A stretch of DNA of 64,000 nt from the NCBI GenBank assembly GCA_949292635.1, contig CASEZY010000001.1, positions 1 through 64,000 on the forward strand. The letters run 5' to 3'. This document shows positions 1 to 64,000 of the stretch, piece by piece; positions within the stretch are counted from its first letter, which is position 1; every line of letters starts with the position of its first letter. Position numbers and translations under genes: made by a program. The notes under the pieces were generated by a model that saw only the letters and a program-made list of their open reading frames with translations, had not been told where the DNA came from and made no database searches. Origin of the DNA: an uncultured Methanomassiliicoccales archaeon. GTDB lineage: Archaea > Thermoplasmatota > Thermoplasmata > Methanomassiliicoccales > Methanomethylophilaceae.

Positions 1-63
1 AAATTGATGGGCATCAAGAAGAAGAGGGGCAGGAAGCCGAAGGCTTCCGGACCCTCTTCATAA
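1..63 (+). CDS. C-terminal end of an unidentified protein (partial)
   Basis: An open frame enters from the left edge and ends at TAA (61-63), giving 20 residues. The tail is very basic and contains RGRKPK, which resembles an AT-hook or a basic nucleic-acid-binding tail. Too little is present to identify the protein. The frame could also be fortuitous, but the codon choice (AAG, GGC, CCG) matches neighbouring genes. Confidence 0.4.
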   Translation, partial: KLMGIKKKRGRKPKASGPSS

Positions 64-125
64 ACTTATACCCAAGTTTGCCGAGTTAGAGTTTTAAATC
101 ATTCAGGAAGCTGGACCGGCCAACC

Positions 126-133
126 ATTAAATA
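126..133 (+). promoter_or_regulatory. Possible TATA box upstream of the four-helix membrane protein
   Basis: ATTAAATA lies in an otherwise gene-free stretch (64-229) about 100 bases before the ATG at 230. This implies a leader of roughly 70 bases. A second AT-rich block (GTTTTAAATC, 91-100) is an alternative. The assignment rests on sequence resemblance only. Confidence 0.3.
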
Positions 134-229
134 GCGAACAACAAAATCGCTTATCCAAGGGATGGGATTGGCATCGTGGAACTCTAATCGATTCCGACGA
201 TGATATGAACATCCCCGGGAGAATCTAAA

Positions 230-757
230 ATGGAAGTACAAATAGGAGGCAAGTCTGTCTCTGTCGGGAACCTTCTGGTCATCGTAGGCGGCATTCTTGC
301 TATCATTGCCATGTTCCTTGCCTGGAGCGTTTGGAGTGGTGGCGGCGAGAGTGTATCCTTCGCTGGAACGAATCTGATGAACGGCTTAACGATTGATGGC
401 CTGGAAATTTTGCCTGGTGACCAAATGAGCTTCGTCAAATTCATGCCCATTTTGACATTGATCTTCGGCGTCATTGCCATCATCGGCGCGATCCTGCCCA
501 TGATTTCCAGCATAAATGAGAAGACCTCCAGCATCATCTGCGCAGTCAGCGGACTGCTCGTAGTAATCTTCGCCGTGCTGTTCATCATCATGGGAAGCGG
601 ATCCGGACTCGTCACCGGCGAGCTTTACAAGTATTCTATTGACATGATGATAGAGGCTGGAATGAGCATCGATGCCGGCATCGGCTGCTACCTGGGTCTG
701 ATCGGTGGCATCCTCGCCCTCGTCGGCGGCGGTCTCGCGTTCAAGGACAATATGTGA
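230..757 (+). CDS. Predicted four-helix membrane protein
   Basis: The 175-residue protein has four strongly hydrophobic stretches at about residues 12-32, 71-92, 98-120 and 150-170. Between helices 1 and 2 is a polar loop of about 35 residues, probably extracellular. The small Gly-rich helices and the four-helix layout resemble many archaeal membrane proteins of unknown function. No catalytic motif is visible. The ATG at 230 follows GGGAGA at a somewhat long spacing; no other start lies before helix 1. It stands alone, about 200 bases before the shikimate operon, and no function can be assigned. Confidence 0.7.
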   Translation: MEVQIGGKSVSVGNLLVIVGGILAIIAMFLAWSVWSGGGESVSFAGTNLMNGLTIDGLEILPGDQMSFVKFMPILTLIFGVIAIIGAILPMISSINEKTSSIICAVSGLLVVIFAVLFIIMGSGSGLVTGELYKYSIDMMIEAGMSIDAGIGCYLGLIGGILALVGGGLAFKDNM

Positions 758-883
758 AACTCAACGGGCGGTGCCGCAAGGCGCCTGCCTTCAAACCCCT
801 TACCACCACTTCTCACGATGCATCCGAACATGCAGTCATGCGCCCATGTGTGCACTGAACAGATATGTCGCGCGTGCGTGCAA

Positions 884-895
884 ACTTTTAATTAA
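884..895 (+). promoter_or_regulatory. TATA box of the shikimate operon
   Basis: CTTTTAATTAAG is a good archaeal TATA element. Transcription would start near 915-920, leaving a leader of about 45 bases before the ATG at 965. The in-frame ATG at 902 would fall at or before the start of the transcript, which argues against using it. Confidence 0.5.
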
Positions 896-964
896 GGACC
901 GATGATGCGCCATCAAATCGAACCGGAAGGAGCCACGCACGGACCTTCGGAAGGATGTGTGGAA

Positions 965-1756
965 ATGTACGGAAAGAACGTTCGTATGGAAAGGATCATC
1001 GACAGGAAGACCGGCAACGCGGTGCTCATCCCCATGGACCACGGGATCAGCTCCGGCCCCATGGACGGCCTCTACGATATGAGGAAGACCGTGGACGATG
1101 TGACCGAGGGCGGCGCCACCGGCGTCATCATGCACAAGGGACTCATCAGGTACTCCTACCGCGGATCCGGCAAGGACGTGGGATTGATCCTCCACCTCTC
1201 CGCCTCCACCAGCCTGGGACCCAGCACCAACAACAAGGTCATGGTGGCGTCCCTGGAGGAGGCCATCAAGTGCGGCGCCGACGCCGTGTCCGTGCACATC
1301 AACTTCGGGTCCGAGGACGAGCCCTCCATGCTCCAGGCTGTGGGGGACGTGTCCCGCAAGTGCAACGAGTGGGGGATGCCCCTGCTGATCATGGCCTACC
1401 CCCGCGGACCCCAGATCAAGAATCAGTACGACCCCCATGCCGTGGCCCACTGCGCGAGGGCGGCCGCCGAGTTGGGCGCCGACCTGGTCAAGGTGAGCTA
1501 CACCGGCGACATCGACTCTTTCAGAGAGGTGGTCCGCGGAGCTCTCGCTCCCGTGGTCATCGCCGGCGGACCCAAGATGGACTCCGACATGGACCTGCTG
1601 AACATGGTCCACGACTCCATCGAGGCCGGAGGACACGGAGTGTCCATCGGACGCAACATATTCCAGAACAAGAACGTCAGGGGCATCACCAGGGCGGTCT
1701 CCAGCATCGTGCTGGATGGCTACAGCGTCGAGGAAGCCGCCCAGTTCCTGAAGTGA
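965..1756 (+). CDS. aroA': 2-amino-3,7-dideoxy-D-threo-hept-6-ulosonate synthase (ADHS)
   Basis: This 263-residue class I aldolase-type enzyme makes the seven-carbon precursor of dehydroquinate in archaea that lack DAHP synthase, starting from aspartate semialdehyde and a deoxy-ketohexose phosphate. It has the family's MDHG motif (Asp25, His26) and a Schiff-base lysine in [11 protein letters not shown] (Lys176). The C-terminal GRNIF segment is the phosphate-binding part of the TIM barrel. The ATG at 965 is chosen because GGAAGGA precedes it by about 11 bases and the family begins near here; an upstream ATG at 902 sits too close to the TATA box. It is the first gene of the operon, with dehydroquinate synthase II starting four bases after its stop. 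Confidence 0.93.
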
Positions 1757-1760
1757 TAGC

Positions 1761-2774
1761 ATGAAGACGGTAGCCGTCAGAGCCGACCTGTCCGACGACC
1801 CGGATGTGAGGAAGGCCTTCGTCACCGAGGGCATCGAGTCCGGCATGAGCGTCTTCATCCTCCGCAAGGGGGACGAGAGGTTCGAATCCATCGGCAAGTT
1901 CGAGCCTATCTACTTCGAGAACGGTCAGCCGGTGGACGATAGGGTGGCTTACTGCCCCATCGACACCCCGGAGGATCAGGAGAAGGCGCTGTCCCTGGCC
2001 GGGAGGAAGGACACCGTCATCGTCCGCTCCGGCGATTGGACGGTCATCCCCCTGGAGAACATGATCGCCAAGTTCCGCGATTCCGGCACCCGTGTGTTCG
2101 CCGAGGCGTCCACCAGGGAGGATGCGGAGCTCTACTTCAAGACCATGGAGAACGGGGTGGACGGCGTCGTGGTGAACGTGAAGGATCCGGAGGATGTCTC
2201 CGACTTCAAGGGTCTGTGCACCGAGGAGGAGTCCGCGGTGCTGACCGAGGTCACCGTCACCGGCATCAGGCCCACCGAGATGAGCGACAGGGTCTGCGTT
2301 GACACCTGCTCCATGATGGTCCCCGGCGAGGGGATGCTCGTAGGTTCGTACTCCAACTGCCTGTTCCTGGTTCAGTCGGAGAGCGAGGAGAACGGGTACG
2401 TGGCGTCCAGGCCCTTCAGGGTCAACGCCAGTGCGGTTCACGCTTACATCAAGGTCCCGGGAGGGAGGACCAGATACCTCTCGGAGCTGTCCAGCGGCGA
2501 TTCCGTTGTTGTCTGCGGCCGCGACGGGAGGTCCAGGGCGGTATCCATCGGCAGGTGTAAGAACGAGCTGCGCCCCATGTTGATGGTGGATGCCGAGTTC
2601 AACGACAGGCGCTACAGCATCGTGCTACAGAACGCCGAGACCGTGAAACTGGTCACCAAGGACGGTGCGGTGTCCGTCACCGCGCTGAGGCCCGGGGACA
2701 AGGTCCTGGCTGAGGTCACCGAGGGCGGAAGGCACTTCGGTATGGCCGTCCAGGAGACCATCACGGAGAAGTAG
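1761..2774 (+). CDS. aroB': 3-dehydroquinate synthase II
   Basis: The 337-residue archaeal-type enzyme performs oxidative deamination and cyclisation of ADH to 3-dehydroquinate using NAD. It is unrelated to bacterial AroB. Family signatures include the C-terminal half with SRPFRVNAS..VHAY and the PGEGMLVGSYS segment, and the length is typical. It follows ADHS by four bases. It ends in TAG, directly abutting and in frame with the ATG of the aroD-aroE fusion gene, which has its own GGAGAAG Shine-Dalgarno sequence inside the 3' end of this gene. The neighbouring ADHS supplies its substrate. Confidence 0.95.
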   Translation: MKTVAVRADLSDDPDVRKAFVTEGIESGMSVFILRKGDERFESIGKFEPIYFENGQPVDDRVAYCPIDTPEDQEKALSLAGRKDTVIVRSGDWTVIPLENMIAKFRDSGTRVFAEASTREDAELYFKTMENGVDGVVVNVKDPEDVSDFKGLCTEEESAVLTEVTVTGIRPTEMSDRVCVDTCSMMVPGEGMLVGSYSNCLFLVQSESEENGYVASRPFRVNASAVHAYIKVPGGRTRYLSELSSGDSVVVCGRDGRSRAVSIGRCKNELRPMLMVDAEFNDRRYSIVLQNAETVKLVTKDGAVSVTALRPGDKVLAEVTEGGRHFGMAVQETITEK

Positions 2775-4058
2775 ATGAGGGTCTGCGCCGCCTTCGGGAA
2801 GCCTTCGGACCTGAGGACCCCCATGGCGGAGTACCGTCTCGACGTGTTCGGGAAGGTGCCCGAGTGGGCTGGGAAGGATGACATCGTCACCCTCTGCGGT
2901 CACGACATCTCAGAGGTTCCCAAGGACTTCCCCGGACTGGTGGACGGCGGGGAGACCGAGGTCGAGGGATTCCGCTGCATCCGCTCGTATCACGACTTCG
3001 AAAAGACACCCGATGCCGATGCCGTCAGGGACATGCTCACCCCAGGAGGACAGGAGGTCTCCAAAGGGGCGTTCATGGTGCATTCCCTGAAGGACCTTCA
3101 TTCGATCTTCACGGCATCCCAGACCCTGGGAAGGAAGCATGTGCTCCTGGGCATGGGCGAATTGGGGGCTATCACCAGGATCCGCCAGAGGATACTGGGC
3201 AACGAATTCACATTCGGATATGTGGGGGAACCCACCGCTCCCGGGCAGTTCAGCGCGGAGGAGATGGAGGCCCTAGGCGACGATTGCCATGTCATAGGCA
3301 TATTGGGCCACCCCTTGGGACATTCCCTGTCCCCCAAGATGCACACCGCCGCGATGGGGAAGGCGGGCATCAACGGCATCTATCTGAGATTCGACACCCC
3401 GTCCCTTGAACATCTGGACGAGGTCATCGAGGAATACGACATCAGGGGCATGAACGTCACCATCCCCTACAAGCAGGACGTGATCTCCTATCTGGATTCC
3501 ACCACGGAGCTGGCCATGGAGGTGGGCGCTGTCAACACCATCGTCAACCGTGACGGAAAACTGTCTGGGGACAACACCGACGTGGCCGGGATCGTCCATG
3601 CGTTCGAGGTGGCCGGCACCCCGCTGAAGGACATGAAGGTGCTGATAATCGGCTCCGGCGGAGCTTCGAGGGCGGCGGCGTACGCCTGCGTATCAAACGG
3701 ATGCGACACCTACATGAAGGCGAGGAACCCGCAGACCTCCGGCAAGGTCTGCGCGGATTTCGGACTGATACCAACAGTGTCCGAGGACCTGAGCGCATAC
3801 GATGCAATCATCAACTGCACCCCGGTGGGCATGGACGGAGGCTCCGATTACCCCGTGGATATAACCACCCTGAGGAAGGGACAGACAGTCCTCGACATGG
3901 TCTACAACCGCCCCACCGTGTTGGCCGAAACGGCCAAGGCAAAGGGGTGCGCCATCGCCCCCGGGATCGAGATGCTCATCGGCCAGGGAGCGGAATCCTT
4001 CAGGAGATGGTTCGACATCGAACCCGATATCGAAGCGATGAGGGAGGCGGTATCGTGA
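2775..4058 (+). CDS. aroDE: Fused 3-dehydroquinate dehydratase / shikimate dehydrogenase
   Basis: The 427-residue protein joins two consecutive steps, dehydroquinate to dehydroshikimate to shikimate. Residues 1-170 form a type I dehydratase domain with the substrate-binding ExR (Glu19, Arg21), SYHDF (His73), a candidate Schiff-base Lys97 and the YVGEPTAPGQ end motif. Only about 54 residues separate ExR from the catalytic His, against about 95 in the standard enzyme, and I cannot find the usual TxR..EGG segment. Residues 173-427 form a complete shikimate dehydrogenase with SLSPKMH, NVTIPYK (catalytic Lys), DNTD and the NADP-binding GSGGASRA. The stop overlaps the next gene's GTG as GTGA. Confidence 0.93.
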   Translation: MRVCAAFGKPSDLRTPMAEYRLDVFGKVPEWAGKDDIVTLCGHDISEVPKDFPGLVDGGETEVEGFRCIRSYHDFEKTPDADAVRDMLTPGGQEVSKGAFMVHSLKDLHSIFTASQTLGRKHVLLGMGELGAITRIRQRILGNEFTFGYVGEPTAPGQFSAEEMEALGDDCHVIGILGHPLGHSLSPKMHTAAMGKAGINGIYLRFDTPSLEHLDEVIEEYDIRGMNVTIPYKQDVISYLDSTTELAMEVGAVNTIVNRDGKLSGDNTDVAGIVHAFEVAGTPLKDMKVLIIGSGGASRAAAYACVSNGCDTYMKARNPQTSGKVCADFGLIPTVSEDLSAYDAIINCTPVGMDGGSDYPVDITTLRKGQTVLDMVYNRPTVLAETAKAKGCAIAPGIEMLIGQGAESFRRWFDIEPDIEAMREAVS

Positions 4059-4879
4059 CCGGTCACGGAAGATCGTACGGAGCGGTATCAGTGATCAACG
4101 CCATCCCCTGCGGCATCGGCGCCACCATGGGCATCACCCTCACCACCGACGTGACCTACGAGGAAGGGGGCGACGACAGGGTCATCGACATCGTCGGCTC
4201 CAAGAACATGAACAAATCCATGGCACGCATCTGCGTGAAGAAGACCCTGGAGGCCATCCACGCGGACAGGTCCGTGCCTTATTCCATGACCATAGACTCC
4301 CAGATCCCGCCTTCGAGGGGGCTGAAGAGCTCCAGCTCCGTGTGCAACGCCATAATATCGGCGGTGCTGGACTACCACAGGGTGGAGATGGACCCCCTCG
4401 AGCTGATCCGCCTCGGCGTCAACTGCGCCAGGGAGGCCAAGGTGACGGTGACGGGATCCTTCGACGACGCCTGCGGCTGTCACCTGGGAGGGTTGGTGTT
4501 CACCGACAACAGCAAGGACATGCTGTTGGAGAGAAGAGAGATGCCGGTATACGACGCCGTGCTCATGATACCCAAGGAGACGATCCAGAAGACCTCGATC
4601 TCCGTGGGAAAGTATGCTGCCAAGCGGGAGGAGATGTGGAAGGTCATCGACACCGCGAAACATGACCCCCTGGCGGCCATCACCGCCAACGGCAGGATAG
4701 TGGCCGACGTGATAGGCATGGACAACACCCTGGCGGAGCGTGCTCTGGAGTTAGGCGCATTGGCGGCCGGAGTGACGGGCACAGGTCCGGCAGTGGCCGT
4801 GATCACTGAGAAAGGAAAGGGTAAAGGCATCGCCAAGAAGCTTGGCGGCAGATACATCCTGGCGGAGACGAGATCATGA
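4055..4879 (+). CDS. aroK: Archaeal shikimate kinase (GHMP family)
   Basis: This 274-residue GHMP-superfamily kinase phosphorylates shikimate at the 3-position. It replaces the bacterial P-loop AroK in archaea. The ATP-binding motif PPSRGLKSSSSV is present, followed by TGSFDDACGCHLGG and the C-terminal GVTGTGPAVAVI loop. The start is the GTG at 4055, overlapping the aroDE stop as GTGA and preceded by GGGAGGCGG; the open frame extends upstream but only inside aroDE. It overlaps EPSP synthase by four bases (ATGA), so translational coupling is likely. Confidence 0.94.
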   Translation: MTGHGRSYGAVSVINAIPCGIGATMGITLTTDVTYEEGGDDRVIDIVGSKNMNKSMARICVKKTLEAIHADRSVPYSMTIDSQIPPSRGLKSSSSVCNAIISAVLDYHRVEMDPLELIRLGVNCAREAKVTVTGSFDDACGCHLGGLVFTDNSKDMLLERREMPVYDAVLMIPKETIQKTSISVGKYAAKREEMWKVIDTAKHDPLAAITANGRIVADVIGMDNTLAERALELGALAAGVTGTGPAVAVITEKGKGKGIAKKLGGRYILAETRS

Positions 4880-6129
4880 TCGCATTCGAAGGAGGCAAGG
4901 TTTCGGGGAAGGTGTCACCGCCCCCGTCCAAGAGCCATACCCACCGTGCCATAATCATGTCCGCCCTCTCAGGCGGACCTTGCAAGGTGAGCAACCCCCT
5001 GCTCTCGTTCGACACCAGATCCACCATGGATGCCGTCCGCGCCCTGGGTGCGGAGGTCACCGAGCATGACGGATACGTGGATTTGAACTGTCCCAAACTC
5101 CACGCTCCCGACAGAGAGATAGACGTTGGTAACTCCGGCACCACCCTCAGGCTGATGACCGGGATCGCATCGCTATTCCCATCGGAGACCGTGCTCACCG
5201 GCGACGAATCCATCCGCAGGAGACCCATGGGCCCGCTGCTGGAGGCCTTGGAGAATTGCGGTGTGTCCTGCTCGTCCAACGACGGCAAACCGCCCGTCAG
5301 GATCAGGGGGCCGGTGTCCGGGAAGGCCATAGACATCCTGGGCAGCATGAGCTCCCAGTTCGTGTCCTCGGCGATCATGATGTCGCCGCTTACCGAGAAC
5401 GGCATGACCGTCAACATCATTGGGGAGATGGTCTCCAAGCCCTACGTCGATATCACGACACACATGATGGGGCGCTTCGGTATCACCGTCCAAGAGACCG
5501 AAGGTGGATACCGCATCGAGCATCAGAGCTACGCACCCATCGATTACCGCGTCCCGGCGGATTTCTCGTCGGCGGCGTTCCCCCTGGTTGCCGGAGCGCT
5601 GGGAGGCACCGTGACCGTTGACGGCATGGACCTTGCCGACCCCCAGGGCGACAGGAGGATCATGGAGGTCCTCAGGGCCGCAGGTGCTGAGGTCACCTCT
5701 CATGACGACAGGGTCACCTGCTCCGCCGGAGAGCTGAGGGGTGTGGACGTGGACATGTCCGACATACCCGACCTGTTCCCCGTGGTGGCGGTGCTGCTGA
5801 GCACCGCGAAGGGCACCAGCAGATTGTTTGGGGCTCCGCACTTGAGATTCAAGGAGAGCGACAGGATCGCCCTCACCGAGAACATGCTCCGCACCCTGGG
5901 AGCGGACATCACCGCCACCGATGACGGCTGCGTCATCAACGGGGTGGAGCATCTGCACGGAGGCCGCGTGGAGCACGACGGCGACCACAGGATGTTCATG
6001 GCCGCCGCCGTCGCGTCCATCGTGGCGGACGGGCCGGTGGAGATGGAGGACGACGGCTGCTGGAACGTCTCCTATCCGGGATTCCCGGAACAGCTGGCAT
6101 CGCTGGGGGTGAACATACGTACTCTGTAG
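4876..6129 (+). CDS. aroA: 3-phosphoshikimate 1-carboxyvinyltransferase (EPSP synthase)
   Basis: The 417-residue enzyme transfers enolpyruvyl from PEP to shikimate 3-phosphate. Substrate-binding motifs are in place: SKS at residues 18-20, NSGTTLRLMTG, GDESIRRRPM, RFKESDRI and the C-terminal DHRMFMAAA. Length is normal for the family. It starts in an ATGA overlap with shikimate kinase and ends in TAG. It supplies EPSP to the chorismate synthase that follows in the next frame. Confidence 0.96.
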   Translation: MIAFEGGKVSGKVSPPPSKSHTHRAIIMSALSGGPCKVSNPLLSFDTRSTMDAVRALGAEVTEHDGYVDLNCPKLHAPDREIDVGNSGTTLRLMTGIASLFPSETVLTGDESIRRRPMGPLLEALENCGVSCSSNDGKPPVRIRGPVSGKAIDILGSMSSQFVSSAIMMSPLTENGMTVNIIGEMVSKPYVDITTHMMGRFGITVQETEGGYRIEHQSYAPIDYRVPADFSSAAFPLVAGALGGTVTVDGMDLADPQGDRRIMEVLRAAGAEVTSHDDRVTCSAGELRGVDVDMSDIPDLFPVVAVLLSTAKGTSRLFGAPHLRFKESDRIALTENMLRTLGADITATDDGCVINGVEHLHGGRVEHDGDHRMFMAAAVASIVADGPVEMEDDGCWNVSYPGFPEQLASLGVNIRTL

Positions 6130-6143
6130 GCAACACCCTGCGC

Positions 6144-7193
6144 GTGCACCTCTTCGGCAAGAGCCATGCTGAGTGCATCGGCTGTATACTCGAAGGTGTA
6201 CCTGCCGGTACGGCCATCGATCCGGACTACATCGAGAGGCAGATGGCCTTGCGCAAGCCCTCCGACGGCATAGGCACCCCGAGGAAGGAGAAGGACCAGG
6301 TGGTGATCGAGTACGGATGCCCTTCGGGGACCGCCGACGGCTCACCGCTGCTGATGACCATCTACAACGGCAACAAGGACAGTTCCGCCTACGCCAAGTT
6401 CGCCAGGACCCCCAGGCCCGGACATGCGGACCTGCCCGCCCTGTTCAGATTCAGGGATTATGACGTGGCCGGAGGCGCCCAGTTCTCCGGCAGGATGACC
6501 GCCCCGCTGGTGGCCGCCGGTGCGGTGGCCAAGACCTTCCTGAGGGAGAAGGGCATCGAGGTGGCCGCGTTCAGCCGCTCCATCGGCGGCGTCTGCGACA
6601 CAGCTGACAGAAGATTCGATGAGATGAGAGGTTCCGAGAACCACCCGACCAGGGCCGCCGATGCGGATCTCGACCAAAGGATGAGAGATGAGATCATATC
6701 CGCCGGCAGGGACGGGGACAGCGTGGGTGGCGTCGTGGAGTGTATGGTCACCGGGATCCCCCTGGGCACCGGAGGCATGTGGTTCGACGCCCTGGACGTC
6801 AGCGTCGCGAGGATGATGTTCTCCATACCCGCCGTGAAGGGTGTGGAGTTCGGCAAGGGCTTCGATATCACCAGGATGCGGGGTTCCGAGAGCAACGACG
6901 CATACCGCATATCCGAGGGACAAATCGTCACAGCCACCAACAACATGGGCGGCGTGGTCGGAGGCATGTCCGACGGCATGCCCCTTGTGTTCAGGGTGGC
7001 TTTCAAGCCAACCCCGTCGATCTCCAGGGAACAGGATACCGTGGACCTCCGGTCCAAGGAGGATGCCAAGGTCTCCGTCACCGGCAGGCACGACCCCTGC
7101 ATCGTCCCAAGGGCGGTGGCGGTGGTGGAGGCAATGGCCGCCCTGGCGGTGATGGACCAGGTGCTCAGCTTCCCCCCGGAGCATACCTTCTGA
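6144..7193 (+). CDS. aroC: Chorismate synthase
   Basis: It converts EPSP to chorismate using reduced FMN. The 349 residues downstream of GTG 6144 carry recognisable signatures: GSESNDAYRISEGQIVTATN, GGMSDGMP and the C-terminal GRHDPCIVPRA. The N-terminal FGESHG is changed to FGKSHA here. Reading the frame upstream gives VGNTLR before this GTG, which fits the family's conserved N-terminus, yet no ATG, GTG or TTG lies there. The true start may therefore be a non-standard codon such as CTG 6138, or the sequence may contain an error. Last gene of the shikimate operon. Confidence 0.9.
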   Translation: MHLFGKSHAECIGCILEGVPAGTAIDPDYIERQMALRKPSDGIGTPRKEKDQVVIEYGCPSGTADGSPLLMTIYNGNKDSSAYAKFARTPRPGHADLPALFRFRDYDVAGGAQFSGRMTAPLVAAGAVAKTFLREKGIEVAAFSRSIGGVCDTADRRFDEMRGSENHPTRAADADLDQRMRDEIISAGRDGDSVGGVVECMVTGIPLGTGGMWFDALDVSVARMMFSIPAVKGVEFGKGFDITRMRGSESNDAYRISEGQIVTATNNMGGVVGGMSDGMPLVFRVAFKPTPSISREQDTVDLRSKEDAKVSVTGRHDPCIVPRAVAVVEAMAALAVMDQVLSFPPEHTF

Positions 7194-7237
7194 TATCCGG
7201 ATGGATCGGCACCACATCTTCGACATATGCATGAGTT

Positions 7238-7330
7238 ATGCATATGATGTAGAAGATGCGAATGATGGATGCATATGATATAAAAGATGTATGTGATAAA
7301 TGCATATGATGCATATGATGACGTTGCAGG
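7238..7330. repeat. Three direct repeats with a 31-bp period, candidate operator array
   Basis: Copies beginning at 7238, 7269 and 7300 share ATGCATATGAT, then diverge partly (TGTAGAAGATG, ATAAAAGATG, GCATATGATG). The 31-bp spacing is almost exactly three helical turns, so bound proteins would sit on one face. A TATA-like GATATAAAAG lies in the second copy (7277-7286). The array sits just upstream of the AlbA_2-domain regulator, so autoregulation is the simplest reading. Confidence 0.6.
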
Positions 7331-7382
7331 AGAAGGGTTTTTCCAACAAATTGTAACGGCATCGATTCCGGGGGTTGCAGCG

Positions 7383-8732
7383 ATGGAGAAACAAAGCGTC
7401 GAATGGAAACGTGAGTGGGACGACAGATATCTGAAACAGATCTGTGCCTTCGCCAACAGCGAGGGAGGTGTGATGATGATCGGTGTCGATGACGACGGCA
7501 GCATAGTCGGAGTCAAGGATCCGAAGTCGCTGATGAAGAAGATATCCGATACCGTCGCCAACAAACTCGCAATCTATCCCGAGGTCGATGTGGACGAGAC
7601 CACCCGTATCGTTTCCGTCACTGTGAGGAAGACATCCGTGCCCGTGGAACTCGATGGGAAATTCTACATACAGACGGGGAACACCATACATGCCGCAGAG
7701 GGCAGAGAATACGATCTGCTGATTTCGAAGAGGATCGGGATCGCATGGTCGGACCTGCCCATGGAGGGTGTAAGCGTAAACGACCTGGACCCCTACGCGA
7801 TCGATTATTTCAGAAAAAAAGCCATCGAAAAGGGTAATCTGAGCAGGGAGAGCCTTGACATACCCGATGTGGACCTCCTAAGAAAATTCGGCCTCCTTGC
7901 TCAGAACGGAAGCGTCACCCGTGCTGCCGTACTGCTGTTCCATCGCGAACCCGGCGAATTGATCATCGGGTCCTTCGCCAAGATAGGAAGATTCGAAGGA
8001 ACGAACGGTTCGGAGATACTGTATCAGGACATTGTGGGCGGACCGCTCATCTACATGCCGGAGAAGGTCTGTGATCTCATCGGTACCAAATACTCCATCC
8101 GCGCGATATCATACGATGGTCTCAACATGGTTGAGAGGTTCCCATATCCCCACGAGAGCCTGCGTGAGGCCATCATCAATGCGATCGTGCACAATCATTA
8201 TGGATCCAACATACCAATCCAGATCAGGATATGGGATGACCGCATCAGGATAGCGGACCAAGGCGGCATCCCCGACGGCTGGACCGAGGAGACGCTGATC
8301 GGCGACCATGAATCCCGCCCCACGAACCCGACGATGGCCAACGTATTCTTCCTGGCGGGATTCGTGGAAGGTTGGGGCAGAGGGATAAGACGCATGATAG
8401 ACGGCTATGACGGGTATCCGGGGCTGTCGCCTCGTTTCGAAGTCAGCCGCTACTCCTTCACGGTGACTCTGGACAACATCAATCATCGCAACGATGCAGC
8501 GTCCAAAGGAACATCCAGGATCGACAATGATGGTGACCTCCTGACCTTCCTGGACACACCCGGTGGCAGGAGTCCTGCGGAGATCTCAGAATTCCTGGGC
8601 ATCAGGAAGACTGGGGTGAGCAGGGCACTTGCGCCCATGCTCGAGAAAGGGCTGGTGGAGCGCACCGTCCCGAACGCTCCGCGCAGCAGGAATCAGAGGT
8701 ATCGTACAACAAAGAAGGCGAACGACGACTGA
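7383..8732 (+). CDS. AlbA_2 (Schlafen-type) DNA-binding domain protein with ATPase-like and winged-helix domains
   Basis: The 449-residue protein begins with an AlbA_2/Schlafen-like domain (VEWK at the start, FANSEGGVMMIGVDDDG at about residues 25-40, residues about 1-115). A GHKL ATPase-like region follows (REAIINAIVHN..., about 265-360) with GFVEGWGRGIRRM. A C-terminal winged helix (about 385-445) includes a PAEISEFLGIRKTGVSRAL recognition segment. This is the standard architecture of predicted transcriptional regulators common in methanogens and gut bacteria. The ATG at 7383 is preferred to an earlier in-frame ATG inside the upstream repeat array because the domain starts there and a GGGGG run precedes it. 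Substrate and targets are unknown. Confidence 0.8.
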   Translation: MEKQSVEWKREWDDRYLKQICAFANSEGGVMMIGVDDDGSIVGVKDPKSLMKKISDTVANKLAIYPEVDVDETTRIVSVTVRKTSVPVELDGKFYIQTGNTIHAAEGREYDLLISKRIGIAWSDLPMEGVSVNDLDPYAIDYFRKKAIEKGNLSRESLDIPDVDLLRKFGLLAQNGSVTRAAVLLFHREPGELIIGSFAKIGRFEGTNGSEILYQDIVGGPLIYMPEKVCDLIGTKYSIRAISYDGLNMVERFPYPHESLREAIINAIVHNHYGSNIPIQIRIWDDRIRIADQGGIPDGWTEETLIGDHESRPTNPTMANVFFLAGFVEGWGRGIRRMIDGYDGYPGLSPRFEVSRYSFTVTLDNINHRNDAASKGTSRIDNDGDLLTFLDTPGGRSPAEISEFLGIRKTGVSRALAPMLEKGLVERTVPNAPRSRNQRYRTTKKANDD

Positions 8733-8885
8733 ATAAGCAAATCTGCCATCACCTGCCCCGGATTGATACAGCTCGACCTGAGGAAGCCGGAGGACATGAA
8801 GATCGCGGGCGAGCGCAAACTGTTCGTGGACTTCTGCCCCAAGGTGTGCAGGTGCTCCATCGAGATCCTCGACGAGATGCTCTGA
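8733..8885 (+). pseudogene. Possible 3' remnant of a small cysteine-containing protein gene
   Basis: Between two convergent genes an open frame without an obvious start runs from just after a stop at 8730 to TGA at 8883-8885. It encodes about 50 residues with CPGLIQLDLRKPEDMK, then FCPKVCRCSIEILDEML. The closing Cys-Pro-Lys and acidic helix resemble the end of C_GCAxxG_C_C-type proteins, but this is weak. No upstream part exists here, so it may be the stump of a gene cut by insertion of the regulator. Confidence 0.35.
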
Positions 8886-8910
8886 AACACCCGGGGGTCC
8901 TCGGCCCCCA

Positions 8911-10281
8911 TCACTCCCCGATCCTCGGATGGGGGAGCGGTCTCCTTACGAACAGACAGCCCGGGAACCCGGCGACGAACAATGGGTAGGTCTCTACCCC
9001 CTTCCCGTCCACGGAGATGTTCTGTGCACCGAACTTGATGCCACGTCTGACCAGACCGTCCTTCATCACCGAATCCAGAGATTTCGATTTGGTGTTGCTG
9101 CCTGTCTTCACCTCCAGGGCGGTCATGATACCGTCGAAATCGGTGATGAAATCCACCTCCGTCGTCTTCTTCTTGTAATAATACAGCTCGATGCCGTGCG
9201 TATGCAAGAGGGTCGCCACGAGGTTCTCCCCTATCGGACCCTTGTTGGCGGGTATCGATGGATCCAATATCGACCTGACGGAACCCGGCATCATGGATGA
9301 CAGGATGCCCATGTCACAGAAATACAGCCTGAACAGGTTCTCCTTGCTCCTGGCAGGGGGCATCAGTTCACTGATGCGCTTGCATTCGAGACATATGCCC
9401 GCATCCAACAGCCAATCAATGCTACTCCTGTACTCCCTGGCCCCCACCTTGGAAGAAGGACCATCATAGACCGTATGGTCGGATGATCTGCCGATATCGC
9501 CGTACCTGAACCTGTCACCCTCCTTCGCCAGCTGATCCGCTGCAGAACGGAAGCAATCGTAGATGCGGTTACGGTCACCGGAGGATGCGTACTTGGCCGC
9601 ATCGTTGCGGTACTGCTCCCTCAACTGGTCCTGCACCATGCGGGCTGCCTCGATGCTGCCAGCACCCAACATGGCACCCACGGCCTCGGGAAGACCGCCC
9701 ACCGCCATGTACTCACGGATCTTCCCGTCCATCAGTTTCAGTTGGTATTCATCCAGCGGCTCCTTGGTGATGATGTGCTCCCTGACGTCCGATATCGTGT
9801 CCTCGGTCACCCCCGTGGCCCAGAGATACTCCTCAAAGTCCATGGGATGCATGAGTACGCGCCTCTCGTATCCCACAGGATAGGACGGGACGTCCCGGTA
9901 GTTCACGCCGAGCAGCGAACCGGTGGCAATGACGTCCCAATCCGGATCCTCAGTGAACGCCTTCAGCGCGGTCCGGGCGGGAGGGCAGCTCTGAATCTCG
10001 TCCAACAGTATCAGAGTGTCACCGGGGACAAGTGCGTCCCTGCCAAAGCTGTCCCGCATCCTGGATATCATGGTATGTATGTCCAGGTCACCGGAGAAGA
10101 TCCGTCTGAGATTCGGCCTCAATTCTAAATTGATCTCGACGAAGCTCCCGTAACCCTTGCCGAATTCCCTGACGGAAGTGGTCTTCCCCACCTGTCTCGC
10201 ACCCGCCAGGAGCAATGATTTGCGGTTCGGATCCCGCTTCCAATCCTCAAGGACGTTGTCGATCTTCCTCTTGAACACCAT
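8911..10281 (-). CDS. AAA ATPase with DUF4143 C-terminal domain
   Basis: The 456-residue protein has an AAA_14-type ATPase domain with Walker A GARQVGKT (residues 27-34) and Walker B LILLDEIQSCP (about 90-100), then ATGSLLG as sensor. The C-terminal DUF4143 region carries a restriction-nuclease-like core, YYYKKKTTEVDFITDFDG followed by ALEVKTG. These proteins occur in many variable copies in anaerobic archaea and bacteria; their role is unknown, though mobile, toxin-antitoxin-like or defence roles have been suggested. The ATG at 10281 follows a TATA-like TTTATCTA and two palindromes. Confidence 0.85.
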   Translation of the reverse strand: MVFKRKIDNVLEDWKRDPNRKSLLLAGARQVGKTTSVREFGKGYGSFVEINLELRPNLRRIFSGDLDIHTMISRMRDSFGRDALVPGDTLILLDEIQSCPPARTALKAFTEDPDWDVIATGSLLGVNYRDVPSYPVGYERRVLMHPMDFEEYLWATGVTEDTISDVREHIITKEPLDEYQLKLMDGKIREYMAVGGLPEAVGAMLGAGSIEAARMVQDQLREQYRNDAAKYASSGDRNRIYDCFRSAADQLAKEGDRFRYGDIGRSSDHTVYDGPSSKVGAREYRSSIDWLLDAGICLECKRISELMPPARSKENLFRLYFCDMGILSSMMPGSVRSILDPSIPANKGPIGENLVATLLHTHGIELYYYKKKTTEVDFITDFDGIMTALEVKTGSNTKSKSLDSVMKDGLVRRGIKFGAQNISVDGKGVETYPLFVAGFPGCLFVRRPLPHPRIGE

Positions 10282-10318
10282 CTCGTATCATGTATGAATC
10301 TCGGCATACATAGATAAA

Positions 10319-10370
10319 AGTAGTGAATTACACTACTTATTGCTAGCAAAAAGTAGTGAATCGCACTACT
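10319..10370 (-). promoter_or_regulatory. Two perfect palindromic operators upstream of the DUF4143 ATPase
   Basis: Two 19-bp elements (10319-10337 and 10352-10370) each have perfect 7-bp arms, AGTAGTG and CACTACT, around 5-bp spacers (AATTA and AATCG). Their starts are 33 bp apart. The proximal copy abuts the likely TATA (minus strand TTTATCTA, about 10309-10316), which is about 30 bases from the start codon. A repressor dimer bound here would block the promoter. Confidence 0.65.
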
Positions 10371-10431
10371 TTTGACTATGAATAATCGTACGTAATGACA
10401 GCACAATATATTGCTGGCACATTGAAATTGA

Positions 10432-10989
10432 TCATCCGAGCCTGATGAGTTCGAAGCGGGTCATGTTCTCGGGGTTGTCCTGGACATCCTCGTCGCGGAG
10501 ATAAAGGCCGTAATGCTCCCCGGCGTCTCTGCGGCAGACCGCGGCGCAATCGTCATCAAGGGTACCGTCTGCAAGCATCTCAGCCGCATATGCGGTGTCC
10601 TCGCACTCCACCCACTCCGCATCGGGATACAGGCGCTTCAGATTGTCCTGGGACTGCAGCAGTGCCTGGATGTGCGACACCAGACGCCTGACCTTCGAAT
10701 CCGCAGACTTGGTGAACACGCTGTGACGGATGTGGCACCATCCGGACCTCATCACCAAGACATCGTGACCCCTCACCGCATCCACGCTCTCCATCACCGG
10801 CCCGGCGAAGGCGTTCTCCACCGCCAGCACCCCAAGGTCCGCCTCCCCCTTGACCAAAGCGTCGATGACGTGGACGGCGGACATCAGCGGGACCAGTTCG
10901 TAATCGACGATCCCCTCCTGAGCGCAGAGCTCCTTGGCCATGGCCTCGGTGTTGGAGAAGGGTATGCCCATGTAGCCGACTCTGCACAT
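10432..10989 (-). CDS. pheA: Stand-alone prephenate dehydratase-like protein
   Basis: The 185-residue protein matches the catalytic module of prephenate dehydratase, which decarboxylates and dehydrates prephenate to phenylpyruvate. Recognisable motifs are GEADLGVLAVENA (family GVxPIENS), VSHIQALLQ (family SHPQAL), DTAYAAE, HYGLYLRDEDVQDNPENMTRF (family NxTRF with catalytic Thr). It lacks the regulatory ACT domain and the N-terminal glycine-rich loop is unusual (GYMGIPFSNTEA). The ATG at 10989 is preceded by GGGGAGGGTG. The chorismate operon nearby is consistent with phenylalanine synthesis, though the altered ENA and SHIQ motifs leave specificity open. Confidence 0.75.
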   Translation of the reverse strand: MCRVGYMGIPFSNTEAMAKELCAQEGIVDYELVPLMSAVHVIDALVKGEADLGVLAVENAFAGPVMESVDAVRGHDVLVMRSGWCHIRHSVFTKSADSKVRRLVSHIQALLQSQDNLKRLYPDAEWVECEDTAYAAEMLADGTLDDDCAAVCRRDAGEHYGLYLRDEDVQDNPENMTRFELIRLG

Positions 10990-11029
10990 CACCCTCCCCA
11001 ATCGTACAATCGTAGATAAGATGTTCGAA

Positions 11030-11045
11030 TCACCCTATCGGGTGA
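11030..11045. promoter_or_regulatory. Inverted repeat between divergent pheA-like and MFS genes
   Basis: TCACCC-TATC-GGGTGA is a perfect 6-bp-arm palindrome lying between the presumed TATA boxes of the two divergent genes (ATCTTATCTA on the minus strand near 11015; GATATATATG near 11068-11078 on plus). The position suits a shared operator. No regulator is known. Confidence 0.4.
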
Positions 11046-11100
11046 CGGTTCCCGGACGCCGCTATGAAACCGATATATATGCCACAGGTATGGACGCATC

Positions 11101-12288
11101 ATGAACGCCGGGGAGTTCGGGCCTACCAAGCTCTCGTTGATCACCCTTCTGATCGGATCCATGCTCATCCTGATGGGCGGTGCCGCGGTTGCGCCTGCGC
11201 TGCCGCTGATCTCGGAGGCCTTCCCGGACTACGACGACATCTGGATCACCATGATCATCACCCTGCCATCGTTGGCGATAGCCGTTACGGGCTTCGCCGT
11301 TGGCATGTTGGCCGACAGGTTCGGCAAGGTGAGGACCCTGAGCGTTTCCCTGGCGGTGTTCGCGCTGGCGGGGATATCCGGCTACGTCATCGACGACCTG
11401 CCCCTGTTGCTGGTCAGCAGGTTCTTCGTGGGAGTGGGCATCGCCGGTCTGACGTCATGCCTCACCGCCCTGATCTCCGAGTACTACGGCGGGGTGCAGA
11501 GGGCGAAGGTGCTCAGCTACCAGTCCGCCGCCATGGGTATCGGTGTCCTCGTCCTCGAGACCGGCGGAGGCGCCCTGGCTGGATTCGGATGGCACTCCCC
11601 CTTCCTGATATACGGGTTGGGATTCGTGATACTGGCACTTGTGGTCGTCTCCCTGAGGGAACCCACCCGCAAGGATGCTACCGCATCTACGATGCAGAGG
11701 ATCAGCGACAAGCGCATCATCGTCTACGGGTACCTGACGATCTTCATGACCATGCTGTTCGTGTTCTCCCTGCCCACCAGGCTGCCCACCTACGTCTCCG
11801 AGGTTTTGGGCGAGACCACCCTGATGAGCGGCATAATCCTGGGGATACACGGCACTGTGCAGGCGGTGTTCACGCTGATGTACAAGCGCATCTCCGACCA
11901 CATGAACAGATTCCTGATGATCCCCTGCGGGATGGGTCTTGTCACGGTGTCGTTGCTGATGTTCCTGCTGCCTGCGAGCATCCCGATAACGGTGATCATC
12001 GGCTGCCTGATGGGTGTGGGCATCGCTCTGATCTCCCCGACGGTGGTGAACCTCCTGGCGGAACAGGTCACCCCCAACACCTCCGGCAGGATCATGGGCG
12101 GGTACAGCACACTACTGAATCTGGGTCAGTTCCTCTGCTCGTTCCTGTTCGCGGCACTGATGGTGTTCGAGTCCGATATCAAGACCACATTCCCAGTGTT
12201 GGGGGTGCTGGCACTCATCGCCACCGTAGCCTTCCTCGCCTTCTTCCTACTCAGGGGAAAGGACATGGATTCCCGTTCGCTCTCATGA
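11101..12288 (+). CDS. MFS transporter
   Basis: The 395-residue polytopic protein has about 12 predicted transmembrane helices in two halves. After helix 2 it has the MFS loop motif GMLADRFGKVRTLS (family G-x3-D-R-x-G-R-R). Helix-rich segments continue to the C-terminal RGKDMDSR tail. It resembles CynX/arabinose-efflux-type drug or metabolite exporters; the substrate cannot be read from sequence. A TATA-like GATATATATG precedes the ATG by about 25 bases, suggesting a leaderless or nearly leaderless message. It converges with and overlaps the EamA gene by six bases. Confidence 0.85.
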   Translation: MNAGEFGPTKLSLITLLIGSMLILMGGAAVAPALPLISEAFPDYDDIWITMIITLPSLAIAVTGFAVGMLADRFGKVRTLSVSLAVFALAGISGYVIDDLPLLLVSRFFVGVGIAGLTSCLTALISEYYGGVQRAKVLSYQSAAMGIGVLVLETGGGALAGFGWHSPFLIYGLGFVILALVVVSLREPTRKDATASTMQRISDKRIIVYGYLTIFMTMLFVFSLPTRLPTYVSEVLGETTLMSGIILGIHGTVQAVFTLMYKRISDHMNRFLMIPCGMGLVTVSLLMFLLPASIPITVIIGCLMGVGIALISPTVVNLLAEQVTPNTSGRIMGGYSTLLNLGQFLCSFLFAALMVFESDIKTTFPVLGVLALIATVAFLAFFLLRGKDMDSRSLS

Positions 12289-13185
12289 TGCGTCCGGACG
12301 GGACAGCAGGATCACCGACGCCAGGATCAGCACGATTCCTGCCAGGGCCGCGGGAGTGAGGACCTCCCCGAACACCGCGATGCCGATGATGGTTGCCACC
12401 ATAGGTTCTGCGAAGGCTATCACAGACGCCCTCCCGGGCTCCATGCGCTCGAGGCCCCAGGTGTACAATGCGTACGGCACCAGAGTCACCGCTATGCCTA
12501 GAAGGAGCATGGCCGCGATGGCGGTCCAGCCCTCGGATGCCGCGGATATTATCTCCAAAGGCGAGGCGAACGGAAGAAGACAGACAGCGGCGACTATGAA
12601 CGTGTAGGCCGTGACGGTCAAGGCGCTGTACCTGTCGGCGGCCAGACGGCCGAAGATGCTGTACAGCGCATACCCGAAGCCTGATCCCAATCCTATCAGG
12701 ATCCCCGCGGCGGTGATCTCCCCCACGCCCCCGATTATCCCTGTGGTGAGCACGCATCCCCCGAAGGCAGCGATAAGTGCCAGCAGTTTGAGTCTGGTGA
12801 GCCTCTCCTTGAAGATCACCACCGACATCAGCATCACCATGCATGGGGCGGTGTACAGCAGCACCGACGCTGCGGAGAGGGTCAGCATCTCGATGGTGGT
12901 GAAATAGCACACGTTGAAGAACACGATGCTGCAGACCCCGGTGCCGATGAAGAGCCAGATGTCCTTCGGTGCTATCCTCAGCAGGGACCTGTCCCTGATC
13001 AGGAGGAAGACGATCAACACCACTGCGGTGACCATGCAGCGAACCTCGGTGACCTGTACGGAATCCAGACCGAGGCCGTTCAGAAATCTTGTGAAGATGC
13101 CGATGGAACCCCATAGGGCGGCGGCGATCACCACCGTCAACGCCGCCAGCCTGCGAGTGTCCATACGCGGTCTAACGGAAGCCAT
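12283..13185 (-). CDS. EamA/DMT-family transporter
   Basis: The 300-residue protein has ten predicted helices arranged as two EamA repeats, each beginning with a helix such as ALTVVIAAALWGSIGIFTRF. Highly related DMT transporters export amino acids and other metabolites; the substrate here is unknown. ATG 13185 is chosen because the next upstream candidate (GTG 13203) would lie in the terminator hairpin region. It lies 49 bases downstream of the giant adhesin gene on the same strand, but the hairpin and T-run between them suggest separate transcription or attenuation. It overlaps the convergent MFS gene. Confidence 0.85.
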   Translation of the reverse strand: MASVRPRMDTRRLAALTVVIAAALWGSIGIFTRFLNGLGLDSVQVTEVRCMVTAVVLIVFLLIRDRSLLRIAPKDIWLFIGTGVCSIVFFNVCYFTTIEMLTLSAASVLLYTAPCMVMLMSVVIFKERLTRLKLLALIAAFGGCVLTTGIIGGVGEITAAGILIGLGSGFGYALYSIFGRLAADRYSALTVTAYTFIVAAVCLLPFASPLEIISAASEGWTAIAAMLLLGIAVTLVPYALYTWGLERMEPGRASVIAFAEPMVATIIGIAVFGEVLTPAALAGIVLILASVILLSRPDAS

Positions 13186-13187
13186 GA

Positions 13188-13225
13188 TAAAAAAGGATGG
13201 CACCCCCTCCCGGGGGGAGGGGGGT
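13188..13225 (-). terminator. Hairpin plus T-run terminator of the giant adhesin gene
   Basis: Just after the giant gene's stop, the minus strand forms a very GC-rich hairpin (about 13201-13225, CACCCCCTCCC pairing with GGGAGGGGGGTG with one bulged base). It is followed by CCATCC and a run of T (TTTTTT, 13188-13193 region). Both the stem and the T-tract are oriented to end minus-strand transcription. Confidence 0.7.
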
Positions 13226-13234
13226 GGCTCACGC

Positions 13235-16200
13235 TCAGCGGCGGCGCCTGTCCACGTCCCACATCAGATACAGGGACGCCAGCAGCATCGGCAGCAACAC
13301 CAGCAAGAACCAGCCGAGATGGTTGCCGAGGAGCGACGGCTCGTGTATCGTGACGGTCTGTGTCAGGGTGTTGCCCTCCACAGAGGTGTCCAGCTCCCAG
13401 CCTTCGGGCAGCACCGCGGTCACGGTGTAGGTGCCCACATACAGCAACACGGCCTCCCTGCCGTCCATGTACACGGAGTACTGCAGACTCACCGTCTCGC
13501 CCTGGGCGTTGGTGGCCGTCACCGATATGGCAAGCTCTCTGTCACGGAACGTCAGGTCCAAGGAGCCCCAGTTCACCACGGCCCTGTGGTCCTCAACGGT
13601 CAGCGTGCCGTTCACGAAGGTGATGTCGTAGCACCTGTCCTCGAACACCTGCAGCACCACGTCATAGACGCCGATGCCCTGGGTGCCGGTGAAGTTCGTT
13701 CTGAGCACGGGCAGTTGTGCCAGCGACTCTGCGGTATCATCGCCTCTGAGACCTTCGATGGTGTACGTGAGGTTCGGACCGGGGTGTCCCATCCGATAGA
13801 CCACGTCGTCGGCGGTGATGGTCAGCGGCGCCTTGTGGATGGTGAAGTAGTAGTTCAGCACACCCGTGACGCTTCCGATACCCTCGATGCGGATGGTGGA
13901 CAGTCCGGGATACAGGTTGTCGATGTACGTGACCCTGTAGTCCACACCCTGCACCAACCCGTTCAGTGAGACCACGGGCTTCTCGATGGGCACGCCGGCG
14001 TAGGTGGTGTTGACGTAATCCACGTCGAAGTCGCCGTAGGAGATGGGGCGCTCCAGGATCTGGAACTCCAGATACACGTTGCCGGTGTAGTTGCCGATAC
14101 CGGAGATGGTGACGGTGGAGGATCCAGCGTGAACGGAGGACACCGATACGGTGAAGTCGACACCCTCGACGAGACCCATATCGTTGGTGACGGTGACGTC
14201 GGGAACGCCGCCCTGGTAGACATGGTCGCCCTCTACTGTCCAGTTCGCACCCGCATCCGCGATGTCCATGGGATCGATGACGAAGGTGAACGTCAATGAA
14301 CCGATGACGTTGCCTCCGACACCGCTGACGGTGACCGTCGCGGTACCGGCGTTGACGTTGCCCCTGTACGATACGGAATAGTCCGTCGTCTGCGGGTACC
14401 ATCCCTCGGCGTTCAGCACACCCCTGATGGGCGATCCGTTGTACACGGTACTGTCGGGAACGAAGGTCATGTCGCCCTCGGTGAGTTGCTTCGGGACTAT
14501 GTTGAAGGTCACCCTCTCGGATCCTGTGTAGTTTCCGGTGTACTCCACCACTATGGTTGCGGTGCCGGCGTTGACATTGTCGCTCCAGGACAGTATGTAG
14601 TCGCGACCTTCGGACAGCGTCAGGCCCCCGGCGGTAGCGGTGATGCCGGGTCTCTGAAGGGTACCGTTGTAGACCACGTCCCCGACAGGCGCGATGTGCA
14701 CACCCTCGTGGGTTATCGCAGAGATGGTGAACCTGACCACGTAGCTGCCGCCGTAGTTGCCTTTGCCCTGGACGGTGACGGTACCGGTACCGGCGTTGAC
14801 GTTCTCTCCGTAGGTGATGTCGTAGTCTCCCGGGACGAGATCGAAACTTCCGGCAGTGACCTTGGTAACGGCAGGCCTGATCTGCACGCCTGTGTAAGTC
14901 CATTCGTTCCTGTCCAGCGTCACTCCGTCTATGGGCGCCGGAGCGATGATGAATCCGACACCCACCGTTCCGGTATAGTTGCCGACACCTGTGATGATGG
15001 CTGAATGCGAACCCGCAACGACTGCGTCGCTGTATACCGTGTAGTCATTGCCCTGGAACAGGCCGGCGTGGTTGGAGACCGTCACCGCGTGCGCAGCACC
15101 GTCGTAGACATAGCTGCCGTCCACCCTCCAGTCCGCTCCGGTCACGTCCTTCAGGTCCTTCGGCAGGATCTGGAAGGTCACGGTGCGTTCGCCGGTGAAG
15201 TTGCCACTTCCGGTGACGTTGATGGTGACACCGTTGGGGGTCACGTTGATGTTGTCCCCGGAGTAAGCGAGGCTGTAGTCCACTCCGGAGGTCAATACGT
15301 AATCTCCGACCGATGCCGAGATGTCGGGCATGATCGCAACTCCGGTGTAGACCCGGTCAGCGACATCACTCACGTTGACGGACGGATCGCCGATATCCAA
15401 CCGGTGGATGTGCCATACGAGTTCCGTAGCGGACAGCCTGTAGTTGTCCTTGGACGCTCCGTCCAAGGAGACGTACACCCTGTAGTCGCCGTTCGCCGCT
15501 GTGGCACTGAGGGTGCCGGTGAAATTCACAATGACGTCGTCACCGTCCACATGACCGCTGTATCCGGTCACCACATTCTGCTCCCCTCCGTTGAAGGTCA
15601 GACCATATTTCTCCAAGGACGGGATGATCGTCCTCTGCTCGATGGTGAATGACCTGTAGGCCGTGCCGGTGAAATTGGCGCAGCCCTGCGCATCCACATG
15701 CACGTATGCGGTACCGGCGTTGGTGTTGTTCCCGTATGTCACATCGATGCCGGACAACGGGACCGTGAGCCCGGAGATCGTGACCGATATCACATCGGGT
15801 GCCTTCGGCTTCGCGTCGTAGACCGCGTCGAAAGCACCGAGTTCGATGGTCGCGCCGGCGATCGAACGTTTCTCGATCTTCCACTGTACCTGATATTCGC
15901 CGTATTCCGTCATCGATCCGGGCAATGCATAATTGTCATCGGTCAGGAGGACGGTGGCGGTGTACTCTCCGGCATCGGTCTCGGAGCCGCTGGTTATCAC
16001 ATAACCGATATTGCCATCGACACCCAGGACTCCGCTGATGTCGAGCGAGGGGATGTGACCGTTGCCGTCATAGACGGGGATGTTTGCCTGCTCTACCTCA
16101 AGCTCCAACCTGTGCATGGTCAGGGTCACGGATTCACCGGTAATGTCGTAGTTTCCTTCGTAATCGCTGAGATCCGCGATGAACACGTACGTTCCCGCAT

Positions 16201-19200
16201 CCTTGAATACCGTGGGCGATCCCAAAGCGAATGACAAGGACTTGCTCGTCTCGCTACCGACACCGTTGAACACGGCCGTGATTGATTCTATATGATCCGC
16301 ACCGCTGTATGTGTACTCCTTGTTGTACGTCCACACGACGGAACCGCCGGCCTTGCCTATAGTCCACTGGACTTCGTCGTTGGACAACACGTAGTTCCCG
16401 GCGGATACACCGGACAGTGAGAGTCTGGAGGTGTATGTGCCGGCATCGGTCTGCTTGTCAGTGGTTCCGGCGATGACGACATCGTTGTTGACGATGCCAT
16501 CCAGTTTGAACACGGGGGCTTGTGCCGAACCGTTGTACGTGAGACTGCCGTCCTGGGATGCGGAGACCGGGCGTTGCTGCATGGTCACGGTAACGGACAT
16601 GTCGCCGGTGATCACGTAGTTATTCTCGAAGCCGCTGACATCGACTGCGAAGGTGTATTCGCCTGCGTTGACGAATGCCGCGGTAGTGCCGTTCAACGTC
16701 ACGGTGACGGCAAGGTCCTGATCGGAAATGCCGTTGAACACCGCAGTGATCGAGCCTTTCTGATCATTTCCGTCGTAGGTGTATGTGCCGTCGGCTCCGT
16801 TCCACACGATGGTCGCCGAAGCTTTGTCGATCCTCCAGGAGGCCGTCGCATCGATAGTGTAATCTCCGCTGGCACTTCCCTCGAGTTTGACATTTGCGGA
16901 ATAGGTTCCCGCATTCGTGGCAGAGTCCGAGGTCGCGACCTTCACGTCATCGTTTCCGACCACCCCTCCCAAGACGAAGGAGGGCGTATGGGGCACTCCA
17001 TCGTATGTCGGGATGTTGGTCTGTATGACAGTCAGTTCCTTCGGTGCGATACTGAACTTCGTGGTGGCCGTTCCATCGTCAGGCAGTTTGTAGTTGTCGT
17101 CATCCAGTCCGGTTATCGAGATGGTGTACGACCCGGCATGTATCGCGGCGTTGGTACCTGCGACGACATTGTCACCCGTGATCAGATACGTGCGGCCGAC
17201 CGTCGCCCCATTCACACCCGTTATGGTGAAAGTCGGGATCTGGCTCAGTCCGTTGTAGGTGAGCCCTGTGGTCCCCCAACCGATCGCCACCGTCGCCTGG
17301 GTGATGTTGAAGGTCACGGTACGAGTTCCGGTGAAGTTTCCGGTACCCTCGACGGTGACGGTGGCCGTTCCAACGTTCACGTTGGCGCTGTAGGACAGAT
17401 TGTAGTCGACTCCACTGACCATCGGGATCGCATTCTGCATCGCGGACGTTTCGAACGTCGCGTTGATGCCGGGGGTGATCTCGGAGCCTTTGTAGACCTG
17501 ATCATCGATTGTTCCAACGGATACATCGGTACCGGCGATATCGTAGCTGCCGATGCTCCACTCCACGGTGGTGCTCTCGAGCACATAGTTCCCGCTGGCA
17601 CTTCCGGTAAGGACGAGCGTTAACGTCGCTTCATATGCTCCTGCGTCGGTTTCCTTGGCGCTGTGAGTGACACTCACGCAACCATTGTCCTTCTCCACGA
17701 CCCCATTCAAGACGAACCCCGGTGTCTGCTCGGTGCCGTTGTACGTCAGTTCACCGCTCTGAACTGCGGAGATCTCCTTGGGAGTGATGGTGAACGTGAA
17801 CTCGGCGGATCCTGTACAACTGCCGTTGCCACTTGCTGCAGATATCACCAATGTGGCTTCACCCTCGTTGGTGTTGTTGGTCCAAGTGGCATCATAGTCG
17901 CTCGAAGGTATCAGCACACCGTTCACCGTGATGGTGAACGTCGGAGTGATCGCGGATCCCGTGTATTCGTGCGAATCGACCCAATGGATTATCGCACCAC
18001 TCAGATCAAGGGCGCCGATGCTCCAATACAGGGTGGTCGCAGACAGTTCGTAATTACCGATACCTTCGCCGCTGAGGGTGACGGTCACCTCATAGGGGGT
18101 GGTATTGGCGTCGGTGGCGCTTGTTCTGCCGCCGAATGTCACGCTGACGATGCTGGAGTCGACACCGAAGATGCCGGCAACCGTCCCTTTCACAGTGTGC
18201 TCATTACCCGTATGGGTGAACACGTACTGCTCGAGGCCGACGGTGATCGTCGCTTTAGCGATGGTGAACTCTTTGACATGGACAGCCGGCAACTCGTAGT
18301 TGCCAGCGGCAGCCCCGGTCAATCCGGTGATGGTGTAGACGTAATCGCCCGCATTCCTGACATGTTCGACAGTGCTGCCGCCAGAGGTCAGGGTGTGGTC
18401 GAATCCCACGGCATCCGTACCGACGATTCCACTGAGCTTGGGATCAAGGTCCTGATTCGCTCCGTTGTACACGGTGCCGATGGTTCCCCAGTCGATTTCC
18501 AAGACTTTCTCGCCTATGGTGAAGGTCGCTGTCACCTCACCGGTGAAGTTCCCTGTACCAGAGATCCTTACCGTGGCGGTGCCTGCGTTGATGTTGTCCT
18601 CATACGACACCGTGAAATCCCTGACGATGACCAAGGTCAGTCCGTCGATGATGACGGAGGACACATCAGGCTCTATTTCCGAACCAGTGTAGGTCCAAGT
18701 GCCTTCCGCCAACGTTACTGTCGCACCGATGACATCCTTCTGCTTGATCTCGAAGGTCAGAATGACCGACCCGTCGGTGTTGCCGCTGCTGGCGGTGATC
18801 TCCACCTTTGCGGGACCGGCGTTGATGTTGTCACTGTAAGAGACACTGTAATCGCCGATCTGAGGATTCCATCCGTTCGCTGTCAGAGTCCCCTCGATCT
18901 CGGAACCTGTGTAAATCTCAGAATCCTGTGCGAAGGTGAAGTCGTTATCAGACAGATTCCTGACGGTCACCTCCAGGATGCCGTACTTTACGGTGACACG
19001 GTAATTGTCGGCGATAGTACCTTCCTTGGCTGCATAGGTGAACGAGTTCTGAGAACTGCCCACGGCGGTCTGCGAACCTGTGAAGGTCCAGGTGAATCCC
19101 TCGCCGCTAACGAAGCTGCCGTTCGTGATCGTGACATCGCGTTCACCATTGTTCAGCGCGGATCCGTCGTACACCTTGTTTAGACTTTCCGAGGTGACGG

Positions 19201-22200
19201 TGATCCTCACAGGTTCAATCTCGAAGTTTGCGGTTGCGCTTCCGCTGAAATTATTGCTTGAGGCGGACACGGTTATCGTAGCGGTTCCCGCATGACGGTT
19301 GTTCGTGTATCCTACGCTGTACTCGCCGGAATCGAGGGTGATGCCGGCGATGGTGACGGATGTTATGCCGGGTTCGATATCCGAACCGTTGTAGGTCCAG
19401 CTGCCCCCCGCAACGGCGATCGTTGCGCCTTCCAGCGAACGTGCGGTCACCTCCAGGGTGCCGTACTTCACGGTGACATGGTAATTGTCGGCGGATGCGC
19501 CGTTGATCAGCGTGTATGTGAAAGTGTTGTCGACCGTACCGACATCGGTTATCGTACCGCTCCACACGATCTGTACAGCGTGGTCGTTGGCGAATCCGTC
19601 GATCGTTATCGAACGGTCCGTCAACGGGGTGCGGTCATACAACTTATCTGCGGATCCGGACGTGATGGTGACCTTCCTCTTTTCGATCGAGAATGTCTCA
19701 TCCTCGCTGCCGGTGAAGTTACTGTTGTCGGTGGCGGTGACGGTGACCTTCGCCTCACCGGCGTTGATGTTATTGTCGTATGACAGGATGAAATCGGTCG
19801 GCCCGAGGGTGATGCCGGCGATGGTGACGGTGACTCCGGGAGTCTTCGGATTGGCATCGTACACCTCATCATAGCCTCCGATCACGATGTCCGCGCCTGA
19901 GATGGACAGCTTCCCGATGACCCAGTCGACCTGATACTGATCGACGGTGGTAGGCCTGGCGGCAAGTGTGGGAGAGGGTATGCTGTAGTTCCCTGCGGCA
20001 TCCCCGGTGAGCCCTATAGTCGCGGTGTAGGTACCTGCGTTGACCGCGGAACCACCCGAGATTATCACATAATCGACAATGTCACCTTCGACCAGATTCT
20101 TCAGTTCGAAGGTCGGTCTCAACTCCATTCCGTTGTACGTGGGACTGTTGGTCTGTTCCGCGGAGATGGCCTTCCTGTTCATAGTTAGGGTGACCTCGGT
20201 CTGACCGGTGATCTCGTAGTTGGCGGAATATCCGCTGATGTCCACGGTGAATGTGTACGATCCTGCGTTCCTGAACTCGGTGAAGCCGTCGTACGATATC
20301 GTGAGATCGTACTCCGCATTGTTGCTGGTGTCACGGAACACGGCCTCTATCTCACCCTTGCGGTCCGTACCGTCGTAGGTGTATGTGGCGTCGACCCCGC
20401 TCCACACGATCTGTGCGTTGGCCTTGGTGATCTCGAAGGATGCTTCGAGGGTGCCTCCGAGCTCATAGTTCCGGGCATCGGCACCGGTGATACCGGTGAC
20501 CTTGATCGTGTATTCCCCGACGTTTACGGCCGAAGCGACGGTTCCGTCGTTGTACGTGATCACCACCGTGGGGACCACAGTGTCCCCGGTGATGATGCCA
20601 TTGGTGAACGGGGAGAACGTGTGTTCCTTACCATCGTAGGTCATGTCGTAAACATTCCAGGCCACCTCGATGGTGGCGGGAGTGACCTCTAGCGTCCCGT
20701 ACACGTATTTTACATCATAGTTGGCGGTGCTGGCACCTCCGGTGAGGATGACCGTGAATGTGTTATCCGAACTTCCGACATCGGTCTGCGAACCGGTGAC
20801 GGTGGCGGTGAATCCGTGGGAGGCGGAGACGAATCCTTTTGCGACGATGTTGAGATCCACCAGCGGTGTGCCGTCGTAGACCTTCTTGCCGTCCGGAGAC
20901 GTGAACGTCAGCGTCTTCTTGGCGATGGTGAACGTCTCCGATACCGAACCGGAACAGTTGCCGCTGTCCCCGGGGACCACGGTGACGGTGGCAGTACCTG
21001 CGTTCACGTTGTTGGTGTACACCACCCTGTAGTCGTTGGAGGCGAAGTCCACACCTTCGATGTCCACGGTGACCGTGGGCTGGATAGCCTGACCGGTATA
21101 GACCCAGTCACCGCCGGTTATGCTCACCGTGGCACCCGACAGGGAGCGCTGCTCGATGCTCCAGCTGACGGTGGGATTCTCGATGGTGTAGTTGATGGCG
21201 GCACTTCCGGTGAGACTGACGACGACCTCATACGTTCCGACATCGGTCGCAACGAGATCGCCGCTCAGGGAAAGTCCGACGAGTTTGCCGTCGATATCTG
21301 CCTGGATCAGCCCGGACTGGTCAATGGTGACCGCGAGCGGCGCTCCGGTGTACACCAGACTCTCGGAGGACAGGGACACATCCACCGGTTTCTTCGATAT
21401 CACCGCGGTGCCGATCACATGTTTGACGGAATAGTTGTCAAGATATGCGGAGATATCGGCGATCACGTTGTAGGTGCCGGCATCCTTGAATTCCGCTACA
21501 GCACCGTTCTGATACACGGACACAGTCAACTCATCGGTACCGATGTGCGCTGTGACCGTTTGCACACTGCCGTCGTACACGGTGCTCAACCCGCCCCATG
21601 TCACGGTGGCGGAAGCCCTGGTGATGGTCACGGTCGCCTCAAAGACGGTTGTAACGAATCCGGGCGCTTCCACCTTCACGTATACGGTGCCGCTGTCCGC
21701 CACGTCACGGACCTTGGGCATCTCGCTCACATAGTCGGTACCGTTCGTGCTGAACGCCATATTGAACATCCTGCTGACGCCGCTGACTTCGACCATGTTG
21801 TGTTCCTGGCCGTCATAGACGCCTGTGTAGCCTTTGACGGTGACACCGGTGATCTCGGCGTCGTGGACGGTGACGACGATGATCCAGCCGTCATCCTCAT
21901 AATTTGTCATGCCAGAGATGAAGGCCTCAACTACAGCCTTCCCCTTGGCTTTCGGATATATCACGTTGTCCGCAACAAAGATGTATTCCTCATCGAAATC
22001 ATGAGAGACCCACTCCACCGTACCGCCGTATTTCTCCGTGAAGGACTCCGTGAGGATGATCGGTTTCTGAGTATCGGTCTCCAGCTCTTCGACCAGGAGG
22101 TGAAGACCCAGACTCGCCTTGGCGATGGACCAGTCTGCCTCGGTGGAGACCAGTCTGTAATTGCCGCTGTGGGTGCCTATGAGATACACCTGTGCTTTGT

Positions 22201-25200
22201 AGTCCCCGGCGTTGGTCGCCGACGCGGTAGTAGAGACGGACACATCATCGCCTGCGATCAGACCGACGATGCTGAACTCCGGACTCTGTGAACCCTCGTT
22301 ATAGACGAGTTCGTTGCTCTGCTGGATGGTGACCTCCTTCTGAAGGATCTCGAATCCCTTCGAATGGTCGGTGGGCAGTTCGTAATTGCCGAGGGTGTTC
22401 CCCTGTATGCCGGTGATCGTTATGGTGTACTCTCCCACGTTCCTGGACGTATCGGAGGCACCGGACACCGTGTACGTGCCAATGAGCGTCACATTGACAC
22501 CGCGGATCGTGAACGAGGGCCTCTGGGTCTCGCCGTTGTATGTGAATTCCGTAACGGTGCCCCATTCGATGGTGACCGTGTAGGGCGTGATATCGAATGT
22601 CAGCGTCGTACTGCCGGTGAAGTTGCCGATACCGGTGACGGTGACTGTGACCGTTCCGACGTTCACGTTGGCGGTGTATCCGAGGGTGTAATCCGTGTCC
22701 TTCTGCAAGGTGGAACCGGCGAACGTCGCCGTGATGTCAGGGGTGATGTTGGTGCCTCTGAACACGACATCCTCAATATTGTCGATGGAGACACCGTCGG
22801 TGATTCCGCGGGCGGTTATCTCCCAGGACACGGTATCAGAGGTGAGCTGATAGTTGGCTGCATCGTCACCGGTCAATTCGATGCTGGCACTGTATGTTCC
22901 CTTATCCGTCTGAGACGTACAGGAGATGATCCTGACGGAAACATCGTCACTGCCGCCACCGGTGGAGACGATCCTGTCGAGATCGAAAGCCTCCGGGCAC
23001 TGCTCGGCTCCGCTGTACACCAAAGTGACGCTCTGGGCGGTGACGGACCTCTGATCGATAACGAAACTGAATCCCTTGGATCCTGTGCAGCTCGAACCGG
23101 TTGCGGTAACGGTCACCGTTCCCGTGCCGGCGTTGGTGTTGTCACCGTACGTAACGGAATAGTGACCCGAGGGTATCAGGACCCCGTCCACGTAGATCTG
23201 GAACGTAGGCTTGATCTGAGTGCCGTCATACTCGAATGAGGTCTCGTCATAGTCTATCTTGGCGTCGTCGAGACTCAACGAACCGATGGTCCAGCTGAGG
23301 GACCGGTGGGACAGGACATAGTTCCCTGCGTCGTTTCCGACCAGTTCTAAGGTGACCGTGTAGGTACCGGCAGCGGAGGAGGAGAGCGTTCCGGCGGGAC
23401 TGACGATGACATTGTCGCCGCCCACTATTCCGGAGGAGGAGACGGTGACGGTGTGAGTCTGCCCGTCATAGGGGAAGTAGGTCTCGCTGAGGCTCACGTT
23501 GACCGTTGCGGGGGTTATGGAGAACTCTGTGGAACGGTCGGCAGGCAGGACGTAGTTCACATGGTCCAAGGTCAGCCCGGCCGTGTACGTTCCCACGTTG
23601 GAATGGGATGTGACGACGCTGCCGCCAAGATACACGGTGATACCGGGGGAGACGGTCTCTCCGGAGACCCCGGTCTCCGCAGTGAACGTGGGCGTCTTGT
23701 TCGTGCGGTCGTAGACGAAGGAGGTGGTGTTCCAAGTGATGCTCACCTCCTTCTTGGCGATGGTGAACCCTGTCGATGCGTCGTCGGGCAGCTTGTAGTT
23801 GCCGTTGGAGATTGACGTCACGGTGATGACGTAGCTGCCGGCGTTCACCGGACTGGTCTCGGTGCCGCTGAGCGTTATCCTGTGAGATCCCGTCAGGACG
23901 TTGTTGTTGACACCGGTAAGCGTGTATGTCGGATACTGGGTGCCGCCGTTGTACACGAATTCCTTGTCGCCCCAAGATATCGAAACGGTCGCTTTGCCGA
24001 TCTCGAACTCCTCGGTGCAGGAGCCGGAGAAGTTGCCTCCGGAGGGCACGGTAACGGTGACGGTACCGGTTCCGGCGTTGACATTGAGTCCGTAAGAGAC
24101 ATCGTAGCCTGTGACCACAACTTCTCCGACCTTGACAAAGTCCACAGTGGGTCTGATCTGCTGTCCCGTGTACACGGTATCGCCGGAGATCGTGATGCTG
24201 GCACTGTTTATGGACAGTGCGGCTATTGACCAGTTAACGGAGTCGGAGGCGAGCGTGTAGTTGCCTGCCGCATCGCCGGTCAGCGATATGTCTGCGGCAT
24301 AGCTGCCTGCGTTGACCCCACCTGCATCGGTTCTCACAGAGACGTCATCGCTGCCCACCACACCGGAGAGACTGAACGTGGGAGACTGGGACTGCCCGTT
24401 GTAAGTCAGAGAGTTGCTCTGGGATGCCGTCAACTGCTTCGCGTTGATGCTGTAGTCGCGGTGTGCGTTGCTCGGCAGGACGTAGTTATCGTTGTTCAGG
24501 GACTCGATGATGATACGGTAGCTTCCGACAGAGACGGATCCGGACACCTCACCGAGGTCGTTACCCGACATCATCTCGTGTATCGTTACGGTGAGGCCTT
24601 CGACATCCAGGGTCTGACCCTCGATGCCCGTACCTATCGTGAACGTGGGTCTCTGATCGTTTCCGTTGTAGACGTACTCGTAACCGCTCCAGGTGATGGT
24701 CACAGCCTTCGGCCGTATGACCCAGGTGTATTCGATCTCACCCTCGCAGTTCCCGGAACCGGTCACGATGACCCTTGCGGTGCCGGTGTTGGTGTTGTCC
24801 TCGTAGCGTACGGAGTAATCACCGTCGGCAGGAGTCCAATTGGTGGGGGACAATGTTCCGGTGATCGCACTGCCGGTGTAGACGTGGCTGTCGGGAGTGA
24901 AGCTGAAGTCTTCGTTGACTAGAGACCTTGTGACAACGGTGAGCGTACCGTTCACCCTGTTGACGAACTGATACTGATCCGCCACATCCGCTCCGTCGCG
25001 GGTGATCTTCACCTCGGTGACGGTGTTGGCCGAGTACCCCACAGTGGTCTGTGATCCGCTGATGGTGACGCTGATGCTATCGCCCTGGGCGAGTGTGCCA
25101 GTGATCTGATATCCGCCATCGGTCAACGGCGTGCCGTCGTAGTCCTTCCTATTGGAATCCGCAGTGACCGTGATACCGGCGTGCCTGGTGATCGTCAGGG

Positions 25201-28200
25201 TCCCTTCAGACTTGGTTATCTCGTAGTTGTCCTCCAACGTGCCGGGATTCAGAGTGTAGCTGAACGCATTGACGACGTTGCCGACGAATAGTATGGAACC
25301 TGTGACATCGTACGTCGCACCCTCCCCGTCGGCGAACCAGTCGCCGGTGACGGTGATGTTCCCGTTGGTGAGAGCGATTCCGTCGTAAGGCTTAGATTCG
25401 GAAGCGGATGCCAGGGTCACCTGTCTCTTGGCGATGGTGAATGTTGTGTGATCCGTAGAGGACAACACGTAATTGCCGGCATCCGCACCGTCCAGCGAGA
25501 TGGTGAGGGTGTAGCTGCCGGCGTTCACCGCACCGCCGTTGACGGACGTCTTGTATCCGACGGTATCGCCGTCGATGATGCCGTTGAGGGTGGCGGTCGG
25601 TATCTGCTGCTTACCGTTGTACTTGAACTCCGTCGTTCCCCACTGGATGGTGAGGGTGACCGAGTTGACGGTCAGTGTGCCCTCGACCTTTGTGATATCG
25701 TAGTTGGCCGCAAGGGTGTTGGAGTTGAGGGTGTAGTCGAAAGTGTTGACGGATGTGCCGACGGTCTTCTGACCGCCGGTGAACTTGTAGGTTGCGCCTT
25801 CGCCTGCGGCGAACCCGTCGCCGGTGACGGTGACGATCTGCGGGAGCAGAACTGTCCTGTCGTAGGTCTCGGTGGCCGAGGCGGAGGTGAGGGTGACCGA
25901 CCTCTTGGTGATGCTCAGTTCACCGTTGACATGAGTGCCGTAGGTGTAGCAGTCGGTGACGTCCTCGCCGGCGGTGTTGACGACCTTCACCGAGACCACG
26001 GTGTTCGTTGCGATACCGAAATTCGTGATGGTCCCGGAGATAACCGCCTCCACGGTGTCTCCGTTGTAGAGAGTGCCAGTGTAGGTGAATCCATCATTGA
26101 TCAGCGGTGAGCCGTCATACTTCTTGGTATCGGAATCGGCGGTGACCGTTATAGACCCGGCCTTGCCGATGGTCCAGGTGACCTCCTTGTCCGCGGTGTC
26201 CACGGTATCGATGTTCCAGACGTACCCGGGAGCCACCCTGAGGACGACCGTATATTCACCGGCCTTCGATCCCGAGCCGCCGGAGACCACGGTGTATCCC
26301 GTACCGTCGGAATATGCGGTCTGGGTCCGTCCGTTGTATGTGAGGGTGACGCTGTCGGGAACGGTGGCGAGAGAGGGCTGATCGATGACCCACTCTGCCT
26401 CGATGGACGCGGTACCATCGGACCACACGCGGTTCGCGGTATCGGTCAACGTGAGGGTGACCTTGTAAGTACCGGGGTTCGTGGCAGCAACGTCAGTGCC
26501 GGATACGGTGAATCCGCCCTCTGAGGCGAGAGCCTCATAGGGGTTGGTCTGCTGGGAACCGGTGTAGGGGACCTCATCGACAGACGGGACCTGGACCGTC
26601 TGCTTCCCGATCTGGAACTCCAATGTCCAGGTACCTGAGTAGTTGCCGATACCCTCTACCAGCACATATGCCGTGCCGGCGTTGACGTTGTTCATGCCCT
26701 GGATTCCGGAGGTACGGTAATCGGTACCGGACTGCATGTCGGCAGCCGTCCCGGCAGCCGTCACCTCAGGGACGATGGGTTGTCCCGTGTATGTGTAAGT
26801 TCCCTTCACGGTCCATGTGATGTCGGAGACGGAGACACGTCCGATACGCCATGTGACGCTGGTCGGAGGCTCATAATTGCCTGCATCGGCGCCTGACAGG
26901 GTGCCGAATGTTATCGTGTACGTGCCTGCGTCGGTCTCCGAACCGGTGAGTGAATAGGAGATGGTGTCACCGGAGACACGGTCGTCCTTGAACTCCGGGG
27001 ATTGAGCCTGACCGCTGTAGGTCAATGTGTTGCTCTGGGTTATCGTCAGAGGCCTCTTCGCGATGGTGAGTTCCAGGGTGAGGTTGCTTACCTCATGGTT
27101 GGTATCGGAAGAGACTGCGGTGAATGTGTATTCGCCCGCGTTGCGGAATGCGTCGGCATTCACACTCACGGTGAGGGGATACCTTCTGCCGTCGGCCCCG
27201 ATGAAATGCGCGGTGACCGTGGATATGCGGTCGGTGCCGTTGTATGTGTACGACGATTCATGATTCCATACGGCGGTGGCATTCGCCTTGTCTATGGAGA
27301 TCGATACGGTGTCACCGTACTGATCGGAGGTGTCCGCGACGGTGCCCTCGATGGACAGGGCGGCCCCCGCGGTGAGCTGATAAGAATACTCGCCGGCGAA
27401 GATGACGGAGACCGAATCATCGGCGGCGGAGTCCCAGGTGATCGTGTAGACGATGTCGAAGTCCAGACCGGTGGCCCTCAGTGCATCCAGATCCACGCCC
27501 GCATCGGCGGTGGCGGAAAGGACATGATTGCTTCCGTCGTATGTTCCCTCGTACACTTCGTTGACCAGGGACAGGGACGGTGCGTTTATGTTGACCGTCG
27601 GTGTCTTGGCGAACTCCAGCCAGCCGTAGACCACGTAGGTGGTCTGTGATGTGGAAGCGGGAATCTTGTTGTCCTGGACTTTGTTGCTTCTGCCCTCATC
27701 CAGATACCAGCCGTCGAATTTGAGACCGGTTATGCCGGAAAGGTTCCTGAGGACCACTTCCTGCCCGGAGGGAACGTTCTGGAAGAGGCTGTCCGCCACC
27801 ACCCTGTTGATCACGTAGTTCACAGTGACGGTGGACTCGACGGATTGGATGTTCAGGTTCAGCGACAATGTCCCGTCAGCTCCGACGGTCACGTTGTCCG
27901 CGTTAAGAGGCACGGTCCACCTGAACTGGGTGTTGCTGACCTTGACGGGCTTCACCGACGCGCCGGAGGCCGATGACAAGGAATACCCATCATCGAACAG
28001 AAGTGCCAGATCGATGACGCTGTCGAACACTGAGACGTATTTTCCGTCGCTTCCGGACAGGTTGTTGCCGGAGACGGAGAGGGACACGTATTCGTCACCC
28101 GTCACGGTGATGTTCACATCCTTGGGTACCCAAGTGGCGTGCACATCCATATTCGTAGCAGGCATGACGGCATCGTCGGCGACGGTGACCTGATTGATCT

Positions 28201-31200
28201 CCCAGCCGTCGAAGTTCAGGTACAGATCGGTATCGGACTGGATCAGAGCCTGACGCTGGGCCTGCAGATACGATGCGAGCGGGGCACCGTACGGGACGCT
28301 GACGGTTATCCTGGACTGCCCGTTGGTGAATGTACCGTACATGGTGAAGAACACCAGCTCGTACTCGTTGACGGTCCACTTCGCCGTCACTTCCACGGAT
28401 ACGGTGTTGCTCTTCTGGTCCCAGAACTGCTGGCCTACCTGTATGCTTGATACAGTTGCGCCGTTGATCTGCCAGCCGTCGAACACGTTCTCCAGTTTGG
28501 CCACCGTAGGCAGTTCGACGGTCTCGCCGAACCAGACCTCCCTCGTCGCGGTATTGCCGCTGACGGTCCAGCCGTTGGCGTCGACGACGGAACCTCCGTC
28601 CAACTTGAGGGTGGCGGTGCCTTTGGCCCTCTCCATCTTCACAGTGATCGAGTCCATCCCTTCCGCGACGACAACGCTCTGATAGTCGGTGCTCTCCTCT
28701 TTGAATCCGGGATAGTTGGGCCTCCAACCCACATACTGGTCGCTGAGCTCGGTGGTCTCGATGACGATCGGTGTGCTCGGATAATTGCCGCCGATCTCCT
28801 GCAGGTAGACCTCCACCTTGTAGATGACCTCGCTCCTCAGGGTTATGCGGGCGTGCAGGGTGACATTCTCCTCCGGGAAAGCGTCCCCGGACTGGACCCT
28901 GTACATGAAGTCCTCGTCAAGATACCATCCGAGGAACGAGTATTCGCTGGTGGTGGGGTGATCCAGGGAGTTGAGGTCGTAGCCGTCCAGCGTGACCCAC
29001 GGGAGGGTCGGATAGACCATGCCGTCGGGACTGTAGGTGATGATGATGCTCTGGATGCCGTCGAAGGAGACGGTCTGGTCACCGTTCTTGTAATCGTCTA
29101 TGACGAACTCTATCGTATACTTCGCCGCCTCGAGGGAAACGTTGACCGTCAACCCGGTACTTTGAGTGTCTGGCACTATGAAGTATGACACGGCGCCCAT
29201 GTCATGGCGTCCGTTGTCGTACACGCGCTCCAGCTTAGTCACCGCGTACCCGTGGGGGACGGTGAGGTCCACCTTGGTTCCCGGGATCGCGTATGCGGGC
29301 AAGTCCCCGAGATCGAGTTCCGGATCGGAGGTAACGTCGATGGAGACGATCTCGTAGGAGACTGTGACGCCGCCGGTGACCACGTTGACCGTAGCTATAT
29401 CTATGTAATCACCGTCGGAATCGGTGTAGCGCAGGGTGTACTCGCCCAGCAGGGCGCTGACACTGTATATACCGTAATTGCCGGAGGTGCCGGACTGACG
29501 GGGCGTGTACGTCCTGTCGCCGCTTATCAGGGTGACGGTACCGCCCAGGGGCACCGTACCGTTCTCAGACAGACGGATGGTGACGTTCTGCAGACCGCTG
29601 ATCTGCACCTCCACCCTGGCATCTCCGCGAACGGTCATGGTGGTGGTCGGCGACGAGGTGTCGTCTATATCCCCGTCCTTGCTTAGCATCCAGCCGACGA
29701 AGTGGTATCCGGATTCAGAGGTATAGCTGAGGGATATCCTGTCACCGTAGTATGCGGTGAAGGCGTAGTATGTGGGGTACTCGTCGCCGTACTCCCTTCC
29801 GTCCTCGGTGAGGATGCTGGCAAAGACCGTTCCTCCGGAAGGCTTCATGACCACGACCATGTATGACAGGCGCTCCCAGGAGGTAGTGAGGTGGATCTTC
29901 CCGTCTCCCGAGAGATAGTCTTTGATCTCGGATGCGGGGATCGAAATGGTGTGGCCCACGATGTGGAAGCCGCCAGTGGCTACGATTGTCCATCCGGTGA
30001 GACGGTATCCCACACGTTCCGCTCCGCTGGGGGTGATCATGTAATACCCGTCGGTGGGGCTCACGTAGAACGAGGACGGCGGGGAGATCTCCACACCGTA
30101 GTCGGTGGACTCCAGCACCACCTCTATCGGATCGTACAGTATGTTCCCGTGGATGCTGACGTGCCATTCCTCGCCGATGACGGTGACCATGGTGTAGGTG
30201 ATCACGTTGTCGCTGTACACCGGGGTGTGGACACCGGTGGCATGGACGGTCCACGTAAGCACGCCGGCCGTCACTGCACCGAATTTACTGACGTACTCGG
30301 AAACGGCCTGTGCCAGATATTCCCCGAAGGTGTCATCCAACGATATGCCGTACTTGGAATCGAATGTCAGGAACGGGTCTGTGGAATCGTGACTCTGGTA
30401 GAAGTCCAGTATGATCCCTCTGGGCTGCCAGCCGGCATACAGGGTGACATCGTCCTCGACCTTGTCGTTATCGAAGTCCCAGAGGACGAGACAATCGCTA
30501 TCGCGATACCATCCGGTGAACACATACCCTGTGCGCACCGGGTCCTTGCTGCCATGGTTGTCCAATGTCAGCGACGACCCCATCGGGAGGTAGTATGTGG
30601 ATGTCCTGCCGCCGTACATCTCGTCGAAGGTGACGGTGAACATGTAACGGGCGTACAGGGTGATGTCCCCGGTCAGAGGGGTCGAGTAGTTGAATGCGCG
30701 AGTGAAGGTCTCGTCATAGTACCAGCCTATGAAATTACCGCGGGTCTGAGGGGCGTCGCCCGAGGTGATGATGCTCCCGTATGGGAATTGCATCGAGGTG
30801 GTGACGTTCTGACGGGAATCGACGAAGGTCACGGTCACATTCGGGTAGGATACCACCTCGACAGTGATGGTGAAAGGATGTTCTGTACCATCATTGAACT
30901 CAGCGACGAACTCGAACACATACGAGCATGACGACTGGTCGAATCCCTCGACGGCGAAACGTATGGTCGACGGGAAGCTTCCGTTGAAACTACCGATCTG
31001 GATCCTGTCGGATGTGTCGGCGGAGAACGTCCAAGTGGAATGTGAACTGTTCCATCCGTTGCTGCCCTCCCTGTTGCTGACGCTGCTCATGGATATGGCC
31101 GATCCGCCGTTCATGGTGACGGACTTCAGGTAGAGGATACCCTCTTTGTCTGCCGGAGGCATGACCATGTCACTGGAACCTGCGCCGTTGACGGTATCGA

Positions 31201-34200
31201 TCCCCAGGGTTCCGCTGGTGGGCAATGTCTCTCCTTCCAGGTAGATCTCTACGGAGAGGTTGATGGTGTTGAAGAACACGTACTGCTCATCTTCCGTACT
31301 GGAATCGGAGATCATTACCTCGCTGAACTGGATGGTCACCGTTCCCACATATCCGAAGAAGGCGGGGTTGAGACCCTCTACAGACAGCCATATGGTGGGC
31401 GAAGTAACACTGGTCGCGTCGGCTCTGACGGCTACCGATGTGCCGGACGAACCGTCCGGGATGTAGACTCCCTTGCCGCCGTTGAATGTGGTACCGCCGC
31501 CGGATCCCATCAGGACGGCCAGCTGCCTCTGGGTGGTGGGAGTCCCTTGCACCAAGGAATACGAACCCATCGAGTTGGGTGTGAAGCTCCCCCCGGTGTA
31601 CAGGAGGGTGGTACCCGCAGATACCATGGGCAGACCGGCAGTGATGTTCTCCACGATCAGTGCGTTATCTCCGAGGCTCGGATCGTTCTTCAAGACCGCG
31701 GAGGTGGTGATCTCGACCGCACCGACTATGCACCAGTAGCTGCACAGCGGATCGGTCAGCTCATAGCGCTGGAGCTCCCTGTACATACCGTCCTCTTCGG
31801 TGACGAAACCGCCCGAGGAATCGACGGAACCGTAAGCGAACGCACCGTAATAGATCTCTATGGACGGAAGGGACAATATGGTGTATCCGTAGACCTGGCC
31901 GTATCCGTTCGAATTGGCCAGACTGAACACGGTTCCTTCATTCAGATACACACGGTTGATCGGAGAGGTAGCTGTGGAGAGCACCCCGTCCGAGACCATG
32001 CTGAAGAAGTCGCCGACCTCGCCGAGAGGGGCATTGAGCGTGAGTATGGTACCACCGATGAGTTCCATGTAGTCGATGGCGTAGAAGCTGTAGAGTTCGC
32101 TGGCACTTGAGGAGGTGCCGCTGTTCCTTCCGGTGAAGGTGAGTTCCGACCCGTACATGTGCAGGGAATCCGCACGCTGTATCGACTGTATGGTCAGACC
32201 CTTCACGTTGCGGATGGTGACGACGGTGCTACCGTCCGTGAGGCATGAGTTGCCCTCCCCGAACACGCTGTGGCTGAAGGACAGTTTCGCGTTGGTCCCG
32301 TCGATCACCACCTCGGAATCACCGTTCACCAGGACGGTGTTGAACAGCTCATCACCCGAGGTGGCCTCACCCACATCGCCTCCGCCGAAGACGGACAGTC
32401 CGATGATGATGTTCCCGCTTGATGGTGCACCGTTCTCGTCGCAGCCGATGTACACATAGGTGTTGCCCCAGGTCTGTCCGCGGTACCCGCCTCCGAAGAC
32501 GTTGCTTCCGATCTCTGCATCCAGGATGGTGACGATGGAATATCCGTCGGTGTCGGCGATGCCGTCCACACCTATCCGCGAACCTCCGTATACGGAATTG
32601 GAGACCTTGGCCCCGTCCAGCAGAACGGACCTCTTGGCCCCGGTGGACCTGACGTTCGCGGTTCCCAGGCCTCCGCCGTAGACGGTGCCCGCATAGCTGC
32701 CTCCGCGGAGCTCCACGGCGATGTCGCCGTCCACGATACCGTAGGCGGAACCTCCGTACACATCGCCCTTGACCTCGGTGGCATCCAGGGTGAGAGAGAC
32801 GGGACCGGTGACCGAGACCCTGTTGGCGATACCCAGTCCTCCGCCGTAGACGCTGCCGTCCACGGTACAGCCGGTGATGATCGCCGACACGGATGCCGAT
32901 GTTCCGTAAGCTCCTCCTCCGTAGATGCTTCCCCTGACGGTGGAATCGGTGACCGTCATCGTGACGTCGTTGACGTTCCCCTGGCCTGTGATGGCGGCAG
33001 AGCCTCTGCCGCCGCCGTAGACATCACCCGTGATGTCGGAACCGTCGATGATGACGTGCACATCCCCGGAAGCCCCGGCGACATCGTTCATGGAACCGTA
33101 GGCCCCTCCGCCGTACACGCTGCCGCCGATACTGCCGTTAGCTATGGTGACAGAGCCGCTTCCCACGAATCCGTAGTCGTCAGAGTACTGCGAACCCAGT
33201 CCCGCGCCGTACACGCTGCCGCCGATAACGGTCTTGACTTCGGAAGCCCCGATGGAGACGTATGCGTCGCCGCCCACGTTCCCCACCCTGCCGCCTCCGT
33301 AGACGTTGCCTTCGACGACGGCGCCGGCAGATACGGAGACCGATGTGTCACCGGACACGGCGGCGTATCCAAGATAGCTCATCGACGTGTCGTAGGTGGG
33401 GACACCGTTGTCGTTCCAGAGGATATCCACGTATTCGTACGATCCCGAGGTCCCCTTCAGGGCCGGAACCTGCATCGGCTGATCATAGATCGTGCCGTTC
33501 TCTTTCAGCACACCCTTTCCGCCGCCGTAGATGCTTCCCTTCACCACTCCGCCGGACATTGTGACGGAGGTGTTGCCGTTCACTGCGGCCACGTTGTTGG
33601 GCGCGGAGTTGAATGTGATGTTGGATGTAGGATGGTTCGTGAGGGTGAGGTTGGAGTATGCGGTCAGCTTGGGAACCGATTCTCCGCCGCCATAGACGTT
33701 ACCACGGATCTCTCCCCCGGTTATGGCGATGATGATGTTGCCGTTCACCTCGGACTTTCCGGTGGAATCCAGGTATGCTTCTCCATAGATGGTCCCGTCG
33801 GCATAGTGCATGATCTTGTCCAGACCGCCCCTTCCGCCCCCGAAGACGTCACCGAGTATTGTCCCTCCGGAGACCTCTATGGCTATGCCGTCGGATACGG
33901 TGATGCTACCGCGGTATCCTCCGCCGTAGACGCTTCCCACGGTGCCGCCCTTGATCAGGACGTCTATGCTTATCGCATCGTCCATTGTGGAATAGTTTGG
34001 ATAATACCAGGTGTCGTACCCGGCCCCGAAGACGGAGGCCACGCTGGCGTTGTCGCGGACCACTATGCGGACCGCGTCCACACTGGTCATGTCGGCATGG
34101 CGGTTCCCGTCTGTGATGGTACCGCAGGCGACGTGACGTACCACGGCGTTCCCGGAGATCTCAAGGTAAGCGAAATCCGCTCCGGAGATACCCCTCCTGT

Positions 34201-35782
34201 TACCGGCCTGCACATCCCAGATGTCCGAATCCCCGGACAGGAAGATGTGGGTGGAACCATGGATCTGATTGTATCTGAGACTGCTACTGCTGTCCAGTCT
34301 TCCGCTGCCGCCGCCCTCCATGATGGTGGACTCGTCCAGCGTGAATCCCAGGGATCCGGCGATGTCGGTGCCGACCTGCTTCTCGTGGTATTGGTCCCCG
34401 GGCATCTTGATCCCCAGGGCGTAGATGAACGTCCCGCCCTGATCGTAGGTGGTCGTGGGCGATGCCTCGCCATAGATACTGGCATCGGTATTATCCTGAC
34501 CGGAACCGGACCCGCCGACCACGGTATCAAGGACCACCCCTCCCTTCAGCACCATGTATGTGGAAAGATGGACGCTGCTGCTGCCGATGGGTGCGTTCAC
34601 CCCTCCGGCGACCAGGTTGTAATAGACTCCGCTGTGCACCAGTACGAACGTGCCGAGATCGGGGCGGGTGGTGAATGCGGTGTCCGCGGAGACAATCTCC
34701 TTGTCGGTCATCACGGCAGAGGTCACCGCAGAGGTCCTGCCGCCGAACACCTGCGGTGCGCGGGTATGGGCGGTGGCCTCGGTGCCTATGCCCGTACCGA
34801 GGATGAGCTTGTGCCCGTTGGCGAAGATTCCGGACGAACTGTTGTCACCGTGATTGGTCGGATCCCGGTTCGATGTCAGCGATATGTTGTCGAAGATCGT
34901 GTCCCCGCCCAGACGGATGGTGGCGAATGTGATGTTGCTACCGTTGGATGAACGGATGGTGCAGGGGTCTTTGGTCTCTATCGAATTGGAACTGATATTG
35001 TTCCCGAGGACCATGATGTCGACGAACATCCTGTCGCTGTGTTTGGACTCACGTGCGCGGTCCACTGTGGGATCGATCGACGAAGATGTTATCGTCTTGT
35101 AAGTGTCGAAGGTCACAACCCATCTCGTGGTGCTTCCCTGACTGAGGCCTTCATTCGTACCGTTGACGTAGATGCTGGGTTCCGCCCAGACGGCGTACAG
35201 ATCGGTCACGGAGGACGGGACCACATCCCCTGGATAGTAGTCCAGGCTGCCGCCGTCGGTGGTGCTCCAGCCTGCGAACACCTTGTTGACCGTCACGCTG
35301 TCCACCGTGAATGATAATGTCAAACTCCCCGTGCGCCGTGTGGTCGAGAAGGTGTTGTCGCCGTTATCTTGTATGTTGCTTCCGGACACGAGGGTGACGG
35401 TCGTCCCTTCGGGCACGGAGACGGCCAAGGTTGCCGATGAATTCCACCAGAACGACCACGATGTGGATTTTGTGAAAGACAGTTTATCGAAGGTTACCGA
35501 CGGCCCCACCCAATTAGCCGGCTGCGAACTCACGCCGGTGACGCTTCCGTTCCAGAACTCAGGGTTGTACTCGGTGGCGGCGATCCCGTCGTAATGCACG
35601 GTGACCGATTCATCCTTACCGGATCCGTAGTGATACGTGATGTCCTGCCCCTGGCCGTCGCCCGTGGTCTGCAGGGTCTGCTGTGAAGATACGCCTGCCT
35701 GACCAGCAAGCGGGACAAGTATCACGGACAGCATCATGACTGCCGCCATGACCGCGACGAATGCCGCCAACTTGCCCTTCAT
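13235..35782 (-). CDS. Giant secreted adhesin-like protein (7515 residues) with YGGG, InlB-type and MBG/YDG-type repeats
   Basis: One uninterrupted frame of 22.5 kb. Residues 1-31 form a signal peptide (MKGKLAAFVAVMAAVMMLSV start, AGQAG end). An InlB-like AGW..YAVW block lies near 170-200. Residues about 580-1180 are rich in VYGGG/VFGGG turns with alternating short strands, suggesting a beta-helix. Residues about 1645-2720 contain several Listeria/Bacteroides-type repeats (GWYYDETF, GWYRDSDC, GWYLDEDF). Residues about 2720-7430 are dozens of 70-85-residue beta modules with YDG, YNG or YTG near the start and NAGTY or GNY near the end (MBG/YDG type). A C-terminal helix (about 7487-7508) and a final RRRR anchor it in the membrane. 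Likely a cell-surface adhesin of a wall-less gut archaeon; the ligand is unknown. Confidence 0.9.
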   Translation of the reverse strand: MKGKLAAFVAVMAAVMMLSVILVPLAGQAGVSSQQTLQTTGDGQGQDITYHYGSGKDESVTVHYDGIAATEYNPEFWNGSVTGVSSQPANWVGPSVTFDKLSFTKSTSWSFWWNSSATLAVSVPEGTTVTLVSGSNIQDNGDNTFSTTRRTGSLTLSFTVDSVTVNKVFAGWSTTDGGSLDYYPGDVVPSSVTDLYAVWAEPSIYVNGTNEGLSQGSTTRWVVTFDTYKTITSSSIDPTVDRARESKHSDRMFVDIMVLGNNISSNSIETKDPCTIRSSNGSNITFATIRLGGDTIFDNISLTSNRDPTNHGDNSSSGIFANGHKLILGTGIGTEATAHTRAPQVFGGRTSAVTSAVMTDKEIVSADTAFTTRPDLGTFVLVHSGVYYNLVAGGVNAPIGSSSVHLSTYMVLKGGVVLDTVVGGSGSGQDNTDASIYGEASPTTTYDQGGTFIYALGIKMPGDQYHEKQVGTDIAGSLGFTLDESTIMEGGGSGRLDSSSSLRYNQIHGSTHIFLSGDSDIWDVQAGNRRGISGADFAYLEISGNAVVRHVACGTITDGNRHADMTSVDAVRIVVRDNASVASVFGAGYDTWYYPNYSTMDDAISIDVLIKGGTVGSVYGGGYRGSITVSDGIAIEVSGGTILGDVFGGGRGGLDKIMHYADGTIYGEAYLDSTGKSEVNGNIIIAITGGEIRGNVYGGGESVPKLTAYSNLTLTNHPTSNITFNSAPNNVAAVNGNTSVTMSGGVVKGSIYGGGKGVLKENGTIYDQPMQVPALKGTSGSYEYVDILWNDNGVPTYDTSMSYLGYAAVSGDTSVSVSAGAVVEGNVYGGGRVGNVGGDAYVSIGASEVKTVIGGSVYGAGLGSQYSDDYGFVGSGSVTIANGSIGGSVYGGGAYGSMNDVAGASGDVHVIIDGSDITGDVYGGGRGSAAITGQGNVNDVTMTVTDSTVRGSIYGGGAYGTSASVSAIITGCTVDGSVYGGGLGIANRVSVTGPVSLTLDATEVKGDVYGGSAYGIVDGDIAVELRGGSYAGTVYGGGLGTANVRSTGAKRSVLLDGAKVSNSVYGGSRIGVDGIADTDGYSIVTILDAEIGSNVFGGGYRGQTWGNTYVYIGCDENGAPSSGNIIIGLSVFGGGDVGEATSGDELFNTVLVNGDSEVVIDGTNAKLSFSHSVFGEGNSCLTDGSTVVTIRNVKGLTIQSIQRADSLHMYGSELTFTGRNSGTSSSASELYSFYAIDYMELIGGTILTLNAPLGEVGDFFSMVSDGVLSTATSPINRVYLNEGTVFSLANSNGYGQVYGYTILSLPSIEIYYGAFAYGSVDSSGGFVTEEDGMYRELQRYELTDPLCSYWCIVGAVEITTSAVLKNDPSLGDNALIVENITAGLPMVSAGTTLLYTGGSFTPNSMGSYSLVQGTPTTQRQLAVLMGSGGGTTFNGGKGVYIPDGSSGTSVAVRADATSVTSPTIWLSVEGLNPAFFGYVGTVTIQFSEVMISDSSTEDEQYVFFNTINLSVEIYLEGETLPTSGTLGIDTVNGAGSSDMVMPPADKEGILYLKSVTMNGGSAISMSSVSNREGSNGWNSSHSTWTFSADTSDRIQIGSFNGSFPSTIRFAVEGFDQSSCSYVFEFVAEFNDGTEHPFTITVEVVSYPNVTVTFVDSRQNVTTSMQFPYGSIITSGDAPQTRGNFIGWYYDETFTRAFNYSTPLTGDITLYARYMFTVTFDEMYGGRTSTYYLPMGSSLTLDNHGSKDPVRTGYVFTGWYRDSDCLVLWDFDNDKVEDDVTLYAGWQPRGIILDFYQSHDSTDPFLTFDSKYGISLDDTFGEYLAQAVSEYVSKFGAVTAGVLTWTVHATGVHTPVYSDNVITYTMVTVIGEEWHVSIHGNILYDPIEVVLESTDYGVEISPPSSFYVSPTDGYYMITPSGAERVGYRLTGWTIVATGGFHIVGHTISIPASEIKDYLSGDGKIHLTTSWERLSYMVVVMKPSGGTVFASILTEDGREYGDEYPTYYAFTAYYGDRISLSYTSESGYHFVGWMLSKDGDIDDTSSPTTTMTVRGDARVEVQISGLQNVTIRLSENGTVPLGGTVTLISGDRTYTPRQSGTSGNYGIYSVSALLGEYTLRYTDSDGDYIDIATVNVVTGGVTVSYEIVSIDVTSDPELDLGDLPAYAIPGTKVDLTVPHGYAVTKLERVYDNGRHDMGAVSYFIVPDTQSTGLTVNVSLEAAKYTIEFVIDDYKNGDQTVSFDGIQSIIITYSPDGMVYPTLPWVTLDGYDLNSLDHPTTSEYSFLGWYLDEDFMYRVQSGDAFPEENVTLHARITLRSEVIYKVEVYLQEIGGNYPSTPIVIETTELSDQYVGWRPNYPGFKEESTDYQSVVVAEGMDSITVKMERAKGTATLKLDGGSVVDANGWTVSGNTATREVWFGETVELPTVAKLENVFDGWQINGATVSSIQVGQQFWDQKSNTVSVEVTAKWTVNEYELVFFTMYGTFTNGQSRITVSVPYGAPLASYLQAQRQALIQSDTDLYLNFDGWEINQVTVADDAVMPATNMDVHATWVPKDVNITVTGDEYVSLSVSGNNLSGSDGKYVSVFDSVIDLALLFDDGYSLSSASGASVKPVKVSNTQFRWTVPLNADNVTVGADGTLSLNLNIQSVESTVTVNYVINRVVADSLFQNVPSGQEVVLRNLSGITGLKFDGWYLDEGRSNKVQDNKIPASTSQTTYVVYGWLEFAKTPTVNINAPSLSLVNEVYEGTYDGSNHVLSATADAGVDLDALRATGLDFDIVYTITWDSAADDSVSVIFAGEYSYQLTAGAALSIEGTVADTSDQYGDTVSISIDKANATAVWNHESSYTYNGTDRISTVTAHFIGADGRRYPLTVSVNADAFRNAGEYTFTAVSSDTNHEVSNLTLELTIAKRPLTITQSNTLTYSGQAQSPEFKDDRVSGDTISYSLTGSETDAGTYTITFGTLSGADAGNYEPPTSVTWRIGRVSVSDITWTVKGTYTYTGQPIVPEVTAAGTAADMQSGTDYRTSGIQGMNNVNAGTAYVLVEGIGNYSGTWTLEFQIGKQTVQVPSVDEVPYTGSQQTNPYEALASEGGFTVSGTDVAATNPGTYKVTLTLTDTANRVWSDGTASIEAEWVIDQPSLATVPDSVTLTYNGRTQTAYSDGTGYTVVSGGSGSKAGEYTVVLRVAPGYVWNIDTVDTADKEVTWTIGKAGSITVTADSDTKKYDGSPLINDGFTYTGTLYNGDTVEAVISGTITNFGIATNTVVSVKVVNTAGEDVTDCYTYGTHVNGELSITKRSVTLTSASATETYDRTVLLPQIVTVTGDGFAAGEGATYKFTGGQKTVGTSVNTFDYTLNSNTLAANYDITKVEGTLTVNSVTLTIQWGTTEFKYNGKQQIPTATLNGIIDGDTVGYKTSVNGGAVNAGSYTLTISLDGADAGNYVLSSTDHTTFTIAKRQVTLASASESKPYDGIALTNGNITVTGDWFADGEGATYDVTGSILFVGNVVNAFSYTLNPGTLEDNYEITKSEGTLTITRHAGITVTADSNRKDYDGTPLTDGGYQITGTLAQGDSISVTISGSQTTVGYSANTVTEVKITRDGADVADQYQFVNRVNGTLTVVTRSLVNEDFSFTPDSHVYTGSAITGTLSPTNWTPADGDYSVRYEDNTNTGTARVIVTGSGNCEGEIEYTWVIRPKAVTITWSGYEYVYNGNDQRPTFTIGTGIEGQTLDVEGLTVTIHEMMSGNDLGEVSGSVSVGSYRIIIESLNNDNYVLPSNAHRDYSINAKQLTASQSNSLTYNGQSQSPTFSLSGVVGSDDVSVRTDAGGVNAGSYAADISLTGDAAGNYTLASDSVNWSIAALSINSASITISGDTVYTGQQIRPTVDFVKVGEVVVTGYDVSYGLNVNAGTGTVTVTVPSGGNFSGSCTEEFEIGKATVSISWGDKEFVYNGGTQYPTYTLTGVNNNVLTGSHRITLSGTETSPVNAGSYVITVTSISNGNYKLPDDASTGFTIAKKEVSITWNTTSFVYDRTNKTPTFTAETGVSGETVSPGITVYLGGSVVTSHSNVGTYTAGLTLDHVNYVLPADRSTEFSITPATVNVSLSETYFPYDGQTHTVTVSSSGIVGGDNVIVSPAGTLSSSAAGTYTVTLELVGNDAGNYVLSHRSLSWTIGSLSLDDAKIDYDETSFEYDGTQIKPTFQIYVDGVLIPSGHYSVTYGDNTNAGTGTVTVTATGSSCTGSKGFSFVIDQRSVTAQSVTLVYSGAEQCPEAFDLDRIVSTGGGSDDVSVRIISCTSQTDKGTYSASIELTGDDAANYQLTSDTVSWEITARGITDGVSIDNIEDVVFRGTNITPDITATFAGSTLQKDTDYTLGYTANVNVGTVTVTVTGIGNFTGSTTLTFDITPYTVTIEWGTVTEFTYNGETQRPSFTIRGVNVTLIGTYTVSGASDTSRNVGEYTITITGIQGNTLGNYELPTDHSKGFEILQKEVTIQQSNELVYNEGSQSPEFSIVGLIAGDDVSVSTTASATNAGDYKAQVYLIGTHSGNYRLVSTEADWSIAKASLGLHLLVEELETDTQKPIILTESFTEKYGGTVEWVSHDFDEEYIFVADNVIYPKAKGKAVVEAFISGMTNYEDDGWIIVVTVHDAEITGVTVKGYTGVYDGQEHNMVEVSGVSRMFNMAFSTNGTDYVSEMPKVRDVADSGTVYVKVEAPGFVTTVFEATVTITRASATVTWGGLSTVYDGSVQTVTAHIGTDELTVSVYQNGAVAEFKDAGTYNVIADISAYLDNYSVKHVIGTAVISKKPVDVSLSSESLVYTGAPLAVTIDQSGLIQADIDGKLVGLSLSGDLVATDVGTYEVVVSLTGSAAINYTIENPTVSWSIEQRSLSGATVSITGGDWVYTGQAIQPTVTVDIEGVDFASNDYRVVYTNNVNAGTATVTVVPGDSGNCSGSVSETFTIAKKTLTFTSPDGKKVYDGTPLVDLNIVAKGFVSASHGFTATVTGSQTDVGSSDNTFTVILTGGASTANYDVKYVYGTLEVTPATIEVAWNVYDMTYDGKEHTFSPFTNGIITGDTVVPTVVITYNDGTVASAVNVGEYTIKVTGITGADARNYELGGTLEASFEITKANAQIVWSGVDATYTYDGTDRKGEIEAVFRDTSNNAEYDLTISYDGFTEFRNAGSYTFTVDISGYSANYEITGQTEVTLTMNRKAISAEQTNSPTYNGMELRPTFELKNLVEGDIVDYVIISGGSAVNAGTYTATIGLTGDAAGNYSIPSPTLAARPTTVDQYQVDWVIGKLSISGADIVIGGYDEVYDANPKTPGVTVTIAGITLGPTDFILSYDNNINAGEAKVTVTATDNSNFTGSEDETFSIEKRKVTITSGSADKLYDRTPLTDRSITIDGFANDHAVQIVWSGTITDVGTVDNTFTYTLINGASADNYHVTVKYGTLEVTARSLEGATIAVAGGSWTYNGSDIEPGITSVTIAGITLDSGEYSVGYTNNRHAGTATITVSASSNNFSGSATANFEIEPVRITVTSESLNKVYDGSALNNGERDVTITNGSFVSGEGFTWTFTGSQTAVGSSQNSFTYAAKEGTIADNYRVTVKYGILEVTVRNLSDNDFTFAQDSEIYTGSEIEGTLTANGWNPQIGDYSVSYSDNINAGPAKVEITASSGNTDGSVILTFEIKQKDVIGATVTLAEGTWTYTGSEIEPDVSSVIIDGLTLVIVRDFTVSYEDNINAGTATVRISGTGNFTGEVTATFTIGEKVLEIDWGTIGTVYNGANQDLDPKLSGIVGTDAVGFDHTLTSGGSTVEHVRNAGDYVYTITGLTGAAAGNYELPAVHVKEFTIAKATITVGLEQYVFTHTGNEHTVKGTVAGIFGVDSSIVSVTFGGRTSATDANTTPYEVTVTLSGEGIGNYELSATTLYWSIGALDLSGAIIHWVDSHEYTGSAITPTFTITVNGVLIPSSDYDATWTNNTNEGEATLVISAASGNGSCTGSAEFTFTITPKEISAVQSGELTYNGTEQTPGFVLNGVVEKDNGCVSVTHSAKETDAGAYEATLTLVLTGSASGNYVLESTTVEWSIGSYDIAGTDVSVGTIDDQVYKGSEITPGINATFETSAMQNAIPMVSGVDYNLSYSANVNVGTATVTVEGTGNFTGTRTVTFNITQATVAIGWGTTGLTYNGLSQIPTFTITGVNGATVGRTYLITGDNVVAGTNAAIHAGSYTISITGLDDDNYKLPDDGTATTKFSIAPKELTVIQTNIPTYDGVPHTPSFVLGGVVGNDDVKVATSDSATNAGTYSANVKLEGSASGDYTIDATASWRIDKASATIVWNGADGTYTYDGNDQKGSITAVFNGISDQDLAVTVTLNGTTAAFVNAGEYTFAVDVSGFENNYVITGDMSVTVTMQQRPVSASQDGSLTYNGSAQAPVFKLDGIVNNDVVIAGTTDKQTDAGTYTSRLSLSGVSAGNYVLSNDEVQWTIGKAGGSVVWTYNKEYTYSGADHIESITAVFNGVGSETSKSLSFALGSPTVFKDAGTYVFIADLSDYEGNYDITGESVTLTMHRLELEVEQANIPVYDGNGHIPSLDISGVLGVDGNIGYVITSGSETDAGEYTATVLLTDDNYALPGSMTEYGEYQVQWKIEKRSIAGATIELGAFDAVYDAKPKAPDVISVTISGLTVPLSGIDVTYGNNTNAGTAYVHVDAQGCANFTGTAYRSFTIEQRTIIPSLEKYGLTFNGGEQNVVTGYSGHVDGDDVIVNFTGTLSATAANGDYRVYVSLDGASKDNYRLSATELVWHIHRLDIGDPSVNVSDVADRVYTGVAIMPDISASVGDYVLTSGVDYSLAYSGDNINVTPNGVTINVTGSGNFTGERTVTFQILPKDLKDVTGADWRVDGSYVYDGAAHAVTVSNHAGLFQGNDYTVYSDAVVAGSHSAIITGVGNYTGTVGVGFIIAPAPIDGVTLDRNEWTYTGVQIRPAVTKVTAGSFDLVPGDYDITYGENVNAGTGTVTVQGKGNYGGSYVVRFTISAITHEGVHIAPVGDVVYNGTLQRPGITATAGGLTLSEGRDYILSWSDNVNAGTATIVVEYTGNYTGSERVTFNIVPKQLTEGDMTFVPDSTVYNGSPIRGVLNAEGWYPQTTDYSVSYRGNVNAGTATVTVSGVGGNVIGSLTFTFVIDPMDIADAGANWTVEGDHVYQGGVPDVTVTNDMGLVEGVDFTVSVSSVHAGSSTVTISGIGNYTGNVYLEFQILERPISYGDFDVDYVNTTYAGVPIEKPVVSLNGLVQGVDYRVTYIDNLYPGLSTIRIEGIGSVTGVLNYYFTIHKAPLTITADDVVYRMGHPGPNLTYTIEGLRGDDTAESLAQLPVLRTNFTGTQGIGVYDVVLQVFEDRCYDITFVNGTLTVEDHRAVVNWGSLDLTFRDRELAISVTATNAQGETVSLQYSVYMDGREAVLLYVGTYTVTAVLPEGWELDTSVEGNTLTQTVTIHEPSLLGNHLGWFLLVLLPMLLASLYLMWDVDRRRR
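13500..27620 (-). repeat. Tandem MBG/YDG-type beta-domain array inside the giant adhesin
   Basis: About 4,700 residues consist of related modules. Three interleaved classes recur: VYDGTPL...GSQTDVGSSDNTF...NYDVKYVYGTLEV; YTGSEIEP...SVSYSDNINAG...GNFTG; and YNGTEQTPGF...ETDAGAYEATL...GNY. I estimate around 60 copies from the spacing. DNA copies are diverged, but several segments are nearly identical, for example those around 18965-19010 and 19445-19490. Confidence 0.8.
27620..30850 (-). repeat. InlB/Listeria-Bacteroides-type repeat region of the giant adhesin
   Basis: The encoded segment (about residues 1645-2720) holds several beta-grasp-like repeats ending in GW-Y-D and LYARY or LYAGW motifs, typical of InlB B-repeats (PF09479 type). 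Clear copies lie near 30650-30830, 30420-30650, 28850-29110 and 27630-27820. Such repeats act as stalks in bacterial and archaeal surface proteins. Confidence 0.7.
32250..34040 (-). repeat. YGGG-turn repeat region of the giant adhesin
   Basis: About 600 residues contain around 20 copies of (S/D/T)-V-(Y/F)-GGG followed by a short linker, such as GSVYGGGLG, GDVYGGGRG and NVFGGGYRG. The spacing of 20-35 residues and alternating hydrophobic strands suggest a right-handed beta-helix (pectin-lyase-like). The repeats at DNA level are GCCTCCGCCGTA-type on the plus strand. Confidence 0.75.
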
Positions 35783-36380
35783 GCCGGGCCCCCCCCCCCC
35801 TAACGGGGTTAAGAGTTACACCCGGAACGTCGTGATTCATCATGCATCTCCTCGTGGTACGAGCGCTTTTCAGCAATCCCTTATCGCGTGTTCCGAACAC
35901 ACATGACCGGGCACAGGTTCTCGCTCCCCACTCGTTTTACGAACCGGGGAGCACTGTGCGTCTTGGAAACTGTATTGTATACATGCAGGATAAAACCTTT
36001 TTTTCTGGTTGTACAGTAAACTTAACTTTTTGAGTCGGTTATTTGTAAAAATCAACGGTGTTAACCCCTGTGAACTCGGGATCTTGAATTAACACCATTT
36101 ATTAACATAAGTTTAGAAAAACCCTGCTCATTGTAGGATGTTAACGGTAGTTTATCTCAATCGTGCTAATAAATGACACGTCAAATGTAAAATTCCTATC
36201 TTTTTTTAGATATTTACGACTTTTATGACTATTTTTACATCATTCGCAACCATGAAGGCTTCGGCCTGCGAGATTCGATACGATGTTTTTGGGATTCGTC
36301 GAGGTATATAATCCGATTATACAGAGTATATATATTGGATATCCAACGTTCGAACACCGTTATATAGAAATTCGTGAGAA
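35783..36380. other. AT-rich intergenic region upstream of the giant adhesin
   Basis: 598 bases hold no convincing gene. Its right part is about 65-70 % A+T by eye and rich in TATA-like and T-run elements (for example around 36196-36214 and 36323-36345). For the minus-strand adhesin, TATA candidates lie at about 35970-36000 (GTATACAATA and GGTTTTATCC), giving a leader of roughly 150-200 bases. An inverted repeat, GGTGTTAA (36057-36064) and TTAACACC (36089-36096), and a self-complementary TGGATATCCA (36337-36346) could be regulatory. Confidence 0.6.
35789..35800 (-). promoter_or_regulatory. 12-nt poly-G tract between an upstream ATG and the adhesin start (candidate phase-variation tract)
   Basis: On the coding strand twelve G are followed by CCCGGC and the ATG at 35782. 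An upstream ATG at 35843, preceded by GAGGAG, reads MMNHDVPGV... through the tract but is one base out of frame with the adhesin (61 bases apart). With 11 or 14 G the frames would join, adding about 20 residues ahead of the signal peptide. The tract also lies where a Shine-Dalgarno sequence would be. Homopolymers are error-prone in assemblies, so the count may be inexact. Confidence 0.6.
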
Positions 36381-36905
36381 TCAGACCGCTGCCACACCCA
36401 TATCGTGCATCCGCAGCATGTCCGTCCTTGCCTTGCGGATCCTACCGAACATGCGCTGAGCGGACTCCACATCACCGTAGACCTTCCAGCAGCCGATGCA
36501 CTTGTAGTTGCGTCCCCGGTGTCTCAGGAAGCCCTCAACGTCGCACAGCGGATACCCCAGGAATATGCCCACCTCATGCGGAATACCGATGGACATCCTC
36601 TCCGCGAGTATGTCCAACGCATCACTCACGGTGAGATCCTGCGGATAGCCCACCGACACCAGGAAAGATCTCACATTATCGTCGGAAAGCGAATGGGTCA
36701 GCATCTCCCTGTTGTATACCAAGCAAAGATATGACCCTACGGAACGGAGTATCTTGGTTCCAACATCCATGCTCTCATAGGAGGCCAGGATCCCCAGTGC
36801 GGAGTCACATACCTCTGAGTCGAATTTGACCAGGGATCCCATCTTCACGCCGGCCAGCGTAGGTGCGCACTGGCTCAGTATGCTCCTTTCCGTTCCGTGG
36901 GTCAC
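36381..36905 (-). CDS. DUF3793 family protein
   Basis: The 174-residue protein shows the DUF3793 signature in its second half: PHEVGIFLGYPLCDVEGFL, then NYKCIGCWKVYGD and an Ala/Phe/Arg-rich C-terminal helix. Members are found in anaerobes, often near iron-transport and flavodoxin genes (family knowledge); the biochemical role is unknown. The start is a GTG at 36905. A TATA-like TTAAATAC lies about 25-30 bases upstream, so the mRNA may be leaderless. Palindromes overlapping the promoter suggest metal-dependent repression. It is a single gene between the adhesin and the marker-8 cluster. Confidence 0.82.
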   Translation of the reverse strand: MTHGTERSILSQCAPTLAGVKMGSLVKFDSEVCDSALGILASYESMDVGTKILRSVGSYLCLVYNREMLTHSLSDDNVRSFLVSVGYPQDLTVSDALDILAERMSIGIPHEVGIFLGYPLCDVEGFLRHRGRNYKCIGCWKVYGDVESAQRMFGRIRKARTDMLRMHDMGVAAV

Positions 36906-36907
36906 AG

Positions 36908-36954
36908 TTTTAGGATGACCTAAAAAGTATTTAAGATTTAGGTTTAACTAAATC
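36908..36954 (-). promoter_or_regulatory. Promoter of the DUF3793 gene with two DtxR/Fur-like palindromes
   Basis: TTTTAGG-ATGA-CCTAAAA (36908-36925) and GATTTAG-GTTTAA-CTAAATC (36935-36954) are perfect inverted repeats flanking the TATA-like TTAAATAC (36929-36936). TTAGG/CCTAA half sites resemble those of DtxR/MntR-family metal regulators. A metal-responsive repressor is inferred, not shown. Confidence 0.55.
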
Positions 36955-36966
36955 TTTGGATGGACC

Positions 36967-37785
36967 TCACAACAACGGTTCCGGACCGTCCTTCAGCTCA
37001 TGATCCTCCGTACGGCCCAATTCCTCCAGCTTCTGCAGGATGATCTCCCTTCCCCGCTGTGATGCGCCGTACACCGGCACCGAGGTGCCCGCTTGTATGG
37101 TGGCATGTTCCTGCGCAAGCTCGCGCACCCATTTGGAGGCGCAGGCGGTGATGATGTCGCAGTATTGGTAGTAGGTCTCCGCATCCTCCTTGGAGATGCC
37201 GGTGGTATGCACCGCCGAGATCAGCAGCCTGTCGCCGTAGGTCTCCCTCAGATATCTGGCATCCGCAGCGGATGCCACGGAGACCGCCATACGGCGATAT
37301 CCCTTCTCATCCGCCAGAGCGACACCGGCCCTAATGTCGATGGGCGTCGTCTCGGGATCCAACACGTTATCGGCACCGATGGCGTCGATCACGCTCTTGA
37401 TGGGGGATGTCTCCACTATCGCAGAAACCCTTCCGCCCATCCCCTGGACTATCTCGGGATCGGTTAGCACGCAGGTGCCGCAACCGTCCGCCGCGGTTAC
37501 CACCGCATCTACCTCCCCCTTGACCAGGGCCATGCTCATTATCTCCGAGATACCGAAGCTGAGGAAGTACCCCATGCGCACCTGGCGGTTCTCCGAGCAC
37601 ATGCCGAATGTGTCAGCGCGATACTGCATGTTCTCCCAGATGGTGTCGACGTTAAGCTCCTCGATGCCCCTGTGCTTCCTGAACAGCGGACATTTCCGGA
37701 CCTTCGGCTCGGTGACCTCGACGACCTTGCCGTCCTCGTACACCACCCTGGACATCCCCAGGGCCTCCATCACGTGCCTTCCCAT
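36967..37785 (-). CDS. Methanogenesis marker protein 8 (DUF2099)
   Basis: The 272-residue protein matches DUF2099, a family found almost only in methanogens and related archaea. It has conserved cysteines in RKCPLF (Cys32), FGMCSENR, AADGCGTCVLTDPEIVQGMGG and the C-terminal ITACASKWVRE. The GCGTC pair suggests metal or cluster binding. Its function is not established. It is the last of three minus-strand genes. The upstream gene's TGA directly abuts its ATG, implying coupling. It supports assignment of the organism to the methanogens. Confidence 0.88.
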   Translation of the reverse strand: MGRHVMEALGMSRVVYEDGKVVEVTEPKVRKCPLFRKHRGIEELNVDTIWENMQYRADTFGMCSENRQVRMGYFLSFGISEIMSMALVKGEVDAVVTAADGCGTCVLTDPEIVQGMGGRVSAIVETSPIKSVIDAIGADNVLDPETTPIDIRAGVALADEKGYRRMAVSVASAADARYLRETYGDRLLISAVHTTGISKEDAETYYQYCDIITACASKWVRELAQEHATIQAGTSVPVYGASQRGREIILQKLEELGRTEDHELKDGPEPLL

Positions 37786-38124
37786 TCAATCACACTCCGA
37801 GAAGTCCACGCAGTTGTCGCCCATCTGCTTCGCCCTTCCCTTGGAGAGCATGCCCAGTTCCATCCAGGCGGCGTTGAAGACGGCGATGGGCGTGAGGCAG
37901 GGTACGGAAAGCGATGCCCTTATCTCCGGATCCTCGACCTTGCTGCCGGCGTAGCTGACCACGTCCGACATGTGGATCTCCTTCAACTTGGAAGCGTAGT
38001 CCTTCACGTGGGGACAATCGGATTTGATGTCCACATCCATGGTGTCCCCGTCCTCCCTGAGGGTGACGGTGACCCTGTTGGTCTTACCGCAGACCTTCAT
38101 CCTTGCAATGACCGTGCTCGACAT
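37786..38124 (-). CDS. Small cysteine-containing protein (DUF6951-like)
   Basis: The 112-residue protein begins at ATG 38124 (MSSTVIARMKVCGKTNRV). It has an N-terminal beta-rich half with Cys12 and DCPHVKDYA, and a C-terminal part with SVPCLTPIAVFNAAW and DNCVDFSECD. The CPH and CLTP motifs resemble small proteins found next to marker-8 in methanogens (DUF6951 type). The Cys set suggests a metal site. It sits between a 105-residue orphan and DUF2099, separated by two bases and none respectively, so the three probably act together. Confidence 0.72.
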   Translation of the reverse strand: MSSTVIARMKVCGKTNRVTVTLREDGDTMDVDIKSDCPHVKDYASKLKEIHMSDVVSYAGSKVEDPEIRASLSVPCLTPIAVFNAAWMELGMLSKGRAKQMGDNCVDFSECD

Positions 38125-38126
38125 AT

Positions 38127-38444
38127 TCACCAATCCTCTCTGGGCGGATCGTAGCACGGAACCGTGTAGAATCTTGTGGTAACGATGTCGCCGCAGATCA
38201 GCGGCCCATCCCTCTCGCTGTAGGGTTCCTCCGAAACATAGGCGAAGATGCCTTTGTCCATGTGGGATTTCCACTGGTCCCTCCACGGGTTGCTCAGGGA
38301 ATCCTTCGCCATGTCCTTCGCCCAATAAACCCCGATGACACGCATGCCGCCGGAGGACTCGGTGCATATCATGTAGACACCGGGCCTGGCAGGTATGTCG
38401 TTGACATCCATGGGCTCTCCGAAATCCACGTTCCTCATGTTCAT
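38127..38444 (-). CDS. Hypothetical protein (105 residues)
   Basis: Not recognised. The protein begins with a short acidic lead, then IPARPGVYMICTESSGG and MRVIGVYWAKDM, which loosely recalls the GVY...GxY pattern of GIY-YIG-like folds, but key residues are uncertain. The tail has a conserved-looking VPCYDPPREDW. It is the first gene of the cluster with the DUF6951-like and marker-8 genes, two bases upstream of the former. A TATA-like CACCTTTATGAC lies about 40 bases before its start. A second ATG six bases in is equally possible. Confidence 0.65.
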   Translation of the reverse strand: MNMRNVDFGEPMDVNDIPARPGVYMICTESSGGMRVIGVYWAKDMAKDSLSNPWRDQWKSHMDKGIFAYVSEEPYSERDGPLICGDIVTTRFYTVPCYDPPREDW

Positions 38445-38619
38445 TCGAACACCCAGATGACGAATCGGAAGGTACCGTCATAAAGGTGATTATACGGTAC
38501 TTACGAACGATTGTCTTAGATCACAACCACTTTTGAGGGGCGTCCGCATGCCGTTCGCGTGCGACTTTGAAGTACTAAACCTCAAAACCATAATAACGGC
38601 ACTTATCGTTCGTTCTGCG

Positions 38620-39846
38620 ATGACCGAGTTCAGCATCGGAGAGAGGCTGCTCCTGCATCTCTACAAATATCGCAGGGTGGACCCGGCCGAATACTTCAAC
38701 ATACCATGGGACCTGACACAGGACGGGGTGGCATCCTCCCTCAGGATCTCCCGTGCCCACGCATCGCTGGAGCTGAAGAAGCAGAGGGAGAGGGGTAACG
38801 TCCGGGAGGACCAGGTCCGCATCAAGGGCGGCAAGGTAAAGCGGAAGTGCTACAGCCTCACCCATGAGGGTTTGGAGGCGGCCAGGAAGGTGGAGGCCAA
38901 AGTCGCCGAGGCCGGACTTGAGGTGGATTCCCTCCTGGACCTGAAGAGGCAGGACCCGGAGGTGGTGTTCGAGAACCTGCCGGAGAAGGATCGCTTCGCA
39001 TTGGGCTGTGCCTGCGTATTCAGGATGTCGGTGCCCATGTCCATCATCCCGGACCATGAGCGTTCGGTGATACCCACCGACGTGCTCGGTCACACGGCGG
39101 TGTCCAGAGAGCTATGTGCCAGATATCTTGATGCGTTCCCGGATCAGGCTCGGGAATGGCACGCCTTCGCCGCCGATTATTGGACGGACCAGTCCCCCAA
39201 GGAAAGCTTCTCGGACACCGACCGCGAGATGGAGATGATCTACCACCTGATCGGAGCGGGAAGGAACTGGGAGGCCTGCAAGATCATCGTCCGCAGGATG
39301 GACGACATCTGCGTATTGGATGACCTGTCCCTGGATGAGGCGATCGTATCCATATCCAAGGTCAAGGACGACCTGAGGCTTGATGTCCTCACCGTACAGG
39401 CGGAGGTCTCCATCAACCAAGGGTGGCTGGACAAAGCCGAGGGCTTTGCCAACGCACTCATCGATACCGAAGGCGGCGACGAGCTGGGTCATGCGTTCCT
39501 GGTGAGGATCTACGAGGCCGAGGGCAAGCACTCCGATGCGGAAGCGATAGCCACAAGAATCACCGCCAGCGGCAATGTGCTGGCGGCTCTGATGCTCGCC
39601 GAGGCGCACATCGAACTGGGCGATATCGAGAGGGCGGAGAAGGAGATGGTTGCGGCCGCGTCGATCATGAGCCGCAACAACGTGGCCGCCGCCGCACAGC
39701 ACCTGTACGTGAGGACACTGCTGGCCAAGGAGAAGGGCGACCTGGACGAGGCCAGACGCCTGGCGGTGAAGGTGGGGGAAGCCGGCGGAGGCAGGTGGAA
39801 GGCCCGCTCCGCCGAATTGCTGAAGGAGTTGGGTCAGAGCACCTGA
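38620..39846 (+). CDS. Winged-helix protein with TPR-like C-terminal region
   Basis: The 408-residue protein has an N-terminal winged-helix DNA-binding domain (about residues 5-80, TQDGVASSLRISRAHASLEL as recognition part, followed by a charged wing). A linker and a helical second half (about 230-400) follow, with TPR-like pairs such as AHIELGDIERAEKEM and AKEKGDLDEARRLAV. It is probably a transcriptional regulator or signal-integrating protein; partner unknown. ATG 38620 is preferred over upstream starts in the frame because the domain begins there. It is divergent from the marker-8 cluster and overlaps pheS tail-to-tail by 13 bases. Confidence 0.75.
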   Translation: MTEFSIGERLLLHLYKYRRVDPAEYFNIPWDLTQDGVASSLRISRAHASLELKKQRERGNVREDQVRIKGGKVKRKCYSLTHEGLEAARKVEAKVAEAGLEVDSLLDLKRQDPEVVFENLPEKDRFALGCACVFRMSVPMSIIPDHERSVIPTDVLGHTAVSRELCARYLDAFPDQAREWHAFAADYWTDQSPKESFSDTDREMEMIYHLIGAGRNWEACKIIVRRMDDICVLDDLSLDEAIVSISKVKDDLRLDVLTVQAEVSINQGWLDKAEGFANALIDTEGGDELGHAFLVRIYEAEGKHSDAEAIATRITASGNVLAALMLAEAHIELGDIERAEKEMVAAASIMSRNNVAAAAQHLYVRTLLAKEKGDLDEARRLAVKVGEAGGGRWKARSAELLKELGQST

Positions 39847-41330
39847 TTGGACTTCAGATCGTCGATGTCCGAGATGTACAGGTCGCGGATGTCGGTGATG
39901 CCCCATTTCAGCATGGCCAGCCTCTCGAATCCGAATCCCCAGGCCAGCACCGGATGCTTGACACCGAATGGTGCCACCACCTCTGGGCGGAATATGCCGG
40001 CGCCGCCAAGCTCCATCCACTTGCCGTTGAAGAAGACCTCCAGCTCCAGGGACGGCTCCGTGTACGGGAAGTATGCCGGCCTGATGCGGATGGTGTCGAA
40101 TCCCATCTTGGCGTAGAACTCTCTGATGAGGGAGACCAGCATGTCGAAGTCCCCGTTCTCGTCGATGATGATGCCCTCGATCTGAGTGAACTCCGGCAGA
40201 TGGGTGGCATCGATGGACTCCTTCCTGAATATGCGGGAAAGGGAGAACATCTTCTGCGGGGCGTCCGGGTGCTCGGCGATGTACCTTAGGCTGTTGACCG
40301 TCGTATGCGTCCTCAGCAGGGCCTGCTCGGCCATCTCCCTGGACCAGGTCCCGCCCCAGCCGGTGGATCCGGTGTCGCCCCCGTTCTCCTGGATCGCCTT
40401 CACGGTGGCCACTAGATCCTCGTCGTCGATATGGATCTTGCCGGGATGCTCCAGATAGAATGTGTCCTGCAGCTCCCTGGCGGGGTGGTCCTGGGGGATG
40501 AACATCACATCGAGATTCCAGAAGGACGGCTGCACGTATTCGCCGTCGAACTCGGTGAATCCCATGTCGGTGAACAGTCTCCTCACGTCCGCCGCGAGCC
40601 TTGAGAGCGGGTGCTTCTTGGCGGGATAGACAGCGGGGGCGAACGTCCCCACGTCGTAGCGCCTGAACTCCGCATCCCTCCACTTCCCGCTCTGGATGAG
40701 GGTATCGGTGACGTCGGTGACCTCCTCCCTCAGCTCGATGCCCCGTTGGATAAGATCCCTGCCGGCATCGGTGACGGATATGGTGCGGACGGTGACGGTC
40801 TCCTCGGCGATCATACCCTGTCTGCCCTTCAGGTCCTTGGCGATCTTCGCATCGACCTCTGAGACGGGTACCGGGCCATGTGCCAGCTTCTCAAGGAGCA
40901 CCTCATCCGCGCCTATGGACACCAGGTACTCCGCACCCTTATCGGTGAGTGTCAGCATCCTGTTGCCGTCCACCGCGGTGATGTCCGCGAGGCCCTTCCT
41001 CTTCAGCCAGCCCACGGCTATGCCGTCCTCTCCCGGCATGCGCTGTGCCAGATCCGCCATGCTCAGACTTCCTCCGGCCTCGCTGATCAGCCTGCAGGCC
41101 TTCCTCTCGGGGAGCTCTCCGGCCCCCTTTCCGAGCACGTAGTATGAGGTGGACTCCTCGGAGACCGAAGCGAGTCCTTTCGACTCCAGCCAGGACGCCG
41201 CGCCCATGATCTCCACCTCCAGGGAGAAATCCCCTGATGCGACCATGTCCGCGGGGGTGGCACTGCCTCCCGCCCTGTCAAGTGCCAGCAGAAGTCTCTT
41301 CTCGTTGTAGCTGAGATTGATGTCGGTCAT
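39834..41330 (-). CDS. pheS: Phenylalanyl-tRNA synthetase alpha subunit
   Basis: The 498-residue archaeal-type class II synthetase subunit charges tRNA-Phe together with PheT, which is not in this window. The N-terminal ~200 residues contain winged-helix tRNA-binding domains, typical of archaeal/eukaryotic PheS. The catalytic core has motif 2 (FRKESIDATHLPEFTQIEG) and motif 3 (GFGFERLAMLKWGI). ATG 41330 (MTDINLSYNEKRLLL) is the natural start; the longer frame runs into trpS. It follows trpS by five bases on the same strand, forming a two-gene synthetase operon. Confidence 0.95.
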   Translation of the reverse strand: MTDINLSYNEKRLLLALDRAGGSATPADMVASGDFSLEVEIMGAASWLESKGLASVSEESTSYYVLGKGAGELPERKACRLISEAGGSLSMADLAQRMPGEDGIAVGWLKRKGLADITAVDGNRMLTLTDKGAEYLVSIGADEVLLEKLAHGPVPVSEVDAKIAKDLKGRQGMIAEETVTVRTISVTDAGRDLIQRGIELREEVTDVTDTLIQSGKWRDAEFRRYDVGTFAPAVYPAKKHPLSRLAADVRRLFTDMGFTEFDGEYVQPSFWNLDVMFIPQDHPARELQDTFYLEHPGKIHIDDEDLVATVKAIQENGGDTGSTGWGGTWSREMAEQALLRTHTTVNSLRYIAEHPDAPQKMFSLSRIFRKESIDATHLPEFTQIEGIIIDENGDFDMLVSLIREFYAKMGFDTIRIRPAYFPYTEPSLELEVFFNGKWMELGGAGIFRPEVVAPFGVKHPVLAWGFGFERLAMLKWGITDIRDLYISDIDDLKSNQVL

Positions 41331-41335
41331 CGGAA

Positions 41336-42457
41336 TCACCACTTGAAGCCATCCATGGTCATCTGTCCGACGACCTCCTTGGCCTCCTCCCTCTTGGCCT
41401 GGTGTCTCTCCAGGAAGGCGTTTATCTTCTCGGTGAGGCACTGTTTGCACTCGCCGCAGAGGATCTCCCCGGCCTTGCACTTGCGGGCCATCTCCTCTAT
41501 GCGGCGGTCGTCCTCCTCGAACATATAGAAGCAATACTTGAACACAGCACAGACCTCGGGGTTCCCCCCATCCCTGCGCTGCTCCTCAACGCTGACCTTG
41601 CCACCGGTGAACGCCCTGCCCACCTTCTTCTTCACCTGCTTGGGGGTGTCGGTGGTGTAGATGGTGGCATTCTCGTCGGAGGAGGACATCTTGTCCCCTC
41701 CTCCCAGTCCGGGGAACATCTTGCAGTAGAGCATCCTGGGCTTGGGGTATCCAAGACCTGGGGCCACATCCCTGCAGACCCTGAAATGCGGGTCCTGGTC
41801 GATACCGCAGGGGATCAGCACGGGGGTCTCCTTCCCGTAGAGCTCGGTGGGCAGGAAGGCCGGGGCCGACTCCATGGAGGTGAAGAAGATCTGTCCGATG
41901 TTGGTGGAATTGTCGAATCCGAACACCGCCTTGGCGGTGGAGAAGGTCACCTTCTTGGAGACCTTCAAAGCGATGGGATACAGCAGGTCGATGTTCTTGG
42001 TGTCCACGATGATCTTGGTCTTCTCCGGATCGAATCCCAGGGCCACGAAGTCCAGCGCGTTCTCGTAGGCCAGCGACGTGGTATCGTGAAGGGTCAGGTC
42101 CTTGAACAGGAACTTCTCGTCATCGGTCATCTGGAAGAACATGGGCACGTCGAAGACGTCCTGCACCCACTTGTTGAGGATCCACGGCATGATATGACCC
42201 AGATGCGTCTGTCCGGACGGCCCCCTGCCGGTGTAGAGGGCGAAGCGCTTGCCCTTGTCGTAATCATCGAGGAGCACCGTCAGGTCCCTGTGGGAGTAGA
42301 AGATCCCCCTCCTGAGCATGTAGTGGAGGTCCCCGTAACCGGACAGCCTCTTCAGCAGCCCGTCGTCTATGGGGGTGGTGCCGAACCTCTGCTGCAGCAC
42401 GTCGTAGTCGATGTCCCCGGTGACCTCCCAGGGCGTGACCGTGAAATCCTCAGCCAT
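41336..42457 (-). CDS. trpS: Tryptophanyl-tRNA synthetase
   Basis: The 373-residue class I synthetase charges tRNA-Trp. It has the HIGH-type motif in GPSGQTHLGHIMPW and KMSSS in GGDKMSSSDENATIY. The archaeal/eukaryotic-like C-terminal extension has cysteines in CKAGEILCGECKQCL. ATG 42457 is preferred to the in-frame ATG at 42475 because GGAGGG lies about 8 bases upstream of it. A TATA box (GATATAAAGG, about 42490-42500) suggests a short leader. It is the first gene of an operon with pheS. Confidence 0.95.
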   Translation of the reverse strand: MAEDFTVTPWEVTGDIDYDVLQQRFGTTPIDDGLLKRLSGYGDLHYMLRRGIFYSHRDLTVLLDDYDKGKRFALYTGRGPSGQTHLGHIMPWILNKWVQDVFDVPMFFQMTDDEKFLFKDLTLHDTTSLAYENALDFVALGFDPEKTKIIVDTKNIDLLYPIALKVSKKVTFSTAKAVFGFDNSTNIGQIFFTSMESAPAFLPTELYGKETPVLIPCGIDQDPHFRVCRDVAPGLGYPKPRMLYCKMFPGLGGGDKMSSSDENATIYTTDTPKQVKKKVGRAFTGGKVSVEEQRRDGGNPEVCAVFKYCFYMFEEDDRRIEEMARKCKAGEILCGECKQCLTEKINAFLERHQAKREEAKEVVGQMTMDGFKW

Positions 42458-42588
42458 GTGAATCCGTCCCTCCATGGAGGGTTCGGTATTAAACCTTTAT
42501 ATCCTCACCGACGGGAACATATCCCCCGCTGGCTCATGCCCCCGATGCACGGCGAACGGTTATCTATCAATTCACGGATACGGGGGAC

Positions 42589-43023
42589 ATGTGGCAGATA
42601 CTGGGCGAGGAAGCCCTGTACGTCGAATTCGCTGACGTCTTCAAGAGACGCATCATGGAACTGGCCTCCGAGATCGAGAACGGAGAGAGGTTCGTCGACT
42701 ACGTGAAGGAGTCGGAGGTGACCTATCTCTTCAACGGAGGCACCGAGACCCACGCCTTCACCATCCGCCCGGACAAGTCCCTCACCCCTGAGGAGATCCA
42801 GTACATGTCTGACATCGTACTGGCGATCGCACAGGCGGACCTGGACAGGTACTTTGTCTCCCTGGACGGCAACTACCAGAAGTGCATCGTCAACATCAGG
42901 ACCGACGAGGAACCAGAGCTCATCGGCCTGAACAGGACCGAGGGCTACGCCGCCGGCAAGATCTACGGCCAGATCATCGAATCGCTGTCCAAGCCCGGCA
43001 GGGCCAACGACAGCATGATCTAA
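42589..43023 (+). CDS. Hypothetical protein (144 residues)
   Basis: Not recognised. The soluble, acidic protein has an alpha-helical start (MWQILGEEALYVEFADVFKRR), a beta-rich middle with THAFTIRPDKSLTPEEIQYM, and a conserved-looking end, NRTEGYAAGKIYGQIIESL. No motif is visible. A TATA-like GGTTATCTATC about 30 bases before the ATG suggests a leaderless transcript. It is divergent from trpS and overlaps the downstream convergent gene by four bases. Confidence 0.6.
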   Translation: MWQILGEEALYVEFADVFKRRIMELASEIENGERFVDYVKESEVTYLFNGGTETHAFTIRPDKSLTPEEIQYMSDIVLAIAQADLDRYFVSLDGNYQKCIVNIRTDEEPELIGLNRTEGYAAGKIYGQIIESLSKPGRANDSMI

Positions 43024-44120
43024 TCGGGGAACCGCAACTCCCTGTGGGTGTCGGCATCCCTCTTGGGGGTGTCCGGCACGTCCCCCAATCCCGCACCCCT
43101 GTCGGGATCCACCTCCACCATCATGTCCACCGGACGGAACGTCCTCCATTTCGCCACGATGTCGTCCACCACCCTGCCTTCGAAGTTGCGGTAGTAGACC
43201 AGGCAGGAGACGCCGTTGATGAAGAGGTTGAAGAACACCGACAGGACGATGAAGTACAGCACATCCTCCAACCCGTTCTGGTTCACCGCCAGCAGGATGA
43301 AGATGAACGCGGCGAAGATGGGGATGGCCATCCTCTTCAGTGTCTCCTTGATACCCTGATACAATGTGAAGTCCTTGTAACGGGTCTCGATCCTCACGTT
43401 CAGGGACAGGAATATGGAGAAGGGCATCACCAGCACCGGGATATACAGCATCACCGAGAACAAGTACACCGGTATGCCCGAATACGACTCGAATCCCATC
43501 CACGAAGGGTTCATGCAGATGTAGATCCACACGAACATGCCGATCATGAAGGCCAGCTTGATGGTGGACCACATCTCCTTCCACGGGATCGAGGCCCTGC
43601 GGAGGTTGTAGTCCATGGTGATGTTCCTGGTGTCCAGGTCACCCGAGATGTTGAACAGGAACGCCACCACCCTGTCCCAGAGGGTGAGACGATCCTTCAC
43701 GTTGAGATACTCCACCGAGCAGACCACGCGGTAGAACAGCAGACGCTGCAACACCGACACTATCGCCGCCACACCGATGACCCCGACGGTGATGTAGCAC
43801 AGTACCAGTATCCAAACGACGTTCACGTTCAGCACCAGCATCACCACGCTCACCAGTATCAGCAGCGCTATCAGCAGGAACCTGTGGGTCCTGAAGCAGA
43901 CCAATAATCCGATGACAGCGAAGGGTGAGACCAGCGCCGCCGGTAGCAGCAACCCCGGATCAGAGACGAAGAGAGTGTAGATGTACGCCGCCGCCGGGAT
44001 GACGGCGAGACAGACGAAGAACACGAGTGCCAGCAGCTTGTCCTCGGCGGTGGCCATCGGTATGGTCCGGTTGGGTTCCGGCCGTTGGCGCGGCCTCCGT
44101 CTGACATTCAGCTTCTGCAT
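43020..44120 (-). CDS. Polytopic membrane protein of unknown function
   Basis: The 366-residue protein has a basic N-terminus (RRRPRQRPEPNR) and about eight predicted transmembrane helices, four clustered in residues 28-122 and four in about 187-312, split by a cytosolic-looking loop with DYNLRRASIPWKEM. A charged C-terminal tail follows. No family is recognised. It is the last gene of the long ribosomal-secretion operon, starting one base from the stop of the preceding 110-residue gene. Its position after secY, the EMC3 homologue and cbf5 hints at a role linked to membrane biogenesis, but that is only inference. Confidence 0.65.
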   Translation of the reverse strand: MQKLNVRRRPRQRPEPNRTIPMATAEDKLLALVFFVCLAVIPAAAYIYTLFVSDPGLLLPAALVSPFAVIGLLVCFRTHRFLLIALLILVSVVMLVLNVNVVWILVLCYITVGVIGVAAIVSVLQRLLFYRVVCSVEYLNVKDRLTLWDRVVAFLFNISGDLDTRNITMDYNLRRASIPWKEMWSTIKLAFMIGMFVWIYICMNPSWMGFESYSGIPVYLFSVMLYIPVLVMPFSIFLSLNVRIETRYKDFTLYQGIKETLKRMAIPIFAAFIFILLAVNQNGLEDVLYFIVLSVFFNLFINGVSCLVYYRNFEGRVVDDIVAKWRTFRPVDMMVEVDPDRGAGLGDVPDTPKRDADTHRELRFPD

Positions 44121-44121
44121 C

Positions 44122-44454
44122 TCACTCCATCCACACTGATACGGTGACGTCCGAACGGTCGCCTGCGAGTATACCCACGATCAATGTCATTATGCCCTTC
44201 ATCTTGCAGGGCACCGGACCTATGGTGTCCTCGGTGACACCCTGCTTGAACTTCACATTCATCCCCTTGGCGTCGACCAGGGATATGTCCACCGGCATGG
44301 ACGCCTTCACCGATATGAACACATCCTTTCCGGGCTTCGCCTCCAGCGGATAGGTGTGTATGTTGTCGTAGCATCCGGGGATGCTGTAATCCAGCTCCCC
44401 CAGACGGAACGAGGTCTCCGGGAGCAGTACCGACTTGCGATTCAGCAGGGACAT
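44122..44454 (-). CDS. Small predicted beta-sandwich protein
   Basis: The 110-residue protein (ATG 44454, MSLLNRKSVLL) has alternating short strands with PGKDVFISVKASMPVDISLVDAKGM and TIGPVPCKMKGIMTLIVGI, a pattern like GOLD or pre-peptidase C-terminal beta-sandwich domains. No signal peptide is visible. It has two cysteines (GCYD and VPCKM). It lies 38 bases after cbf5 and directly before the polytopic protein, with which it is likely co-translated. Function unknown. Confidence 0.6.
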   Translation of the reverse strand: MSLLNRKSVLLPETSFRLGELDYSIPGCYDNIHTYPLEAKPGKDVFISVKASMPVDISLVDAKGMNVKFKQGVTEDTIGPVPCKMKGIMTLIVGILAGDRSDVTVSVWME

Positions 44455-44492
44455 GTGCGCATCCTCCCCATGTGCAAGCGGTTGCGCATTAT

Positions 44493-45470
44493 TCAATCTT
44501 CGGTGTCGAGGTCGGTGGAATACCGCCACATCCTCGGATAATGGCCCGGGGACATGATCACACGGTCGGTCTTGGCCGCCACACCCTGGTCCGAGGCCAT
44601 GATCTTCTGGGAGGACATCAGCATCCTGCACAGACCGATCAACTCTCCCCTGGCGGTCATCATGGCCACCAGCGAATTCCTGCGGATGTCCTCGTCCAGC
44701 TTGTGGATGCCTTTCACGGAAAGGTCCGCACCGTGGCAGATGGCATCCACCGCCGTCGCCTTGACGATGATCTTGGGAAGAGGTTCCACAAGCACCTCTC
44801 CGGGAAGCACCATGGAGCGCAGCCACGACTCCCTGCCGTTCTGCTGCCAGAGCACGTATGCGTCCCTAATGTCCTGCAGGGTGTGGGCTTCCGCTTCCGT
44901 CATGGAACCGGAGCGGGTGCGTCTCAGTCCCGTCATGTGGGCTCCGCACCCCAACGCCTCGCCCACATCGGTGCAGAGTGTGCGTATGTATGTGCCGGCG
45001 TCGCAGTCCGCCCTGAAAAGGACGTCCCTACCATCAACCTCCAGGACGTCCAACGAGGAGACGTTCCTGATCCTCAGCTGTCTGCGCACCGAGGACCTCA
45101 CCGGAGGCATCTGATAGATGCGCCCTTGGAATCTGGACATGACATCCCGCACCCTCTCCTCCGGATGGTCTCCGCGGAGACGCATAGTGGCCACGTACTG
45201 CTTATCCGATGACAATACCAGGTCGGTGAGACGAACCGCCTTGCCCAGACAGATGGGCAGAACCCCGCTCACGTAGGGGTCCAGGGTGCCGCCGTGTCCG
45301 ATGTGCTGAACGTGCAGCGCATCCCGGGCCCAGGCGGTGGCCTGATGGGATGTGGGACCGGAGGGCTTGTCCATGGCGATGACGCCGAATGACAGCAACT
45401 CGCCCACGGTACGGTCGGAGGGGCGCTTGCCCCACCTGTCCTTGGGCGCATCCGGGTCCTTGGTCAGCAT
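44493..45470 (-). CDS. cbf5: tRNA/rRNA pseudouridine synthase Cbf5
   Basis: The 325-residue enzyme is the catalytic subunit of H/ACA guide ribonucleoproteins, isomerising uridines in rRNA; it also acts on tRNA U55. The catalytic Asp64 lies in GHGGTLDPYVSG, preceded by AMDKPSGPTSH. The middle has ADCDAGTYIRTLCTDVGEALGCGAHM. The C-terminal PUA domain (about residues 245-320) has ICHGADLSVKGIH. It overlaps cmk by seven bases. The position at the end of the secY gene block is the usual archaeal place for this gene. Confidence 0.95.
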   Translation of the reverse strand: MLTKDPDAPKDRWGKRPSDRTVGELLSFGVIAMDKPSGPTSHQATAWARDALHVQHIGHGGTLDPYVSGVLPICLGKAVRLTDLVLSSDKQYVATMRLRGDHPEERVRDVMSRFQGRIYQMPPVRSSVRRQLRIRNVSSLDVLEVDGRDVLFRADCDAGTYIRTLCTDVGEALGCGAHMTGLRRTRSGSMTEAEAHTLQDIRDAYVLWQQNGRESWLRSMVLPGEVLVEPLPKIIVKATAVDAICHGADLSVKGIHKLDEDIRRNSLVAMMTARGELIGLCRMLMSSQKIMASDQGVAAKTDRVIMSPGHYPRMWRYSTDLDTED

Positions 45471-45994
45471 CTGGAGGTCCCTTTCAGAATGGCATCAAGG
45501 ACCTGGTCGGGATCCAGGTCGTCGGTGTTCAGAACCAGGTCGTAGACGCTGAGGTCGGTGATGTCGATGCCGTAGTACATCATATACCGCTTGGCCTCGG
45601 AGGCCTCCCTCTCCCGGGTGGCCTTCTCGGCCTGCTCCGCGGTCTCCCCCTCACGCAGGCCCACCCGGGCCATGCGGACCTCGGGGCTGGCGGAGAGGTA
45701 CACCTTGAAGGCGTCTATCCCGTTGCGTGCGAGCATATAGGCGGAGAGCCTTGATTCCAGGATTATGTCCTCGTGCTCCCTGGCTATCTCCAGGATACGG
45801 GAGTCGATGAGACGGTCGATGGACGGGTCCTGCTCCGCCAGGGCCCCGAACTCCACCAGGGACATCCCCCGGTCGGCGGCCATCTGCCGGAAGATCTGAC
45901 CGAAGACCACGGACTTGAGTCCGAGGGCCTCGGAGAGATTCCTGCATGCGGTGGTCTTGCCGGACCCGGGGGGTCCGCTGATGGTTATCCTCAT
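45464..45994 (-). CDS. cmk: Cytidylate kinase
   Basis: The 176-residue P-loop kinase phosphorylates CMP/dCMP. It has the Walker A motif GPPGSGKTT (residues 7-15), a substrate-binding RLS segment (ILESRLSAYM) and the family's RE-SE-RYMMYYGIDI sequence (about 129-146). The archaeal short form is of normal length. It overlaps emc3 upstream by four bases (ATGA-type) and cbf5 downstream by seven. In other archaea it sits in the same truB/secY neighbourhood. Confidence 0.94.
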   Translation of the reverse strand: MRITISGPPGSGKTTACRNLSEALGLKSVVFGQIFRQMAADRGMSLVEFGALAEQDPSIDRLIDSRILEIAREHEDIILESRLSAYMLARNGIDAFKVYLSASPEVRMARVGLREGETAEQAEKATREREASEAKRYMMYYGIDITDLSVYDLVLNTDDLDPDQVLDAILKGTSRC

Positions 45995-46677
45995 ATCTCC
46001 TCGTGGATGGCCTGCACCTTCTCGATCTCCATCAGGTGCTTCCTGAACTTGTAGCCCCTGATGACCCTGTTGAGGATCTGGGTCAGCGGTATGCTGATCA
46101 GAGAGTAGGTGATGATCCAGATGGGCATGAACCACAGGGAGGAGTTCAGGTTGACCATGTCCGCCCAGGGGAAGTGCACGAAGACGTTACCCGCGTCCAC
46201 CAGGGTCACACCGACGAAGTACCTGACCCACAGGAACATGGGGACGACGATGATCATGGTGTAGGGCATGATCTTCATCATGGATGACGTGCTCTCCATG
46301 TTCTTGGCCATGAGCTGCTGCTGGACGGCGGTCAGCTTCTTGATCTTGTACATGTTCTGCTCCAGCCTGGCCTGCTTGAGCTCGTTGTTGAACGCGCTCA
46401 TGATGGCCTGGTTCTTGGCCTGGGAGAGCATGTCGGTGGTGAACGCCCTGAGCAGGGTGGTGAGGGTGGCCATGATGCCGCCCACCAGCATCAGGGTGAC
46501 CACGGGATACTGACCACCGAAGTCGAAGACTCCGAACACGTAGTTCAGCAGGCCTCCGACGATGTGGTCGCTTCCATCGATTATGTACAGACCGAAGATG
46601 AGAAGCATGCTGACCAGCATGGGCATCATGCTGGGCATGGGGGGCATCTCGGGCATCTCAGGTTGTTGCGGCATCAT
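45991..46677 (-). CDS. EMC3/TMCO1-type membrane insertase (DUF106)
   Basis: The 228-residue protein belongs to the Oxa1/YidC/EMC3 superfamily of membrane protein insertases (DUF106 in archaea). An N-terminal Met/Pro-rich lead precedes a helix (MPMLVSMLLIFGLYIIDG). A positively charged coiled-coil (about 80-145, LKQARLEQNMYKIKKL) follows, then two hydrophobic segments with PMFLWVRYF. It directly follows secY (TGATG overlap), which fits cooperation with the Sec translocon in inserting membrane proteins. Confidence 0.88.
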   Translation of the reverse strand: MMPQQPEMPEMPPMPSMMPMLVSMLLIFGLYIIDGSDHIVGGLLNYVFGVFDFGGQYPVVTLMLVGGIMATLTTLLRAFTTDMLSQAKNQAIMSAFNNELKQARLEQNMYKIKKLTAVQQQLMAKNMESTSSMMKIMPYTMIIVVPMFLWVRYFVGVTLVDAGNVFVHFPWADMVNLNSSLWFMPIWIITYSLISIPLTQILNRVIRGYKFRKHLMEIEKVQAIHEEI

Positions 46678-48212
46678 TCACCTCCTAGGAACTCGCGCAT
46701 CACCGGGTGCATCTCCATCATCTGCTCGCGACCCATGGCCTCGTAGAAGTGGATCATGATGCTCACCGCCAGCAACACACCGGTTCCTGTAGCGTTACCC
46801 ACCGTTCCGATCATATCCGACACGGCCGCCAGGGCACCGATGATGGCACCCGACAGGATGGTGATGGTGGGGATATAGCGTTCAAGCACCCTCTCCAGGA
46901 TGCGTGGGTCCCTGCGGAATCCGGGCATCTGCATACCGCTGCGTTGGATCTGTCTGGCGACGGAATCGGCACCCATGCCTGTCGTGGAGATCCAGAACTT
47001 GGCGAACAGCACCGAACCCAAAACCATCACGCTGAAGTAGATCAGGACATGCATCAGATGTAGCAACGGTGTATGTGTACTCGGATACCCGACGGGATCG
47101 ATCATCGGCATGAGCCAGCCCGTCAATCCGCTTGGTGCGGACAGATACCATACGATACCTCCCGCCGCCGCCGTCGAACCGTCCTCGAAGTATCCCAGGT
47201 TGCCGTTGCCTCCCAGCAGCGGGATGCCGCTGAGGAAGTCGTTGGTGTAGAACAGCAGGGCGAACATGCTGATGTTAGCCAGCAGGGCGGACATCAGGAT
47301 GACCGGGATGTTGCTCGCGTACAGCAGCTTGATGGGATACCTGCCCCTGGCTCCCCTTGCCCCCCTATGGGCAAGTGCCAGCTCCACACGTGTAGACTCC
47401 AGATAGGCCACCAGCATGAAGATCGCGATGGTACCGATAAGTGCCACGATGGGGTTCGGCTGACCCAGGAACAGCAGTTCGTAGGAGCTTCCCGCCATCT
47501 CGGAGGACGAGCTGTTGGCGATGATATACAGCGCCTTCGGGATGGCTCCCGCAGGCGGATTGGATAGGCTCATGGCCGCCGACGAGTCGACGGCATACCA
47601 ATTGAACATACCCGTAAACAGCTGTTGTGCCACTCCCGCAGCGATGAACAGCGATATGCCGCTGCCGATACCCCACTTGGAGATCAGTTCGTCCATCAGG
47701 AACACGATGTACGAACCCAGGCACAGCTGCAATACTATCAGCGCCTTGGCTCCGAAGTCGCCAAAGGTGCTGACGAAGTTGCTCGAGGGCACCAGGTAAC
47801 CGAATACCTGGGGTATGGCCTCGAACAGTATCATGAATATGACGACCAGTTTCAGGACGGACTGGTAGCAAGCCTTGTCCTTCCTGTTGGTCAGGTCGAG
47901 TTTGATAATCTTCGCGCCGACGAACAGCTGCATTATGATGGATGCAGTGACGATCGGCCCGATACCGAGTTGGAGGAGGGATCCGGAGGATCCGGCCATG
48001 ATGGTCCTGTACTGTGCGAAGAGGTCCAGCGTCTCGGACTGGTCCAGTCCGTAGATGTAGACGTTGGTCATCACGAAGTAGATGACCAGGACGACTATGA
48101 CCCACATCATCTTGGTCCTGAAGTGCACGTGGCCCTCAGGGCGTTTGATGGCAGGCAGCCTGTCCGAAATCGGCTTGAGCTTGTACAGCCTGCTGACCGT
48201 CTCTTCCGTCAT
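46674..48212 (-). CDS. secY: Preprotein translocase subunit SecY
   Basis: The 512-residue channel protein has ten predicted transmembrane helices and the conserved MMWVIVVLVIYF first helix, LGIGPIVTASIIMQL and a plug/lateral-gate pattern typical of archaeal SecY. The start is ATG 48212 (MTEETVSRLYKLKP), preceded by GGGGAACGGAG; upstream starts of the frame overlap rpl15. It is located after rpl15, as in other archaea, and overlaps the EMC3 homologue. It forms the main secretion pore with SecE/SecG, not present here. Confidence 0.96.
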   Translation of the reverse strand: MTEETVSRLYKLKPISDRLPAIKRPEGHVHFRTKMMWVIVVLVIYFVMTNVYIYGLDQSETLDLFAQYRTIMAGSSGSLLQLGIGPIVTASIIMQLFVGAKIIKLDLTNRKDKACYQSVLKLVVIFMILFEAIPQVFGYLVPSSNFVSTFGDFGAKALIVLQLCLGSYIVFLMDELISKWGIGSGISLFIAAGVAQQLFTGMFNWYAVDSSAAMSLSNPPAGAIPKALYIIANSSSSEMAGSSYELLFLGQPNPIVALIGTIAIFMLVAYLESTRVELALAHRGARGARGRYPIKLLYASNIPVILMSALLANISMFALLFYTNDFLSGIPLLGGNGNLGYFEDGSTAAAGGIVWYLSAPSGLTGWLMPMIDPVGYPSTHTPLLHLMHVLIYFSVMVLGSVLFAKFWISTTGMGADSVARQIQRSGMQMPGFRRDPRILERVLERYIPTITILSGAIIGALAAVSDMIGTVGNATGTGVLLAVSIMIHFYEAMGREQMMEMHPVMREFLGGE

Positions 48213-48225
48213 CTCCGTTCCCCGC

Positions 48226-48675
48226 TTACTCTTCTTCCTCTTCCTCTCCGGACGCTCCGACGATGGAACCGCCGGCGGCCTCCACCTTCTCGATGGCCTG
48301 GGCAGATGCGGCATCCACGGTCACATCGACCTTGATGCCGATGCTTCCGGTGCCGAGGAGCTTGTCGATGCCGACCATGGTCAGGTCGACGGCGTAACCG
48401 TCGCCTTCCTTGGTGGCAGCTCCCATCTGGACGAAGCGCTCGATGCTTTCCTCCAGCTCCCCCACGTTGATGGTGGAGTTGGCGGTGACCGTGCACTGGG
48501 GCCTCTTGAATCCGTGGCGCCCGTAGTGGTCGCGGTCGTACTTCAGCATGTGGATCTTCTTCGTCTTGCCCAATCCGGCCTGGCCGTGACCGCCGATGAT
48601 ACCGGCTCCGCGTCCAGCCTTCTTGCCGCGTCCGTGGGTCCTGAGACCCCTGAATTTCTTGGTCCTGCTAGGCAT
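48226..48675 (-). CDS. rpl15: Large ribosomal subunit protein uL15
   Basis: The 149-residue protein is of the archaeal/eukaryal L27A type. Basic N-terminal RTHGRGKKAGRGAGIIGGHGQAG and the core FKRPQCTV segment are diagnostic. It carries an acidic C-terminal tail (GASGEEEEEE). It sits between rpl30 and secY with short gaps of 10 and 13 bases. It binds domains II and V of 23S rRNA. Confidence 0.97.
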   Translation of the reverse strand: MPSRTKKFRGLRTHGRGKKAGRGAGIIGGHGQAGLGKTKKIHMLKYDRDHYGRHGFKRPQCTVTANSTINVGELEESIERFVQMGAATKEGDGYAVDLTMVGIDKLLGTGSIGIKVDVTVDAASAQAIEKVEAAGGSIVGASGEEEEEE

Positions 48676-48685
48676 CCCTCACACC

Positions 48686-49150
48686 TCACAGCATCCTGGC
48701 AATGAGATCGTTGATCGCCTCGCCCCTGTAGCCGAGGGCTCCGCCGTTCTTATACGAGCGCTTGTTGCCCTCGTATCCCTTCACGGGAGGGTGCAGGCGG
48801 AACACGGGCTTCACGGCCTCCACGTCCCTCATCCTGTAGTCATCGTCGATGATCGCCTTGGCGAAGTCGTCGATGGTCTTGAAGTCGGAGTTCTCGGCCA
48901 GGTACTCGTCGGTGACCGGGCGGTCGCCGGAGAGCCTTCCGCGGACGCGGATCATCTGTGCCAGCATCTCGGGGGAGACCTCACCGTAGGTGACGTAGTC
49001 CTTGACCTTCTGCAGCATGCCCTTGGTGACCGGGTTGTCCGGCACGATGGAGCAGTGGTTGACCCTGTAGAGTCCCATGAGGTTCATGGTGTACTCGATG
49101 TCCTTGTTAACGTCGGGCTGGCCGCGAACACGGATAACTGCGTATGCCAT
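48686..49150 (-). CDS. rpl30: Large ribosomal subunit protein uL30
   Basis: The 154-residue archaeal-type protein is longer than bacterial L30 and has YAVIRVRGQPDVN at the start, NLMGLYRVNHCSIVPD, and the C-terminal LHPPVKGYEGNKRSYKNGGALGYRG region with basic RNA-contact residues. ATG 49150 is preferred over the in-frame GTG six bases upstream because GGAG precedes it. It overlaps the rps5 stop region closely. Confidence 0.97.
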   Translation of the reverse strand: MAYAVIRVRGQPDVNKDIEYTMNLMGLYRVNHCSIVPDNPVTKGMLQKVKDYVTYGEVSPEMLAQMIRVRGRLSGDRPVTDEYLAENSDFKTIDDFAKAIIDDDYRMRDVEAVKPVFRLHPPVKGYEGNKRSYKNGGALGYRGEAINDLIARML

Positions 49151-49152
49151 CT

Positions 49153-49830
49153 TCACTCCTCCAGCGAGTCGGGGTCAGTCTCGGTGACGGTGATTCCCAC
49201 CGGTCCGGAGACGATGTTCTGCTCCTTGGCCTGCTCCTCGGTGACCCTCAGGGTGGATGTCATCCTGAGCGCCTCGAAGGTCGCCATGGCGTAGTTCACC
49301 TTGGTCTTGGTGTTACCCCTGGCGAATCCCCAGGCATCCTTCACTCCGGCGAGGTCCAGCAGCCTCTTGGCCACGTCGCCCACCGCGAGACCGATTCCGC
49401 GGGGTGCGGGCTTGATGGAGACCCTGACGGATCCGCACTCGCCCATGACCTCGAAGGGGAGCGAGTGAGGCTGACCGCACCCGCACTCCCAGGAGCCGCA
49501 GCCCCTCTTGATCTCAATGATGTTCAGCTTGGCGTTGTCGATGGCCTTCCTGATAGAAGGTCCCACCTCCTTGCCCTTAGCCCTTCCGATGCCGATGAAA
49601 CCATCGCCGTTTCCGACGATACATGTGACGGCGAACCTGACCCTCCTTCCGGAGTCGGTCATCCTCTGGACCATGTTGAGGTCGATGACCTCATCCTGCA
49701 GGTCCGGCAGGAGGATGTCCACGAGCTCCGGCTCGCGGAGGGGCAGCTTCGTGGCCAATGCGTCGCTCATGGTTGTGATCTCGCCGTTCAGGACCATCTG
49801 TCCCAGTCTTGTCTTCGGGATCCAATCCAT
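49153..49830 (-). CDS. rps5: Small ribosomal subunit protein uS5
   Basis: The 225-residue protein of the archaeal S2e type has the S5 double-stranded RNA-binding domain (DSGRRVRFAVTCIVGNGDG) and the C-terminal domain with GDVAKRLLDLAGVKDAW. The archaeal insert with CGSWECGCGQPHSLPF is present and may bind zinc. It follows rpl18 by a single base and precedes rpl30. It acts in decoding accuracy and mRNA entry. Confidence 0.97.
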   Translation of the reverse strand: MDWIPKTRLGQMVLNGEITTMSDALATKLPLREPELVDILLPDLQDEVIDLNMVQRMTDSGRRVRFAVTCIVGNGDGFIGIGRAKGKEVGPSIRKAIDNAKLNIIEIKRGCGSWECGCGQPHSLPFEVMGECGSVRVSIKPAPRGIGLAVGDVAKRLLDLAGVKDAWGFARGNTKTKVNYAMATFEALRMTSTLRVTEEQAKEQNIVSGPVGITVTETDPDSLEE

Positions 49831-49831
49831 A

Positions 49832-50332
49832 TCACTCGACCTCCATCTTCTCTTTCACGGTTTTGACGTCGGCCTCGATGGCCTCGTCGATGTGCTTACC
49901 GTAAAGCCTGTCCTCCACGGGGAGGACGTCCTCGCTGCAGGGCACCTCGAGTCCTGCATCCCTCATCCCGGAGACGGTGGCGAACAGCACGCCGCCGTGC
50001 TTGGGGTTCTGCATGCCGATGTCCAGCACGGCCTCCTCGATGCCTGCCTTCAGCGCCTTCTTGCCGGCCAGGTACCCGGTGAGGTACGCGGCGGGTATGG
50101 AGGAGCAGGAGTGCTCCCATCCCAGCGCCTTCAGCTCTCTGGACGATGCGGCGGCCGCCACGGTGTCCCCGACCATGTCGAAGTCAGCGAACTGGATGCT
50201 GACGTTCCTGCCGGAGCGCCTGACGACGGCCCTGGTCATCCCGCCCCTCAGCAGCTTGCGGCGCACGTAATAGTCGGTGCGGCCCTCGCGCCTGCGGCGG
50301 AATGCGACCTTGTATCTGGGTCCTGTTGCCAT
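49832..50332 (-). CDS. rpl18: Large ribosomal subunit protein uL18
   Basis: The 166-residue archaeal L18 (L5e type) binds 5S rRNA together with uL5. It has RYKVAFRRRREGRTDYY at the start, SGRNVSIQFADFD in the core and LDIGMQNPKHGGVLFATV in the second half. ATG 50332 (MATGPRYKV) is preferred to a start nine bases upstream, which lies inside rpl19e. Separated by one base from rpl19e and rps5. Confidence 0.97.
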   Translation of the reverse strand: MATGPRYKVAFRRRREGRTDYYVRRKLLRGGMTRAVVRRSGRNVSIQFADFDMVGDTVAAAASSRELKALGWEHSCSSIPAAYLTGYLAGKKALKAGIEEAVLDIGMQNPKHGGVLFATVSGMRDAGLEVPCSEDVLPVEDRLYGKHIDEAIEADVKTVKEKMEVE

Positions 50333-50333
50333 T

Positions 50334-50789
50334 TCACTCATCCTCCTTGAGGTAGCCTGCGTTGATCATGTGCATCCTCAGGTTCCTGCGGCTCTTGTAG
50401 ACTCCACCCTTGGCCTTCCTGTAGTACATCCTGTACACGGAGGGGGTGATCTTGCCCTCGTCGCGGAGCTGCTTGAGCTCGGCACGGATGGGCCTGATGG
50501 TGGAGATCCACCTGCGCTTGCTGGGGACACGGGCGTTGTCGGTTCCCTTCCTGGATCCGGGTCCCTTCCTCTTGCCCTTGGCCTTCTGTGCGGCGGCGTG
50601 CCTGATCCTTCCGTAGGACGTGCCGTTCTTCGGCTTCGCCTTGATGATGCCGGAGTCGATGGCGCTGCGGATGTCGGCGCGGGTGATGCAGTTGCCGGCC
50701 TCCTCCATCCTGGAGGGGTCGATCCAGACCCTGTTCACACCGCACTTGAGGATCTCGGCGGCCATTCTCTTCTGGTTCTTCAGATCCAT
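50334..50789 (-). CDS. rpl19e: Large ribosomal subunit protein eL19
   Basis: The 151-residue archaeal/eukaryotic protein has LKNQKRMAAEILKCG followed by VWIDPSR and a strongly basic middle (KAKGKRKGPGSRKGTD) that threads through 23S rRNA, then a helical RMYYRKAKGGVYKSRRNL. ATG 50789 is used; a GTG six bases upstream is less likely. It lies between rpl32e and rpl18, two and one bases away. Confidence 0.97.
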   Translation of the reverse strand: MDLKNQKRMAAEILKCGVNRVWIDPSRMEEAGNCITRADIRSAIDSGIIKAKPKNGTSYGRIRHAAAQKAKGKRKGPGSRKGTDNARVPSKRRWISTIRPIRAELKQLRDEGKITPSVYRMYYRKAKGGVYKSRRNLRMHMINAGYLKEDE

Positions 50790-50791
50790 GC

Positions 50792-51442
50792 TCACACCAA
50801 CCTGTTCAGGACCCTGATGCCGAGCTCGTCGGCTCTCTCCTGTATGGCCAGTCTCTTCTTGGTACCGACGGTCCCGCCGATGCGGATCGCCTGCACCTTG
50901 GGGTCGATGCCCTCCAGGCCGTCCACGTTGTGCACCAGCACCTCCTCGAATCCGGAGGGGTGCAGGTCACGGGCCGCCGCGGGTCCGCGGAAGCCGACGT
51001 CGACCACCGGGGGACGCCTCTTCAGGTTCCTCTTCATCTTGGAGTGGATCCCCTTGGGTCTGCGCCAGCCCTCGCCGAGCTTGGCGTATCTGAACCACTC
51101 CTGCCTCTTGAATGCGGGCCTGCGTCCGCTGATGACCGCCCTCTTGGCAAGGGCGTCCTGGGTCTCGGGGGACAGCTCGGGCTTGGCCTTGACGACGTAA
51201 GCGCCCTCCTCTCCTTCCTCGACCACCTCGACCTTGGCGGGGGCGGACTCTGCCAGCTGGCTCTTCCATCCCTCGACGGTCTTGGGTCCGACGCCCGAGA
51301 GCGTCTTGACGATCTCCTTCACCTTGGCGTCATCCTGGACCGCTGCGGCCAGCTCCTCCACGGTGGTGATGCCGATGGACTCCAGCTGGGCCACGTTCTT
51401 CTCCTTCAGACCAGTAAGGTCAGTGAACTCGTTGACGGTCAT
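50792..51442 (-). CDS. rpl32e: Large ribosomal subunit protein eL32 with N-terminal helix-hairpin-helix domain
   Basis: The 216-residue protein contains the eL32 core in its C-terminal half (PAFKRQEWFRYAKLGEGWRRPKG, GIRVLNRL). In front is about 65 residues with two helix-hairpin-helix-like motifs (LTDLTGLKEKNV-type and LSGVGPKTVEGW) and an acidic linker. N-terminal extensions of eL32 are known in some Euryarchaeota such as Halobacteria, so this is a lineage-type feature. It overlaps rpl6 upstream by four bases. Confidence 0.95.
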   Translation of the reverse strand: MTVNEFTDLTGLKEKNVAQLESIGITTVEELAAAVQDDAKVKEIVKTLSGVGPKTVEGWKSQLAESAPAKVEVVEEGEEGAYVVKAKPELSPETQDALAKRAVISGRRPAFKRQEWFRYAKLGEGWRRPKGIHSKMKRNLKRRPPVVDVGFRGPAAARDLHPSGFEEVLVHNVDGLEGIDPKVQAIRIGGTVGTKKRLAIQERADELGIRVLNRLV

Positions 51443-51990
51443 TCTTTCACCTTGTGAGATTTGTGGACGATGTAGATACCGTCCTGGAAGATCCTCTTGT
51501 CGAATCCTCCCCTGGAGGTCGCCCTCTCGATGTTGGCGGCCGTCTGGCCGACCTTCTCGATGTCTATTCCTTCCACAGTCACATCCGCCCCGTTCACCTT
51601 GACGGTAACGCCGGGGGCGATGTTCGCGTACCTGGGGGCGTGGCCTCCCATGTAGTTGTTAACCTCGACCTTGTCCCCCTTCACGGCGACCTTCATGGGG
51701 AAGTGGGAGAACACGACCTTGAGCTGGTAGGTGTAGCCCTCGGTCACACCGTGGATCATGTTCCTCAGGTGGGCGTGGAACGTCCCGACCATGGCCTTCT
51801 CCTTGATGCGGGGGTACTCACAGCTCACCGTGATTTCTCCTTCTCCAATGGCAACGTTAACGCTAGGGTGCGCGAAGTTTCTGCTCAGTTCGCCCTTGGG
51901 ACCGCGGATGGTGACGGTGTTGCCCGCCATCGTCGCGGTGACCCCGGAGGGCACAGCGATGGTGCTTTCGATTTTCCCTGCTATTGTCAT
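51439..51990 (-). CDS. rpl6: Large ribosomal subunit protein uL6
   Basis: The 183-residue protein has the two L6 alpha/beta repeats; archaeal signatures include MVGTFHAHLRNMIHGVTEG and HFPMKVAVKGDKVEVNNYMGG. It binds near the sarcin-ricin loop. It follows rps8 by ten bases and overlaps rpl32e by four. Confidence 0.97.
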   Translation of the reverse strand: MTIAGKIESTIAVPSGVTATMAGNTVTIRGPKGELSRNFAHPSVNVAIGEGEITVSCEYPRIKEKAMVGTFHAHLRNMIHGVTEGYTYQLKVVFSHFPMKVAVKGDKVEVNNYMGGHAPRYANIAPGVTVKVNGADVTVEGIDIEKVGQTAANIERATSRGGFDKRIFQDGIYIVHKSHKVKE

Positions 51991-52000
51991 TCAGATTCCT

Positions 52001-52390
52001 CTAGTAAACATATGCTAACAGCTTTCCGCCGATGCCAAGCTCCTTGGCGCGGGCGTGGGTGACGACCCCTGCTGTGGTGGAGATTATCAGCACTCCGAAG
52101 TCCTGGGCGGGGAGGAACCTCGCCTCGAACTTCTCCAGGTCCGCCACCTTGACGGAGTACCTGGGCTTGATCACACCGCAGTTGTTGATCGCTCCCTTCA
52201 TCATGACACGGAACTTTCCTGCCTTGCCGTCCTCGATGTACTCGAACTGGTTCACGTATCCGTTGTCCTGCATAACCTTCAGCACACGGCCGATGAGCTT
52301 GGAGGAGGGCTGGATGATGCACTCGCTCTTTCCGATCGAGGATGCGTTCTTCATGACGGACATTGCGTCGTTCAATGGATCGCTCTGCAT
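52001..52390 (-). CDS. rps8: Small ribosomal subunit protein uS8
   Basis: The 129-residue archaeal S8 has [18 protein letters not shown], the [17 protein letters not shown] helix and the C-terminal [22 protein letters not shown] signature. It is a primary 16S rRNA-binding protein that in bacteria also represses its own operon. It ends in TAG. It lies nine bases after rps14. Confidence 0.97.
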
Positions 52391-52399
52391 TCTTTCACC

Positions 52400-52546
52400 T
52401 CACGAATACTTCTTGAACCCCAGCTCGGGGGCCATCTCCCTGAAGCACTGGCGGCAGAGGTGCATCCCGTATCTCCTGATGATGCCTCTGCGGCGGCCGC
52501 ACCTGGTGCAGCCCTTGCTCCTGCCGAATTCCTTAGTGGGCTTCAC
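52400..52546 (-). CDS. rps14: Small ribosomal subunit protein uS14 (zinc-binding form)
   Basis: This 48-residue gene starts at GTG 52546, which overlaps the rpl5 stop as GTGA. It encodes a basic protein with two CxxC pairs (GCTRCGRRR and LCRQCFREM) forming a zinc ribbon, then a conserved ELGFKKYS end. This is the standard short archaeal/Gram-positive S14. It is easily missed because of its size and GTG start. Confidence 0.95.
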
Positions 52547-53052
52547 TCAACCACCTCTACCTTGAACTTGTCCCTCATGTACTGGATGGCCTCATCCCTC
52601 TCGACCCTGTGGGACTTGGGGATGGACCTCTTCAGCAGGGCCCTCTTGGTGATCCTGTTGCCGCCGCGCCTGAGCACGACGGAGACATCCATACCGAAGA
52701 TACCGATCTCGGGGTCGTACTTCATACCGTCGAAGTCGGTGTAGTCGGTGATGCCGAAGGACATGTTGCCCTCCTTGTCGAAGGAGTAGGAGTGGACGCG
52801 CATCTCCCTGATGGGGAGTGCCCTGACCAGGAAGTTCTCGGCGGCCTCGCCCCTCAGGGTGACCTTGCATCCCAGGGGCATGCCCTTCCTGATGCCCAGG
52901 TCCCTGTTGATGGTCTTGGACACGGTCTGGACGGACTTCTGTCCGGTGACCATCTCCAGCACCTTCTGGGCCTTGACCAGCCTCTCTCCGGCCTCGCCGA
53001 CTCCGATGTTGACGACAACCTTGTCCACGCGGATATCCCTCATGGCGTTCAT
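52543..53052 (-). CDS. rpl5: Large ribosomal subunit protein uL5
   Basis: The 169-residue protein has the L5 start ([17 protein letters not shown]), the TKRDL-type [21 protein letters not shown] loop and the [25 protein letters not shown] segment. It links the central protuberance 5S rRNA to the subunit. It overlaps rps14 by four bases and lies one base after rps4e. Confidence 0.97.
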
Positions 53053-53053
53053 C

Positions 53054-53758
53054 TCAGCTCGCCTCCGGCATCTTGATGGCCGGCGCGGATGCGCCGATGA
53101 CGAACACGTTGTCCTTCACGGTCTCGGTGCCGTCGGTGAACTTGACCACGTTTGCGGAGGGACCCTTCACGACCACGTAGTCGGAAACGGTCTCCACGGT
53201 ACCGGCGTGGACTCCCTTGAAGATCAGCGCGGATGCGCCGGAGGACAGGGGGTAGGCCTCGACGATCTTCTGGCCGTCGAAGGACACCTTCAGCACGTCG
53301 CCGGTCTTGTAGTCGTCCTTGTCCAGCAGGATGTTCCTTCCGTCGTGGAAGTTCAGCTGGACCTTTCCGCCCTTGACGAGGGTCTTGTCCTCGATCCTGC
53401 ACAGCTTCCAGCCGGCCTCAGACTCCTCGATGGGGACCAGGGTCAGCTTGCCCTTGTCGGTGAGGAGCATGCGCCAGTTGGCGTTCATCTTGGGGATGGA
53501 GACGACGTCCATCAGCCCGATGGGTGCCCTGGGGTCCTTCAGCGCCTTGCCGTCGACCAGGACCTCGCGGTTGCCCACGATCCTCTTGGCCTCCTTGGCG
53601 GTGTCGCAGACGCCCAGCATGTCCCTGAGAACCACGACGGCCGGCATGGACTCGTCGATGGAGTGGGCTCCGGGGGACTGCTTGGTGACCCAGACGTGCA
53701 GCTTCTTCTTGATGGGCCACGACCTCGGGACTGCCAGTCTCTTCATGTGATCGCTCAT
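53054..53758 (-). CDS. rps4e: Small ribosomal subunit protein eS4
   Basis: The 234-residue archaeal/eukaryotic protein begins with DHMKRLAVPRSWPIKKK, followed by an S4-type RNA-binding domain (about 40-100, with VVLRDMLGVCDTAKEAKRIV) and a KOW domain near residue 175. It overlaps the preceding rpl24 by four bases and is separated from rpl5 by one base. Unrelated to uS4. Confidence 0.97.
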   Translation of the reverse strand: MSDHMKRLAVPRSWPIKKKLHVWVTKQSPGAHSIDESMPAVVVLRDMLGVCDTAKEAKRIVGNREVLVDGKALKDPRAPIGLMDVVSIPKMNANWRMLLTDKGKLTLVPIEESEAGWKLCRIEDKTLVKGGKVQLNFHDGRNILLDKDDYKTGDVLKVSFDGQKIVEAYPLSSGASALIFKGVHAGTVETVSDYVVVKGPSANVVKFTDGTETVKDNVFVIGASAPAIKMPEAS

Positions 53759-54132
53759 TGTTTAGCCTCCTTGTTCTTTCCCAGGGCCTCTTTCCTCCAG
53801 GAATCCTCCAGGTTCAGCTTGGTGATGACCAGGTTGGATGCGTGGATGGGGCGCTCGACGGCGGTGCCGTCCGCCTGGTTGATGGTGATTCCGTCGATGG
53901 TCACACGGCCGGTGCCGGTGTCGACGCTGATGACCTTCCCCTCGGTGCCGCGGATGTCCTCGTTGCCGCGCAGGACGACGACGGTGTCGCCCTTGCAGAC
54001 GCGTGCGGAGCGGACGCCGAACTCCTTGCGGAGGTCGGCGGACAGGTGGGCGGAGAGCATCTTCCTCTTGACGTGGACGGCCGCGTTGGCCTGCTCGCGC
54101 CTCTGTACCCTTGCCTTGCTGCTTCTTGCCAT
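53755..54132 (-). CDS. rpl24: Large ribosomal subunit protein uL24
   Basis: The 125-residue archaeal L24 (L26 type) has a basic N-terminus (SSKARVQRREQANAAVHVKR) and a KOW motif, VCKGDTVVVLRGNEDIRGTEGKV. ATG 54132 is preferred to the GTG six bases upstream. It helps start 50S assembly and lines the exit-tunnel side. It overlaps rps4e. Confidence 0.96.
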   Translation of the reverse strand: MARSSKARVQRREQANAAVHVKRKMLSAHLSADLRKEFGVRSARVCKGDTVVVLRGNEDIRGTEGKVISVDTGTGRVTIDGITINQADGTAVERPIHASNLVITKLNLEDSWRKEALGKNKEAKQ

Positions 54133-54141
54133 CTTCACACC

Positions 54142-54540
54142 TCACACGATCATGTTGGCGGTCGCGGATATGCGGGGCCACCTCTCGGCAGCCTCCCTCG
54201 CGACGGGGCCCTTGATGTCGGTTCCCTTGGTCTCGCCGGTCTCGGTGGTGATGACGGCGGCGTTGTCCTCGAAGAAGACCATCGTTCCATCGGGGCGCCT
54301 CATGGGCCTCCTCTGACGGACGATGACCGCGAAGACGATCTGCCTCCTCATGGCAGGGGTCCCCTTCTTGACGGAGGCGATGACGATGTCACCGACACCG
54401 GCGCTGGGGACGCGCCTTGCCACACCGTGGTACCTGGGCACAGTGATGATCTCGATGACCTTGGCGCCGGTGTTGTCCACCACGTCAAGCCTGGATCCGT
54501 TCTGGAGCCCCTTGGTCTGTGTTCCGGAAATGCCCTTCAT
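54142..54540 (-). CDS. rpl14: Large ribosomal subunit protein uL14
   Basis: The 132-residue protein shows the L14 signature (GSRLDVVDNTGAKVIEII) and GVGDIVIASVKKGTPAMRRQI. It sits at the subunit interface and contacts the 30S. Spacing to neighbours is nine bases after and one base before. Confidence 0.97.
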   Translation of the reverse strand: MKGISGTQTKGLQNGSRLDVVDNTGAKVIEIITVPRYHGVARRVPSAGVGDIVIASVKKGTPAMRRQIVFAVIVRQRRPMRRPDGTMVFFEDNAAVITTETGETKGTDIKGPVAREAAERWPRISATANMIV

Positions 54541-54541
54541 C

Positions 54542-54874
54542 TCAATCCCTCTTGGCGACCGCCACGAAGGACACGGTCTTACTGATGGGCCTGCACTCCA
54601 TGATGGTCACGCCGTCCCCGGCCTTGAGGCCGAGGCACGCGGGGGCGTGCACGGAGTAGCGGGATGTCCTCTTCTCGTACCTCTCGTACTTCTTCTGGTA
54701 CTTCAGGTACTTGCGCTCAACCACGACGGTCCTGTCCATCTTAACGGAGACGACGGTGCCGTCGATGACTTGTCCTCTGACCGCCAGGCTGCCGTGGAAG
54801 GGGCAGTTGGGGTCATTGCATTCAGCGGAGGGAGGGTTGACGCTGATTCCGATATCTCTTGCGTTCTCTGTCAT
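54542..54874 (-). CDS. rps17: Small ribosomal subunit protein uS17
   Basis: The 110-residue archaeal protein has an N-terminal extension with [17 protein letters not shown] (a possible zinc site) before the S17 OB-fold ([34 protein letters not shown]). ATG 54874 is preferred; longer starts in this frame overlap rnp1. It binds 16S rRNA early in 30S assembly. Confidence 0.96.
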
Positions 54875-54881
54875 TTGAATT

Positions 54882-55115
54882 TCACCTAACCTTCTTGATT
54901 CTGTCCTCTGGTCGGTGCAGTATGTCAGATCCTCTGATGGTGATTTCTTCCCCATCGCATGTGAACCTGAGTTCATTGCCCCTCTTGGGCACCGTTTTCT
55001 CCGTTCCGGCAGATTCCACGGTGATGGTGTTCCTGGTCTCGTCCACCACGGTGCCGGATACCCGGCAGCCGGGGGAGTCCACGGAAACCTCCAAGCCGAT
55101 GAGCTCAGTCCTCAT
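54882..55115 (-). CDS. rnp1: Ribonuclease P protein component 1 (Rpp29/p29 homologue)
   Basis: The 77-residue Sm-like beta-barrel protein is an RNase P subunit that matures tRNA 5' ends. It has [26 protein letters not shown] and [20 protein letters not shown] 55115 is chosen because GGAGAG precedes it by about 8 bases; a start 18 bases upstream (MRRRD) is possible. Between aif1 and rps17, the usual place in archaea. Confidence 0.92.
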
Positions 55116-55134
55116 GAGGTCTCTCCTTCTCATC

Positions 55135-55434
55135 TCACCTGACTTCCGTACGGAAGCCCATGTCCTCCAGGACCGATTTGACCTTCTTCTTGTGGTCCCC
55201 CTGGAGTTCGATGCGGCCGTCCTTGGCGGTGCCTCCGGCGGCGCACTTGTTCTTCAGCTGCTTGGCGAGATCGTTGATGTCGATGTCGTTCTCGTCGATC
55301 CCGTCGATCACGGTGACGGTCTTGCCGTACCTGCGGCTGTCGATGGAGATCCTCACGGTCTGCTGCTCACGTGCGATCTCCTCGCACATGCACAGCTCCT
55401 TCGGCAATCCACATGTGGGGCAGATTTCAGACAT
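55135..55434 (-). CDS. Translation initiation factor aIF1 (SUI1 family)
   Basis: The 99-residue protein contains the SUI1 core (KTVTVIDGIDENDIDINDL, CAAGGTAKDGRIELQGDH) that guards start-codon selection on the 30S. The N-terminal CPTCGLPKELCMCEE is a four-cysteine zinc finger found in many archaeal versions. The ATG overlaps the rpl29 stop (TAATG). Confidence 0.95.
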   Translation of the reverse strand: MSEICPTCGLPKELCMCEEIAREQQTVRISIDSRRYGKTVTVIDGIDENDIDINDLAKQLKNKCAAGGTAKDGRIELQGDHKKKVKSVLEDMGFRTEVR

Positions 55435-55634
55435 TAGAGGTCTTCCTCCTCCTTCTGGATGGTAAGGATGCGTGCGATCTGGGTCCTCAGGGCGCGAATG
55501 GCGCCGGGGGAGGCGGGGGCGCCGCCCATGGCGGCGACTCCGCGCTCGTGCATGAGCTCGTCCCTCAGCTCCTTGAGCTTCTGGTTGCGCTCGTCGGCGC
55601 TCATCTCGCGGATCTCGGCTGCGTTGAGTGCCAT
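55434..55634 (-). CDS. rpl29: Large ribosomal subunit protein uL29
   Basis: The 66-residue two-helix protein has AAEIREMSADERNQKLKEL and LMHERG..A..GG, with IRALRTQIARILTI at the end. It lies near the tunnel exit next to uL23. It shares a base with both the rps3 stop and the aif1 start. Confidence 0.95.
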   Translation of the reverse strand: MALNAAEIREMSADERNQKLKELRDELMHERGVAAMGGAPASPGAIRALRTQIARILTIQKEEEDL

Positions 55635-56335
55635 TACTGTGCCTCCTCGACTGCCTCGGGCTCCGCTGCGGGCGCCTCCTCGACCACGGGCTCGGCCTCC
55701 TTCGCTGCGAACAGCTCGGGGAACTGGGCCGCGGCGTCGGTCTTGCTCATGACCTCGATGTCCGCGGGGAGCTTGGACTCCTTGTCCATGATCTCCACGG
55801 TGACTCCGATGACACCCATCTTCAGCTTGGCCACTGCGTAGCCCTTGTGCATGAACTGGTTCTTGCTCTCGCCGCAGAACTTGATGTAGCCGTCCTTGAA
55901 CTTCTCCGTCCTGTGCCTCTGGCCGGTGAGCTTGCCAGCGATGATGATGTGGCAGCCCCTGGCGCCGGAGTCCATGATGCGGCGGACGGCGGAGTGACCC
56001 GCCCTCCTGAAGTGCCAGCCCCTCTCGAGGGAGAAGGCCAGCTTCTCGGCCATAATCTGGGCGTTGAGGTTGGGGTCCTTGACCTCCTTAACCTCGATCT
56101 GGGGGTTCTCGAAGCCGAACTGGTCCTCGATGGCAGTGGTCAGGTTCTTGATGGTCTGACCCTTCCTTCCGATGACAAGTCCCGGGCGCTCGGTGATCAG
56201 GACGACGCTGGTACCCATGGGGGTCCTCTTGATGTCCAGTCCGCCGAATCCGGCGCGGCTGACCTCCTTCATGAGGTATTCCTTGAGGAGGACCCTGCGG
56301 ATGTTCTCGGCAACGAATCTTCTCTCTGATGCCAT
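55634..56335 (-). CDS. rps3: Small ribosomal subunit protein uS3
   Basis: The 233-residue archaeal S3 has an N-terminal KH domain with GLVIGRKGQTIKNLTT and the C-terminal S3 domain (RRAGHSAVRRIMDSGARGCHI). An Ala/Glu/Pro-rich acidic tail (VVEEAPAAEPEAVEEAQ) extends the C-terminus. ATG 56335 (MASERRFVAEN). It lines the mRNA entry channel. Located two bases after rpl22. Confidence 0.97.
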   Translation of the reverse strand: MASERRFVAENIRRVLLKEYLMKEVSRAGFGGLDIKRTPMGTSVVLITERPGLVIGRKGQTIKNLTTAIEDQFGFENPQIEVKEVKDPNLNAQIMAEKLAFSLERGWHFRRAGHSAVRRIMDSGARGCHIIIAGKLTGQRHRTEKFKDGYIKFCGESKNQFMHKGYAVAKLKMGVIGVTVEIMDKESKLPADIEVMSKTDAAAQFPELFAAKEAEPVVEEAPAAEPEAVEEAQ

Positions 56336-56337
56336 GT

Positions 56338-56784
56338 TCACTCAACCTCCTCAATGATGACCTCGATGTTGACGGTCTCCTGGTTCCACTGAGTGGCTCT
56401 TCCGTGTGCCCTGGGCATGTGACCGGGGATGGTCCTGCCGCGGGACGCGGTGATGGTGGTGAGGACCATGCCGTCCACATCGAGTCCCTTGTACTCGGCG
56501 TTGGACATGGCGGACCTTATCACCTTCAGTATCTCGCCGGCGGCCTTCTGGGGGTACCTTCCGGGACCCACTCCGGGCTTGTGGGAGACACGCTTGTTGT
56601 ATCTCTTCAGCGGAACGGCGCGCTTGAGGGCGATGACGTCCTCGAGGGCCTGGACCGCCTGGTCGACCTTCATGCCGCGGACCATGCCGCAGATCTCGCG
56701 GGACATCTTGGGGGAGATGGGGAGCTCCCTTCCGAGTGCCTTCGCGGAGGTGTCCGGGTCTGCTGTTGCTGTGTAACCGTGCAT
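56338..56784 (-). CDS. rpl22: Large ribosomal subunit protein uL22
   Basis: The 148-residue archaeal protein has an N-terminal ALGRELPISPKMSREICGM, the helix pair with VQALEDVIALKRAVPLKRYNKR, and a long beta-hairpin loop (TTITASRGRTIPGHMPRAHGRA) that reaches the exit tunnel. It lies eleven bases after rps19. Confidence 0.97.
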   Translation of the reverse strand: MHGYTATADPDTSAKALGRELPISPKMSREICGMVRGMKVDQAVQALEDVIALKRAVPLKRYNKRVSHKPGVGPGRYPQKAAGEILKVIRSAMSNAEYKGLDVDGMVLTTITASRGRTIPGHMPRAHGRATQWNQETVNIEVIIEEVE

Positions 56785-56795
56785 TCCTCAACACC

Positions 56796-57266
56796 TCACT
56801 TCAGCGGCATGAACTTCGAGGATCTGGTAGCACCGACTCCGGGTCCGGAGTGCTGAGGGGCCTTCCTGGTGAGCACGAACTCACCGATGAAGCAGCCGAT
56901 CATCTCGGGCTTGATCTCGAATTCCTTGAATTCCTTTCCGTTGTAGACGCTGACCGTCTTTCCCACGAACTCGGGGATGATGGGCAGGTCCCTGCGGTGG
57001 GTCCTGACGACCTCTCCGGGCTGGGCGGCCTTGAGGTTGTCGAACAGCACCTGCTGCTCGTAGTTCAGGCCGCGGAGGTAGGTCCTCCTGCTCCTGGAGG
57101 GAATAAGACCCAGTATCTCGTCGAAGGGCATGGCGAGGAGCTCCTCCATGGTGTAACCGCGGTAGAGGAACTCCTTCTTCCTCCTTGCCTGGATCTCGGA
57201 CGCCTTCTTCCTGGATCTTCTCCTAGAGGCCTTCGCTGAACCCGCAATAATCTTCGATTTTGCCAT
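56796..57266 (-). CDS. rps19: Small ribosomal subunit protein uS19
   Basis: The 156-residue archaeal/eukaryotic-type S19 (S15e) has a basic N-terminal region (KASRRRSRKKASEIQARRKKE), the core RTHRRDLPIIPEFVGKTVSV and C-terminal GPGVGATRSSKFMPLK. ATG 57266 fits the family start. It binds 16S rRNA near the A-site head. Confidence 0.97.
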   Translation of the reverse strand: MAKSKIIAGSAKASRRRSRKKASEIQARRKKEFLYRGYTMEELLAMPFDEILGLIPSRSRRTYLRGLNYEQQVLFDNLKAAQPGEVVRTHRRDLPIIPEFVGKTVSVYNGKEFKEFEIKPEMIGCFIGEFVLTRKAPQHSGPGVGATRSSKFMPLK

Positions 57267-57271
57267 GTAGT

Positions 57272-57976
57272 TCACTTCCTCTTCTTAACAGTCTTCTTCT
57301 GGGGGGACAGACGTCCGACCTTCTGACCGGGCCAGGCGTTCCTGCTGATGGTGCTGGGTCCTCCCACGTGCCTGTGGCTTCCTCCTCCGTGGGGGTGGTC
57401 CACGGGGTTCATGGACACACCGCTGACGTGGAAGTAGGCCTTCGACCTGGAGTTCAGGGTGTGGAACTTCTTCCCGGACTTGGCCAGGGGCTTCTCGTTC
57501 CTTCCACCGCCGGCGATCACGCCGATGGCGGCGCGGCACTCGGGGTTGAACTCCTTGATCTCGCCGGAGGGCATGTTGAGCATGACCTTCGCGCCCCTGC
57601 TCACGACGGTGGCGGAGCTTCCGGCGGTCTTCACGTACTTGCCTCCGTCTCCGGGGACACCCTCGACGTTGTGGACGGGGGTACCCTCGGGGATCTCGGA
57701 GAGCTTCATGATGTTGCCTGCGGCGACCCTGCCGGAGGACACCTCGATCTTCTGTCCGACCTTGACGCCCTCGGCGGCGAGCTGGTAGTCGGTCTCGCCG
57801 GCGAAGTCGATGACCGCCAGGGGGCAGGTCCTTCCGGGCGCGTGGATGAGGTCGGTGACGATCCCCTCGGTCATGCTGTTGACCGGGAGCTTGACGTCGT
57901 CGACGTGCCTGTGGCTGGGCGAGCGGTACTGAGAGCCTCCGCGGGCCCTCCTCTGGGTTCTCAATCTCTTTCCCAT
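57272..57976 (-). CDS. rpl2: Large ribosomal subunit protein uL2
   Basis: The 234-residue protein near the peptidyl-transferase centre has the conserved MNPVDHPHGGGSHRHVGG segment with the critical His, and GRAxP-type PAGRTCPLAVIDFAGETDY in the OB domain. ATG 57976 is preferred over an in-frame start six bases upstream. It is twelve bases after rpl23. Confidence 0.97.
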   Translation of the reverse strand: MGKRLRTQRRARGGSQYRSPSHRHVDDVKLPVNSMTEGIVTDLIHAPGRTCPLAVIDFAGETDYQLAAEGVKVGQKIEVSSGRVAAGNIMKLSEIPEGTPVHNVEGVPGDGGKYVKTAGSSATVVSRGAKVMLNMPSGEIKEFNPECRAAIGVIAGGGRNEKPLAKSGKKFHTLNSRSKAYFHVSGVSMNPVDHPHGGGSHRHVGGPSTISRNAWPGQKVGRLSPQKKTVKKRK

Positions 57977-57988
57977 GTTCACTCACCT

Positions 57989-58270
57989 TCAGAATATGCC
58001 GACCCTCATGCCCACATCCTCGGCGGAGTATCCGTCTGCGAGCTTGACGATCGCGTGCTTGCCGTCCTTCTGGATCCTGGTCCAGACCTTCTCCACCTTC
58101 ACCTCGAAGCGGTCCTCGACGGCGGCCTTGATCTGCTCCTTGTCCGCGTTCCTGTGGACGATGAACTGGATCTTGTTGCCGTCTGTGTACTTCTGGGTGG
58201 GGGTTCCGGAGATGTGGTTCATTGCCTTCTCTGAGACGAAGGGCCTGATGAGGATATCGCTCTGCTTCAT
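57989..58270 (-). CDS. rpl23: Large ribosomal subunit protein uL23
   Basis: The 93-residue archaeal L23 has ILIRPFVSEKAMNHI at the start, NKIQFIVHRNADKEQIKAAV, and the KVEKVWT segment. It lies at the tunnel exit and docks SRP and the translocon. Two bases overlap-distance from rpl4 upstream (one base gap). Confidence 0.97.
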   Translation of the reverse strand: MKQSDILIRPFVSEKAMNHISGTPTQKYTDGNKIQFIVHRNADKEQIKAAVEDRFEVKVEKVWTRIQKDGKHAIVKLADGYSAEDVGMRVGIF

Positions 58271-58271
58271 C

Positions 58272-59036
58272 TCACCACTCTCCTACCTTTGCGATGGCCG
58301 ACTCGGTGTACACGGTGAGCCTGCCTGCGTCCCCTCCGGGCGCCAGGATGGCAGCGGAGAGGTTGGAGACGGCCTCGACCTGCACTCCGGGCAGGTTGGC
58401 TGCGGACTTGAAGATGGGGAGCTCCCTGTCGGAGACCACAATCAGCACGGACACGGGGGTCCTGTACTTCCTGTTCCTCATCTTTCCCTTTCCGGCGCGG
58501 ATCTTGCGGCCGTACTTGGCGCGGTCCAGGTCGTAGCCCAGTCCGATCCTCTCGAGGAGCTCGGATACCTGAGCGGTGGTGGTGATCTCCTGAACCTCGT
58601 CGGAGACGACCACGGGGAAGGACACGGCATCGTCGAACTGGTGTCCGCGGGCCTTGACGCAGTCCGCGCAGCCGGTGGCTGCCAGGGCGGACTTGCGGGC
58701 CAGGGCCAGCTCCTTCCTGTTGACCTTGAGGTCCCACTTCTTCTCGGGGACCGGCGGGTGTGCCCTGCGTCCGGTGACGTTGTTGGGCGACTCGGTTGCC
58801 ATCCTTCCGGCGGCGACACGCTGGACGCGTGCGACTCCACGGCCCTTGCCCCAGGTGCTGACGGAGTGCCTCATACCCGCCCTTGCGGCGGGTCCGTAGG
58901 GCTGCCTGCTGTTGGCTGCGGCGGCCAGGACGGCCTTCTTGATCACGTCGGGCCTGTACGGGGTGGAGAAGACCTCGGGGACGTCGACCTTGCCGGCCAC
59001 GTCGCCGTTGACTGAATAGACGTTGGTCTGTGCCAT
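58272..59036 (-). CDS. rpl4: Large ribosomal subunit protein uL4
   Basis: The 254-residue archaeal L4 has a long tunnel-lining loop (YGPAARAGMRHSVSTWGKGRGVARVQRVAAGRMATESPNN region) and the GRRAHPP motif. The C-terminal domain has VSDRELPIFKSAANLPGVQVE. It constricts the exit tunnel with uL22. It starts four bases after the rpl3 stop. Confidence 0.97.
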   Translation of the reverse strand: MAQTNVYSVNGDVAGKVDVPEVFSTPYRPDVIKKAVLAAAANSRQPYGPAARAGMRHSVSTWGKGRGVARVQRVAAGRMATESPNNVTGRRAHPPVPEKKWDLKVNRKELALARKSALAATGCADCVKARGHQFDDAVSFPVVVSDEVQEITTTAQVSELLERIGLGYDLDRAKYGRKIRAGKGKMRNRKYRTPVSVLIVVSDRELPIFKSAANLPGVQVEAVSNLSAAILAPGGDAGRLTVYTESAIAKVGEW

Positions 59037-59040
59037 TTAC

Positions 59041-60039
59041 TTATGCCCCCTGCTTCGACTCGGTCGATATGTAGGTGATGTTGGCGGCCTCGGTGTCGGC
59101 ACCCTTCGCGAGCCTGATGGGATCCCTGAACCTGACCAGCCTCTTGGCGGGTCCGGGGACGGAGCCGTGGACGAGGACGTAGGCGCCGGTGACCTCACCG
59201 TAGTTCAGGAAACCGCCCTTGGGGGTGATCTCCGCGCCCTCCGCGCCGATCTTCATGAGCTGCTTGTTGAACTCGGTCCTCTGGTGGTACCCGAGCTGTC
59301 CGGATCCGGGAACGGTCCCTCTGACGTATCCGGGCCTCTTGGGGCCCAGGTTACCGATTCCGCGGCGGTGCTTGCTGTTCTTGTGGGACAGCAGCTTGAC
59401 GCCGAACCTCTTGGTGACACCCTGGAATCCCTTTCCCTTGGTGACGGCGATGACATCGACGTAACCGCCCTCGGCGGCGAAGTCGTTGATGCCGACCTCG
59501 GTGCCCAGGATGGACTTGGCGTACTCGACCCTCTCGTCGATACTGCCTCCGCCGATCCTCAGCTCCATCAGGTCGGGGACCTTCTTGGGCACGCCCTTGA
59601 CCAGCTTAGGCTGGGTGTAGGCGAGGACGCGGACATCCTCCACGTCGACGCCGTCGTACTTGGCGAACGAGGCCTCGTCGTGGTTCTTGGGCACGGACAG
59701 GCGCTTGGCGAGCAGAGGGTCCAGGTCCTTGGCCCAGACCTCGCCGGCCGTCTTCAGTCCGTAGATGGTGTTCTCGTAGAATCTCACTGCGGCGATCCTC
59801 ATGGGAGGGACCTCCAGCACCGTGACCGGCACCTGGAGCTCCATTCCGGAGGTCGTGCTCTTCGCGCGCTTATCGACTATGAAAGCGTGCGTCATACCGG
59901 CCTTGTAGCCGGCGAATCCCTGGATCTTGGGTGCCCCGGCTATCTCGGGCCAAGAATCCAGCCTGGGGGTCTGCGACTGTGCCCTCTTGCGCGGGCCGTA
60001 CGCGCGGGATCCCCTTTTCGGACGTCTCCTCTGTGACAT
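59041..60039 (-). CDS. rpl3: Large ribosomal subunit protein uL3
   Basis: The 332-residue archaeal L3 begins with a basic arm (RRRPKRGSRAYGPRKRAQ) and has the conserved KGKGFQGVTKRFGVKLLSHKNSKHRRGIG segment and a GTVPGSGQLGYHQRTEFNKQ motif. It is an early 50S assembly protein. It is the first gene of the S10/spc-like operon that runs to about 43020. The ATG at 60039 is preceded by a long leader with no gene. Confidence 0.97.
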   Translation of the reverse strand: MSQRRRPKRGSRAYGPRKRAQSQTPRLDSWPEIAGAPKIQGFAGYKAGMTHAFIVDKRAKSTTSGMELQVPVTVLEVPPMRIAAVRFYENTIYGLKTAGEVWAKDLDPLLAKRLSVPKNHDEASFAKYDGVDVEDVRVLAYTQPKLVKGVPKKVPDLMELRIGGGSIDERVEYAKSILGTEVGINDFAAEGGYVDVIAVTKGKGFQGVTKRFGVKLLSHKNSKHRRGIGNLGPKRPGYVRGTVPGSGQLGYHQRTEFNKQLMKIGAEGAEITPKGGFLNYGEVTGAYVLVHGSVPGPAKRLVRFRDPIRLAKGADTEAANITYISTESKQGA

Positions 60040-60233
60040 ATTTCACATCCTGCGAGAGTGTCTTCGCTAATCTCGCTTAGTCGATTGTCAACGTCTGAAC
60101 GGACGACCGTGACGCCGATCCATCTCGATAATCATCGACATGAGCATGAACGTGGGATGCCTGTTCGCATTGCCCGATGCGTCTGGTCGTTCATCATGCG
60201 TTTTAATCTTAAGGGGGCGTACACCTAACTCAT
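60040..60233 (-). promoter_or_regulatory. Promoter and leader of the ribosomal protein operon
   Basis: The minus strand carries TATA-like TTTAAATATG (about 60231-60240) and AAGATTAAAA (about 60201-60210) upstream of rpl3, giving a leader of roughly 130-170 bases. The leader has several short stems near 60095-60190 and no obvious open frame. A regulatory (r-protein binding) leader is possible but not demonstrated. Confidence 0.45.
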
Positions 60234-60268
60234 ATTTAAAAGATACCACCGCCCCTATATTAGGGGCG
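60234..60268 (-). terminator. Hairpin/T-run terminator after the DUF5611 gene
   Basis: CGCCCCTA (60250-60257) pairs perfectly with TAGGGGCG (60261-60268) around a three-base loop. On the minus strand it is followed by GTGGTATC and TTTT (60236-60239). It suits termination of the DUF5611/RaSEA transcript, and the same T-rich stretch merges into the rpl3 TATA region. Confidence 0.6.
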
Positions 60269-60282
60269 TGTGAAGATGGGGT

Positions 60283-60609
60283 TTAAATCTTGCCTTCCTT
60301 GGCCTTCTTCTGCTCGCGCTTCATGCGGGCCTTGGCGTCGAAGCCGGTGGCCTCCTCCATGAACCTGTTGAGCCTACGCTTGCTGTCAAGGATGGTGTCG
60401 TCGTCGAAGGAGCCGTCGGCGTTGTGGGTGTCCACGGCCAGCTGCGTCTTGGAGAGGACCTTGACCTCGATACGTGCCAGCACACCGTAGGATGACACGT
60501 ATGCGCCGTCCTCCTCGCTGACGTTGCCGAAGACTTCCTGCATCATCTGCGGCAGGAGGTCCCCCTCGATCTTGCCGTACCATCCCTTCTTGATGTCGAA
60601 CTCCTTCAT
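60283..60609 (-). CDS. DUF5611 family protein
   Basis: The 108-residue protein starts at ATG 60609 (MKEFDIKKGWYGKIEGD). It has SSYGVLARIEVKVLSKTQLAVDT and a charged C-terminal helix (KARMKREQKKAKEG). The sequence agrees with the DUF5611 family of archaea, mainly Thermoplasmata/methanogen lineages, whose function is unknown. It overlaps the upstream RaSEA gene by four bases (ATGA-type), so it is translationally coupled and may act in RNA modification or translation. Confidence 0.75.
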   Translation of the reverse strand: MKEFDIKKGWYGKIEGDLLPQMMQEVFGNVSEEDGAYVSSYGVLARIEVKVLSKTQLAVDTHNADGSFDDDTILDSKRRLNRFMEEATGFDAKARMKREQKKAKEGKI

Positions 60610-61598
60610 GGTAACCTCACCGCCAGGTCGCTGCCCAGCCCGCGATCCAGGTCCGAGGGCGTACCCAGCATGGTCTCTGCGGCCATGTAGGCCTTCCAAC
60701 TCTTTAAGCAGTCGCATTCCGCCTCGAGATGCTTGGGATCCTGGGTGAAGGAGAACCTCTCCACGGCATCGAGGGCCTTGCGGTCGCATGTGCCACAGTT
60801 GTGGACTCCGCGCTGGGAGCCACCTCCCGACGGGGAGGACATCAGTCTGGGCCCGCAGCCCGCGCACCTCCTCAGCACCTCGATCAGCGACCAGATCCAG
60901 GGCGGGCGGTACTCCCCCCGCTTCCAGATCCTCTCCACCACCGTGCCGTGCTGGATATTCACCGGATTCACGGAGATCTCGTCGGAGAAGTCCTTGGCGA
61001 ACATCACGGATTCCACGGCGCTCTCGATGGCAACCGATTCCGTCTGGTAAAGTGGCTTCAGCAGGAGATACGTCCTCACTGAGAGTCCGGCATCCTTGAT
61101 CATATGTCCCACTCTGGCTATGTCGTCAGGAGTGAATCCCTTGTTGACGGAGACCTTCAGAACATCGGGATCCGAGCTCTCCAGTCCCAAGGCTATCGTG
61201 ACGTTGGAAGGCAACTGTGCCAGCACCCCTTCGGTGATGTACTCCGGACGGCTCTCGAACAGGATGCGCTCGCACCCCGCGAACTCCCTGAGGATCCTCT
61301 CCCTCACTGGGATGGGGATCTCCCTGGGATCCAGGAAGCTGCCGGATGTGTAGATCTTCACGAAGGGCTCGCCCTTGTAGGATTCCATCACCTTGTCGAT
61401 CTGGCACATGAGGTCCTGCTCGGTGGTCTCGGACAATGACGCGGTGCGGTACCCGCACATGGTGCATCCTCCGGTACGTGCCCAGGAGCAGCCGGACGTG
61501 CGCAGGATGATGACCATGGCGTCGACCTTGCGGCCTCCGGACATATCCTTCTCCTTCCAAACGGCCTCCGGCTCGGCTGGAGACCTCTCCTTCTTCAT
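60606..61598 (-). CDS. raSEA: Archaeosine biosynthesis radical SAM protein RaSEA
   Basis: The 330-residue protein is a radical SAM enzyme that works with ArcS on tRNA position 15, converting the lysine-adduct of preQ0-tRNA to archaeosine. The cluster motif is in RTSGCSWARTGGCTMCGYRT; the CX7CX2C spacing is characteristic. The C-terminal GVHNCGTCDRKALDA and CDCLKSWKAYM cysteines may bind another metal. ATG 61598 (MKKERSPAEPE) fits family length and a TATA-like GTATTTTACG about 25-35 bases upstream; longer starts overlap the divergent gene's promoter. Downstream DUF5611 overlaps it. Confidence 0.9.
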   Translation of the reverse strand: MKKERSPAEPEAVWKEKDMSGGRKVDAMVIILRTSGCSWARTGGCTMCGYRTASLSETTEQDLMCQIDKVMESYKGEPFVKIYTSGSFLDPREIPIPVRERILREFAGCERILFESRPEYITEGVLAQLPSNVTIALGLESSDPDVLKVSVNKGFTPDDIARVGHMIKDAGLSVRTYLLLKPLYQTESVAIESAVESVMFAKDFSDEISVNPVNIQHGTVVERIWKRGEYRPPWIWSLIEVLRRCAGCGPRLMSSPSGGGSQRGVHNCGTCDRKALDAVERFSFTQDPKHLEAECDCLKSWKAYMAAETMLGTPSDLDRGLGSDLAVRLP

Positions 61599-61689
61599 AC
61601 GACCCCCATATACGCGAGCGTAAAATACCTTGTCGCGCGCCCGCAAGAAACGTTTATACGGACACTGCCGGTACGGAGCCCTGGTTACC
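61599..61689. promoter_or_regulatory. Divergent promoter region for RaSEA and the flavoprotein
   Basis: A 91-base gap holds CGTTTATACG (61649-61658), a TATA candidate for the plus-strand gene at 61690, and GTATTTTACG on the minus strand (about 61623-61632) for RaSEA. Both give very short or no leaders. CGTTTATACG is itself nearly palindromic. Confidence 0.45.
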
Positions 61690-63039
61690 ATGTCGAAGAG
61701 AATCGTTGTCATCGGATCCGGTGCCGCCGGAATGAGCGCCGCATCCGAGGCGAAGAGGACCGACAAGGACGCCGTTGTCACAGTCATCACCGAGGATTCG
61801 GACATCGCCTATTCTCCCTGCGCCATCCCCTGGGTTTTCGAGGGGAGGACATCCTGGAGCGAGCTTGTGATGCACGATGCGGCGTTCTATGCCAAGGAGA
61901 GGGACATCCAGGTCCTCACGGAGACATCCGTCACCGCTGTGGACGGAGAGAAGAAGATGCTGACCGCCGGGGGGAAGGAGATCCCCTACGACGCACTCGT
62001 CATCGCCACCGGAAGCACCGTCTTCATACCGCCGATAGAGGGCAAGGACCTTCCCGGCGTGTTCGGCGTCAAGACCGTCAGGGACGGGAAGAGATTGGAG
62101 AGCGCACTGAAGGATGCCCAGAACGTGGTCATCGGCGGCGCCGGGGTCATCGGATTGGAGATGGCCGTCGCTCTGAGGAACGCCGGCAAGGATGTTACGG
62201 TCATAGAGATGATGGGCCAGGCCATCCCCCGCATAGCCGACGCGGACATGGCCGCCAAGGTGCAGGAGCGCCTGGAGTCAATGGGCATCAGGTTCGTGAT
62301 GAAGGCGCCGATCCAGAAGGTGCTGGGCACCGACAAGGTCACCGGAGTCACCGCCGCCGGCGTTGACTACCCTGCGGACATCGTCATCTTCGCCACCGGT
62401 GTCAGGGCCGACCTGAGGATCCCCAAGATGCTGGAGCTGGACATCGGACAGCTGAACGCCGTGGTCACCGCACCGAACATGCAGACCTACCGCCGCGGAA
62501 GGCTGGTCGACGGGGTCTACGCAGCCGGGGACATGGTACAGTGCCAGTCGTCTGTTGTATCCGGACCCACCATGAGCCAGCTGGGCTCCACCGCCGTCAA
62601 GCAGGGCCGTGTGGCCGGCAGATGCGCTGCGGGAGGCACGGGTGTCTTCGGAGCCACCGCCAGCCCCTGGGTGAGCGCCCTGGGAGGCATCGAGATCGGC
62701 GGTACCGGTATGTCCGCCGGACTGGCCTCCTGGTACGGCATCAGACCCGTCTCGGGAAAGGCCACCGGGCTCACACGTGCCAGATACTATCCCGGAGGAA
62801 CCCCGATAACGGTGAAGCTGCTTGCGGACCCGGTGTCCCACCGCATCATCGGCGCACAGATCGTCGCCGGCGAGGATGTGACAGGAAGAATCAACTGGCT
62901 CACCGAGATGATCAACCACGGCGTCACCGCCGAGGACTTCGCCGTCCGTGCGGAGAACGCCTACTGCCCGCCCACCAACATGGTCAGGGACGTGGTCCTG
63001 GCGGCCGCGGACGACCTGCTCCGGAACATCGAAGGGTGA
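61690..63039 (+). CDS. CoA-disulfide reductase / NADH oxidase-type flavoprotein
   Basis: The 449-residue pyridine nucleotide-disulfide oxidoreductase has an FAD-binding Rossmann motif (VIGSGAAGMSAA, residues 7-18), a single redox Cys44 in SPCAIPW at the place used by CoA-disulfide reductase and NADH oxidase, and an NAD motif (VVIGGAGVIGLEMA, about 147-160). The second FAD motif is YAAGDM, followed by a C-terminal dimerisation domain. It likely reduces a thiol-disulfide (CoA or a related small molecule), polysulfide or O2. In an anaerobe, oxidative-stress or thiol-redox roles are plausible. Three bases separate it from the CDIN1-like gene. Confidence 0.88.
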   Translation: MSKRIVVIGSGAAGMSAASEAKRTDKDAVVTVITEDSDIAYSPCAIPWVFEGRTSWSELVMHDAAFYAKERDIQVLTETSVTAVDGEKKMLTAGGKEIPYDALVIATGSTVFIPPIEGKDLPGVFGVKTVRDGKRLESALKDAQNVVIGGAGVIGLEMAVALRNAGKDVTVIEMMGQAIPRIADADMAAKVQERLESMGIRFVMKAPIQKVLGTDKVTGVTAAGVDYPADIVIFATGVRADLRIPKMLELDIGQLNAVVTAPNMQTYRRGRLVDGVYAAGDMVQCQSSVVSGPTMSQLGSTAVKQGRVAGRCAAGGTGVFGATASPWVSALGGIEIGGTGMSAGLASWYGIRPVSGKATGLTRARYYPGGTPITVKLLADPVSHRIIGAQIVAGEDVTGRINWLTEMINHGVTAEDFAVRAENAYCPPTNMVRDVVLAAADDLLRNIEG

Positions 63040-63042
63040 ACC

Positions 63043-63807
63043 ATGGAATATCAGCAGTACCGCACCCTCTACAACCGCCTGAACTCCATGGAGGACATCA
63101 GGAAGCTGATCGACGAGGGCTACGACGACCGCCTCGTGCTGACGCTGTACACACAGAAGACAGGCAGGGACGTGAAGAAGCGCTTCTACGTGGTGAAACA
63201 AAATACACCGCGCATGCTCAAGGAATGGCGCAAGGGCGCTTCGATGATGTCCATCGCCAGGAAGTGGAGGTTCCCTCCCGTGCTCACCGCCATGTTCATC
63301 TTCCTGGAGGACGGGGCCAGCAAGAAGGAGTTCTGGTCCTATGTGCAGGACCCCGACAAGCTCAGGCCGGATGTGGCCGCCGAACTGAGGGAGGCCATCG
63401 CCAACGACCCCGTGTACTCCCCGGAGGGCAACGACGCCCAGAGGGAGAGGGGCATATGGGGAGAGACCCTGCTGCAGAACTGGCTGAACGAGCAGGGCAT
63501 CGGCTACCGCACCGAGAAGGACATCCGCGGGGAGTACGAGAAGACCCCGGACGCCCTGCTGGACGAGCCGATGATGTTCGAGGGCAAGAAGATCTACTGG
63601 ATCGAGAGCAAGGCATCCTTCGGCGACAACACCGAGTTCAAGTACAACTCCCGCAAACAATTGATCCCGTACACGAACATCTTCGGTCCGGGGGTGGTCG
63701 TCTACTGGGTCGGCAAGTTGGACGACCTTGAATGCCCCCCGGACGTCTACGTCCAGGACATCTCCATCCTGGAGAAGTGTTTGGAACGCATCGAGCCTAC
63801 TGAATGA
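63043..63807 (+). CDS. CDIN1/C15orf41-like nuclease (TPD domain)
   Basis: The 254-residue protein has an N-terminal helical region with a helix-turn-helix-like stretch (MLKEWRKGASMMSIARKW, about 58-75) and a C-terminal PD-(D/E)xK nuclease-like domain. Candidate catalytic residues are Glu141 (GIWGETLLQ), Asp170 in KTPDALL (the family's TPD motif), and Glu188 and Lys190 in YWIESKASFG. Human CDIN1 is mutated in congenital dyserythropoietic anaemia type I; its archaeal homologues are thought to be nucleases of unknown substrate. It follows the flavoprotein by three bases and overlaps the leuB-family gene tail by 11 bases. Confidence 0.85.
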   Translation: MEYQQYRTLYNRLNSMEDIRKLIDEGYDDRLVLTLYTQKTGRDVKKRFYVVKQNTPRMLKEWRKGASMMSIARKWRFPPVLTAMFIFLEDGASKKEFWSYVQDPDKLRPDVAAELREAIANDPVYSPEGNDAQRERGIWGETLLQNWLNEQGIGYRTEKDIRGEYEKTPDALLDEPMMFEGKKIYWIESKASFGDNTEFKYNSRKQLIPYTNIFGPGVVVYWVGKLDDLECPPDVYVQDISILEKCLERIEPTE

Positions 63808-64000
63808 CCAGTTCGGCCATGCGTGCCGCCATCCCCTTCGTGGAGAGCTTGCCTCCCATGTCGGGGGTGGCGGAACCTTCCGCCAGACATCTCTTCACAG
63901 CGGTTCTGACGGCATCTGCCTCCTTCCTCATCGACAGATTCTCTAGCATCATGGCAAGTGCCAGCACCGTCGCTGTGGGGTTGGCTATGCCTCTGCCGGC
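63797..64000 (-). CDS. leuB: 3-isopropylmalate dehydrogenase-family protein (C-terminal end, partial)
   Basis: The last 67 residues of an isopropylmalate/isocitrate dehydrogenase-type enzyme run from the right edge to TAG (63797-63799). The conserved GIANPTATVLALAMMLENL and the closing SATPDMGGKLSTKGM are typical of IPMDH and homoisocitrate-type enzymes of archaea, and differ from the bacterial isocitrate-dehydrogenase end. The substrate cannot be decided from the fragment. Convergent with and overlapping the CDIN1-like gene by 11 bases. Confidence 0.85.
   Translation of the reverse strand, partial: AGRGIANPTATVLALAMMLENLSMRKEADAVRTAVKRCLAEGSATPDMGGKLSTKGMAARMAELVIQ

Follow-up and report, generated by a model that had tools for sequence, protein, structure and literature searches.

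A run of 12 G residues lies at the beginning of a giant surface-protein gene in a methanogen of the family Methanomethylophilaceae, which raises the question of whether this gut-type archaeon could switch the gene on and off by gain or loss of single bases, as in the phase variation of bacteria such as Campylobacter. To address this, we examined the 64,000-nt stretch of DNA that carries the gene (the window), the remainder of its genome (G000) and the genomes of its relatives (numbered G001 upwards).

The tract and the start of the adhesin gene

The preliminary description placed twelve G six bases before the adhesin ATG and an upstream ATG with a GAGGAG ribosome site 61 bases from it, and this observation is confirmed. 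On the coding (minus) strand the sequence reads GAGGAG ATGC ATG ATG AATCACGACG...CCCGTTA GGGGGGGGGGGG CCCGGC ATG AAG, where the G12 homopolymer occupies positions 35789-35800 and the downstream ATG occupies 35780-35782. The upstream ATG at 35843 is one base out of frame with ATG 35782 and reads through the tract, and loss of one G or gain of two joins this frame to the adhesin, as had been stated. The tract is the only G/C run longer than 6 in the window; dinucleotide shuffles give an expectation of 0.06, and 4 of 100 shuffles hold such a run, so the homopolymer is longer than chance allows. The open reading frame at 13235-35782 (minus strand) encodes 7515 residues, with a signal-peptide-like hydrophobic segment at 35696-35782 (MKGKLAAFVAVMAAVMMLSVILVPLAG), Flg_new/List-Bact repeats followed by MBG/YDG repeats, and a C-terminal hydrophobic anchor (LGWFLLVLLPMLLASLYLMW). 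The neighbouring gene at 36967-37785 (minus strand) is methanogenesis marker 8 (TIGR03275), which identifies the host as a methanogen, and SecY places the organism beside Candidatus Methanomethylophilaceae MAG E17__bin108.

The only slip in the preliminary description was to name 35782 as the adhesin start. Among five congeners, G005 has the best orthologue (58% identity over 587 residues, in a 6377-aa frame), which starts at an ATG 7 nt after GAGGAG. The aligned DNA in G000 is GAGGAG-ATGCATG-ATG, which corresponds to a Shine-Dalgarno (SD) sequence at 35848-35853 and an ATG at 35838-35840 (minus strand) that, at 7 nt from GAGGAG, has better spacing than ATG 35841-35843, in the same frame. G005 has GAGGGGACCCGG, and thus no tract, at the aligned place and no Met aligned to 35782, which was called as a start by an ORF finder; at the place of the tract it has CCCGAGGGGACCCGG and reads straight into its signal peptide. 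The G000 start is therefore most likely ATG 35840 and the tract is most likely coding, where leader codons at 35801-35840 (MNHDVPGVTLNPV) read into the G tract and then into PGMKGKLAAFVAV. With 12 G this arrangement is one base out of frame, whereas with 11 G it is open. G005 has a G11 of its own, but about 80 nt upstream of its ATG, in the leader, so the same gene has a tract in both species at different places. Two further congeners with a weaker homologue (G001 and G003) have no tract there, and a scan of genome contigs with the adhesin N-terminus found no second assembly of the species.

Recurrence of poly-G tracts in the genome and its relatives

The 1.48-Mb G000 genome has ten tracts of at least nine G. 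Besides the adhesin, these include a secreted protein with G11 in its N-terminus, in frame; a BspA-type LRR surface protein with C9 before the signal peptide, one base out of frame; a D12 DNA methylase with G11 just before its DPPY motif, in frame; an HTH_10 regulator with G10 at its start (contig C1, 107356-107365), which could be a switch of a whole regulon; and the leader of an ABC-transporter ATPase gene. Several others are intergenic with no obvious role. The methylase gene (contig C4, 106547-107398) is directly followed by a Type II restriction enzyme gene (PADLOC, E=2.7e-60). The orthologous pair in G021, a member of another genus of the same family, is found on contig C15; its methylase is 63% identical and has G11 at a different codon, near residue 30 and one base out of frame, with no tract at the G000 site, which indicates two independent gains in one gene.

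G021 has 97 tracts, of which about 60 were read with enough flank. Of these, 25 belong to one family of BspA-type LRR surface genes (Pfam assignment on two members) that share a fixed layout of SD-ATG, 16 to 20 codons, G11/12 and signal peptide. Two are in frame and 23 are not (a binomial estimate of two or fewer, for random frames, is about 0.004), yet the downstream frames remain open over 138-920 codons. This is fewer in frame than a random third and suggests an OFF-biased repertoire with few proteins shown at a time. The five closest paralogue pairs in G021 all have equal tract length, and a comparison of the twin leaders L125:8707 and L142:2528 (locus and position) showed that they do not differ only in tract length. 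In G029 the tracts follow the signal peptide, and two paralogues that are 96% identical upstream have G13 (out of frame) and G12 (in frame). Orthologous ABC-transporter ATPase genes of G000, G008 and G020 carry C10-11 in their leaders; in G008 and G020, whose proteins are 88% identical, the tract abuts an ATTATATA box and differs in length, C11 against C10. These paralogue and orthologue comparisons are only proxies for variation between clones or strains.

When compared with control runs of G5-6 in the same DNA, tracts of at least nine G lie between an SD-start and a signal-peptide-like long ORF far more often, in 37/129 cases against 11/272 (P=1e-11) or, without G021, in 10/70 against 6/172 (P=0.004), although the sizes of these effects are rough because a home-made caller was used. 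The tracts are G-specific: runs of at least 10 G against at least 10 A number 7/0 in G000, 94/3 in G021, 10/0 in G020, 11/0 in G008 and 15/0 in G029, even though G021 and G029 are 49% and 40% G+C in the DNA read. For G000 alone the excess over a simple geometric model is modest (7 against 2.5), but this model overstates long runs. Tract lengths peak at 11. Runs of at least 10 G are found in 22 of 26 family genomes sampled and are mostly absent in several other families of the class. Profile searches for MutS_V (PF00488) and NucS_C (PF01939) gave no hit above cut-off in any of 41 genomes, with controls positive, so neither MutS nor NucS was found in the order. Weak or absent mismatch repair is typical of Campylobacter but not obligatory for contingency loci.

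A proposed frame switch and its alternatives

We propose that the G12 tract is a translational phase-variation switch (a contingency locus), to which we assign a probability of about 0.72. In this view, translation starts at ATG 35840 behind GAGGAG and about 14 codons later enters the G tract, which is followed at once by the signal peptide. Slipped-strand mispairing during replication, left unrepaired, would change the number of G, such that with 11 or 14 G the leader is in frame and the adhesin is made (ON), whereas with 12 or 13 G the ribosome runs into another frame and does not make it (OFF), apart from any weak internal initiation at ATG 35782, which could give some protein in every phase. 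The tract and its frames, the conserved SD and start, the surface domain make-up, the recurrence of the arrangement and the failure to find MutS or NucS come directly from the analysis; that tract length really varies in populations, the rate of slippage and the reversible switching of expression are inferred. The OFF assignment of G000 also depends on the homopolymer count of a draft assembly, which may be off by one.

The interpretation in the preliminary description is thus only partly supported: phase variation is well supported by comparison, but the mechanism differs. The genome has several such loci, biased to surface and restriction-modification genes, and the same arrangement recurs at surface-protein and DNA-methylase genes across the relatives, so an archaeal group probably uses phase variation of the kind known from bacteria such as Campylobacter. 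It had suggested that ribosomes starting upstream could occlude the adhesin start and that tract length would change the spacing of a G-rich SD-like region. Neither idea is needed if the tract is coding, and folding gave no length effect on access to the SD at 35848-35853 (0.21-0.27 unpaired for 9-14 G). A transcript start downstream of 35843 had been named in advance as a refutation; a start between 35843 and 35782 is not favoured: a weak TATA-like TGTATACA (a consensus match only) lies at 35976-35983 (minus strand), at the end of the AT-rich upstream region, and no TATA-like 8-mer was found between it and 35782.

Of the alternatives, the one that survives best, although unlikely, is that translation starts at ATG 35782 and the tract lies in the 5' leader, where it tunes initiation or transcription through a G-rich SD, RNA structure or promoter spacing. 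ATG 35782 opens the full ORF and follows G12 at 6 nt, the congener's own tract is in the leader, and leader tracts are common in relatives. However, Met35782 is absent from the congener while the GAGGAG-ATG at 35840 is conserved, the tract is coding and before the signal peptide in the G021 paralogues and at other G000 surface genes, and folding predicts little effect of tract length. It is slightly less likely that transcriptional slippage or ribosomal frameshifting makes a fraction of in-frame product whatever the DNA length, with constant expression at a reduced level. Long homopolymers are slippery for polymerases, and most G021 paralogues are out of frame in the assembly yet keep long open reading frames. 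A programmed frameshift site would require a uniform offset, which is not observed: offsets of 0, +1 and +2 occur among the paralogues, G11 copies mostly carry one extra base and G12 copies two, and some copies are in frame as they stand. Random slippage is not excluded. An assembly or base-calling artefact, whereby the true length is 11 or 14 and the gene is simply intact, is doubtful; homopolymer counts in draft genomes are error-prone, but this affects the ON/OFF call and not the existence of the tract, and ten tracts here and 97 in G021, with reproducible positions, are not artefacts. Neutral expansion in a dispensable, possibly dying, adhesin gene is the least likely reading because, although MutS and NucS were not found and some tracts are intergenic, only G and not A runs are expanded even in AT-rich genomes, tracts are enriched before signal peptides and recur independently in orthologous methylases, and out-of-frame copies keep long ORFs.

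Slippage at poly-G is an established bacterial mechanism. The contingency loci of Campylobacter jejuni (PMC8355987; 29 loci with tracts of 7 or more in NCTC11168, PMC4965091) likewise comprise many intragenic and intergenic G/C tracts in surface and restriction-modification genes, in an organism without functional mismatch repair and with a preferred tract length, which is mostly G9-G10 there and 11 here (PMC8355987). The present case differs in that the host is an archaeon, the targets are giant anchored adhesins and LRR proteins with the tract just before the signal peptide, and switching is inferred. In phase-variable bacterial DNA methyltransferases (phasevarions; PMC13076061) a repeat tract inside a methylase gene would similarly switch it by frameshift, but the methylase here is of the D12 (Dam-like) class and next to a Type II restriction enzyme rather than a Type III mod gene, with independent tract gains in two archaeal orthologues. 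Orsi et al. (2010; PMC2831843) proposed that 5' homopolymers inactivate genes reversibly in a statistical study that included 18 archaeal genomes, but it was about mostly short poly-A/T tracts and no archaeal poly-G surface-gene repertoire was found described there. Phase variation of a surface-adhesion protein in an archaeal setting is represented by the haloarchaeal virus phiCh1 (Klein et al. 2012, cited in PMC8371274), which is reportedly a DNA-inversion system in a virus and not slipped-strand mispairing. A 2025 review (PMC11868660) leaves the spread of phase variation by homopolymer slippage in archaea as future work, and we found no report for this order, and none for archaeal surface genes, in the open-licence full texts searched. 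If the proposal is true, gut and rumen methanogens diversify their surface and their DNA methylation at random in each population, which bears on how they attach to partners, evade viruses and meet host antibodies, and on how methane-reduction vaccines aimed at surface adhesins would fare.

A second tract arrangement in 5' leaders

A search of 147 genomes of the order for the pattern G8+, 15-45 nt, CTCCG, 2-8 nt, GGAG gave matches in six; in five of these the reversed control gave 0, whereas the sixth (G352) looks like chance. We extracted 19 leaders from five species in two genera (G020, G374, G375, G224 and G005), all of which precede ORFs of 378 codons or more with signal-peptide-like starts; one other match before an 84-codon ORF and one before a 2-codon ORF were left out. 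In these leaders a tract of G9-13 is followed by a short loop, a pyrimidine stretch (94% C/U), a CCUCCG-N3/4-GGAGG hairpin over the SD, and the ATG. An AT-rich peak 41-49 nt before the tract suggests a TATA box and a transcribed tract. This element is a solid sequence observation, although a role of tract length in SD access is only a possibility. Folding without G-quadruplexes predicts a closed SD up to 11-12 G and opening at 13-15 (median unpaired 0.00 at 11, 0.30 at 13 and 0.55 at 15), and shuffling the region between tract and hairpin, or blanking the pyrimidine stretch, largely removes the effect, but allowing G-quadruplexes abolishes it. A speculative reading, which the evidence does not rule out but which we consider unlikely, is that an order of methanogens without MutS or NucS runs a genome-wide poly-G phase-variation system with two kinds of switch: coding-frame tracts before signal peptides, as at this adhesin, and these leaders, in which the G tract would pair with the pyrimidine stretch and, when longer, displace the hairpin that hides the SD, so that tract length would set translation by RNA structure.

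In G021, G001, G002 and G004 many poly-G tracts lie within 200-500 bases of contig ends, as if assemblers break there, which could reflect repeats or mixed lengths. The G008 genome also contains an exceptional G23 run (contig C1, position 1502 of locus L068).
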